30,781 nucleotides of DNA from a virus: positions 1 through 30,781 of the IMG/VR virus record IMGVR_UViG_3300042383_001339; one strand, 5' to 3'. Under the pieces are notes generated by a model. The model did not search any database. It was not told the DNA's origin and worked only from the letters and a program-made list of their open reading frames with translations. Shown in pieces: positions 1 to 30,781 of this stretch (position 1 is the first letter of the stretch; each line of letters begins with the position of its first letter). The position numbers and the translations under genes are program-made.

Positions 1-163
1 TCTTGTACTTAACGTCCAACACCAATTGTGCATTGGCTGTGAAACGAAGCAGCACTGGATAATCTTTTTGCATCATGTATTTAGTTTAGTGCATTTTTGC
101 ATCTTTGTCAACTGTTTTGTGACTTTCGTCGTTCACTGTCTATTGCAGCTTGCAGACACCCTA

Positions 164-197
164 TGGGCCACCGCCTGGGAATTAAACCCAGCGCCAC
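164..197 (-). tRNA. tRNA 3'-half fragment (T arm and acceptor only)
   Basis: Read on the minus strand this is a perfect 5 bp T stem (CTGGG/CCCAG) around the loop TTTAATT, then a 7 nt acceptor strand GCGGTGG, a discriminator C and CCA. No matching 5' acceptor strand (CCACCGC) lies in the next 100 bases upstream on that strand, so it looks like a detached 3' half of a tRNA gene. It could also be a chance hairpin. Confidence 0.35.
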
Positions 198-210
198 AAA
201 ACAGTTGAAA

Positions 211-248
211 TGGTAGTCCCGAGAGGATTCGAACCTCTGAGATTAAAA
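211..248 (-). tRNA. second tRNA 3'-half fragment, near copy of the adjacent Arg tRNA end
   Basis: The minus strand has a perfect T stem (AGAGG/CCTCT) with canonical loop TTCGAAT, the acceptor strand CGGGACT, A73 and CCA. The acceptor and CCA are identical to those of the Arg-like tRNA immediately upstream (249-332), but no D or anticodon arm is present. It reads as a tandem partial duplication of a tRNA 3' end, a typical recombination scar. Confidence 0.5.
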
Positions 249-332
249 TGGTAGTCCCGGGAGGAATCGAACCTCATGCCGTCCACCTAACTCTAAGGAT
301 CGGTTTAGAAGACCGATGTCAGGCTCGGGACC
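249..332 (-). tRNA. tRNA-Arg(UCU)-like, aberrant D arm
   Basis: Acceptor GGTCCCG pairs with CGGGACT (first pair G-U), followed by A73 and encoded CCA. The anticodon arm is TCGGT/ACCGA around CTTCTAA, giving anticodon UCU (Arg, AGA codons). The T loop TTCGATT is canonical but its stem has one mismatch. Only 9 nt separate the acceptor from the anticodon stem, so there is no normal D arm, and the region between anticodon and T arms is 23 nt. It may be a decayed gene or an unusual functional tRNA. Confidence 0.55.
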
Positions 333-342
333 AAAACTTAAC

Positions 343-990
343 TTAAATCTTACTTACGAAATCGTCAATCTCTTTTATTGAAACTAGAATGACTAGATTT
401 GGAAATTGCTCTAACAAACACTTTATCTTTTTTTCTTGCGATGCATAAGCTGCTGGATTTTTTGGATCAACATACACATCCAAAGATGGGATGTAAAAAT
501 CTGGAAAATAGTTTCTCACATCACCATTTTCATCTGTCCAACGTACTGGTTCAGGACGAGTCCATTTAACGTTCATCTCATCTAGTTTTTTTGCTAGATG
601 CAATTCCCATGTACTGTCCAACACCACCGTTGATCCATCAGTCATAACATACTTCACAGTTGATTTCTTTAACCTTCTGTGATTAGAAGCTAATGCAGCT
701 TTTTTAATTTTTGCTTTTGTTTCTTCTGTTTGTTTTCTTCCAACATTCTTCTCTCTAATTTTATTTCTTGTTTCTTCGGAAACCTCTGCTTTCAGCCCAA
801 GCTCTTTTGCTTTAGTGAATTGATTTCTAGCAGATGTTCCCCTCATAGCAGCCATAGCAGCAAACCATTTTTCTGTTTTTGGTTTCTGTTTATACTGCTG
901 TGGATTAGCATCACACCATCTAGTGTGATTAGCTTTTTGAGAATTTGAAAAATCAGCAAATTGCAGTTCGCAATGTTTACATGTCCACAT
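343..990 (-). CDS. PD-(D/E)XK-type homing endonuclease with N-terminal zinc finger
   Basis: A 215 aa free-standing nuclease. Residues 4-25 form a C-x2-C-x13-H-x3-C finger. A basic middle section (about 60-110) resembles NUMOD3-type DNA-binding repeats (SEETRNKIREK, TEETKAKIKKA). The C-terminal half carries a nuclease core: E in DSTWELHLAKKLDE, then YFPDFYI and VYVDPKN, matching the spacing of E...PD...(D/E)xK proteins of the VSR/EDxHD-like homing group. The final motif has D rather than E before PK. It sits inside the tRNA cluster, which suggests homing into tRNA loci. A near-consensus late box (CATAAATA, 1007-1014) and a hairpin around the ribosome site precede it. Family assignment is from motifs only. 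Confidence 0.75.
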   Translation of the reverse strand: MWTCKHCELQFADFSNSQKANHTRWCDANPQQYKQKPKTEKWFAAMAAMRGTSARNQFTKAKELGLKAEVSEETRNKIREKNVGRKQTEETKAKIKKAALASNHRRLKKSTVKYVMTDGSTVVLDSTWELHLAKKLDEMNVKWTRPEPVRWTDENGDVRNYFPDFYIPSLDVYVDPKNPAAYASQEKKIKCLLEQFPNLVILVSIKEIDDFVSKI

Positions 991-1004
991 GATAACCTCT
1001 CATG
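988..1004 (-). promoter_or_regulatory. start-codon hairpin of the endonuclease at 343-990
   Basis: CATGA (1004-1000) pairs with TCATG (992-988), which contains the ATG; the 7 nt loop GAGGTTA holds the ribosome binding site. A late RNA starting 6 nt after the box at 1007-1014 would begin at 1001, inside the 5' arm, and lose most of the stem. Confidence 0.5.
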
Positions 1005-1006
1005 TT

Positions 1007-1014
1007 TATTTATG
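1007..1014 (-). promoter_or_regulatory. T4-type late promoter box, CATAAATA
   Basis: Seven of eight matches to the T4 gp55-dependent late box TATAAATA, upstream of the endonuclease at 343-990. With T4 spacing (box at -13 to -6) the start point would be near 1001. Confidence 0.55.
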
Positions 1015-1029
1015 CAAAGATGCGTAATT

Positions 1030-1078
1030 TAGTTATTTGCTCTATCCTAAATTCTCATTGTAGCTGAGCTACGGAGGC
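1030..1078 (-). tRNA. tRNA 5'-half fragment
   Basis: The minus strand reads GCCTCCG then TAGCTCAG, the canonical acceptor and D-stem start of a tRNA, and later GGATAGAGC, a canonical D-stem end. About 16 extra bases sit in the D loop and no matching 3' acceptor (CGGAGGC) is present nearby on this strand. The endonuclease gene begins shortly downstream, so this may be the remnant of a tRNA disrupted by the mobile gene. Confidence 0.35.
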
Positions 1079-1086
1079 AAAAGTGT

Positions 1087-1162
1087 TGGTGCGCCCGCCC
1101 GGGTACGATCCGGGGACCCTCTGATTAAAAGTCAGATGCTCTACCAACTGAGCTACGAGCGC
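1087..1162 (-). tRNA. tRNA-Lys(UUU)
   Basis: Acceptor GCGCTCG/CGGGCGC (one T-G pair), D arm with GCTC/GAGC, anticodon arm TCTGA/TCAGA around CTTTTAA (anticodon UUU), T stem CCCGG/CCGGG and encoded CCA. The T loop is ATCGTAC: the usual T54 is replaced by A, which is unusual. Confidence 0.9.
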
Positions 1163-1238
1163 ATGATGTTGTTTGTAGCGTCCCTTGCATCGCTTCTTTG
1201 GGAGTGATCATGCCCAAACAACAGAGACATGATCGAAA

Positions 1239-1313
1239 TGGTAGGGTGTACGGGATTCGAACCCGTGTCGAGAATTTGAAGGACTCCAATGCTAACCGCT
1301 GCACCAACACCCC
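1239..1313 (-). tRNA. tRNA-Glu(UUC)
   Basis: Acceptor GGGGTGT/ACACCCT (first pair G-U), T stem ACGGG/CCCGT with TTCGAAT loop, encoded CCA. The anticodon stem GGAGT/ATTCT (two G-U pairs) encloses CCTTCAA, giving anticodon UUC. Position 33 is C, not the near-universal U, and the stem is weak. Confidence 0.8.
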
Positions 1314-1343
1314 ATAAAAATTGTGGATGATTACTGAGAATTA

Positions 1344-1420
1344 CGTCTCGGAAGGAATTGAACCTTCGACCAGTTCAGGTTGGTTTGCATCCAGCAATTT
1401 AACCTATAACCATCATCAGC
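1344..1420 (-). tRNA. degenerate tRNA-Cys(GCA)-like sequence
   Basis: A perfect T arm (GAAGG/CCTTC around TTCAATT) and an anticodon-like arm GCTGG/CCAAC around ATGCAAA (anticodon GCA, Cys, one mismatch) lie at tRNA spacing. The acceptor strand CGAGACG has no good 5' partner and there is no encoded CCA. Probably a decayed tRNA gene; the 5' boundary is uncertain. Confidence 0.4.
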
Positions 1421-1489
1421 GTATCCTGCCCAGAGTCGAACGGGCGTTGACCATCACTTGAACCAACCTGCACCGGCAGTTTTGGATAC
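1421..1489 (-). tRNA. tRNA-like sequence with unreadable anticodon
   Basis: A 6 bp closing stem GTATCC/GGATAC and a T-arm-like hairpin with loop TTCGACTC lie at tRNA spacing (69 nt from end to end), but no clear anticodon arm or CCA is seen. A 10 bp inverted repeat links it to the neighbouring Cys-like sequence (1376-1385 with 1461-1470). I read it as a degenerate tRNA. Confidence 0.3.
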
Positions 1490-1499
1490 TTAAAAATTG

Positions 1500-1585
1500 T
1501 GGAGGAGGATGATAGCATCGAACTATTATCCCGAGGGATACTACAGTTTTCAAGACTGTGTGGGGAGCCAACCCCAGCATCCTCC
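1500..1585 (-). tRNA. tRNA-Ser(UGA)
   Basis: Class II tRNA: acceptor GGAGGAT/ATCCTCC, anticodon arm ACAGT/ACTGT around CTTGAAA (anticodon UGA), a long variable arm (ATCCC/GGGAT), T loop TTCGATG and encoded CCA. The discriminator is T, not the usual G73 of tRNA-Ser, and the T stem has one mismatch. Confidence 0.85.
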
Positions 1586-1592
1586 AAAATTG

Positions 1593-2240
1593 TTAATTTT
1601 CGTACATTGAAGTATAGTTTTTGCCATACTTCCTAATCACGTATTCTAAAATATCTTTGAGATCATTTGCATACAAAACTGTTATGTCTGGATTACAACT
1701 TAACTTGGCTTCCCATTGTTCAGTTTTATAGCCTTTGATTTCAATTAATTTTCCCTCGACAATAAAATCTGGAATGTAATTCTTAACTTCACCATTCCAA
1801 ACATACTGTCTTTTTTCTAAATTTCTTTCAATAGAAATGTTGTGATCTAGACAATAAATCACATACGCTAGTTCCCAACTACTATCGCAAAAGAAATTTT
1901 TGAACCATCCTTTTTTGCCTCTTCCTGAGCCTTTTACATAACCGCCTAACTTTCGACGTTTAGCGACGTCTCTTAGTTTGTCTTTGCGTTGTTGTTCTTT
2001 TTCAGGATCTAAAGATTTTCCCGGAGAATTTGATTTTCTTCCTTTTAATTTCTTTGAAATGTCTGGCCGTAATCTCCCAGATAATTTAGAAGCAATTGAA
2101 GCTATAGAGGCATTAGTAAATTTAGTTTGCCCCTCATTCCAAGCAGGAATTCTGTTTGTATTTTTCTTACATTTAGATTGATGAATAGACAAAAGACCTG
2201 CATTTTTACAAATGCGATCACAAAATTGACAAATATGCAT
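1593..2240 (-). CDS. PD-(D/E)XK-type homing endonuclease with N-terminal zinc finger
   Basis: A 215 aa nuclease with the same layout as the one at 343-990 but little sequence identity. Residues 4-24 form a C-x2-C-x12-H-x3-C finger (CQFCDRIC...HQSKC). The C-terminal core has E in SSWELAYVIYCLDH, then NYIPDFIVEGKLIEIKGY, a textbook PD...ExK pair. The middle (about 50-105) is lysine-rich. It lies directly downstream of the tRNA cluster and ends 8 bases from tRNA-Ser. The start ATG is chosen because a good AAAGGAAA site sits 6 bases upstream; both fall in a hairpin behind an exact late promoter box. Confidence 0.8.
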   Translation of the reverse strand: MHICQFCDRICKNAGLLSIHQSKCKKNTNRIPAWNEGQTKFTNASIASIASKLSGRLRPDISKKLKGRKSNSPGKSLDPEKEQQRKDKLRDVAKRRKLGGYVKGSGRGKKGWFKNFFCDSSWELAYVIYCLDHNISIERNLEKRQYVWNGEVKNYIPDFIVEGKLIEIKGYKTEQWEAKLSCNPDITVLYANDLKDILEYVIRKYGKNYTSMYEN

Positions 2241-2260
2241 GAGTGTTTCCTTTCATACAT
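2235..2260 (-). promoter_or_regulatory. hairpin masking the start of the endonuclease at 1593-2240
   Basis: ATGTATGA (2260-2253) pairs with TCATGCAT (2242-2235), 8 bp with one G-U. The loop contains AAGGAAA (ribosome site) and the 3' arm contains the ATG. The predicted late start at 2255 would leave only three of the eight pairs. This is the arrangement known for T4 I-TevI. Confidence 0.6.
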
Positions 2261-2268
2261 TATTTATA
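2261..2268 (-). promoter_or_regulatory. late promoter TATAAATA
   Basis: Exact T4 late box directly upstream of the hairpin and homing endonuclease gene. Confidence 0.75.
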
Positions 2269-2331
2269 CAATCAAGACCAGTCGTCCTCCATGGACGGCA
2301 CCCGCTATTAAACTTGTTTTGTTACTCTACC

Positions 2332-2464
2332 CAGAGTGTATTGATCAAACTTTAATGTCGAACGTTGGATCTCGACCTATTTGCATTTGAGACATCACGT
2401 GCTGAGTAGCGAGGAAGACCGTGGTCAGCTGCCTATCTCAACACCAAAGTATCAATACACTCTG
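2332..2464 (-). ncRNA. candidate structured RNA, three-way junction
   Basis: No credible gene occupies this stretch. The ends form a perfect 14 bp stem (CAGAGTGTATTGAT, 2464-2451, with 2345-2332), extended by ACTTT/AAAGT. Inside, TTGAGA pairs with TCTCAA and then GCTGA with TCAGC (one arm), and GTCGA pairs with TCGAC (second arm), giving a three-way junction. A TTGACA-17-TAAAAT promoter lies about 50 nt upstream of the first stem. The function is unknown; a regulator or decoy RNA is an inference. Confidence 0.5.
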
Positions 2465-2520
2465 ATAGTTTGTTTGTTTTGGTAATATTCTGTTGTCAAT
2501 GAACTGTGCTAACAAATACT

Positions 2521-2549
2521 ATTTTAGCATCTGCTAACGTTGCTGTCAA
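2521..2549 (-). promoter_or_regulatory. sigma70-type promoter for the structured RNA
   Basis: TTGACA (2549-2544), 17 nt, TAAAAT (2526-2521). A hairpin GTCAAGCTG/CAGGTTGAC (2545-2567, loop TTAAA, one mismatch) overlaps the -35 box and could end RNA arriving from the 2701-2729 promoter or act as a protein site. Confidence 0.65.
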
Positions 2550-2588
2550 CCTGTTTAACAGCTTGACTTTAAAGGACTCAGAATTGAA

Positions 2589-2606
2589 CTAAACTTTAAA
2601 GTTTAG
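2589..2606. repeat. perfect 18 bp palindrome
   Basis: CTAAACTTTAAAGTTTAG is fully self-complementary. It lies between the two promoters of the non-coding region, so it could be a protein-binding site or an RNA hairpin in the transcript from 2701. Confidence 0.5.
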
Positions 2607-2700
2607 CGGCAGGCCTGTTTTACCGTTTCGGTTCCTGCTCTTCACCTTATTCTGTATTCTGTCAGTTTCTGCTGAGTTGTTAGCTGTCCTCTACTCTTTT

Positions 2701-2729
2701 AGTATAGCAAGCTCTACCGAGCCCGTCAA
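2701..2729 (-). promoter_or_regulatory. early promoter, TTGACG-17-TATACT
   Basis: Member of the phage early promoter set (TATACT followed by AAAAGAGTA). It points into the gene-free region 2270-2690, where no coding sequence follows, so it probably makes an untranslated RNA or reads through to the endonuclease at 1593-2240. Confidence 0.75.
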
Positions 2730-2766
2730 CACAAAAACAAAAAGCCTGCAAATTTCTTTGCAGGCT
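2730..2766 (-). terminator. intrinsic terminator of the 5441-2919 operon
   Basis: AGCCTGCAAA pairs with TTTGCAGGCT (10 bp, 4 nt loop, 2743-2766); on the minus strand it is followed by TTTTTGTTTTTG. It closes the operon coming from 5450. Confidence 0.85.
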
Positions 2767-2790
2767 GTTGGAATTCACATTTGATTGCGT

Positions 2791-2883
2791 TTATCCAACA
2801 TCACCTGCATAGATGGGTTCTCTATTGGCCCAATTTGGCTGGGCGGAAAATGAAACCATTGAGTGATGTTTTGCTTTGTGCAT
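2791..2883 (-). CDS. possible 30 aa leaderless late peptide
   Basis: An ATG lies exactly 5 nt after an exact TATAAATA box (2889-2896), so a T4-type late RNA would start on the ATG. The frame runs 30 codons (begins MHKAKHH, ends YAGDVG) and stops just before the terminator. No homology is recognised and no Shine-Dalgarno site can exist. The support is positional only. Confidence 0.35.
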   Translation of the reverse strand: MHKAKHHSMVSFSAQPNWANREPIYAGDVG

Positions 2884-2888
2884 ATGTT

Positions 2889-2896
2889 TATTTATA
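2889..2896 (-). promoter_or_regulatory. late promoter TATAAATA
   Basis: Exact late box just inside the operon end. Only the small frame 2791-2883 follows before the terminator. Confidence 0.65.
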
Positions 2897-2918
2897 CCAG
2901 ACAGACCAAAAAGATCGA

Positions 2919-3284
2919 TTATTCTGACAGGATTTTCCAAAAATTATGATCGTGATCAACTTCAAATAGTGCGTCAGATGATCCGCTGCGGATTAACTTG
3001 GAATACTTAAAGCCGTGTGTTATTAGAAAACTCTGTATGAGATTGGTATCCAAAACAGTTTTTTGGCGTAACTCTATCACTTGTTTTGTTTTCCAGCCCC
3101 GCTTTGCGTCGTCCCAAACCAGTGCGCCACGTTCATTGCGGTCGTATTCTTCCTTAACAAATTCACATGTGAGCTTGCTCACGCTCACCTTCAATCGCCA
3201 GCTCTTGCCATGCCGAAAAATGGCAGCACGAAATCCGTTTTCACGCAAAGCCTTTTCCAATGTTGTTTGCTGTTCTTTGGTCAT
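2919..3284 (-). CDS. hypothetical protein, last gene of the TVFDLI operon
   Basis: A 121 aa soluble protein that I do not recognise. It is charged, with an N-terminal helix (TKEQQTTLEKALRENGF) followed by strands (FRAAIFRHGKSWRLKVSVSKL). It lacks the TVFDLI tail of the neighbouring paralogs, though its length and alternating basic and aromatic residues are similar. The start overlaps the stop of the preceding gene (ATGA), indicating translational coupling. The intrinsic terminator lies about 150 bases after its stop. Confidence 0.75.
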   Translation of the reverse strand: MTKEQQTTLEKALRENGFRAAIFRHGKSWRLKVSVSKLTCEFVKEEYDRNERGALVWDDAKRGWKTKQVIELRQKTVLDTNLIQSFLITHGFKYSKLIRSGSSDALFEVDHDHNFWKILSE

Positions 3285-3544
3285 TTGCTAATAGTTGAAA
3301 TCATATCAAACACTGTGCCAATATCATACGTGGCGCGATAAAAGGTAGAGCCTTTTGTTTGCCTTGCGTGAGGTAAATATTCTCGAATGAGCTCATCAAA
3401 AATAGCACGTCGATCTCTACCATAATCTCTTGCATATGCACTGAGCACAGTCACGTAATATCTGCCTTTTCTTTGGCGAAATGTACAAATACAGTTATAA
3501 ACTGGTGCCCAGCGAAGCAAATCTCCAAAGGCGCCCGGTAGCAT
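3281..3544 (-). CDS. small TVFDLI-family protein
   Basis: An 87 aa protein ending YDIGTVFDMISTISK. Its middle alternates strands (YYVTVLSAYA) and a helix (AIFDELIREYL), then YLPHARQ, which matches YYPAARL in the next paralog and YYPKSKY in the frameshifted one. It is one of six tandem genes between 3281 and 5259 that share the C-terminal (G/L/A)T(V/A)FD(L/M/I)I motif. Its start lies 3 bases after the previous stop. Function unknown; the motif may be a docking peptide for a shared partner. Confidence 0.75.
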   Translation of the reverse strand: MLPGAFGDLLRWAPVYNCICTFRQRKGRYYVTVLSAYARDYGRDRRAIFDELIREYLPHARQTKGSTFYRATYDIGTVFDMISTISK

Positions 3545-3547
3545 AAT

Positions 3548-3928
3548 TTATTCGTCGCCATCCTGCTTAACAGTTAAGCTACCCGATGGGCGGGATGCTG
3601 TAATCATTGGTTGAACGCCCACAATTTGGCTGGCAATCACCGTAGGCATCACACTTCTGAGAATGTTCATACTAAAATCCAGAACCGGAGTGGGATTTGC
3701 TATCAGATCAAACACTGTGCCTATATTGTAGGTTAATTCTGTATCAGTCCGGCGTATCAGTCGGGCAGCAGGATAATACTGTTTGATTCTTCGAGTCCAG
3801 CCACTCTCTGTTATTGAATTCACACCTGTGATTTTTACATAATTCCATTTCCTTTTACTGTAAAAGGTGTATTCGAACCCCAATCGTTCTACGACACTTT
3901 TGAAGTCTTGCGGCATATCAATGAACAT
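3548..3928 (-). CDS. small TVFDLI-family protein with C-terminal extension
   Basis: A 126 aa paralog. Residues 1-76 match the family plan (FEYTFYSKRKWNYVKITG, QYYPAARLIRR, YNIGTVFDLI). Unlike its siblings it continues for about 50 residues rich in hydrophobic and serine/threonine residues (VMPTVIASQIVGVQPM). The start follows the preceding stop by one base. Function unknown; cytoplasmic, since no signal peptide is seen. Confidence 0.75.
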   Translation of the reverse strand: MFIDMPQDFKSVVERLGFEYTFYSKRKWNYVKITGVNSITESGWTRRIKQYYPAARLIRRTDTELTYNIGTVFDLIANPTPVLDFSMNILRSVMPTVIASQIVGVQPMITASRPSGSLTVKQDGDE

Positions 3929-3929
3929 G

Positions 3930-4249
3930 TTAGCTTTCTTTTTCGGCAGTCAATGGGAAGTAAGGGCAATAATATATCCCTGCGTCTATGTCGTTGTTTG
4001 TTTCCTGTGCAGTATTTACTATCAAGTCAAACGCTGTGCCTAGATCAAATACTAGATAGGAGTTAAAGTGAGATTGACGCAGTTCTTTGTATTTTGATTT
4101 GGGATAGTATCGCCAAACTAAATCTTTTACGCTCTCACAATATAACCATTCACTGAAACGCAAACAATCAGTTGATACCGATGATCAGCGGTGGTGTGAT
4201 ACTCGAAAGTCCAGCCATATTGTTCGCAGGCTTTTTCAAATGGTATCAT
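3930..4249 (-). pseudogene. TVFDLI-family gene split by a frameshift
   Basis: Two overlapping frames together reconstruct one family member. The first (4249-4127, 40 codons, starts MIPFEKACEQYGWTFEYH) stops early. The second (from about 4163 down to 3930) supplies RFSEWLYCESVKDLVW, YYPKSKYKELRQ and FDLGTAFDLI, aligning with the neighbouring intact paralogs. The switch is near 4160, where QLIVC should continue into RFSEW; a single base change in length would restore it. The cause may be mutation, assembly error or programmed frameshifting; no slippery heptamer is evident. Confidence 0.6.
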
Positions 4250-4254
4250 TGTTG

Positions 4255-4719
4255 TTAAAACCCCTCAAAATCCACGCCACGCATGGTGACGCCGCATTCT
4301 GCAAACATCTGCTGAGTACGCTCAATGTGTTCTTGCCATTGCGGTTTTTGCACCCAGGCAGCTACTGCTTGATTGCTGTTGACCACTTCTCTGATACCCA
4401 CACTCACAATGGCACGGGCGCAATCCACACAGGGCAAGCTGGGGATGTAGATGGTGCAATGATTCAAACTGGTGCCCATTCTTGCTGCATTGTAAATTGC
4501 GTTGCGTTCAGCATGTTCAATCCACCAATACTTTTCCGGACGTTCTTGCCGTTCAGGCACACAGTCATTTAAACCACGTACAAAACTGTTATAGCCGGTG
4601 GTGCGAATCTCGCGGTCCGGTCCCACAATCACACAACCAATCTGAGTGTGCGGGTCCTTGCTCTTGGTGCTCACTGTGCGCACCATGTTTAAAAAGTAAT
4701 GGTCCCAGCTGGGTGTCAT
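4255..4719 (-). CDS. deoxycytidylate (dCMP) deaminase
   Basis: A 154 aa zinc deaminase that converts dCMP to dUMP for thymidylate synthesis, a common phage nucleotide-pool enzyme. The zinc and proton-shuttle motif HAERNAI and the second zinc motif PCVDCARAI are intact. The substrate region DPHTQIGCVIV and GYNSFVRGL also match the family (T4 cd type), and the length is close to the family norm. It is embedded in the TVFDLI operon and its ATG overlaps the preceding stop (ATGA). The allosteric region is not obvious, so regulation by dCTP cannot be judged. Confidence 0.9.
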   Translation of the reverse strand: MTPSWDHYFLNMVRTVSTKSKDPHTQIGCVIVGPDREIRTTGYNSFVRGLNDCVPERQERPEKYWWIEHAERNAIYNAARMGTSLNHCTIYIPSLPCVDCARAIVSVGIREVVNSNQAVAAWVQKPQWQEHIERTQQMFAECGVTMRGVDFEGF

Positions 4720-4901
4720 TGACTTAGCTCCTGTAAAATATCAAAAACTGTTTTGGGTAAGGGCTCGATGGCACCTCGCACAGTATGATCTTCGCATAAA
4801 CATTTATACCAACCCGCGGCATCTTGATATTTTTCAAAGTCTGATGTTTTGCGATAACCCCATCTATCGTACCAGATCACTCTCCAGCATACTGGTATCA
4901 T
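4716..4901 (-). CDS. small TVFDLI-family protein
   Basis: A 61 aa protein with the plan CWRVIWYDRWGYRKTSDF, then a helix with AGWYKCLCED, and the tail KTVFDILQELSQ. It pairs closely with the next gene upstream (WQVFYRTVAGYGGWKT...LTVFDLIKRGGQ). The start overlaps the preceding stop by 4 bases after a GAGGTGG ribosome site. Function unknown. Confidence 0.75.
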   Translation of the reverse strand: MIPVCWRVIWYDRWGYRKTSDFEKYQDAAGWYKCLCEDHTVRGAIEPLPKTVFDILQELSQ

Positions 4902-5086
4902 TGGCCACCTCGCTTGATTAGGTCAAACACAGTCAACGGCTTTGGTTCCCAAACATAAGTGGATTTTTTTAGTTCATGATATCGATTCCAGGCCTCAGCC
5001 TCATTGTCAAACTCATCAGTTTTCCAACCCCCGTACCCAGCCACAGTTCTGTAAAATACTTGCCAACGAACAAAGTGATCTGTCAC
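4898..5086 (-). CDS. small TVFDLI-family protein, GTG start
   Basis: A 62 aa paralog starting VTDHFVRWQVFYRT and ending KPLTVFDLIKRGGQ. The GTG start overlaps the preceding stop (GTGA) and sits behind GGAGG, a strong ribosome site, which decides the start. A strand pair with GYGGWKTDEF is followed by a helix (EAEAWNRYHELKK). Function unknown. Confidence 0.75.
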   Translation of the reverse strand: MTDHFVRWQVFYRTVAGYGGWKTDEFDNEAEAWNRYHELKKSTYVWEPKPLTVFDLIKRGGQ

Positions 5087-5259
5087 TGTGCCTCCTGAAT
5101 TATATCGAATACAGTGGCTGGTTCGATTTTTACACTAAGATCACTCATGCTTTTTTTAATCATTGAACAAAAGGTATTAGCTAGCTTTTCATTTTCAAAA
5201 TAATACACCAACTTTTTGCCGCCCCACCCACCTATGTCTACAATCACTCTGGTAATCAC
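5083..5259 (-). CDS. small TVFDLI-family protein, GTG start
   Basis: A 58 aa frame starting at a GTG that overlaps the preceding stop (GTGA). It reads ITRVIVDIGGWGGKKLVYYF, then a helix (KLANTFCSMIKKSM) and the tail EPATVFDIIQEAQ. The same two-strand, GGWGG turn and C-terminal motif as its neighbours make it a real gene despite its size. Function unknown. Confidence 0.7.
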   Translation of the reverse strand: MITRVIVDIGGWGGKKLVYYFENEKLANTFCSMIKKSMSDLSVKIEPATVFDIIQEAQ

Positions 5260-5441
5260 GGGTACTCTCTTTCTGAGACCAGTGTCAGAGTATAAGTGCG
5301 AACCAAAACTGATCCCCTGGGTCGTTTCTTGGTATAAACCAAATCATTAACGCATCCTGGATTGCATGTGCCAGAATTTCCAATTGCGCCATTGCACTGT
5401 TTGCAAATAAAAACATGATGAAACAACAAGTCTGACTGCAT
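5256..5441 (-). CDS. small zinc-ribbon-like protein, first gene of the operon
   Basis: A 61 aa protein with four cysteines in CKQCNGAIGNSGTCNPGC (residues 13-30), a likely zinc site, followed by a basic strand-rich tail. The start ATG lies 8 nt after the -10 box of the operon promoter, so the leader is almost absent and no ribosome site is possible. Its stop overlaps the next GTG. Function unknown; it shares no TVFDLI tail. Confidence 0.65.
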   Translation of the reverse strand: MQSDLLFHHVFICKQCNGAIGNSGTCNPGCVNDLVYTKKRPRGSVLVRTYTLTLVSEREYP

Positions 5442-5449
5442 TTAGTAAT

Positions 5450-5478
5450 ATTATAGCAATAATTACAACAGAACTCAA
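5450..5478 (-). promoter_or_regulatory. operon promoter TTGAGT-17-TATAAT
   Basis: -35 TTGAGT (5478-5473), 17 nt spacer, -10 TATAAT (5455-5450). It drives the nine-gene operon that ends at the terminator near 2743. Confidence 0.75.
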
Positions 5479-5485
5479 ATAAATA
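5478..5485 (+). promoter_or_regulatory. late promoter-like box AATAAATA, leaderless start
   Basis: Seven of eight matches to TATAAATA, then exactly 5 nt, then the ATG of the structural gene. With T4 spacing the RNA would begin on the start codon. It overlaps the divergent early promoter. Confidence 0.5.
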
Positions 5486-5490
5486 TTCAT

Positions 5491-6801
5491 ATGAGTTTAC
5501 CAAACAGAACCAACAGCACCAATTATGAGCATCCGCAGGAAACCAATCTGCTGAATTTGCACAGGGCAATGAGCTACAACAGTCAGGGTGAGCCAGTGTT
5601 GCGAACCACATCGGGTAGCAGTGCAACCACCGGCGATGCGTTTGGTAGACTGAGAATTGCTGCACCTTTCACACTGTTTGATAGCTTTCACCGATACCAG
5701 GACAATGCCAAAGCTGAAGTGTTTACTGCTGGCGGCGGCACCAGCACACACGACACCAACAGCAGCAGCATATTGATGGCGGTGGGCACTGCAAAAAATG
5801 ATGAAGTGATCAGAGAAACCAATCGTGTGTTTGCCTATCAACCAGGCAAAAGTTTGCAAATGATGATCACCTTCACTATGTCACCTGCCAAAACCAATCT
5901 CAGACAACGAGCTGGATTGTTTGATGCACAAAACGGTGTATATGTTCAGTTAAAAGACAATGTGTTGAGTTTTGTGTTGCGCAGTTATTCAACTGGTGTT
6001 TTGGTGGAAACTGTGGTACCACAGAGCCAATGGAATGTGGAGCGATTGGATGGAGCAGGTACCAATCCCACAGTGTTAGACATCACCAAATCACAAATTT
6101 TTTGGTTGGACATAGAATGGTTGGGTGTGGGCACAGTGCGTTGCGGATTTGTGATCAATGGTGAATTCATTCACTGTCACAGTTTTCATCATGCCAATCT
6201 GCAAACCAGCACATACATGACCACTGCCTGTTTGCCGGGCAGAGTGGAAATTACAAACGTGGACACCACCGCCAGTGCTAGCACCTACAGACAGATTTGT
6301 TTTACTGTGATCAGTGAAGGTGGGTATGAACTCAGAGGCCGACCCAGAAGCGTGGGTCACGCTTTGACTGCGCCCTATCGTATGAGCAGTCCGGGTGTCA
6401 CTTATCCACTGCTGAGCATCCGACTGAAAAGTGATCGATTGGGTGCCATTGTGGTACCTAAAAATTTCACCATAGCAGTTACTTCATCGGGCAGCTTTAG
6501 ATACGGATTGATCAGCAGAGGCGTTACATCAGGCGGGTTATGGGTTAGTGCTGGTACCGACAGTCATGTTGAATACAACTTAACAGCAACCAGTTTGTCC
6601 AGCGGCACAGTGTATGAAATTGGATACATTATCAGCAGCAATCAGAGTTCAGCCGCTCCCAGCTTGCAGGAATATCCATTCACGTTTCAACTGGAGCGAA
6701 ACACGTTCACTCCAGTTGCTTATGAGTTTATAATTGCAATGGTTTGTACTGGCAACCATCCGGACGTTTTTGCCAGTGTCAACTGGGAAGAAATTACCTA
6801 A
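5491..6801 (+). CDS. virion structural protein (tail or fibre-associated)
   Basis: A 436 aa strand-rich protein with Ser/Thr/Gly-rich composition and no membrane segment. The opening (residues 27-60, GEPVLRTTSGSSATTGDAFGRLRIA) and the jelly-roll-like body resemble structural proteins found in many large myophages, but I cannot name the exact part. It is the largest late-type plus-strand gene here; no Shine-Dalgarno site precedes the ATG, and the late box at 5478-5485 places the RNA start on it. It faces the exonuclease remnant at its 3' end. Confidence 0.65.
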   Translation: MSLPNRTNSTNYEHPQETNLLNLHRAMSYNSQGEPVLRTTSGSSATTGDAFGRLRIAAPFTLFDSFHRYQDNAKAEVFTAGGGTSTHDTNSSSILMAVGTAKNDEVIRETNRVFAYQPGKSLQMMITFTMSPAKTNLRQRAGLFDAQNGVYVQLKDNVLSFVLRSYSTGVLVETVVPQSQWNVERLDGAGTNPTVLDITKSQIFWLDIEWLGVGTVRCGFVINGEFIHCHSFHHANLQTSTYMTTACLPGRVEITNVDTTASASTYRQICFTVISEGGYELRGRPRSVGHALTAPYRMSSPGVTYPLLSIRLKSDRLGAIVVPKNFTIAVTSSGSFRYGLISRGVTSGGLWVSAGTDSHVEYNLTATSLSSGTVYEIGYIISSNQSSAAPSLQEYPFTFQLERNTFTPVAYEFIIAMVCTGNHPDVFASVNWEEIT

Positions 6802-6898
6802 CGAATTTGGTAACGCCTAGTGTAGCCAGTGCCTGCTGAACCCCCGTGGCTTGGCGGTAACAGTCAGCTACTGCGTCGTGGGTGGCTGCACCCGATAC
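6794..6898 (-). pseudogene. detached C-terminal end of a DexA-like exonuclease
   Basis: The minus frame upstream of the TAA at 6794-6796 reads ATHDAVADCYRQATGVQQAL then ATLGVTKFVR. This aligns over its whole length with the C-terminus of the exonuclease at 7738-8292 (ATHDAMEDCFRQIIGLQKAL), including the catalytic H and D. A stop lies upstream at 6899-6901. It appears to be the original 3' end, cut off by insertion of the HNH gene between. Confidence 0.75.
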
Positions 6899-6959
6899 TC
6901 AACTGAATAAACCGATGCTATTTATTTTGGTGCATAATATATCAAAAATCATTTTAAGA

Positions 6960-6967
6960 TATAAATA
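6960..6967 (+). promoter_or_regulatory. late promoter TATAAATA
   Basis: Exact late box; the T4-type start point would be 6973, one base before the first helix of the HNH leader element. Confidence 0.75.
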
Positions 6968-6973
6968 AATTAT

Positions 6974-7028
6974 GTAGTTCGCGGCATTGACGTGCCCAAC
7001 TACTCTAACGGTGAAAGGACCATCAGCA
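6974..7028 (+). promoter_or_regulatory. structured HNH-leader RNA element, copy 1
   Basis: Helix 1: GTAGTT/AACTAC, internal loop CGC opposite C, inner helix GGCA/TGCC, 6 nt loop. Then TCTA, then helix 2 (GGT/ACC) whose 6 nt loop GAAAGG holds the ribosome site, then TCAGC and ATG. The plan is shared with 8320-8376 and 21188-21242, with different stem sequences. Confidence 0.75.
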
Positions 7029-7760
7029 ATGATATTTATTGACGACATTTACTCACAAGAGTATTTTAATATAGTTTCTAAAGCTCAAATAAGAGCTTCT
7101 TCTCGCATCGAAGCTCGTAAATTAGTAGGTTATGTAGAGGAACATCACATCATTCCAGATTGTTTTTATGTCAATTCTAGAAAGAAAAAACAATCTATTG
7201 GTTGGCTTGACGGAAATTCAAATTCGCCAAATAATTTAGTTTATCTGACTGCAAAAGAGCATTATAGATGTCACTGGTTACTAGTGCATATGACTATACT
7301 CGATGATTGTCATGCTGATCAAGCTAAAAGATCTATGTTTGCTGCATTAATGATAATGAGCTCAATGAACAAAACACGTTACGAACTTTCTGAATCTGAT
7401 TATGCTTACGCTCGAGAAAAATATAGCGAATCTTTACGTGGAAGGAAATTGTCTAAAGAAGCTATAAGAAAACAGTTAGAGACAAAAAAATTAAACGGAA
7501 CTTTCTGTCATTCAGAAGAAACAAAAAGAAAACTGTCAAAATTTAAGAAAGGTAGCAAACTTTCACCAGAAACGATAGCTAAAAGAACAGAATCTAGACA
7601 GGCTAACAGTAAACCACAAGCTCCTAGATCAGAAGAATGGAGACGTAAAATTAGTGAGTCAGCTAAAGGACGAAAACTTTCACCAGAAACGATAGCTAAA
7701 AGAACAGAATCTAGACGAGCCAACAGACAAAATTTCTTTAGCGATTCACAAATGCTTTGA
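7029..7760 (+). CDS. HNH homing endonuclease with NUMOD3 repeats
   Basis: A 243 aa endonuclease from the ATG at 7029, which follows an AAAGGAC ribosome site and the structured leader. The HNH core is EEHHIIPDCF ... NNLVYLTAKEHYRCHWLL (about residues 36-92). The C-terminal half carries NUMOD3-type DNA-binding repeats: GRKLSKEAIRKQ, HSEETKRKLS, GSKLSPETIAKR, GRKLSPETIAKR. Two of these are encoded by an exact 43 bp direct repeat. The gene separates the exonuclease from its former 3' end and its last codons overlap the exonuclease gene by 23 bases on the opposite strand. Confidence 0.85.
   Translation: MIFIDDIYSQEYFNIVSKAQIRASSRIEARKLVGYVEEHHIIPDCFYVNSRKKKQSIGWLDGNSNSPNNLVYLTAKEHYRCHWLLVHMTILDDCHADQAKRSMFAALMIMSSMNKTRYELSESDYAYAREKYSESLRGRKLSKEAIRKQLETKKLNGTFCHSEETKRKLSKFKKGSKLSPETIAKRTESRQANSKPQAPRSEEWRRKISESAKGRKLSPETIAKRTESRRANRQNFFSDSQML
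7557..7716 (+). repeat. 43 bp exact direct repeat inside the HNH gene
   Basis: Copies at 7557-7599 and 7674-7716, 117 bases (39 codons) apart, encode the same NUMOD3 segment LSPETIAKRTESR. The perfect identity indicates recent duplication of a DNA-binding module. Confidence 0.9.
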
Positions 7761-8292
7761 CATCTAATCCTTTCAATGCTTTTTGTAAGCCGATAATCTG
7801 TCTAAAGCAGTCTTCCATCGCATCGTGTGTAGCAGGAGGCATGGGTACACGATATAGATTCATCACAGTTCTGACGTCCATAGCCTGCCAGTAACGCCAG
7901 GGATAAGGGTGGTCAATGGCTCGGTAAGCATGTTCTAGAATACTGATATCAAAACTGGTACCCTGACACCAGATACGGCCGCTGCTGTTCCACACGAATC
8001 GGTGCAGGGTCATCAATGCATCTTTGAATGCTACTCGATTATCCGGAGAAAAGATGCGTTCCTGTACCTGCGGGTCTTGCTGAGCCCACCAATCGAGTGT
8101 TTCGGGATTGACATTTCGGTCAGGCTGAGAATCCACATCCACCATGATGTCCAGCGTCTGCAGGTCTGCTAGTCCGACGCCGCGAGTCAGATAGTCATCA
8201 AAGGGATCAAATTTCACCGCAGCAATCTGCAGAATTACTGCGTCTGGCGTGGTGGCCAGAGTTTCTAAATCTATCATTGTTGATAGTTCCAT
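7738..8292 (-). CDS. DexA-like DEDDh 3'-5' exonuclease
   Basis: A 184 aa exonuclease from M at 8292, chosen because GGAGA precedes it. Motifs: MIDLETLATTPDAVILQIAA (Exo I, D and E), GTSFDISILEHAY (Exo II, D), ATHDAMEDC (Exo III, H and D). This is the family of T4 DexA and the Rv2179c-like exonucleases. The likely role is trimming DNA or RNA 3' ends during host DNA breakdown. It is flanked on both sides by HNH endonuclease genes, and its last 30 codons differ from the displaced remnant at 6794-6898, so the 3' end appears to have been replaced. Confidence 0.85.
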   Translation of the reverse strand: MELSTMIDLETLATTPDAVILQIAAVKFDPFDDYLTRGVGLADLQTLDIMVDVDSQPDRNVNPETLDWWAQQDPQVQERIFSPDNRVAFKDALMTLHRFVWNSSGRIWCQGTSFDISILEHAYRAIDHPYPWRYWQAMDVRTVMNLYRVPMPPATHDAMEDCFRQIIGLQKALKGLDVKAFVNR

Positions 8293-8306
8293 TTTTTCTC
8301 CAAAGG

Positions 8307-8314
8307 TATAAATA
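8307..8314 (+). promoter_or_regulatory. late promoter TATAAATA
   Basis: Exact late box; the predicted start G8320 is the first base of helix 1 of the leader element. Confidence 0.75.
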
Positions 8315-8319
8315 AGAAT

Positions 8320-8376
8320 GCCGATCGCGATAGTCTCAATATCCATCGGCTCTATAACTATACGGAGTTACAGCTA
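8320..8376 (+). promoter_or_regulatory. structured HNH-leader RNA element, copy 2
   Basis: Helix 1 GCCGAT/ATCGGC (8320-8325, 8345-8350), internal loop CGC/C, inner helix GATA/TATC, 7 nt loop; TCTA; helix 2 TAACT/AGTTA around ATACGG (8355-8370); CAGC; ATG at 8377. Confidence 0.8.
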
Positions 8377-9128
8377 ATGTATTTACAAAACAAATACTTA
8401 CAATGGTATTATAACATAATAAATCGTGCAAAATCAAGACATTTAGAAGATTCTGTGTACACTGAACAGCATCATATTTTGCCTAAGAGCTTGGGTGGCA
8501 ACAATTCTAAATCCAATCTTGCAACCTTAACCGGACGAGAACATTTTATATGTCATTTATTATTACCAAAATTCACAACTGGAATAGCAAAAAGTAAGAT
8601 GATACATGCTGCTTGGAGAATGTGTTGTAGAGGATCTAAGCATGACAAAGGTTTTAAAATTACCTCAACTATATATGATTTACTACGGCGACAGCGTAGT
8701 GCATATCTCCAAACATTAAAAGGGCAAAACAGCCCAATGTTCGGAAAAAAGACTGGAAGAACTTCTGCCGACTTTACAAACGATTGGAAAGAAAAAATAT
8801 CTGCAGCAAATAAAGGCCGAGTTGCTTGGAACAAAGGTGTACCTCGTACAGAAGATGAAAAAGCAAAAATGTCAGCTACACGAAAAGCAAAAGCAAAAGC
8901 AAAGGCAAAAGCAGCTGACCCAACTTGGAACTGGAATGTAAGACCAAAATGCAGTCCTGAAAAAGCACAAAAAATCAAAGAAGCCAATACTGGAAAAAGT
9001 GGGTTCATAAATTAGATCCGTTACAACGAAGATATGTTCCTCAACAAACATATGAAATATTATGTTCCCAAGGTTGGATTCCTGGTATCGGACCAAAAAT
9101 CACCAGTTTCACCAAACCACCTGTTTGA
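8377..9128 (+). CDS. HNH homing endonuclease, apparent frameshift near the 3' end
   Basis: The first frame (8377-9015, 212 aa) has the HNH core EQHHILPKSLGG ... NLATLTGREHFICHLLL, then NUMOD3-like repeats (NSPMFGKKTGRTS) and an Ala-Lys repeat. It stops at 9013-9015, but the +2 frame continues without a break as KKWVHKLDPLQRRYVPQQ and GWIPGIGPKITSFTKPPV to a stop at 9126-9128. One extra A in the run at 8993-8997 would join the two, so the gene is probably frameshifted or the read is in error. The extended frame overlaps the end of the convergent gene at 9109. It has a paralog at 21243. Confidence 0.75.
8880..8915 (+). repeat. AAAGCA hexamer tract (Lys-Ala repeat)
   Basis: About five tandem copies of a 6 bp unit code for a run of Lys-Ala in the HNH protein. 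It is probably slippage-prone and may act as a flexible DNA-contacting linker. Confidence 0.7.
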
Positions 9129-9753
9129 ATTGTTCTTTCTCAATACCAAAATAGTTGCATTTCCAATCACTCTGTTCAAAGAAGTTGAGATATTGCCATT
9201 GGCTACGATGCTTGAGCAACTGCTGACCAGCATGTTGCCAGTCCATGCCTAAGAATATGCGTTGATACTTGTATTTTCTTTCTTCTATCTCATGGAAATT
9301 AAAATCATCCCACTCCCAGTGCAGGATTTCAAAGGCGTTACCATCGCGATCCACCCAGTCCATGCTGAAGTCCAGTCCCCACTTGGGTCTGATGTTGCGA
9401 ACTTTGTGAAATATTGGTCTGGCATCACACCACTGTTTGAGTTGGGCAAGTGCTTGACCGCTGACACCTTTGCGTTCAAACAACATGCTGTGATTGAGTA
9501 CTGCACCTTCTTCAACTGGTGTCTGTGTGAACCAATCATACTTGAGCACCTGCTCCCAGGGACGATGCTCGGTCACAACATGTTTGTTGGCTTGCGCATA
9601 CCGCTGTTCCATTTCACAAAGAGCATACCCGTTTTGGTCAAAAAGACGAACCCAATCGCTGGGAGGAATCCAATGCTGATCTTCGGTTTGAAGAGGCAGT
9701 GTGTAATAACCCACAGGATTGAGTTCTGCTGATGTGACGTTGAGTAGACGCAT
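9109..9753 (-). CDS. conserved phage protein of unknown function
   Basis: A 214 aa soluble protein, rich in aromatic residues (many Trp in the C-terminal half: WGLDFSMDWVDRDGN, LHWEWDDFNF). I recognise no enzyme motif. A near-consensus late box CATAAATA (9758-9765) ends 4 bases before the ATG, so the RNA may be leaderless. Its 3' end is overlapped by the repaired frame of the HNH gene. The neighbouring tRNA-Val ends 11 bases upstream of the start. Confidence 0.7.
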   Translation of the reverse strand: MRLLNVTSAELNPVGYYTLPLQTEDQHWIPPSDWVRLFDQNGYALCEMEQRYAQANKHVVTEHRPWEQVLKYDWFTQTPVEEGAVLNHSMLFERKGVSGQALAQLKQWCDARPIFHKVRNIRPKWGLDFSMDWVDRDGNAFEILHWEWDDFNFHEIEERKYKYQRIFLGMDWQHAGQQLLKHRSQWQYLNFFEQSDWKCNYFGIEKEQFKQVVW

Positions 9754-9757
9754 CTAA

Positions 9758-9765
9758 TATTTATG
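9758..9765 (-). promoter_or_regulatory. late promoter-like box CATAAATA
   Basis: Seven of eight matches; overlaps the CCA end of tRNA-Val and lies 4 nt before the ATG at 9753. Confidence 0.4.
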
Positions 9766-9839
9766 GTGGCCGATCAGGGATTCGAACCCCGGACTTTTTC
9801 CGTGTAAAGGAAACTTTCTAACCGCTGAATTAATCGGCC
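9764..9839 (-). tRNA. tRNA-Val(UAC)
   Basis: Acceptor GGCCGAT/ATCGGCC, anticodon arm TTTCC/GGAAA around TTTACAC (anticodon UAC), T arm CGGGG/CCCTG with TTCGAAT, A73 and encoded CCA. Confidence 0.93.
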
Positions 9840-9849
9840 TTTGTAATAC

Positions 9850-10254
9850 TTATACTGCTAGTGACAGTTTGCTGAGTTTTTCATACAGTTCAGCATCTGC
9901 GCCAACGCCATTGCCGCTGTACACTGCCCAGGGCAACACGATGCCAGCAGCAGTGTAGGCGCCAGCCAGACTGTCGTCGTCTTCCTGGAACCATGCAGTG
10001 GGATAGCGATCGCTGAACTTCTCAAAATACTTGGCCCATTCTTTGATGTTGGCGTTGTTGCCGCCGTTGAGCATGATAATGGTTTTGTCCTCATCGGTCC
10101 ACTGACGGAACGCTTTCTTCACCGGGCGAGTGAACGCATTGGCATGCTCTTTGCTAGCCATTTCGCTAACCACATGAGCAGTTTGCAAACCTTTCTGCAG
10201 GCTGCTGAGGTAGTAGTTGGTAAGACTGTAGAGCCGATAGTTTTGGGTTGTCAT
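9850..10254 (-). CDS. possible PTH2-like peptidyl-tRNA hydrolase
   Basis: A 134 aa protein from M at 10254 (begins TTQNYRLYSLTNYYLS). The segment SSLQKGLQTAHVVSEMASKE resembles the KGLxxAQxxHA helix of PTH2-type peptidyl-tRNA hydrolases, and the C-terminal GAYTAAGIVLPWAVY fits a conserved loop, but the match is partial. The start lies 9 bases after the CCA of the Gln-anticodon tRNA, so it shares that transcript. The start was chosen because earlier codons overlap the tRNA. If correct it would recycle peptidyl-tRNAs; I am unsure. Confidence 0.45.
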   Translation of the reverse strand: MTTQNYRLYSLTNYYLSSLQKGLQTAHVVSEMASKEHANAFTRPVKKAFRQWTDEDKTIIMLNGGNNANIKEWAKYFEKFSDRYPTAWFQEDDDSLAGAYTAAGIVLPWAVYSGNGVGADAELYEKLSKLSLAV

Positions 10255-10262
10255 AAAATTTT

Positions 10263-10348
10263 TGGCAGGGGAGGAGCGACTCGAACGCTCAATGCCTTTC
10301 GGCGCAGGCTTCAAAGACCCGTGGGGTTACCAATTTTCCTACTCCCCT
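10263..10348 (-). tRNA. class II tRNA with UUG (Gln) anticodon
   Basis: Acceptor AGGGGAG/CTCCCCT, G73, encoded CCA; anticodon arm CGGGT/GCCTG around CTTTGAA (anticodon UUG); T arm GAGCG/CGCTC with TTCGAGT. The variable region is 14 nt with a GCC-GAAA-GGC hairpin, as in tRNA-Ser or Leu rather than Gln. The anticodon loop matches T4 tRNA-Gln closely. Confidence 0.85.
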
Positions 10349-10362
10349 GTATAAAACTTATT

Positions 10363-10389
10363 GTATCCTTACCAGCTTGGCGAACCCCC
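10363..10389 (-). tRNA. tRNA-Gln 5'-half fragment
   Basis: The minus strand reads GGGGGTT then CGCCAAGCTGGTAAGG, matching the acceptor and D arm of bacterial tRNA-Gln. No anticodon or T arm follows before the complete tRNA at 10348. It appears to be a remnant of an older tRNA-Gln gene. Confidence 0.5.
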
Positions 10390-10409
10390 TGTAATTCCTT
10401 TACTCTCTT

Positions 10410-10439
10410 AGTATAGCAAACTTTAGGCTGCGTTGTCAA
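10410..10439 (-). promoter_or_regulatory. early promoter TTGACA-18-TATACT
   Basis: -35 at 10439-10434, 18 nt spacer, -10 at 10415-10410, followed by AAGAGAGTA as in the other early promoters. It drives the Gln-anticodon tRNA and the gene at 9850, and overlaps the end of the upstream gene. Confidence 0.8.
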
Positions 10440-10656
10440 TGGTCATTGCACCCAACAACAAAAATGTTTTCATCCGTTCACGCAAACAATTCGTATGATA
10501 ACCGTATATAATGACATGTCCAAATTGACCTTGATAGGCAGTCAAAGCAACACCAGGCGAATTATCCAAATCCAATAAGCTGTCGCAATATGGGCAATGT
10601 TGTGCATGAAAAATCAATCTGTCAGAAACAAGATCGAACATAGTTGGTTTGGTCAT
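10423..10656 (-). CDS. small zinc-binding protein, paralog of the next gene
   Basis: A 77 aa protein with CPYC at residues 21-24 and GYHTNC near residue 58: two knuckles that likely hold one zinc (C, C, H, C). The upstream neighbour has the same plan (TCNSCQKPL ... GYHEDC), so they are tandem paralogs. The N-terminus PTMFDLVSDR resembles the TVFDLI tail of the 3281-5259 family. It has no known function. The ATG lies directly behind the neighbour's stop. Confidence 0.7.
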   Translation of the reverse strand: MTKPTMFDLVSDRLIFHAQHCPYCDSLLDLDNSPGVALTAYQGQFGHVIIYGYHTNCLRERMKTFLLLGAMTIDNAA

Positions 10657-10863
10657 TTAACTCCTAATTGTTGATTTGTACCAACAATCCTCATGATAGC
10701 CCAAAAAAGACAATTTGTTGTTGTGGTCTTTGACGATTCTAATAACAATTTCTGCGTCGTCTGAAGTTCTAATTTCAGGAAGAGGTTTTTGACAGCTATT
10801 GCAAGTTGTACAAAACCAATTGATGTTTTCATCTAACAAGTCTTCTAATGTTAGGTAGGACAT
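10657..10863 (-). CDS. small zinc-binding protein, paralog of the previous gene
   Basis: A 68 aa protein with TCNSCQKPLPEI and LGYHEDCWY carrying a C-x2-C and an H-x2-C pair. The N-terminal helix (LTLEDLLDENI) corresponds to TMFDLVSDRLI of the paralog. Function unknown; acts in the cytoplasm by lack of a signal. Confidence 0.65.
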   Translation of the reverse strand: MSYLTLEDLLDENINWFCTTCNSCQKPLPEIRTSDDAEIVIRIVKDHNNKLSFLGYHEDCWYKSTIRS

Positions 10864-10866
10864 GTT

Positions 10867-11223
10867 TTATTGAATAACCCAATTTCCTTGCATGTCTCTG
10901 CACACCGTCTTTTGATCACTGTCGATAGTGACTGTTTTGCAATTTTGTGTGGATTGCCTGTTGCTGTTCTTGCCCATCTGATATCCGATGACCCCCACCA
11001 CCGCACCCACTGCAATTGCTGTGGCCACCGCAGTGCCAGTGGAAACCTTACCATCTGATCTGCGATAAACTGGGCGATGCATATGCGGCTGGTAACGCAC
11101 TGGCGAACCAGTCACATAGGGTGCTGATGGGCGATACCCCGGATGATAATGCCATCTGGGTTGTGACATCAGCTGAGTTGGAATAAGAAACGTCAAACCC
11201 AAAAAAAGTGATAGTATTCGCAT
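10867..11223 (-). CDS. exported protein with glycine-zipper segment
   Basis: A 118 aa protein from M at 11223, chosen for the GAGGAAATT ribosome site and because it begins with a signal peptide (MRILSLFLGLTFLIPTQL). The mature part is His/Pro/Tyr-rich, then a Gly/Ala segment (TAVATAIAVGAVVGVIGY, about 70-88) of the glycine-zipper type, and a C-terminal part with two Cys (NCKTVTI ... VCRDMQG) that could form a disulfide. It probably acts in the periplasm or envelope; specific role unknown. Confidence 0.65.
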   Translation of the reverse strand: MRILSLFLGLTFLIPTQLMSQPRWHYHPGYRPSAPYVTGSPVRYQPHMHRPVYRRSDGKVSTGTAVATAIAVGAVVGVIGYQMGKNSNRQSTQNCKTVTIDSDQKTVCRDMQGNWVIQ

Positions 11224-11334
11224 GGGAATTTCCTCGTTGTATTTAGCACACACCGGTTAGGTATCTTCTGATTCAGTTGGAGTTCACAGTCAAAGTCCAG
11301 GGCAATTGAGTTTAATAACCCAAATTATTCGGAA

Positions 11335-11763
11335 CTATTTGAAAATTATATCACAAGCCACATCACGTGTTTGATTAGCCAATTTTTGATATCCGGATCT
11401 GCCGGGATGAACTCCATCTGCACCAACCCAGGGCTTCACATCCAGAACCTGATCACCATAGTTAGAGGCAATTTCGGTGATAATCAATCTAGCAGCGCGA
11501 TTGTTGGGTGGCAGCAACCAGGTCACGCAATACGAGGCCAACGTGGCTCTGAGTTTTATGATTTGTTTCCTCAACTCGGCTTTTTTGGTGGGTAAATCAT
11601 TTGCACCCACACTGATCAGTACATGATCAGCACTTCTGGGAATCTGGTGAACCTGCAACAGAGTTTGTTCAGTGTTGCGTCCTGATACAGCCAGGTTCTT
11701 ACAATCAGGTCTCATTTGCGCAGTACCATACGCAAGGCTATCTCCAATAAAAACACAAGGCAT
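11335..11763 (-). CDS. SGNH/GDSL hydrolase
   Basis: A 142 aa esterase-type hydrolase. Block I is FIGDSLAYG (nucleophile S), block II has NLAVSGRNT (G), block III SVGANDLP (N) and block V DGVHPGRSGY (D and H), so all catalytic blocks are present. It is shorter than most family members (about 180-200 aa), implying a minimal fold. Phage relatives occur as tail or lysis-associated esterases that remove acyl groups from surface glycans; the substrate here is unknown. No signal peptide is seen. Confidence 0.8.
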   Translation of the reverse strand: MPCVFIGDSLAYGTAQMRPDCKNLAVSGRNTEQTLLQVHQIPRSADHVLISVGANDLPTKKAELRKQIIKLRATLASYCVTWLLPPNNRAARLIITEIASNYGDQVLDVKPWVGADGVHPGRSGYQKLANQTRDVACDIIFK

Positions 11764-11779
11764 ATTTTATTTCCTGAAT

Positions 11780-11968
11780 TTATTTAGTGCCAGCGTAATC
11801 AGTCTTGTGCCATCCGTGTCCCTTGAGCGCAAACTCTGAGCGACTGATCTTTCGATTTAGGCTGCGAGTAGTACCACATTTAGGACAACGTTCTGGATCC
11901 TGATCCATTGGTTGTTTGAGTTCCAGTTCACTCTTGCATTCAACGCAAACATATTCGTAGATGGGCAT
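11780..11968 (-). CDS. FmdB-type zinc-ribbon protein
   Basis: A 62 aa protein starting MPIYEYVCVECKSELE, the signature of FmdB/CxxC_CxxC_SSSS regulatory proteins. The two knuckles are CVEC and CPKC. The ATG at 11968 follows GAGGAATTTTAA and overlaps the release-factor gene end, so the two are coupled. The family is linked to regulation in bacteria but the exact role is unknown. Confidence 0.75.
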   Translation of the reverse strand: MPIYEYVCVECKSELELKQPMDQDPERCPKCGTTRSLNRKISRSEFALKGHGWHKTDYAGTK

Positions 11969-11969
11969 T

Positions 11970-12323
11970 TTAAAATTCCTCAATCTTTAGATTTTCTGGT
12001 TTCATCATTTCATCTACAACAGCATTAACCTCTGCTTCTAATTCTTCTTTAGTTTTGGGCACAGGATTGCCCAGGCGTCTGGCTGCTTCCAGCTTGAGCC
12101 AACGCTGCATTTCAGCAGTCTGCGTCAGTCTCTCAAACGCCAGCACTTCATTCTGATGTTGATGACGGGCTGTACAACTTTCACCCCGAGCACCGCTGGG
12201 TTCATGTATGAATCGAACACCAGACTCTACCTTGTTCACGTTCTGTCCGCCTTTGCCACCGCAGCGAAAGGTCTGTCGAATCAAATCTTTCTTTGTGACG
12301 CTGAACAATAATTTCTTAGACAT
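11970..12323 (-). CDS. release-factor-like GGQ protein (ArfB/RF domain 3 type)
   Basis: A 117 aa protein with the catalytic loop GGKGGQNVNKVES (residues 22-34), followed by RFIHEPSG and a Gln-rich RHQHQNEVLAFERL segment, as in class I release factor domain 3. The domain that reads stop codons is absent, so it may free stalled ribosomes in a codon-independent way, like ArfB. The Met at 12323 is preferred over an in-frame TTG. The C-terminal tail is acidic rather than basic, unlike ArfB, whose basic tail enters the mRNA channel, so the mode of ribosome binding may differ. Confidence 0.8.
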   Translation of the reverse strand: MSKKLLFSVTKKDLIRQTFRCGGKGGQNVNKVESGVRFIHEPSGARGESCTARHQHQNEVLAFERLTQTAEMQRWLKLEAARRLGNPVPKTKEELEAEVNAVVDEMMKPENLKIEEF

Positions 12324-12358
12324 TAGGGGTACCAATCTTGTGTGTAATTGCAGTTTTA

Positions 12359-12520
12359 TTATTTCTTTGAACGAAGTATCTTGTCATATGCGGCCTCAGC
12401 CTGCTGTTTCGTGGTCACAATGCCCTCTCTAGCTTGTGTTGCTATAATACACTGCACCATTAAATCACGTCGACGTTCAGGATTTCCTAGTAGAGGTTTG
12501 ATATTGATTCGCTTATTCAT
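12359..12520 (-). CDS. hypothetical protein
   Basis: A 53 aa basic helical protein (starts MNKRINIKPLLGNPERRRD). I do not recognise it. The ATG overlaps the preceding stop (TGATG), so it is coupled to the upstream zinc protein. No domain is visible. Confidence 0.55.
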   Translation of the reverse strand: MNKRINIKPLLGNPERRRDLMVQCIIATQAREGIVTTKQQAEAAYDKILRSKK

Positions 12521-12732
12521 CACACATACCAATCTTGTGTGTAATCGCAGTTGGGGCAAACCCAACCATCGGTGGTGGCAATCAGTTCACTCCTGAAGAA
12601 CACCGCGTGTGGTTCTCCGGCCCAATTCAGACAATCGACCCATTTGCCACAATCAGGGGCGCCGCAGGTATAAGGATGCACTGAACCGTCTTTTTGACGT
12701 TCATTGAGCTGACGAACTGTTTGATCATCCAT
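12520..12732 (-). CDS. small zinc-ribbon protein
   Basis: A 70 aa protein from M at 12732, chosen so as not to overlap tRNA-Gly. Cysteines at YTCGAPDCGKWVDC and VCPNCDY form a probable zinc ribbon. It is coupled by overlap to the next gene. Function unknown. Confidence 0.6.
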   Translation of the reverse strand: MDDQTVRQLNERQKDGSVHPYTCGAPDCGKWVDCLNWAGEPHAVFFRSELIATTDGWVCPNCDYTQDWYV

Positions 12733-12749
12733 CGAGTGTGCATAATATT

Positions 12750-12823
12750 TGGAGCGGGATAGGAGAATCGAACTCCTAACTAAACCTTGGCAAGGTTTCA
12801 TTTGACCATTAAACTAATCCCGC
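12750..12823 (-). tRNA. tRNA-Gly(GCC)
   Basis: Acceptor GCGGGAT/ATCCCGC, anticodon arm AAACC/GGTTT around TTGCCAA (anticodon GCC), T arm AGGAG/CTCCT with TTCGATT, U73 and encoded CCA. Confidence 0.95.
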
Positions 12824-12834
12824 TTGATTAAATT

Positions 12835-12910
12835 TGGAGCGAATGGTGGGGCTCGAACCCACGACATCTGGAATGGAAATCCAGTGCTCTGCCAATTGAG
12901 CTACATTCGC
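12835..12910 (-). tRNA. tRNA-Gly(UCC)
   Basis: Acceptor GCGAATG/CATTCGC, D arm GCTC/GAGC, anticodon arm CTGGA/TCCAG around TTTCCAT (anticodon UCC), canonical T loop TTCGAGC, encoded CCA. It directly abuts the stop of the glycosyltransferase half at 12911. Confidence 0.95.
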
Positions 12911-13465
12911 TTATTCACTAATATCTTTTAAAGTTTTTCTCCAGGCTTCCACACTCTGATGGGTGTGTCTGCACAACAATTTTTGATTTAACCGCTGTAA
13001 CCCAATAAAAGAACCATAGTAGGCAATCTTGAGAGCTCGCACCATGCTGGGCACATGATTGGGTTGTGCTCTAAACAATCTGCACACAAAGGGAATCTCG
13101 GCACTTGCAACCACTGGTACATTGTTGGCAATGTGGTCTGCTGCTACTATGTTGTAGGTTTCAGTGAAACTCACCTGCATGCCCATGTCGATCTGACTTC
13201 GAATTAACCAAATAAACTGCTCATGTGACATCCAATCATGTTCAATCAGATGATGGTTTTTTAGATACCTAAAAGTACTGCGAAGATTTTTCAAAATACT
13301 GTCACCACGTTGCTCCACCCGGCTGGAGTTGATGTGAAAATGCAACTCAAAACCCATTTCGTCGGCAAATTGAATGGCAGCGGCAGCCTGATTCAGATGA
13401 TTCTTGAATGGGCGAATGGCGCCAAAACAACTGATGTTAACGATGCTAGCAGTTTTCAATTTCAT
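12911..13465 (-). CDS. glycosyltransferase, C-terminal half
   Basis: A 184 aa frame starting MKLKTASIVNISCFGAIRP, the start of a GT-B C-terminal Rossmann domain (INxxCFGxxRPFKNH), with the nucleotide-sugar-binding end SFTETYNIVAADHIANNVPV near 120-140 (E of the ETYN motif). It lacks an N-terminal acceptor domain, which is supplied by the upstream frame with a 20-base overlap. Either two coupled genes or one gene broken by a frameshift. Confidence 0.7.
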   Translation of the reverse strand: MKLKTASIVNISCFGAIRPFKNHLNQAAAAIQFADEMGFELHFHINSSRVEQRGDSILKNLRSTFRYLKNHHLIEHDWMSHEQFIWLIRSQIDMGMQVSFTETYNIVAADHIANNVPVVASAEIPFVCRLFRAQPNHVPSMVRALKIAYYGSFIGLQRLNQKLLCRHTHQSVEAWRKTLKDISE

Positions 13466-14045
13466 AACAGTTGGGAAGGTACAGAACGTCTCGATGCAGT
13501 AATTGGTTGAGTTCACGCTGGGCACGAACACTATTGGTAGCGACAAAAATTTTTCGATTCAGGGAGTACCCGTTAAGCCACTCCATGGCAACGCCTTCGT
13601 TGGCCAAAAACGGCACTTCACTATGCAGTCGAACAATCCATTTTACGTTGGGATAAAGCGAACTAAGCTCGTTGATCTTTTCTGGAGTAGCCCAAAGTGC
13701 TTCAATAATCACCAGATTTGGTTTATGCTGAAACACCACGCGATTGATGTCGTTTCCATCAACCACCTGTTCCAGCACAGGCAAGCACTGACCAAAATTT
13801 TCACGTATCATCTTGGTCACAAACCGTACACTGTTCAACAACCCACTGCTGAGTTCAGCAGCATACTGATCACTGGTGTTCCAAACAGTGTTTCTTTTTT
13901 TCAGAACAAACAAAATTTTAGTGAGTGGCAGTGTTGTTGATGTCTTTGGCATGGCAAACTTATTTATGTTGATCCAAACAGTGTTTCTTTTTTTCAGAAC
14001 AAACAAAATTTTAGTGAGTGGCAGTGTTGTTGATGTCTTTGGCAT
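13446..14045 (-). CDS. glycosyltransferase, N-terminal half
   Basis: Begins twice: a 31-residue segment (MPKTSTTLPLTKILFVLKKR) is duplicated by a 93 bp tandem repeat, so the true start may be 14045 or 13952. The body carries the GT-B N-domain features (KPNLVIIEALWATPEKINEL, VKWIVRLHSEVPFLANEG, FVATNS) and ends at LYLPNCYEIENC, exactly where a two-domain enzyme would enter its linker. The downstream frame supplies the second domain. Probable role: glycosylating DNA, host surface or virion sugars; target unknown. Confidence 0.7.
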   Translation of the reverse strand: MPKTSTTLPLTKILFVLKKRNTVWININKFAMPKTSTTLPLTKILFVLKKRNTVWNTSDQYAAELSSGLLNSVRFVTKMIRENFGQCLPVLEQVVDGNDINRVVFQHKPNLVIIEALWATPEKINELSSLYPNVKWIVRLHSEVPFLANEGVAMEWLNGYSLNRKIFVATNSVRAQRELNQLLHRDVLYLPNCYEIENC

Positions 14046-14071
14046 GGCAAACTTATTTATGTTGATCCAAA
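13880..14071. repeat. 93 bp tandem duplication at the glycosyltransferase start
   Basis: Two identical 93 bp units (13880-13972, 13973-14065) plus a 6 bp stub. Each unit carries a late box CATAAATA (13961-13968, 14054-14061) and an ATG (13952, 14045) and is a whole number of codons, so the frame is kept. Confidence 0.95.
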
Positions 14072-14076
14072 AAATT

Positions 14077-14172
<96 letters not shown>

Positions 14173-14182
14173 GTTGCGATAT

Positions 14183-14190
14183 TATTTATA
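14183..14190 (-). promoter_or_regulatory. late promoter TATAAATA
   Basis: Exact late box 10 bases upstream of tRNA-Ser(GCU); with the early promoter at 14203-14231 it gives the tRNA and glycosyltransferase both early and late transcripts. Confidence 0.65.
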
Positions 14191-14202
14191 CATCGTATTC
14201 TA

Positions 14203-14231
14203 ACTATAACAGAAAAAACTCTGTCAGTCAA
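14203..14231 (-). promoter_or_regulatory. early promoter TTGACT-17-TATAGT
   Basis: -35 14231-14226, -10 14208-14203; serves tRNA-Ser and the glycosyltransferase halves. Confidence 0.7.
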
Positions 14232-14251
14232 TATATTTGGCACTTGAACCG

Positions 14252-14283
14252 GACCAGGGATGGTGTAAAACCCATCCCTGGTC
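14252..14283. terminator. 12 bp perfect hairpin after the gene at 14305
   Basis: GACCAGGGATGG pairs with CCATCCCTGGTC around an 8 nt loop. There is no U tract directly after it on the minus strand, so it may be a processing or stability element rather than a classical terminator. Confidence 0.6.
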
Positions 14284-14304
14284 GCTGCACAATTTCGGTA
14301 AGGG

Positions 14305-14895
14305 TTACTCAGCGTCGGTGTGAGCCTGGGCGCGAACAGCAGCCATGAACCGCTCACGCTTTTCGGCCACCAGGTCCTGCGGAAGCAGTTCCGGGTGCTG
14401 CACCAAATGCTCCAGGGCTTCTGCCTTGGTCATAGCCTTGGGCAGGGAAAAGTAGTTGATTTCCGTGTGCCCCTGCTTTTCCATGTTCTTGACCTTGGTG
14501 GCCGTCTCGTTGGCAAACCAGATCTTCTGAACACCCTTGAACATCGTGGTGCCCACCACCTGGAAGGTGCGCTGGTTATTGCTGAGCAGGCTGTTGGGGT
14601 CACGCTCAGGCTTGGTCTTGGCCTTGACCGGCTCTGCAGACTTGGCCTTGATGGTGCGCGGAGTCTTGACCTGATCCGGATCCGTCTGCACCGGCGTCTT
14701 GGCGGTCTTCATTTCCGCAATACGCTTGCTCACCGCAGCACGGTTCACTTCAGGAACATTAACTTCCTCTGCTTCCACAGCAGGCGGAGCAGGAAGCACC
14801 GCAGCAGTGGCAAAAGACATCGTAAGCTTCTTGAGATTCATCTTGGACATGTTTTTAATTTCCTTTGTTTTTGTTTGTGTGTGGGCTCTGCCCAT
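14305..14895 (-). CDS. hypothetical protein with Ala/Pro/Lys-rich N-terminus
   Basis: Up to 196 aa. Residues before about 105 are low-complexity Ala/Pro/Lys/Val (probably disordered); the rest is compact (QRTFQVVGTTMFKGVQKIWF, KAMTKAEALEHLVQHPELLP). Two starts compete: the ATG at 14895 lies exactly 6 nt after the -10 box and would be leaderless; the ATG at 14850 has AAAGGAAAT upstream. Base composition is richer in GC than neighbouring genes. Function unknown. Confidence 0.65.
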   Translation of the reverse strand: MGRAHTQTKTKEIKNMSKMNLKKLTMSFATAAVLPAPPAVEAEEVNVPEVNRAAVSKRIAEMKTAKTPVQTDPDQVKTPRTIKAKSAEPVKAKTKPERDPNSLLSNNQRTFQVVGTTMFKGVQKIWFANETATKVKNMEKQGHTEINYFSLPKAMTKAEALEHLVQHPELLPQDLVAEKRERFMAAVRAQAHTDAE

Positions 14896-14901
14896 GTTCT
14901 A

Positions 14902-14930
14902 AGTATAGCAACTTGGCTAACCAAAGTCAA
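14902..14930 (-). promoter_or_regulatory. early promoter TTGACT-17-TATACT
   Basis: -35 14930-14925, -10 14907-14902. The first ATG follows the -10 by 6 nt. Confidence 0.8.
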
Positions 14931-14945
14931 CCAATTTGCTAAAAA

Positions 14946-15665
14946 TTAACCAACGATCTGGACTCGGTTCAGCTGGGTCACATTGTTTTCGCGGTGACCT
15001 TTGACTGTGCCACGAAGTTTGATCTTGCCGGACACTTCAGACTTGTGGAAGAAAAACAACAGATTGTTGCCCAAGCGAGCGTTCACAGTCCAGCAGTTCC
15101 ACTTCTGGCTCCAACGGCATTCGATCACTTCGGCATCGCCTTCTACCCGATCACCAATCTTGCCCACCAACTGACTCTGTTCAGCAAGTTCTTGCCGTTT
15201 CTGTTCAGCAGCTCGGCGGATCTGATCACGCTGAGCGCAACTGGGCAGGGCAGCCACAATAACCAAATCCAACCAATCGTTGCTCTGAAACTCTGCGCGG
15301 CTGGAGATCCTGAGCGCATTCTGCAGGAATTCCTTGAGCTCCCCAGACATCTGTTCAAACAATAACTGTTGATAGTGATCACGAACCTGGTTGCCCGATG
15401 CGATCTGCTCAGCAGTAAATTCTGCACCGTTTACCAAAAGTTCCCGCATGACTTCTTTGTTGGGGCGAGCCGTCACATTGCCCTGCTCATTGTGTTTGGG
15501 GTATTTCAGATACTCACCGTTGATTTCCTGAGCCGTTACCGCAGCAGCGAACACCTGTTCAGCACTCCAAGTACAAATCTGAACTGATTTCCGATATTTC
15601 CGAGCTGCCGCGTTTGCAAACCCGTAGCTGTGATTGGGACGTTTGTAAAAAGTTTTGTTGAACAT
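14946..15665 (-). CDS. hypothetical early protein
   Basis: A 239 aa soluble protein, mostly helical (long charged helix DQIRRAAEQKRQELAEQSQL, about 165-185), with a C-terminal strand-rich domain (AEVIECRWSQKWNCWTVNAR, KIKLRGTVKGH). I do not recognise the fold. The start follows AAAGGAGAT by 4 bases and a strong early promoter. It is the largest of the early promoter-per-gene cluster. Confidence 0.75.
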   Translation of the reverse strand: MFNKTFYKRPNHSYGFANAAARKYRKSVQICTWSAEQVFAAAVTAQEINGEYLKYPKHNEQGNVTARPNKEVMRELLVNGAEFTAEQIASGNQVRDHYQQLLFEQMSGELKEFLQNALRISSRAEFQSNDWLDLVIVAALPSCAQRDQIRRAAEQKRQELAEQSQLVGKIGDRVEGDAEVIECRWSQKWNCWTVNARLGNNLLFFFHKSEVSGKIKLRGTVKGHRENNVTQLNRVQIVG

Positions 15666-15684
15666 GTATCTCCTTTACTCTTTT

Positions 15685-15713
15685 AGTATAGCAAACGGTG
15701 AAACCAAAATCAA
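15685..15713 (-). promoter_or_regulatory. early promoter TTGATT-17-TATACT
   Basis: -35 15713-15708, -10 15690-15685, then AAAAGAGTAAAGGAG. Drives the gene at 14946. Confidence 0.85.
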
Positions 15714-15737
15714 CCAAAATGTGAAGATTTACCACCT

Positions 15738-15766
15738 GAGTTGGTGGCTCACTGAGCCACCAACTC
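15738..15766. terminator. 13 bp perfect hairpin over a stop codon
   Basis: GAGTTGGTGGCTC and GAGCCACCAACTC flank a 3 nt loop. The stop codon of the gene at 15749 lies in the loop region, so the last codons form the 5' arm. No U tract follows; possibly a terminator or 3'-end protector between adjacent early transcription units. Confidence 0.65.
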
Positions 15767-16078
15767 ATTGACCTTCAAGCACTTAACGGGCCAAGAGATT
15801 TTTCCCTCCCACTCCAGCTGATTGCGTTCAAATTCAGTGACGAAATCGTCTGCAACCACTTCCCAGTTGATCACCCAAGAACGGCTATACTGGGTGTCCC
15901 ATTCAATCTGGGAACGCACTGCGTCAACCGTTTCAGCAGCCCGATTGAGGTCCACGTTGAGCACAAAATAGTCATCGCCGCCCTTAAACTTCCAGTACTG
16001 CGGGCAGTCACCCTGGCCGTCCCAATCGTGGGCGCCGTAGTTTTCCTGGTACTGAGCAACGATGTGAAGTTTAGCCAT
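15749..16078 (-). CDS. hypothetical early protein
   Basis: A 109 aa protein (starts MAKLHIVAQYQENYGAHDWD). It is acidic and aromatic with conserved-looking YWKFKGGDDYFVL and SWVINWEVVADDF; I do not recognise it, though the opening resembles small proteins seen in many T4-like phages. An ACAGGAGACA site precedes the start behind its own early promoter. Confidence 0.7.
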   Translation of the reverse strand: MAKLHIVAQYQENYGAHDWDGQGDCPQYWKFKGGDDYFVLNVDLNRAAETVDAVRSQIEWDTQYSRSWVINWEVVADDFVTEFERNQLEWEGKISWPVKCLKVNELVAQ

Positions 16079-16118
16079 TGTGTTGTCTCCTGTGTGTTGT
16101 GTTTGCTGCTACTCTTTT

Positions 16119-16147
16119 AGTATAGCAAATGGTACAACTGGGGTCAA
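16119..16147 (-). promoter_or_regulatory. early promoter TTGACC-17-TATACT
   Basis: -35 16147-16142, -10 16124-16119, followed by AAAAGAGTAGCAG and a 40 nt leader ending in AGGAG. Confidence 0.85.
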
Positions 16148-16185
16148 CCAAAATGCAAAATTATTTGCCTTTGATTTTCAACAGA

Positions 16186-16248
16186 TTAAGAGCGAGGCTC
16201 GGTCAGAGCAAAGAAAATCACACCAACGAGAACGATAATGAAAATCAT
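16186..16248 (-). CDS. possible 20 aa membrane micropeptide
   Basis: The frame MIFIIVLVGVIFFALTEPRS is a single hydrophobic segment with a short polar tail, preceded by AGGA 10 bases upstream. It lies between the stop of 16278 and the promoter at 16119-16147. Size alone makes it uncertain. Confidence 0.4.
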   Translation of the reverse strand: MIFIIVLVGVIFFALTEPRS

Positions 16249-16277
16249 GTGATTGTATCCTGTTGATTTTGTTGAGG

Positions 16278-16589
16278 TTAGGCTTCCGCCAGCATGGCGA
16301 ACGGCACAGTGACCAAACTACCAACCGCATAATTGCCCCACGCGGGACCAGTGATGCGCACCGTTGCCCGCGTCTGACGCTTGTCGGTAATCACCGCAGT
16401 GTAGGTATAAGGCGAACGCTTTTTGGAGCTAGTGAACTTGACAGCAGATCCGACGCCCAGTTCGCGTTTGAGCTCCATTGCCTTGCGATTGCGTCGCAGG
16501 GTGACCTCGTTGGCCAGAATGTCAATCTCAGTAGTGTTACTGTGGCGGATAAAGTCAACCACGTCGCTCAGCTTAATCGTGTTGGACAT
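16278..16589 (-). CDS. hypothetical early protein
   Basis: A 103 aa basic protein. The N-terminal half is helical (LSDVVDFIRHSN, TLRRNRKAMELKREL); the C-terminal half (VGSAVKFTSSKKRSPYTYTA then ITDKRQTRATVRI) looks like a small beta barrel. No family recognised. AGGGGAAC precedes the start. Confidence 0.7.
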   Translation of the reverse strand: MSNTIKLSDVVDFIRHSNTTEIDILANEVTLRRNRKAMELKRELGVGSAVKFTSSKKRSPYTYTAVITDKRQTRATVRITGPAWGNYAVGSLVTVPFAMLAEA

Positions 16590-16629
16590 TGTGTGTTCCC
16601 CTGTGTGTTGTGTTAACTGCTACTCTTTT

Positions 16630-16658
16630 AGTTTAGCAAACGGTGTGCAAAGTGTCAA
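16630..16658 (-). promoter_or_regulatory. early promoter TTGACA-17-TAAACT
   Basis: -35 16658-16653, -10 16635-16630; same AAAAGAGTAGCAG start and leader as the promoter at 16119. Confidence 0.8.
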
Positions 16659-16671
16659 CCAAATTGCAAAT

Positions 16672-16887
16672 TTAGTAGATGTTGGGGATGCTTTTTTGCA
16701 GGTTGAACGCAAGATCCCGCAGTTGCTGATCCCCAGTAAAGTTGATCAAGTTGAACTCTTCGTCTGTTAGTTCACCGGTAGAGTCAAACTTCTTATCAAT
16801 GGCATCCAGCTTGGTTGCCAACGCTTGCAACTTTTGAGCAGCGAGTTGGATACTTTTGGCTTGTTCGGCTAGTTTTCCGTAGTTCAT
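16672..16887 (-). CDS. small helical early protein
   Basis: A 71 aa helical protein (MNYGKLAEQAKSIQLAAQKL, then QALATKLDAIDKKF), likely coiled coil. The start at 16887 is fixed by its promoter; an in-frame upstream codon would lie within the promoter. No clear ribosome site is present in the 10 nt leader. Function unknown. Confidence 0.65.
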   Translation of the reverse strand: MNYGKLAEQAKSIQLAAQKLQALATKLDAIDKKFDSTGELTDEEFNLINFTGDQQLRDLAFNLQKSIPNIY

Positions 16888-16903
16888 GGTGTTGTACTCT
16901 TTT

Positions 16904-16932
16904 AGTATAGCGCCTGGTGCGCCAGGTGTCAA
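16904..16932 (-). promoter_or_regulatory. early promoter TTGACA-17-TATACT with internal inverted repeat
   Basis: -35 16932-16927, -10 16909-16904. The spacer contains a perfect CCTGG-TGCG-CCAGG inverted repeat (16913-16926), absent from sister promoters, a possible operator. Confidence 0.8.
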
Positions 16933-16937
16933 CCAAA

Positions 16938-17177
16938 TTAAGACTGAAAGATTGAAATCAAATTGTGAGACGCACTGACCACAGACTCCTCACCGTAAGC
17001 GTGGCCCTGGTCGTATGCAACCCAAGCCACTTTGTCGACATATTGAGCCGGCACACCTTGCGACAACAGCCAAGCAGCAAAATCTGCGCTAAACGTCCGT
17101 TGATCAGAGTTGTTTCTCTCCCAACGATAATATCCATTACAAACATCAGTCTCAAACTCGCCAGTCTTAACCATCAT
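16938..17177 (-). CDS. hypothetical early protein
   Basis: A 79 aa protein with AGGAGCAC upstream of two adjacent ATGs. Middle residues FAAWLLSQGVPAQYVDKVAW and YDQGHAYG resemble a short conserved phage protein of unknown function. Soluble; no motif for catalysis. Confidence 0.65.
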   Translation of the reverse strand: MMVKTGEFETDVCNGYYRWERNNSDQRTFSADFAAWLLSQGVPAQYVDKVAWVAYDQGHAYGEESVVSASHNLISIFQS

Positions 17178-17212
17178 GTGCTCCTGTGTGTTGTGTTAAC
17201 CGCTACTCTTTT

Positions 17213-17242
17213 AGTTTAAGCAAACGGTGTGCAAGGAGTCAA
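17213..17242 (-). promoter_or_regulatory. early promoter TTGACT-18-TAAACT
   Basis: -35 17242-17237, -10 17218-17213. One extra base compared with its near copy at 16630-16658 lengthens the spacer to 18. Confidence 0.75.
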
Positions 17243-17254
17243 CCAAATGCAAAA

Positions 17255-17464
17255 TTAGCAACCGTTGCTGCCCAGCGACATAAAAATTCGAATGACGGCT
17301 GCAAAGTCATTTGCGGGCATCTTTGGCATTGAATAGATCAGCAGCGTCTGATCACTAATGTGCCAAAACGCAAATGGTGCATCATCCTTCCAACAGTAAA
17401 AGTCAATCCCGCTGGAGCCCACAGTCATGTACAGATCTTGTGAAAAAGGAATTTTGGTATTCAT
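17255..17464 (-). CDS. hypothetical early protein, leaderless
   Basis: A 69 aa protein (MNTKIPFSQDLYMTVGSSGI), with strands and aromatic residues (FYCWKDDAPFAFWHI). The ATG lies 6 nt after the -10 TACAAT of its promoter, so the RNA should start at the ATG; no ribosome site is present. Function unknown. Confidence 0.65.
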   Translation of the reverse strand: MNTKIPFSQDLYMTVGSSGIDFYCWKDDAPFAFWHISDQTLLIYSMPKMPANDFAAVIRIFMSLGSNGC

Positions 17465-17470
17465 ATCAAA

Positions 17471-17499
17471 ATTGTAACATATGGTTTAATATCAGTCAA
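17471..17499 (-). promoter_or_regulatory. promoter TTGACT-17-TACAAT, leaderless
   Basis: -35 17499-17494, -10 17476-17471, then 6 nt and ATG (17464). Confidence 0.7.
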
Positions 17500-17602
17500 C
17501 CATGTTCGTTTTGTGACAAAACTTATCTCGCCAGGTCCAACTTTTGGGCTCATGTAAAACCTAATAAGCATATTCCATAGCAACCAATTTGTCAACCAAA
17601 TT

Positions 17603-17779
17603 CTACAGCCCAAAAAACTTGTTGAGCAAGCGACTGAGTTTGGCAGGGTTGGAATGCTGGAACGCTTCAGTTAACACCTGCACCTGCTGGCCCTGGTTGC
17701 GAGCAGCAAAGAACCCCACTGGCAGGGTGAGCATTCCAGGTCCATAAACCTTAACGGGCGACTTGTTTGGATTAAACAT
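17603..17779 (-). CDS. hypothetical early protein
   Basis: A 58 aa frame (MFNPNKSPVKVYGPGMLTLP, ending RLLNKFFGL) behind its own early promoter. It has an N-terminal strand hairpin and a C-terminal helix. AGGAAAT lies just before the ATG. Unrecognised. Confidence 0.6.
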   Translation of the reverse strand: MFNPNKSPVKVYGPGMLTLPVGFFAARNQGQQVQVLTEAFQHSNPAKLSRLLNKFFGL

Positions 17780-17796
17780 ATTTCCTGTACTCTTTT

Positions 17797-17825
17797 AGTA
17801 TAGAAAATTTGGTTTTCAGCGTCAA
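17797..17825 (-). promoter_or_regulatory. early promoter TTGACG-17-TATACT
   Basis: -35 17825-17820, -10 17802-17797, followed by AAAAGAGTACAGG. Confidence 0.85.
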
Positions 17826-17841
17826 CCAAACGTGGATATTT

Positions 17842-18018
17842 TTACCCAACCATGTACTTGGAAAATAAATTATTAAATTCTGCGACTTTGTTGTACCAAT
17901 CGGTTGACAGCCATTCTGCGTCTTCGATTGCTTCGGACAACCTATCAAATTCTTTGAGCTGATTGTCGGGAATCAAATACTTGTGTCTGTCATCATCAGT
18001 TCGATTATGCTGTACCAT
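17842..18018 (-). CDS. hypothetical protein
   Basis: A 58 aa acidic helical protein (MVQHNRTDDDRHKYLIPDNQ). The start at 18018 lies one base after the previous stop, with GAGGAT upstream; a nearby earlier in-frame ATG overlaps the upstream gene. Last gene of the 19164-17842 operon. Function unknown. Confidence 0.6.
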   Translation of the reverse strand: MVQHNRTDDDRHKYLIPDNQLKEFDRLSEAIEDAEWLSTDWYNKVAEFNNLFSKYMVG

Positions 18019-18019
18019 G

Positions 18020-18223
18020 TTAATCCTCAATGAGTGAGACTAGCTCTAACAAAGAATAATACACTGCATCTGAGAGTTGGCCACTGAGATTCAGTTTTTC
18101 CAGTTGATCCCTCAGCTTGTCGATTCTTTTTTGACGTTCATCTGCTTGGGTGCCGTGTGTGGGGCAGTTGGGATCGGCACCTACGAAAGGGCCACCGATC
18201 TTGTAGCAATCACATTCAAACAT
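18020..18223 (-). CDS. hypothetical protein with Cys cluster
   Basis: A 67 aa protein with CDC and CPTH in the first 23 residues (possible metal knuckle) followed by a coiled coil (DERQKRIDKLRDQLEKLNLS). Sits between the 18227 gene and the 18018 start with 1-4 base gaps, in one operon. Unrecognised. Confidence 0.6.
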   Translation of the reverse strand: MFECDCYKIGGPFVGADPNCPTHGTQADERQKRIDKLRDQLEKLNLSGQLSDAVYYSLLELVSLIED

Positions 18224-18226
18224 TAC

Positions 18227-18766
18227 TTAATAATCCTGTCTTTTCAAAGTCTTCCACATCTCACGCTGTTCCTCAGCCAACTTCCAAGCAGGCCAATCGT
18301 CTGCCCACAGCGTGACTTCATACCCGTGGTGGCCATCTCCACCACCACCAGACCCAGTGTGGATTATGGTGTCTCTGAACATGTCTGCATCACACAAGTA
18401 ATAAGGATCATTGCCAGTGTAGCGCCAACTCATGTATCCTCGCCAACCCATATAGCCAGTGGGTTTGTTAGTATCGCCCTTCCCATTGATAAAATTGATA
18501 ACGCCACCTCGTGGGCAACTGTGCGAATTACGATAAAAGCCCATATTGTCAACGTCCCACTTCACAGTGACCAATTGAGTATTGGGGATACGAATTCGTC
18601 GATGTCTGCGTTCACAATAATAACCACGCAGCGCCAACAATTGCCAATTGGCTCGAAACCAGTTGAGGAAGTCGTCCTTGCTCTTTACAGTCTGAGTAGC
18701 CTGTTGAATAGCCTGGTTGAACTCCTCAATCACCATATTAGCTGTGGTATTTTTATAATTTTTCAT
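18227..18766 (-). CDS. hypothetical protein with Gly/His-rich segment
   Basis: A 179 aa soluble protein. The N-terminal 55 residues are helical; then YYCERRHRRIRIPN, SCPRGGVINFINGKG, and IIHTGSGGGGDGHHGYE, a Gly/His run that may bind metal or be a flexible loop. The C-terminus has many Trp (WADDWPAWKLAEEQREMWK). No family recognised. It overlaps the preceding gene by 14 bases. Confidence 0.65.
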   Translation of the reverse strand: MKNYKNTTANMVIEEFNQAIQQATQTVKSKDDFLNWFRANWQLLALRGYYCERRHRRIRIPNTQLVTVKWDVDNMGFYRNSHSCPRGGVINFINGKGDTNKPTGYMGWRGYMSWRYTGNDPYYLCDADMFRDTIIHTGSGGGGDGHHGYEVTLWADDWPAWKLAEEQREMWKTLKRQDY

Positions 18767-18950
18767 TGTTTCTTACAAAAATGTTTTTTAATTTTTGGAA
18801 CCAGGTCAATGGTTGTTTTGGTTTGCGAAGATATTCTGTTTGACGATACTGTGAAAGAGTTTTGACACTGCTGGCTGGGTGCTTGAGGTGCCGCTCTCTG
18901 TTTGAGTCAAACGGGCCCGGATTAGGTACCTTGAGGTGGCGTTCGTGCAT
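18753..18950 (-). CDS. hypothetical basic protein
   Basis: A 65 aa basic protein with two RHLK repeats (MHERHLKVPNPG and NRERHLKHP). The ATG at 18950 follows CGAGGTGTAG of the preceding stop, which decides the start. Function unknown. Confidence 0.6.
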   Translation of the reverse strand: MHERHLKVPNPGPFDSNRERHLKHPASSVKTLSQYRQTEYLRKPKQPLTWFQKLKNIFVRNNEKL

Positions 18951-18951
18951 T

Positions 18952-19164
18952 CTACACCTCGAACTGATGTTTCTGATAAACGTCACGAATCATCAAGCTG
19001 ATTTCTTGCTTGGCTGAACGTTCAGCGTCTCGAGCTGCCAAAAGTTTCTGCCATCGAACATAAGCCTCACAGAGGTCTTTCTCAGCTCGCACAATCTGCT
19101 GATCCAGTTCGGGCATCTTCTGCCATTGGATCTGGTTCTTAACTATTTGAATTAGATTGCTCAT
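18952..19164 (-). CDS. hypothetical helical protein, leaderless first gene of operon
   Basis: A 70 aa coiled-coil-like protein (MSNLIQIVKNQIQWQKMPEL). The start is fixed at 19164: promoter TTGACT-17-TACACT is followed by 6 nt and this ATG, so its RNA should be leaderless. Leads the operon 19164-17842. Confidence 0.65.
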   Translation of the reverse strand: MSNLIQIVKNQIQWQKMPELDQQIVRAEKDLCEAYVRWQKLLAARDAERSAKQEISLMIRDVYQKHQFEV

Positions 19165-19170
19165 ATCAGT

Positions 19171-19199
19171 AGTGTAGCAGATGAGTTTCCTGTAGTCAA
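19171..19199 (-). promoter_or_regulatory. promoter TTGACT-17-TACACT, leaderless
   Basis: -35 19199-19194, -10 19176-19171, then 6 nt and ATG 19164. Confidence 0.75.
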
Positions 19200-19203
19200 T
19201 CAT

Positions 19204-19233
19204 AAAAAAAAGGCCGCACAAGGCGGCCTTTTT
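19204..19233. terminator. bidirectional terminator
   Basis: AAAAAGGCCGC/GCGGCCTTTTT, 11 bp stem, 5 nt loop, U tract on either strand. Ends the gene at 19251 just before the next operon's promoter. Confidence 0.9.
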
Positions 19234-19250
19234 GGTTGGATTGTTTGGGA

Positions 19251-19496
19251 TTAGGCAGCCACTCGAGCGCGGCTACCATTGACATCACGGGCACTGACCG
19301 AATACGCAATACGGCCATTCTGCGTGGCGCGAACACGAACACGCAGACCCATGTCACGTACCTCGCTCATGCGAGCACGCAGATTCTGGATGCCAAACAG
19401 TGCTTCAGCCTGGGGCTGAGTCAGTTCGCGACCAGTACCACGCAGGTACTCAATGAGGAACTCACGCTGAGAAGTCTTGATATTAGTAAAAGCCAT
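19251..19496 (-). CDS. winged-helix DNA-binding protein
   Basis: An 81 aa basic protein from M at 19496. The segment REFLIEYLRGTGRELTQPQA then EALFGIQNLRARMSEVRDMG forms a helix-turn-helix, followed by a wing (LRVRVRATQNGRIAYSV). It has its own TTGACA-17-TAGACT promoter and terminator, so it is a single-gene unit, perhaps a regulator of the many early promoters around it; that role is an inference. Confidence 0.7.
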   Translation of the reverse strand: MAFTNIKTSQREFLIEYLRGTGRELTQPQAEALFGIQNLRARMSEVRDMGLRVRVRATQNGRIAYSVSARDVNGSRARVAA

Positions 19497-19559
19497 TTTC
19501 TTATCCTTTAAGTTAAGTTTGAAATTTAATTTGCAACTATTAGTTGCAAGCATATTTTA

Positions 19560-19588
19560 AGTCTACGTTAACTGTTTACGTTTGTCAA
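19560..19588 (-). promoter_or_regulatory. early promoter TTGACA-17-TAGACT
   Basis: -35 19588-19583, -10 19565-19560; upstream of the DNA-binding protein gene. GTTAAC and AACG repeats sit in the spacer. Confidence 0.7.
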
Positions 19589-19624
19589 CGTATTTGGCAA
19601 ACTATTTTAAACAGTTTGGTTTGC

Positions 19625-19632
19625 CATAAATA
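19625..19632 (+). promoter_or_regulatory. late promoter-like box CATAAATA
   Basis: Seven of eight matches, 15 nt before the gene at 19648, which has GGGAG as ribosome site. Confidence 0.6.
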
Positions 19633-19647
19633 CACAGGGAGAAAATT

Positions 19648-19830
19648 ATGAAACTATTCGCTATCCTGTTTGCTGTTAGTACGCTGATTGCTCAACCTGC
19701 GGCAACCAAAAAAACCACACAAAAGAAAACCACTACCAAATCTGCCACTGTTCAGGCCAAAAAGCCCATGCCCAAGGCACGACAGATCGCGCCACCACCT
19801 GCTAAGAAAAAATCAACGTCTGCTAAGTAG
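19648..19830 (+). CDS. small exported basic protein
   Basis: A 60 aa protein with a signal peptide (MKLFAILFAVSTLIAQPAAT) and a mature part almost wholly Lys/Thr/Pro/Ala (histone-tail-like). Likely periplasmic; perhaps binds nucleic acid or envelope polymer. AGGGAGAAA precedes the ATG. Its end overlaps the convergent gene at 19813. Confidence 0.6.
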   Translation: MKLFAILFAVSTLIAQPAATKKTTQKKTTTKSATVQAKKPMPKARQIAPPPAKKKSTSAK

Positions 19831-19992
19831 CCCAGAAAACCAAAGGTTAAGCATCACCAGCAGAAAGTCAAACAGTGCTGAACCATAGCGGCCATGATAT
19901 AGTGCATTGATCATATTGGTCAACATCATTCCAGCCACCAAAGCACTCAGTTTCGTGTTGTTTTGATAATACCACGATAAAAATCTATTCAT
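19813..19992 (-). CDS. small membrane protein downstream of ClpP
   Basis: A 59 aa frame (MNRFLSWYYQNNTKLSALVA) with one or two membrane segments (ALVAGMMLTNMINALY and LFDFLLVMLNLWF). The ATG lies two bases after the ClpP stop, with AGAGGT inside the end of clpP as ribosome site, so it forms an operon with clpP. Function unknown. Confidence 0.6.
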   Translation of the reverse strand: MNRFLSWYYQNNTKLSALVAGMMLTNMINALYHGRYGSALFDFLLVMLNLWFSGLLSRR

Positions 19993-19994
19993 AG

Positions 19995-20579
19995 TTAGGA
20001 CCTCTTGCTCACAATCAAGTCAGCCAAACCATACTTGATACTCTGTTCAGCAGTCATGATATTGTCACGATCCATGTCCTGCACCAGCTTGTCATAGTCT
20101 TGACCAGTGTTTTCCACGTAGATTTCAGTAAGCTGGCGCTTCATACGCAGAATTTCGTTGGCTTGGATTTCGATATCCGAAGCCTGCCCTTGGGCACCGC
20201 CCAGTGGCTGGTGGATCAGATGACGTGCATGCGGTAGCATTAGGCGTTTGCCTCGAGTTCCGCTGCTGGCCAACAAACTGCCCATGCTGCATGCTTGGCC
20301 CATCACAATAGTGCTCACGTCGCACTTTACAAATTTCATTGTGTCCAAAATAGCCAAGCCGTCAGTCACTGATCCACCAGGACTGTTGATATAGAACAAG
20401 ATATCTCGTTCGGGATTCTCACTTTCCAGATACAACATCTGTGCCACAACCAAACCAGCAGTGTGATGATTGACTTGATCGTTCAACACAATGATTCGGT
20501 CTCGCAAGAGTCTGCTGTAAATATCAAAGGATCTTTCACCTTGTGAAGTCTTTTCAATTACAATGGGTACTAAACTCAT
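19995..20579 (-). CDS. clpP: ATP-dependent Clp protease proteolytic subunit ClpP
   Basis: A 194 aa serine protease, full family length. The catalytic triad is visible: S in [10 protein letters not shown] in LIHQP, D in [12 protein letters not shown]. The oxyanion/glycine motif [12 protein letters not shown] and the C-terminal YGLAD end are intact. It would form a 14-mer with the phage ClpX at 29033. The start ATG is 6 nt after a TTGACA-18-TAACAT promoter, so the RNA should be leaderless. The serine motif has C in place of A (GQACSMG), a minor change. Confidence 0.95.
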
Positions 20580-20585
20580 ATTTTT

Positions 20586-20615
20586 ATGTTACACTCCTAT
20601 GTGTAAGTTTGTCAA
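20586..20615 (-). promoter_or_regulatory. promoter TTGACA-18-TAACAT, leaderless clpP
   Basis: -35 20615-20610, -10 20591-20586, then 6 nt and the clpP ATG. Confidence 0.65.
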
Positions 20616-20675
20616 AAATTTTTACACAAAATTTTACCACATTAAATATGAATACATTCAGAAGGAGAATATATC

Positions 20676-21110
20676 ATGATTAATTGGTTTAAAAAGTTGT
20701 TTGGGATCAAAGATTCCCAGACTGCTGAAGAGACTGCTCCGGCAGTCAACGCTGATGTTTACGAAACTGTTCCAGCAGAAAATGCTACTCTTTTAGTTAC
20801 TCCAATTGTTGAAACCACACCCGAGCCAGAACCTGTACCGGAACCTGCACCAGAACCCCAGCCCGTAATTGAGCCCGTGGCCACTGTTGTCGAAATCGCA
20901 TCAGTTGCTGAGGTCGTCAGCGACCCTGTGGTAGAGGCAGCTGGCAAGAAGCCACCCAAGAAGGAAAAGAAGACCCCGGCCAAGCCCAAGAAGAAGGCAC
21001 AAGTTGAACCTGAAATTGTGGTGGAAACTCCAGTTAAGAAAACCAAGAAGTCAACCATTTCAGCAAAAACTGCGACTTTTAACACCACCAACCTCAAGAA
21101 AAAGAAGTAA
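20676..21110 (+). CDS. Pro/Glu- and Lys-rich disordered protein
   Basis: A 144 aa low-complexity protein. The N-terminus (MINWFKKLFGIKD) is an amphipathic anchor-like helix; then an acidic PEPxP repeat section (about 46-65), then a basic Lys/Pro section and a KKKK end. The design resembles TonB-like spacer segments but has no membrane segment. Strong GAAGGAGAA site; ends at a hairpin terminator. Function unknown. Confidence 0.65.
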   Translation: MINWFKKLFGIKDSQTAEETAPAVNADVYETVPAENATLLVTPIVETTPEPEPVPEPAPEPQPVIEPVATVVEIASVAEVVSDPVVEAAGKKPPKKEKKTPAKPKKKAQVEPEIVVETPVKKTKKSTISAKTATFNTTNLKKKK

Positions 21111-21122
21111 GCAAATCAGCTC

Positions 21123-21149
21123 AAATACCCCAACAACATTGGGGTATTT
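21123..21149 (+). terminator. hairpin terminator
   Basis: AAATACCCCAA/TTGGGGTATTT, 11 bp stem, 5 nt loop, followed by CTTTG. Separates the 20676 gene from the HNH unit. Confidence 0.75.
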
Positions 21150-21174
21150 CTTTGAGTAAAATAAGATTGAATGA

Positions 21175-21182
21175 TATAAATA
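21175..21182 (+). promoter_or_regulatory. late promoter TATAAATA
   Basis: Exact late box; predicted start G21188 is the first base of helix 1 of the leader. Confidence 0.75.
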
Positions 21183-21187
21183 AAAAT

Positions 21188-21242
21188 GCCAATCGCGATG
21201 CTGGAACATCCATTGGCTCTAATACTGTAAGGAGTATCAGCC
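21188..21242 (+). promoter_or_regulatory. structured HNH-leader RNA element, copy 3
   Basis: Helix 1 GCCAAT/ATTGGC (21188-21193, 21212-21217), loop CGC/C, inner helix GATG/CATC, 6 nt loop; TCTA; helix 2 ATACT/AGTAT around GTAAGG (21222-21237); TCAGC; ATG. Compared with copy 2 the third pair from the helix end covaries (G-C to A-T). Confidence 0.8.
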
Positions 21243-21974
21243 ATGTATTTACATAACAAATATACTCGTTGGTATTTTGGTATAATCAATAATGCCCAAA
21301 ATAGAACGATTATTGGATACAGTGAAAAACACCATATCATCCCAAAAAGTCTTGGCGGTTGTAATAAAAGAAATAATCTTGTTTCTCTTACTGCTAGGGA
21401 ACATTTCATATGTCATTGGTTACTCACTAAAATGACTACTGGAAAAGATAAAAACAAAATGTGTATGGCTCTGATAATGATGGAGAAAAATCACAAAAAA
21501 CACTTTCGCTACAATTCTCCCTTGACTTCTAGAGTATATGCTTCTGTTAAAGCACAAGCAATAGAAGGGTTTAGAGAATCGGCAAAGAAATTAGTTCAAC
21601 AAGGAAAACACAATTTTCAAAAAATCGATCGTCACGGGCAGAATCATCCTAGTTTTGATCATACAGTATATATTTGGTATCATATACCTTCTAAAACAAA
21701 AATTAGTATGACTAGATACGATCTCATCAAGACATACAAATTAGGCAACGGGGACGTATGCCAAATACTTAAAGGAATACGAAAGTCAACTAAAGGTTGG
21801 ATCCTATGGGAGAAAAGACCAATTGAATATACTTGGTTTCATATTGAAACCATCACTGTAGTAGTGATGACAAAAAGTGATTTTATCAAAAAATATTCTA
21901 TATCTCGTTCTATCGTAGAAGATATGATTAATAAAAATCATTCATCAAAAGGTTGGGCGCTACAAATAGGCTAG
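21243..21974 (+). CDS. HNH homing endonuclease with IENR1-like repeats
   Basis: A 243 aa protein, close paralog of the one at 8377 (MYLHNKYTRWYFGIINNAQ against MYLQNKYLQWYYNIINRAK). HNH core: EKHHIIPKSLGG ... NLVSLTAREHFICHWLL. Two C-terminal modules (KISMTRYDLIKTYKLGNGD with KGIRKSTKGW, and TVVVMTKSDFIKKYSISRSI with SSKGWAL) look like intron-encoded nuclease repeats that bind DNA. Expressed behind a late box and the structured leader. Its stop overlaps the uvdE stop by 4 bases on the other strand. Confidence 0.85.
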   Translation: MYLHNKYTRWYFGIINNAQNRTIIGYSEKHHIIPKSLGGCNKRNNLVSLTAREHFICHWLLTKMTTGKDKNKMCMALIMMEKNHKKHFRYNSPLTSRVYASVKAQAIEGFRESAKKLVQQGKHNFQKIDRHGQNHPSFDHTVYIWYHIPSKTKISMTRYDLIKTYKLGNGDVCQILKGIRKSTKGWILWEKRPIEYTWFHIETITVVVMTKSDFIKKYSISRSIVEDMINKNHSSKGWALQIG

Positions 21975-22996
21975 ATTTTTGCTTCGCTAATCAACTGAGA
22001 GCTAGCTAGATTTTTCGACTTTGCTTCCACGCAGATATCGAAACGATCCCAAAAAGATAAAGCCCATCGATTGCATGCTTGGTTCCACAAGAAATCGCTG
22101 TGCGCTCGTAACCTCTGTTTCTTGAAACCCTGAGCAATCAATTGATCTATATTGGGCAATACTTCTGGATCATGCCCCACCAAGATATCTTCACGACTCT
22201 GGCTATAATGCATAACCGGCCTAACACCTCGCCAACTGTCAATCACCTGTTGCACACGCGGATCAGTGGATTGGATGTATTCGTGTGCGTTTAGCAAGTG
22301 ATGATGAATATCCATAACCACCGCCACTTGATCACCCAATTCAATTACATCCTCCAAGCTACCTTGGTATTCATCATTTTCCACAGTGATCAGGTTACGA
22401 GCTTCGGGGCTGAGCCTGTTCAGGCTGTCACGAAATCCACCGCTGCCCAATCGTCCACTCATGTGGATGTTGATCTTGAAACCATGGTCATGCCAGGAGT
22501 TGCCATATCCCATCCAGCGAGCGCAGTCTGTGTGGTACTCAAATTCTTCCAGGCTGCGCCGCACAATCTCGGGGTTGTCGCTGGCCAGACAGCAGAATTG
22601 TCCAGGATGGAAGCTCATGCGAACATCCAGTTCACGAGCACGTTCACCCACACGAGCCAGTTCGCGAGCACAGTAATCTCGAACATCGGTGCGACGCCAA
22701 AAATAACACCAGCGAGCTTCGGTGTATACCGGAAGCAATTCACTGCCAATGCGAAACATGCGCTGCATGGGTCTGAGTTTACCCACAGTCTCCAGCATCA
22801 GGCTCAGACTCTGGATATTATGCTCCATGATCTCCCAGAGACGATCTTCTGCAACAGCTTGGCTTTGTCGATTCAGCCAAGCCACTGTGGTTGTGCGTCC
22901 ATTGAGCTCGCGATCTGTGGCACTGACTTTCATGTCGCCCACTACGTCATGTGGATGTAACCATTTACAGCAGAATCCAATCCTGGGTTGTGTCAT
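21971..22996 (-). CDS. uvdE: UV damage endonuclease (UvdE/UvsE)
   Basis: A 341 aa TIM-barrel endonuclease that nicks 5' of UV photoproducts. Motifs match: RIGFCCKWL at the N-terminus, MSFHPGQFC, INIHMSG, ITVENDEY, DIHHHLLNAHEY, MHYSQSR and AHSDFLWNQ, giving the His/Glu/Asp metal ligands. Length fits the family. The ATG is 6 nt after the -10 TAAAAT, so the RNA should be leaderless, and it belongs to the early set. The HNH gene abuts its 3' end, as another does for the exonuclease. Confidence 0.93.
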   Translation of the reverse strand: MTQPRIGFCCKWLHPHDVVGDMKVSATDRELNGRTTTVAWLNRQSQAVAEDRLWEIMEHNIQSLSLMLETVGKLRPMQRMFRIGSELLPVYTEARWCYFWRRTDVRDYCARELARVGERARELDVRMSFHPGQFCCLASDNPEIVRRSLEEFEYHTDCARWMGYGNSWHDHGFKINIHMSGRLGSGGFRDSLNRLSPEARNLITVENDEYQGSLEDVIELGDQVAVVMDIHHHLLNAHEYIQSTDPRVQQVIDSWRGVRPVMHYSQSREDILVGHDPEVLPNIDQLIAQGFKKQRLRAHSDFLWNQACNRWALSFWDRFDICVEAKSKNLASSQLISEAKI

Positions 22997-23002
22997 GTTT
23001 TT

Positions 23003-23031
23003 ATTTTAGCACTTTTGTTTTAGGGAGTCAA
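23003..23031 (-). promoter_or_regulatory. promoter TTGACT-17-TAAAAT, leaderless uvdE
   Basis: -35 23031-23026, -10 23008-23003, then 6 nt and ATG 22996. Overlaps the end of the upstream membrane gene. Confidence 0.75.
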
Positions 23032-23308
23032 TTTGATAATTGCTCAAAATGTTCCACATCATCCGCTGCTCAAATTCTTGTTTGTACAGTCGATTTGACC
23101 AACGGTTCACACAAGTGTCCACTAGACTCAGCACCGACTGGAAAACGATACACACTAATCCAATATTGGTTATCATAGTCGGATCACGCCGGTCGTGTAT
23201 GAGAGATTCAACAAGCAGTCCCATCAGTGTAGAGGTCAATATCATAGTAGCCCAAGCTAGGATTAACCGAATGCGGCTGCCTATGCGTATTTTTTGCTGA
23301 AGTTTCAT
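23006..23308 (-). CDS. small two-segment membrane protein, leaderless
   Basis: A 100 aa inner-membrane protein with two hydrophobic segments (IRLILAWATMILTSTLMGLL and TNIGLVCIVFQSVLSLVDTC) and a charged C-terminal tail. The ATG lies 7 nt after the -10 of its promoter, so a leader is essentially absent. Its function is unknown; small membrane proteins in phages often act in lysis control or exclusion. Confidence 0.65.
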   Translation of the reverse strand: MKLQQKIRIGSRIRLILAWATMILTSTLMGLLVESLIHDRRDPTMITNIGLVCIVFQSVLSLVDTCVNRWSNRLYKQEFEQRMMWNILSNYQIDSLKQKC

Positions 23309-23315
23309 TACACTT

Positions 23316-23345
23316 ATGCTAGCACATTTAGGTTTGCGTTGTCAA
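23316..23345 (-). promoter_or_regulatory. promoter TTGACA-18-TAGCAT
   Basis: -35 23345-23340, -10 23321-23316, 7 nt before the ATG at 23308. Confidence 0.6.
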
Positions 23346-23542
23346 TCACCCAACCAACGCAGGCAGAATAGAACAGCGTGTGAGGGTTTAACAAATTCAA
23401 TTTTTACATTTGTTTGTGGCAAACCGGGCTCTAGCCACCATTGCCAACGAACACCTTGCAGGCCCACGTTTTTCAGCAACCAATCCCTCCAAATTTCTAT
23501 GTCATAATTGGGCCAGGGGACGGAGATGGTGGTGGCAAACAT
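23342..23542 (-). CDS. small LRW-family protein
   Basis: A 66 aa protein with WRDWLLKNVG, a WQWW core and the C-terminal motif SHAVLFCLRWLGD. One of five tandem genes (23342-24468) sharing a W-x-W strand and, in four of them, an F-x-LRW tail. AGAGGAATAG precedes the ATG. Function unknown; possibly a small beta-alpha fold. Confidence 0.7.
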   Translation of the reverse strand: MFATTISVPWPNYDIEIWRDWLLKNVGLQGVRWQWWLEPGLPQTNVKIEFVKPSHAVLFCLRWLGD

Positions 23543-23546
23543 TGTG

Positions 23547-23744
23547 CTATTCCTCTATCCAGCGCAAACAAAACATAACAGCGTCTGCTTCATTGGCAAA
23601 TTCGATAGTCATAGCATATCTGGGTTCATATTCATAATGCCAAGTCCAATGTTTCCCACGCTCGCCCACATGTTTGTGAATCCATATAAACCATGCTACC
23701 ATATTGTGCCAAGTGGGAGTGGGCACTGTTATCCTAGTGGACAT
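23547..23744 (-). CDS. small LRW-family protein
   Basis: A 65 aa paralog with VAWFIWIHKHVG, HWTWHYEYEPRYAMTIEF and the tail ADAVMFCLRWIEE. It overlaps the upstream gene by 16 bases. Function unknown. Confidence 0.7.
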   Translation of the reverse strand: MSTRITVPTPTWHNMVAWFIWIHKHVGERGKHWTWHYEYEPRYAMTIEFANEADAVMFCLRWIEE

Positions 23745-23980
23745 TTAATTCTAAACCAACTTTCCAATTCTCTCGGGATCACCAAATACCCTTCACCGCT
23801 AAAGGCATCACCTTTATAATTTGAGTTCCACCACCAACACCATTGCCACTGATTGGGCGCCACAGTGTTCAGCCATTCAGCCAGTTCTGGTTTTAGTTCT
23901 ATGTCTAACGTGCCTGGCGAAAATTCAGCCAGATCCCAAACATTTTTTCTATGAATTTTAATGGTTATTGGATCAGTCAT
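23729..23980 (-). CDS. divergent member of the LRW gene group
   Basis: An 83 aa protein with the shared WQWCWWW core and ELAEWLNTVAP helix, but ending LESWFRIKCPLG instead of LRW. It is the most diverged member of the group. GGTGGAGAT lies upstream of the ATG. Function unknown. Confidence 0.65.
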   Translation of the reverse strand: MTDPITIKIHRKNVWDLAEFSPGTLDIELKPELAEWLNTVAPNQWQWCWWWNSNYKGDAFSGEGYLVIPRELESWFRIKCPLG

Positions 23981-23986
23981 GCGATT

Positions 23987-24205
23987 TTATCTCCACCTCA
24001 ATGCAAACAGTGTGGCGTGTGTGGATTTGTAAAACGTAAATTCAGCAAACTTAAAATATGAATCAAATCCCCATTTCCAATCTATGTATTCCACTCCCAC
24101 ATGTTCTTTGCACCATTCAAACACGGGCGTAGAATCAAAGTCAGCAATTGGAATTGCTACCACACGATCTTTAGTCACAGGCACGCGATTGTTGGTATTT
24201 TGCAT
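23987..24205 (-). CDS. small LRW-family protein
   Basis: A 72 aa paralog (FEWCKEHVG, IDWKWGFDSYFKFAEFTFY, tail HATLFALRWR). The start at 24205 overlaps the preceding stop (TGATG) and follows GAGGTGG; an in-frame ATG three codons earlier lies inside the upstream gene. Confidence 0.7.
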   Translation of the reverse strand: MQNTNNRVPVTKDRVVAIPIADFDSTPVFEWCKEHVGVEYIDWKWGFDSYFKFAEFTFYKSTHATLFALRWR

Positions 24206-24468
24206 CAGTCCCACCTCAGTTTAAACAGCAAAGCCGTATCTTCGGAATCAAAATACAGAAACATGCCCTGCTTCATAACATTGTGCTGCACACACCAAGC
24301 GTCCAATTCGGCTTGGTTGTCAAAGTATTTTTGAATGCCGGTGATCAAAACGCATAATTCATACTTGTCGCTGACGAAACGGTTGTTGACCCACAACACC
24401 CAATTGTCGGCATTGTTCATCATAGCAAATGCTTCATCAATATCAAACGGTTTGTTAGGCTTGGGCAT
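24205..24468 (-). CDS. LRW-family protein, first gene of the group
   Basis: An 87 aa protein (MPKPNKPFDIDEAF) with a longer N-terminus, LDAWCVQHNVM and the tail TALLFKLRWD. Its promoter's -10 box ends 9 nt before the ATG at 24468 (an in-frame TTG lies even closer), so almost no leader exists. Heads the five-gene LRW operon. Confidence 0.7.
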   Translation of the reverse strand: MPKPNKPFDIDEAFAMMNNADNWVLWVNNRFVSDKYELCVLITGIQKYFDNQAELDAWCVQHNVMKQGMFLYFDSEDTALLFKLRWD

Positions 24469-24477
24469 GCTCAACTA

Positions 24478-24507
24478 ATGTTAGCACATCACCAGCCTAC
24501 CAGTCAA
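24478..24507 (-). promoter_or_regulatory. promoter TTGACT-18-TAACAT
   Basis: -35 24507-24502, -10 24483-24478; drives the LRW gene group. Confidence 0.65.
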
Positions 24508-25114
24508 CCACCACAACGTGTTCTGCATGTCTTTTGAACGGAGGTTTAAACAGAATGTTGGGAACCACCTGAAACGTCTTGCATCCAGCATCAAAGCAAA
24601 ATTTGGCCATCTGTTTGAAGTATACTGCACGACGATGCACTGGTCCAACGTGTATTACAGTAGGCTCCTGATTGATTTTGTGTTCTACCAAATAGGTATC
24701 TTGTTGCCAAGCCTGACGGTCTTCTGGAACACCTTTGGTATTCTCAGTCACAATCAAACTGGCATTTTCCTGGTTGAGATTGAAATTCAAAGCCAGGTCA
24801 TGACGACTGGTGTTCTTGAAATCACGAACTGTGATAATCAGGCGTTTTTTCACAGCGCCAACCACTTGTTGAATCAGACCCTGTTGTGTTTGCTCAGTGG
24901 CATAGGTAAAAAATTCATCAGTGGCTAGCACTGTGTCGTAGCGTTGGCCAACATTATAAACTGAATAGTTTAACCAACAACTGGGGGTTTGAGCAACATC
25001 AGACCCCTGAATCTGATTGCTTAAGAAATCGTAACGCTTGGCCACAAAGTCTTTATCAACGTGAGTGGCCAAGCTATCGTGCAATTTTTGAAGATATTCA
25101 GAAGATAACAACAC
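24497..25114 (-). CDS. conserved phage protein, possible methyltransferase-like fold
   Basis: A 205 aa protein from a GTG start with GAGGAG upstream. The segment YDTVLATDEFFTYATEQTQ with LIITVRDFKNT suggests a Rossmann-type domain with an acidic turn, as in SAM methyltransferases, but the glycine-rich motif I is not clear, so this is tentative. The C-terminal HVGPVHRRAVYFKQMAKFCF looks conserved. A late box and hairpin precede it. Confidence 0.5.
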   Translation of the reverse strand: MLLSSEYLQKLHDSLATHVDKDFVAKRYDFLSNQIQGSDVAQTPSCWLNYSVYNVGQRYDTVLATDEFFTYATEQTQQGLIQQVVGAVKKRLIITVRDFKNTSRHDLALNFNLNQENASLIVTENTKGVPEDRQAWQQDTYLVEHKINQEPTVIHVGPVHRRAVYFKQMAKFCFDAGCKTFQVVPNILFKPPFKRHAEHVVVVDW

Positions 25115-25123
25115 TGTATACTC

Positions 25124-25142
25124 CTCATAGTAATACTATGAG
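25124..25142 (-). promoter_or_regulatory. hairpin over the ribosome site of the 24497 gene
   Basis: CTCATAG/CTATGAG, 7 bp with a 5 nt loop; the 3' arm runs into GAGGAG. The late start predicted from 25145-25152 falls at 25139, leaving four pairs. Confidence 0.55.
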
Positions 25143-25144
25143 AG

Positions 25145-25152
25145 TATTTATG
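25145..25152 (-). promoter_or_regulatory. late promoter-like box CATAAATA
   Basis: Seven of eight matches, abutting the hairpin above; lies at the very end of the cyclase gene. Confidence 0.5.
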
Positions 25153-27109
25153 TATTTGGTGTGTTTTCCTCCATGTGCTTGATTTTCGAGGTCCTTATGC
25201 GGCTCAGCATGTCAGTATAGTATTGTTGCAGAACGCCAGAATTCTTCAACTCTTTGCAGAGTTTTAGTGCGGCATCATGTTTGTGTGCATAATACAGTTC
25301 CAGCATTTTGATGTGTTGCTCTATTACCATAGAGTACTGCACTTCGTCCAATACCGTAAAGACTCTCATAAATTCACCACCTTCCAATGAAACTGTATCC
25401 AGTTCCACACAGCGGAATTCATCACGCACCTGAGCAGCGGTATGTTCTCCAATCAGGATGTTTACACTGTAATGTTTACACAAATTTTCCAAGTTATCTG
25501 CTGTACGGACAGTGGTTCCCATGGCAGTATAATTGAATTTTCTACGACTACCAGTGTTGCCTATCACCGCAGGGCCAGTATTGATGCCAATATCCAAACA
25601 CAGTCGAGACTCTTCTGGGGCCATCAAAGCATTCATTCGACTCACCTGCGCCAGCATATCCATGGCGCCGCGGACCGCTTGGATGGCATGTTTCTCCACA
25701 TCCAGCGGAGCGTTCCAAAAAGCCACCACGCCGTCGCCAATCAGTTTGTCCACCGTGCCAAAGTTTCTAGTTATAGCCGGCAACATCTGATCCATGTATC
25801 CATGCACCAATTTCACCAGTCCCTCGCTATTTCCTCGATAGCTATTAAGTATACCAGAAAAATCTCTGAGATCGGCATAAAGCACAGTGATCTCCTTGAG
25901 TTCTCCATCGGTTTTGATGGCCGCTGGGTTTTGTTTGAGTTTTTTTAGCACAGAAGATCCCACACAATCACCAAATTTTCTATTAATACTCCATTCAGCA
26001 CTGCGTTTACGAGCCAAATGATAATAAAACGTCAGAGCAAAAACACTGGTACTGCTCAGTGTGGGCCAAACCCAATCCACTGCCAGATCACTGGCATTAA
26101 ACAGCATCCAGGCACCCAGGATCACCACTCCCACTCCACCAGCATACACCGGAATACAGGCGTAGGGGGTATTTTGTTTGGCTGCTTTCAGGATGCTGGC
26201 GATAATCAAAATGCTAATCAACATTTCCAGCATGTCAGCCCAGGTGGGAGTTACTACGTTGTTACGATCAAACAAACTCTGAATAAACTGAGCTTGTACC
26301 TGATGATTTCTACGAGCACCAGTTGGTGTTTGTACCCAGTTGTTGACCTGCTGTGTGGCCACACCCACTATGACAATCTTGTTTTTCACAGCACTGAAGT
26401 CTGTGCTAGTGGCATTGATGGTGACAAAATCATGATTGAATTTAATCCTCCATCTATTGTTGTTGGGCACAATCCAGGGTTTGACTCCAGTCAGATCCAC
26501 AGTGTGAGTATTGTTTTGATGCTGTATGCGAGCTTTGGCGTCACCGGTTAATACTCTAAGAGCTTCTATGCCCAAACTGTAATAAGCACGGTCATCATTT
26601 ACAGTCACCAGATCCATACGTCTCACTACTCCATCAGGATCTGCGATGGCGTTGTTAAAGCCCACCGCAGCCGCACTTTGCGAGAGTTCCGGAACTGGAT
26701 TATCCACATCAAAATCTCTTACTTGTCGAGCCAGCACAACTCCATTGTTCAGAATTGCATTGGCAAAAACACCGTCAGCTTTGGCTAGGTCCGGTTCTTT
26801 AAATAAATCAGCAAACACAATAACCCCAGCACCAGATTCGCGTAATTTTTTTACTAGATCAGCCAGATGGCTGCGAGCCCAAGGCCATTGGCCCTTTTTC
26901 TTTGTGTCTTCTTCAGTGACTTCCACGATTACTACGTCTAATGCTTTGCTGTGTGGAACAAACCACTGAATTAGATCGTTGCCCCACAGAGCCAGACGAT
27001 CAGTGATCTCCTGTTGACCATATCTCAGATACAATAGGGCCAAACTCAGCAGTGTTACAAACACTGCAAACCTAAAGCGATACCAGATATTCCAAAATTT
27101 AGATTTCAT
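25148..27109 (-). CDS. membrane nucleotide cyclase with CHASE2 sensor
   Basis: A 653 aa protein (from the M at 27109 with TTAGGT upstream; an ATG at 27142 is also open). Order: membrane segment (about 13-31), extracytoplasmic CHASE2 domain (about 32-285, with LDVVIVEVTEEDTKKKGQWP and NRWRIKFN), three membrane segments (about 295-375), and a class III cyclase domain (about 425-610). Both metal Asp are present (YADLRDF, LIGDGVVAFW), as is the substrate Lys (DKLIGDG). The transition-state Asn and Arg are exchanged (GTTVRTADNLE where GDSVNLASRLE is usual). Either an altered or an inactive cyclase; very unusual in a phage. Confidence 0.9.
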   Translation of the reverse strand: MKSKFWNIWYRFRFAVFVTLLSLALLYLRYGQQEITDRLALWGNDLIQWFVPHSKALDVVIVEVTEEDTKKKGQWPWARSHLADLVKKLRESGAGVIVFADLFKEPDLAKADGVFANAILNNGVVLARQVRDFDVDNPVPELSQSAAAVGFNNAIADPDGVVRRMDLVTVNDDRAYYSLGIEALRVLTGDAKARIQHQNNTHTVDLTGVKPWIVPNNNRWRIKFNHDFVTINATSTDFSAVKNKIVIVGVATQQVNNWVQTPTGARRNHQVQAQFIQSLFDRNNVVTPTWADMLEMLISILIIASILKAAKQNTPYACIPVYAGGVGVVILGAWMLFNASDLAVDWVWPTLSSTSVFALTFYYHLARKRSAEWSINRKFGDCVGSSVLKKLKQNPAAIKTDGELKEITVLYADLRDFSGILNSYRGNSEGLVKLVHGYMDQMLPAITRNFGTVDKLIGDGVVAFWNAPLDVEKHAIQAVRGAMDMLAQVSRMNALMAPEESRLCLDIGINTGPAVIGNTGSRRKFNYTAMGTTVRTADNLENLCKHYSVNILIGEHTAAQVRDEFRCVELDTVSLEGGEFMRVFTVLDEVQYSMVIEQHIKMLELYYAHKHDAALKLCKELKNSGVLQQYYTDMLSRIRTSKIKHMEENTPNT

Positions 27110-27139
27110 ACCTAATTGTAACATAATTAGTTTGTGATT

Positions 27140-27147
27140 CATAAATA
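27140..27147 (+). promoter_or_regulatory. late promoter-like box CATAAATA, leaderless
   Basis: Box, exactly 5 nt, then the ATG of the phosphoesterase (27153). A T4-type late RNA would begin on the ATG. Confidence 0.55.
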
Positions 27148-27152
27148 TTTTT

Positions 27153-27890
27153 ATGCCATTTCATAACCACTTTGCATTTGATTTGATCAGTGATTTGTAC
27201 CTGAAAGATTGGCCGCAGACTGATTGGAGTATCGAACCCACCAGCTTGATCGCAGTGGTGGCTGGAGATCTCAGTTCAGATCTAGATCACACTGTTCATG
27301 AACTCAAAAAGATGGCAAAACATTATCGTCAGGTTTTATATATTGACGGTGATCTGGAACACAATCAGAGTCTGGAAAAAGTCAACACAAACCGAGATTA
27401 TCTAGCTCAACAACTAAAAAACACCAAGAATATCACATACATGCACGAGCATGTACTGATTATCAATGATGTGGCTTTTATTGCGGCTAATCTATGGTGG
27501 AGTCCAGGCGATTCAAACACCAATATCAATGATGATACATGGTTTAAAGAAATGCAGATGCTTACTTTGCACCACGAAGATCTAAACTATTTGCGTTATA
27601 CTGTGCAAAGAATTCAGTTGTGCCCGGATATTAAAAAATGTGTATTGGTAAGTCACACTGTTCCAAATCGAGAACTAATACTGGGCGGATCTGATGAAAA
27701 CCTAGCCAGTGATGCCAGCGAGTGGGTTGAGATTGAAGATCATACCGGAAAGATCAAAACCTGGTGTTTTGGGCACTGGAATCGTTCTGTGAAACTCAAG
27801 GTCAACAACTGTGAATATGTGAGTAACCCCAAAGGAAAACCCAGTGATTCACTGGGTTTAAAATATCATCCGTTGAGAGTGGTCGTTTAA
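27153..27890 (+). CDS. calcineurin-like metallophosphoesterase, degenerate site
   Basis: A 245 aa protein of the calcineurin fold. FDLISDLYL stands for the usual DxH motif with H replaced by Y; GDLSSD is the second motif; DGDLEHN replaces GNHD; LVSHTVPN keeps its His; CFGHWN replaces GHxH with N. Several metal ligands are thus changed. It may bind rather than hydrolyse a phosphoester, or use fewer metals. It lies next to the cyclase, divergently transcribed, an arrangement that suggests (but does not prove) cyclic nucleotide turnover. Its end overlaps clpS by 4 bases. Confidence 0.75.
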   Translation: MPFHNHFAFDLISDLYLKDWPQTDWSIEPTSLIAVVAGDLSSDLDHTVHELKKMAKHYRQVLYIDGDLEHNQSLEKVNTNRDYLAQQLKNTKNITYMHEHVLIINDVAFIAANLWWSPGDSNTNINDDTWFKEMQMLTLHHEDLNYLRYTVQRIQLCPDIKKCVLVSHTVPNRELILGGSDENLASDASEWVEIEDHTGKIKTWCFGHWNRSVKLKVNNCEYVSNPKGKPSDSLGLKYHPLRVVV

Positions 27891-28198
27891 GTGTGCAGAT
27901 CTACTTTGACCACCAACGGGTAACCGTGCAATCTGGCTAGTGTGAGCACTTCGATGGTTTTCTGTTCAGCTAATTCATAGGGTAAAATTGCAACCACGCA
28001 CTGACCCACGTCGTGTACCCGTTCAGCAATATCTGCTGCACCATCAACATCGTAATCAAAAATTTCTATTAGACTAGTGATAACAAAGTCAAAACTAGTC
28101 ACGTCATCATTTACATAGATGACTTTGTACATGGGAGGTTCAGCAATGCTGGTGTTGATTGCTATCTGAGTTTTTTCAATTGTGTGAGTATTAGGCAT
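27887..28198 (-). CDS. clpS: ClpS adaptor
   Basis: A 103 aa N-degron adaptor. Diagnostic residues: PPMYKVIYVNDDVTSFDFVI (N and D of the N-terminal-residue pocket), VHDVGQCVVA (pocket His), LPYELAEQK and ARLHGYPLVVKV at the C-terminus. In bacteria it delivers N-degron proteins to ClpAP. The window has ClpX but no ClpA, so it would either steer host ClpA or be redirected to the phage ClpXP. Downstream of Hsp20 and transcribed with it, past a GC-rich hairpin. Confidence 0.93.
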   Translation of the reverse strand: MPNTHTIEKTQIAINTSIAEPPMYKVIYVNDDVTSFDFVITSLIEIFDYDVDGAADIAERVHDVGQCVVAILPYELAEQKTIEVLTLARLHGYPLVVKVDLHT

Positions 28199-28213
28199 AG
28201 GGTATTTGTTAGA

Positions 28214-28233
28214 GCGGGGGCTTCAGCCCCCGC
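28214..28233. terminator. GC-rich hairpin between hsp20 and clpS
   Basis: GCGGGGGC/GCCCCCGC with a 4 nt loop, very stable. No U tract follows on the minus strand, so it may reduce rather than end read-through to clpS or protect the hsp20 mRNA. Confidence 0.6.
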
Positions 28234-28241
28234 GGTGTAAT

Positions 28242-28691
28242 TTATCGAACAAAGTTAATAGCCACAGTACGCGGCTTGAGCGCATCAGGAAGCCGACGTT
28301 CCAGATCAATGGTCAAAATACCATCTTTCACCGTTGCGCCAACCACTTCCATATAGTCCAGCAACCGCCATTTGTGTGAAAATCTGCGGCGGCTGAGACC
28401 ACGATGCAAATAAACTGCTTCTGAAGAGCCAGTTTCCTGAATTTCTCCAACAACATTCAGGACGCCGTCACTAACAGTGACAGTGAGATCCTGTTCACCA
28501 AAACCAGCCACAGCAATTTCAATGCTCTGACGTTCCTCGTTGTGGTAAATCATGTTGAAGGGAGGATAGTTGTTACGAGTGTTTGCGCTCGTATTGGCCC
28601 AACTTTCCAGTGTGTTGAACAGGTGATCCATTCCGATCACCCAGCGACCCAAATCAGGGTTCAGATTAGCAGTAGTCAAAAAATTACTCAT
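28242..28691 (-). CDS. Hsp20 (alpha-crystallin) small heat-shock protein
   Basis: A 149 aa small chaperone that holds unfolded proteins. The signature YPPFNMIYHNEERQSIEIAV, the A-G-F-x-E-x-D-L motif (AGFGEQDLTVTV), DGVLNVVGE, RRFSHKWRL and DGILTIDLER are all present, and the family C-terminal KPRTVAINF resembles the I-x-I tail. Reads with AAAGGAGTT. Probably the late unit's second gene product; tail and capsid assembly could benefit. Confidence 0.9.
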   Translation of the reverse strand: MSNFLTTANLNPDLGRWVIGMDHLFNTLESWANTSANTRNNYPPFNMIYHNEERQSIEIAVAGFGEQDLTVTVSDGVLNVVGEIQETGSSEAVYLHRGLSRRRFSHKWRLLDYMEVVGATVKDGILTIDLERRLPDALKPRTVAINFVR

Positions 28692-28722
28692 TGTTTTAAC
28701 TCCTTTTAAAGCAAGTTATTTT

Positions 28723-28751
28723 TATGGGAGGCCTGTTAAGCACCTCCCATA
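28723..28751 (-). promoter_or_regulatory. hairpin next to the hsp20 late promoter
   Basis: TATGGGAGG/CCTCCCATA, 9 bp, loop of 11 nt. The predicted late start (28746) lies in the 5' arm, leaving four pairs. Its G-rich arm mimics a ribosome site but is 50 nt from the ATG. Confidence 0.55.
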
Positions 28752-28759
28752 TATTTATA
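28752..28759 (-). promoter_or_regulatory. late promoter TATAAATA
   Basis: Exact late box for hsp20, adjacent to the hairpin above. Confidence 0.75.
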
Positions 28760-28787
28760 CTAACACAATCTAAAACTATAATTCAAG

Positions 28788-29036
28788 CTAATTTTCTGTT
28801 TTGTCGTTTTTGTTAACCATTTCATCAATGCGATTGCGTTTCCTCATTCTGGCCAGTGCTTGGCCTCGGGCTCGACGACGAATCTCACTGGGCTTGACGT
28901 AGAACTCTTTCTTTTTGAGATCCTGCAGAACACCCTCATTCTGCATTTTCTTCTTGAGTTTGCGTAAAGCTCTTTCAATATCACCATTCTGTACCTCTAC
29001 CACAATTCCTTGTGGAAGACCATTCTTATCTCTCAT
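28788..29036 (-). CDS. rpsU: ribosomal protein bS21
   Basis: An 82 aa protein with the bS21 plan: QGIVVEVQNGDIERALRKLK then FYVKPSEIRRRARGQALARM, ending in an acidic tail. bS21 binds near the anti-Shine-Dalgarno end of 16S RNA and aids initiation; phage copies are known from huge phages and could bias ribosomes to phage mRNA. It overlaps the clpX stop (ATGA), so translation is coupled to clpX. Confidence 0.93.
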   Translation of the reverse strand: MRDKNGLPQGIVVEVQNGDIERALRKLKKKMQNEGVLQDLKKKEFYVKPSEIRRRARGQALARMRKRNRIDEMVNKNDKTEN

Positions 29037-30274
29037 TTTGCTTTCATCACCTTGGTTGATTTAGTTTGTTTTTGAAACATGATCGGCTCAGCACCAGCAG
29101 AAAAAACCTCCGCTGTAAAACAGATCCGATCAATCTTGTTTTGTTTATACTCAGGAATTTTAAATAGATACGGAGTTAGCCGCTGTTCTATGATGCTTCT
29201 TAAAGCCCGTGCGCCAGTTTTCATCACAATAGCGTGTTCAGCTATGGCATTCAGAGCTTCTGGAGCAAAATCAACAGAGATACCATCGGTTTCAAAATAA
29301 AACCGATACTGCTCTATTAGATTGTGCTTGGTTTCACTCAAAACTTTCACCAGATCATCGATGGCCAACGCTTGTGTATGCACAGTAACAGGGAATCTGC
29401 CCACAAATTCTGGAATCATACCATAACGTATTAGATCTTCATTGGTAGCGCCAGTGGTGTCCGATTTGAGTTCCACAGTTTTGTCGAAACCAATTTTATG
29501 ATCACGATTGCGTTTGTTCACAATGTCCTGCAAACCTACAAATGCCCCACTGGCTATGAATAATATACTACCGGTATTGATTTCCACGCTACTATGACCT
29601 GGGTGTTTTTTGTTGGAATCAGTGGGGACGCTCACTATTGCTCCCTCGACCATTTTAAGTAAGGCCTGCTGAACCCCTTCGCCACTAATATCCCTATTAG
29701 CACTGGCGTTTTCGTTCTTTTTCCCAATCTTGTCCACTTCATCCAAGAACACAATTCCACGTTGTGTTTTTTCAATATCACCATCGGCTGCTGAAAGCAA
29801 TCGACTAATTACAGATTCTACGTCGTCACCAACGTACCCAGTCTCAGTTAAACTAGTAGCGTCTGCGATTATGAATGGCACATCCAGGTATTCTGCTATA
29901 GTTTTGGCTAGTAGAGTCTTACCACTGCCAGTGGGCCCCAACATCAGTATGTTGCTTTTTTCCACGTTGACTGAACTAGAGTAAAACAATCTTTTGTAAT
30001 GGTTTGCTACACCAACACTCAGTGTTATTTTGGCTTGATCTTGCCCAATCACATGCTGATCCAGGTACTGCTTGATTTTCATAGGATTAGTATGTTTAGC
30101 TGTTTTTTTGTCTTTTTTTACCTCAGCATTTTTTTGATCTATCAAAAGATTTTTACAACGTATAACACACTCGTCGCATATAGCGTGTGCTCCGTTCACA
30201 ATTAGCTTATTAACTTCATTGCGTGTTTTGTCACAAAAGCCACAAAAATTTGGAATAGCTGAGTCTTTGTTCAT
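29033..30274 (-). CDS. clpX: ATP-dependent Clp protease ATPase subunit ClpX
   Basis: A 413 aa AAA+ unfoldase from M at 30274. In order: zinc domain (CGFC near 11-14 and CDEC near 33-36), Walker A GPTGSGKT, pore loop TGYVGDD, Walker B IVFLDEVDKIG, IGF loop KIGFDK that docks ClpP, box VII arginine GMIPEFVGRFP, and sensor II KTGARALRSII. All catalytic parts are intact and the length matches bacterial ClpX. It heads the clpX-rpsU unit and would pair with the phage ClpP at 19995. Confidence 0.97.
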   Translation of the reverse strand: MNKDSAIPNFCGFCDKTRNEVNKLIVNGAHAICDECVIRCKNLLIDQKNAEVKKDKKTAKHTNPMKIKQYLDQHVIGQDQAKITLSVGVANHYKRLFYSSSVNVEKSNILMLGPTGSGKTLLAKTIAEYLDVPFIIADATSLTETGYVGDDVESVISRLLSAADGDIEKTQRGIVFLDEVDKIGKKNENASANRDISGEGVQQALLKMVEGAIVSVPTDSNKKHPGHSSVEINTGSILFIASGAFVGLQDIVNKRNRDHKIGFDKTVELKSDTTGATNEDLIRYGMIPEFVGRFPVTVHTQALAIDDLVKVLSETKHNLIEQYRFYFETDGISVDFAPEALNAIAEHAIVMKTGARALRSIIEQRLTPYLFKIPEYKQNKIDRICFTAEVFSAGAEPIMFQKQTKSTKVMKAK

Positions 30275-30306
30275 GCTGTTATTTAACAAAAATCTTCATT
30301 CCGTCG

Positions 30307-30781
30307 TTATTTTCCCAGAACATTTTCTTTTTTCAAATATTTTTTGAGGAATGATTTCTGCTGAGTGGTCAAATCTTCCATATCTAAAGATCCCCGAAGA
30401 ACCTGTTCTATCAATTTTTCATTAGTAAGTTCATCAGCGATCATGGACCAGTTTTTTCCATTATATTTATACATTATGTTGGGCTTAACGTCCACTCTCA
30501 AAAATTGATCCCCAACTTTGGGTTTTGCAGGGAAACTGGTACCAAAACGTACATTGGATGTTTCATCTTCCAGAGGCTCTGGCTCGTTGGAAAGAAACTC
30601 CAATTTTTTAATCAAAGGGTGTGATTCATAAACAATCTTTTCCACTTCCACAATGCGTTCAGGTCCAGGAACTTCCTTGATGACTTCAACTGGTACTTCT
30701 TTGATGACTTCAACTTCCTTAACTACTTCAACTGGTACTTCTTTGATGACTTCAACTTCCTTAACTACTTCAACTGGTACT
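30307..30781 (-). CDS. repeat-containing protein, 5' end outside the window
   Basis: The C-terminal 158 residues of a larger protein. Upstream of residue VEVEKIV it consists of a heptad-like repeat (VPVEVVKEVEVIKE), encoded by a 42 bp DNA repeat that runs off the window edge. The end (KVGDQFLRVDVKPNIMYKYN, KNWSMIADELTNEKLIEQVL) resembles C-terminal regions of structural proteins in large phages. Proposed role: rod-like spacer or fibre-like virion part; not certain. Confidence 0.6.
   Translation of the reverse strand, partial: VPVEVVKEVEVIKEVPVEVVKEVEVIKEVPVEVIKEVPGPERIVEVEKIVYESHPLIKKLEFLSNEPEPLEDETSNVRFGTSFPAKPKVGDQFLRVDVKPNIMYKYNGKNWSMIADELTNEKLIEQVLRGSLDMEDLTTQQKSFLKKYLKKENVLGK
30690..30781 (-). 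repeat. 42 bp tandem repeat
   Basis: Two full 42 bp units and a partial third, codons in frame (14 residues per unit, V-P-V-E-V-V-K-E-V-E-V-I-K-E). The array continues past the window end. Confidence 0.9.

Follow-up and report, generated by a model that had tools for sequence, protein, structure and literature searches.

The C1 domain of mammalian adenylyl cyclases is a class III domain that lacks the NxxxR pair of catalytic residues. The same pair is absent (T/K) from NeoR of the chytrid heterodimeric rhodopsin guanylyl cyclases, which has no activity by itself and functions as part of a heterodimer, and restoring both residues did not bring its activity back (PMC12264004). More than the pair may therefore be lost in NeoR-like proteins. 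In class III dimers, the metal-binding Asp residues are provided by one protomer and Asn and Arg by the other, and a mixed dimer such as NeoR/RGC retains one complete site (PMC12264004). The mycobacterial cyclases Ma1120 and Rv1900c, which carry Ala and His, respectively, in place of the catalytic Asn, were shown to be active, Ma1120 with its Arg retained (PMC4215837, PMC4886424).

In phages, curli cassettes that include FecR as well as an adenylate cyclase have already been described for pelagiphages (PMC9599517), and the phage receptor cyclases in the literature that we found are solely putative enzymes of such cassettes; the word "cyclase" is absent from the main text of an earlier pelagimyophage paper and of the Melnitz paper. 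The initial annotation of the locus studied here had regarded a full membrane receptor cyclase as very rare in phages, a view that has to be abandoned given that relatives are encoded in at least 597 IMG/VR stretches and in cultured isolates such as HTVC008M (AGE60353.1) and Melnitz (QZI95054.1), whose group corresponds to phrog_35576.

The window, that is the whole stretch of 30,781 bases analysed here, is one entire metagenomic IMG/VR virus record. Its gene content, which includes a virion structural protein with related cyanophage counterparts, seven tRNAs, and ClpP, ClpX, ClpS, Hsp20 and bS21 (Pfam and PHROG matches), marks it as a piece of a larger phage. Its cyclase-like gene is real and maintained; the product belongs to a known phage protein family, is probably non-catalytic and is encoded at an unusual locus. 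The gene lies outside a curli cassette and opposite a phosphoesterase gene that also lacks metal-site residues, and both genes are constrained.

Architecture and relatives of the phage cyclase

The CHASE2 class III cyclase-like gene (25148..27109, minus strand) encodes 653 aa. Its ORF is unbroken from 25148 to 27142 (664 aa, the numbering used here for residues), and the alternative start at 27109 (Met12) agrees with the start of the close relative described below. An N-terminal hydrophobic segment is followed by CHASE2, more hydrophobic segments, the class III cyclase domain and a helical tail. The CHASE2 sensor domain comprises residues 34-313 (26204..27043, minus strand; Pfam PF05226, E 4.8e-38) and is flanked on either side by segments with high hydropathy, at about residues 19-41 before it and 296-318 and 330-355 after it (26006..27088, minus strand), with one more reaching up to about residue 379 by inspection. 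Residues 415-595 form the cyclase domain (25358..25900, minus strand; PF00211, Guanylate_cyc, E 2.8e-13), for which AlphaFold2 predicts a well-formed model (pLDDT 93) with adenylyl and guanylyl cyclases as the nearest solved folds in Foldseek (E down to 3e-16).

The cyclases of HTVC008M and Melnitz, which like the window protein combine CHASE2 with a class III cyclase and come from T4-like phages, are 26-31% identical to it over most of its length. In the tree, its CHASE2 domain clusters with phage CHASE2 domains, away from the bacterial rows. The sole close relative found is located on a 40.9-kb contig (IMGVR_UViG_3300005805_000173, hereafter L023) and shares with the window 74% identity in the cyclase, 80% in the phosphoesterase, 79% in ClpX and 91% over cyclase residues 300-385. 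A scan with the clade-specific peptide DGVVAFWNAP returned L023's contig only, and a wider A1-based scan for clade members found none. A further candidate from a motif scan (L187) was rejected as a chance match.

Loss of the catalytic pair

Both metal-binding Asp residues (D424 and D470) and the substrate Lys (K466) are retained (25733..25873, minus strand), as the initial annotation had described. The altered stretch (25493..25516, minus strand) has the catalytic Asn replaced by R546 (codon 25507-25505) and the Arg by N550 (codon 25495-25493), and additionally Thr for Asp at the second substrate residue (D543T), a change that had been overlooked. The substrate pair is still Lys with Asp or Thr: the window has K466 and T543, a Thr also seen at this position in certain cyclases (PMC4215837), whereas L023 has Asp. 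At the six catalytic columns the window thus reads D-K-D-T-R-N and L023 D-K-D-D-K-Q, whereas D-K-D-D-N-R was found in 83 viral and 80 bacterial rows and D-K-D-D-S-R in 19 viral rows, counts that cover all cyclase hits fetched to that point and are not independent samples because they include overlapping records and sets picked by similarity. Two bacterial rows deviate at the Lys column only, and jumbo-phage loci fetched later added five S/R contigs and two N/R contigs. The loss of Asn and Arg thus stands, whereas the exact R/N exchange is limited to this record and was rejected as a conserved trait, L023 having K and Q. What the two sequences share is a basic residue in place of the Asn and an amide residue in place of the Arg, an arrangement absent from every fetched row outside the window and L023; it is suggestive, but two sequences are insufficient to prove a selected chemistry in it.

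A sequence or assembly error in the motif, which had been named beforehand as a finding that would speak against the exchange, was considered since the window rests on one metagenomic record. Such an error is very unlikely, to the point of being negligible, because L023, at 74% identity, has K and Q at both places with D543 kept, and several independent base changes would be required.

The replacement is accompanied by further divergence. Only 38 of 61 family-invariant positions of the catalytic domain are retained in the window (38-39 across the window and L023), compared with 56-61 in canonical rows and 40-48 in S/R rows, and the stem branch of the two sequences in the catalytic-domain tree is long (2.69). 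In contrast to the pelagimyophage cyclases, which keep N and R, and to the Melnitz clade, which keeps S and R, the window keeps neither. The phage CHASE2 cyclases with Ser for Asn and a kept Arg (L001, L200, L214, L228, L246, L254 and others; VSTAARIE in Melnitz) form one side of a branch in the same tree (SH-aLRT 100). Descent of the window cyclase from this clade, in which the Asn was already lost, was unsupported by positions 463, 465, 474, 476, 529 and 536, at which it has N/R-type letters, but the AU test did not reject such a descent (p 0.33), its placement being unsure because of the long branches.

Selection was assessed from the window and L023 by the Nei-Gojobori method; dN/dS was 0.094 for the cyclase gene and 0.066 for its catalytic core, similar to neighbouring genes, and 0.105 for the phosphoesterase gene, all values being rough because dS is near saturation. 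Both genes are under purifying selection. Given that invariant positions are lost and the stem is long, yet dN/dS is low and the predicted fold well formed, the protein is maintained while its reaction is probably lost or changed.

We hypothesize that the gene encodes a pseudo-cyclase, a conserved CHASE2 receptor that would sense or pair rather than catalyse as a homodimer, and assign this reading a probability of about 0.58. Its direct basis is the sequence, the loss of the pair in both members, the purifying selection and the make-up of the locus in relatives. The cytosolic class III domain is predicted to fold and would probably bind metal-nucleotide, and a homodimer would be unable to complete cyclisation for lack of Asn and Arg, the residues by which the ribose is positioned and the transition state stabilised. 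We infer that the gene is kept for a non-catalytic job, possibly as an inner-membrane sensor or scaffold, or alternatively to supply the metal-binding half when paired with a complete phage or host cyclase. The replacement of the pair in both known members (R/N and K/Q) argues for this reading, as do the neighbouring phosphoesterase without metal-site residues, which is nonetheless constrained, and the presence, at the same locus in relatives, of cyclase pieces incapable of cyclase activity. The initial annotation had suggested that the protein might be inactive, and the replacement of Asn and Arg in the window and L023 makes a loss of catalysis as a homodimer probable. Inactivity is, however, not provable from sequence alone, because the loss of Asn is tolerated in Ma1120 and Rv1900c, both of which likewise have the catalytic Asn replaced. 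A purely structural pseudo-enzyme, moreover, need not retain the metal Asp and Lys, the shared basic/amide pattern could reflect a changed chemistry instead of a lost one, and the clade is defined by two sequences.

In a second reading, the cyclase would be active with its chemistry moved, the basic residue being shifted forward and the amide backward in the sequence by one turn of the helix each, so that the basic residue comes first. The displaced residues would still hold the triphosphate and ribose and, together with K466 and T543, might slowly produce cAMP or another cyclic nucleotide. R546 and N550 are placed one turn apart on a single helix of the AlphaFold2 model (model residues 162 and 166, helix 159-174), the basic/amide pattern is common to both members despite different residues, the metal Asp and Lys are kept, and the catalytic core is strongly constrained. 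Two sequences with conservative exchanges are nevertheless weak evidence, many further invariant positions are lost, and no fetched row outside the clade has this arrangement, so that we consider a moved chemistry unlikely.

With regard to pairing, the window protein resembles NeoR in being a class III domain without the NxxxR pair, but its sensor domain is unrelated, and no gene for a partner is known in its case. The initial annotation had proposed that the protein might block host cyclases by heterodimers. Such a dominant-negative subunit, pairing with the CHASE2 cyclases of the host and reducing its cAMP in the course of infection, would be consistent with the predicted retention of a dimerising-domain fold and with the relatedness of the bacterial CHASE2 cyclases. 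The proposal is weakened by the architecture of class III dimers: since metal Asp and Asn/Arg come from different protomers, pairing with a canonical cyclase should leave one site complete, made of the window Asp and the partner's N and R. Pairing is also uncertain because of the approximately 30% identity to bacterial cyclases, and we regard a blocking of host cyclases as quite improbable.

The neighbouring phosphoesterase

VPS29-type proteins are metallophosphoesterase-fold scaffolds with an altered metal site, and Rv0805 is a cyclic-nucleotide phosphodiesterase. The gene next to the pseudo-cyclase candidate encodes a calcineurin-like phosphoesterase (27153..27890, plus strand; phrog_1649, 1.9e-16) and is oriented divergently, 43 bp from the cyclase start at 27109. 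Its fold is supported by the phrog_1649 match and by a Foldseek match to PptH (E 8e-9); the AlphaFold2 model has a pLDDT of 89, with PptH, Dbr1 and GpdQ as the nearest folds, followed at a lower level by Rv0805. In place of the metal motifs DxH, GD, GNxEH, H and GHxH, the window has DLY, GD, GDLEH, H and GHWN. All metal motifs are intact in 57 of 63 unique family members, with the window and L023 counted among the 63, and one more member differs at one place. DLY, GDLEH and GHWN are shared with L023, and the copy of a further relative (L025) is more degenerate. The earlier description of a degenerate, divergently encoded phosphoesterase was therefore confirmed.

Like VPS29-type scaffolds, the neighbour has a phosphoesterase fold with an altered metal site, and VPS29 is among its Foldseek matches, although its closest solved folds are PptH, Dbr1, GpdQ and Rv0805. 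A writer-eraser pair of cyclase and phosphoesterase would be an attractive hypothesis, but in most relatives whose phosphoesterase is intact, no full cyclase is encoded next to it.

Directly before the phosphoesterase start in L023 (about 6394-6401), a T4-late-promoter-like element, TATAAATA, was observed, the window equivalent of which is CATAAATA (about 27137-27144).

The locus in related phages

The syntenic block of ClpS, Hsp20, bS21 and ClpX (27887..30289, minus strand) is characteristic of the phage clade and anchors the locus. The order ClpX-S21-Hsp20-ClpS followed by the divergent phosphoesterase was found again, with a few gaps, in 80 further contigs, 77 of which encode a stand-alone protein of about 120-140 aa opposite the phosphoesterase; two of the remaining three stop at the contig edge, and one (L206) has a CHASE2-only protein. 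The stand-alone protein corresponds to the C-terminal segment of the phage cyclase, beginning right after the N/R helix (profile-profile match with a probability of 99.6%, E 1.3e-24, 115 columns); its homologous region in the window comprises the C-terminal end of the cyclase domain and the helical tail (25148..25470, minus strand). Five records that carry the tail gene (G010-G014, 209-353 kb) contained no cyclase domain, and the tail protein therefore seems to be independent of a phage cyclase. That it derives directly from a cyclase of the window type was unsupported by profile scores, since the tail profile matched other phage cyclases far better (E 6e-36 for that of L036) than the window's (3e-8).

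Examples of the tail protein are located at L025:6784-7146 (plus strand) and L214:9598-10065 (minus strand); the former had no PHROG match and only a sub-threshold match in Pfam (DUF1548). The CHASE2-only membrane protein of L206 (8476-9705, minus strand) occupies the same locus, and its record of 169.5 kb contained no cyclase domain.

Relatives of the cyclase are mostly located in curli-FecR cassettes, and CsgG and FecR were both present in 41 of the 49 phage cyclase loci with enough flank. Unlike these pelagimyophage- and Melnitz-type loci, the window's cyclase does not sit with CsgG and FecR: neither csgF, csgG, curlin nor FecR was found beside it, the loci of the window and L023 gave no curli or FecR matches, and CsgG was absent from both records as a whole, both being genome fragments. 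A complete cyclase gene follows beyond the tail gene and a curli cassette in L200, L214, L228, L246, L253 and L254, and also in L255, but there on the other strand. Because the cyclase of the former six is encoded past the curli genes without a change of strand, a single deletion would give the gene order of the window, and the gene may have arrived at its locus by a loss of the curli cassette, although the trees do not place it firmly. That it is merely a decaying leftover of such a deletion, left beside the phosphoesterase with both genes drifting, would agree with these six loci and with the absence of CsgG from the window and L023's record. Both records are, however, incomplete genomes, so that curli genes may sit elsewhere, and the 653 codons form an uninterrupted frame in the window and in L023 at a dN/dS close to 0.1, catalytic core included, which makes drift highly improbable.

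The loss of the catalytic pair, the loss of the phosphoesterase metal site and the keeping of cyclase fragments on their own suggest a selected function of non-catalytic parts. We raise as a rather doubtful further reading that the phosphoesterase-side locus of large phages might hold a family of non-catalytic receptor-cyclase parts, namely a full-length pseudo-cyclase, CHASE2 alone and the C-terminal piece alone, which would re-wire or regulate cyclic-nucleotide signalling without making the signal. If true, this would be a phage device for signalling interference made of disabled enzymes. The recurrence of non-enzymes derived from cyclases at one locus in any case poses a question open to testing.

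Further genes of the window

A 205-aa protein of unassigned family is encoded 33 bp downstream of the cyclase (24497..25114, minus strand); it had no Pfam or PHROG match and was present in the window and L023 only. By eye, the ORFs at 343-990, 1593-2240, 6987-7760, 8377-9015 and 21243-21974 encode putative HNH-type or similar homing endonucleases with NUMOD-like motif repeats. The ORF at 13446-14045 (minus strand) has a tandem duplication near its start, in which MPKTSTTLPLTKILFVLKKRNTVW is present twice.
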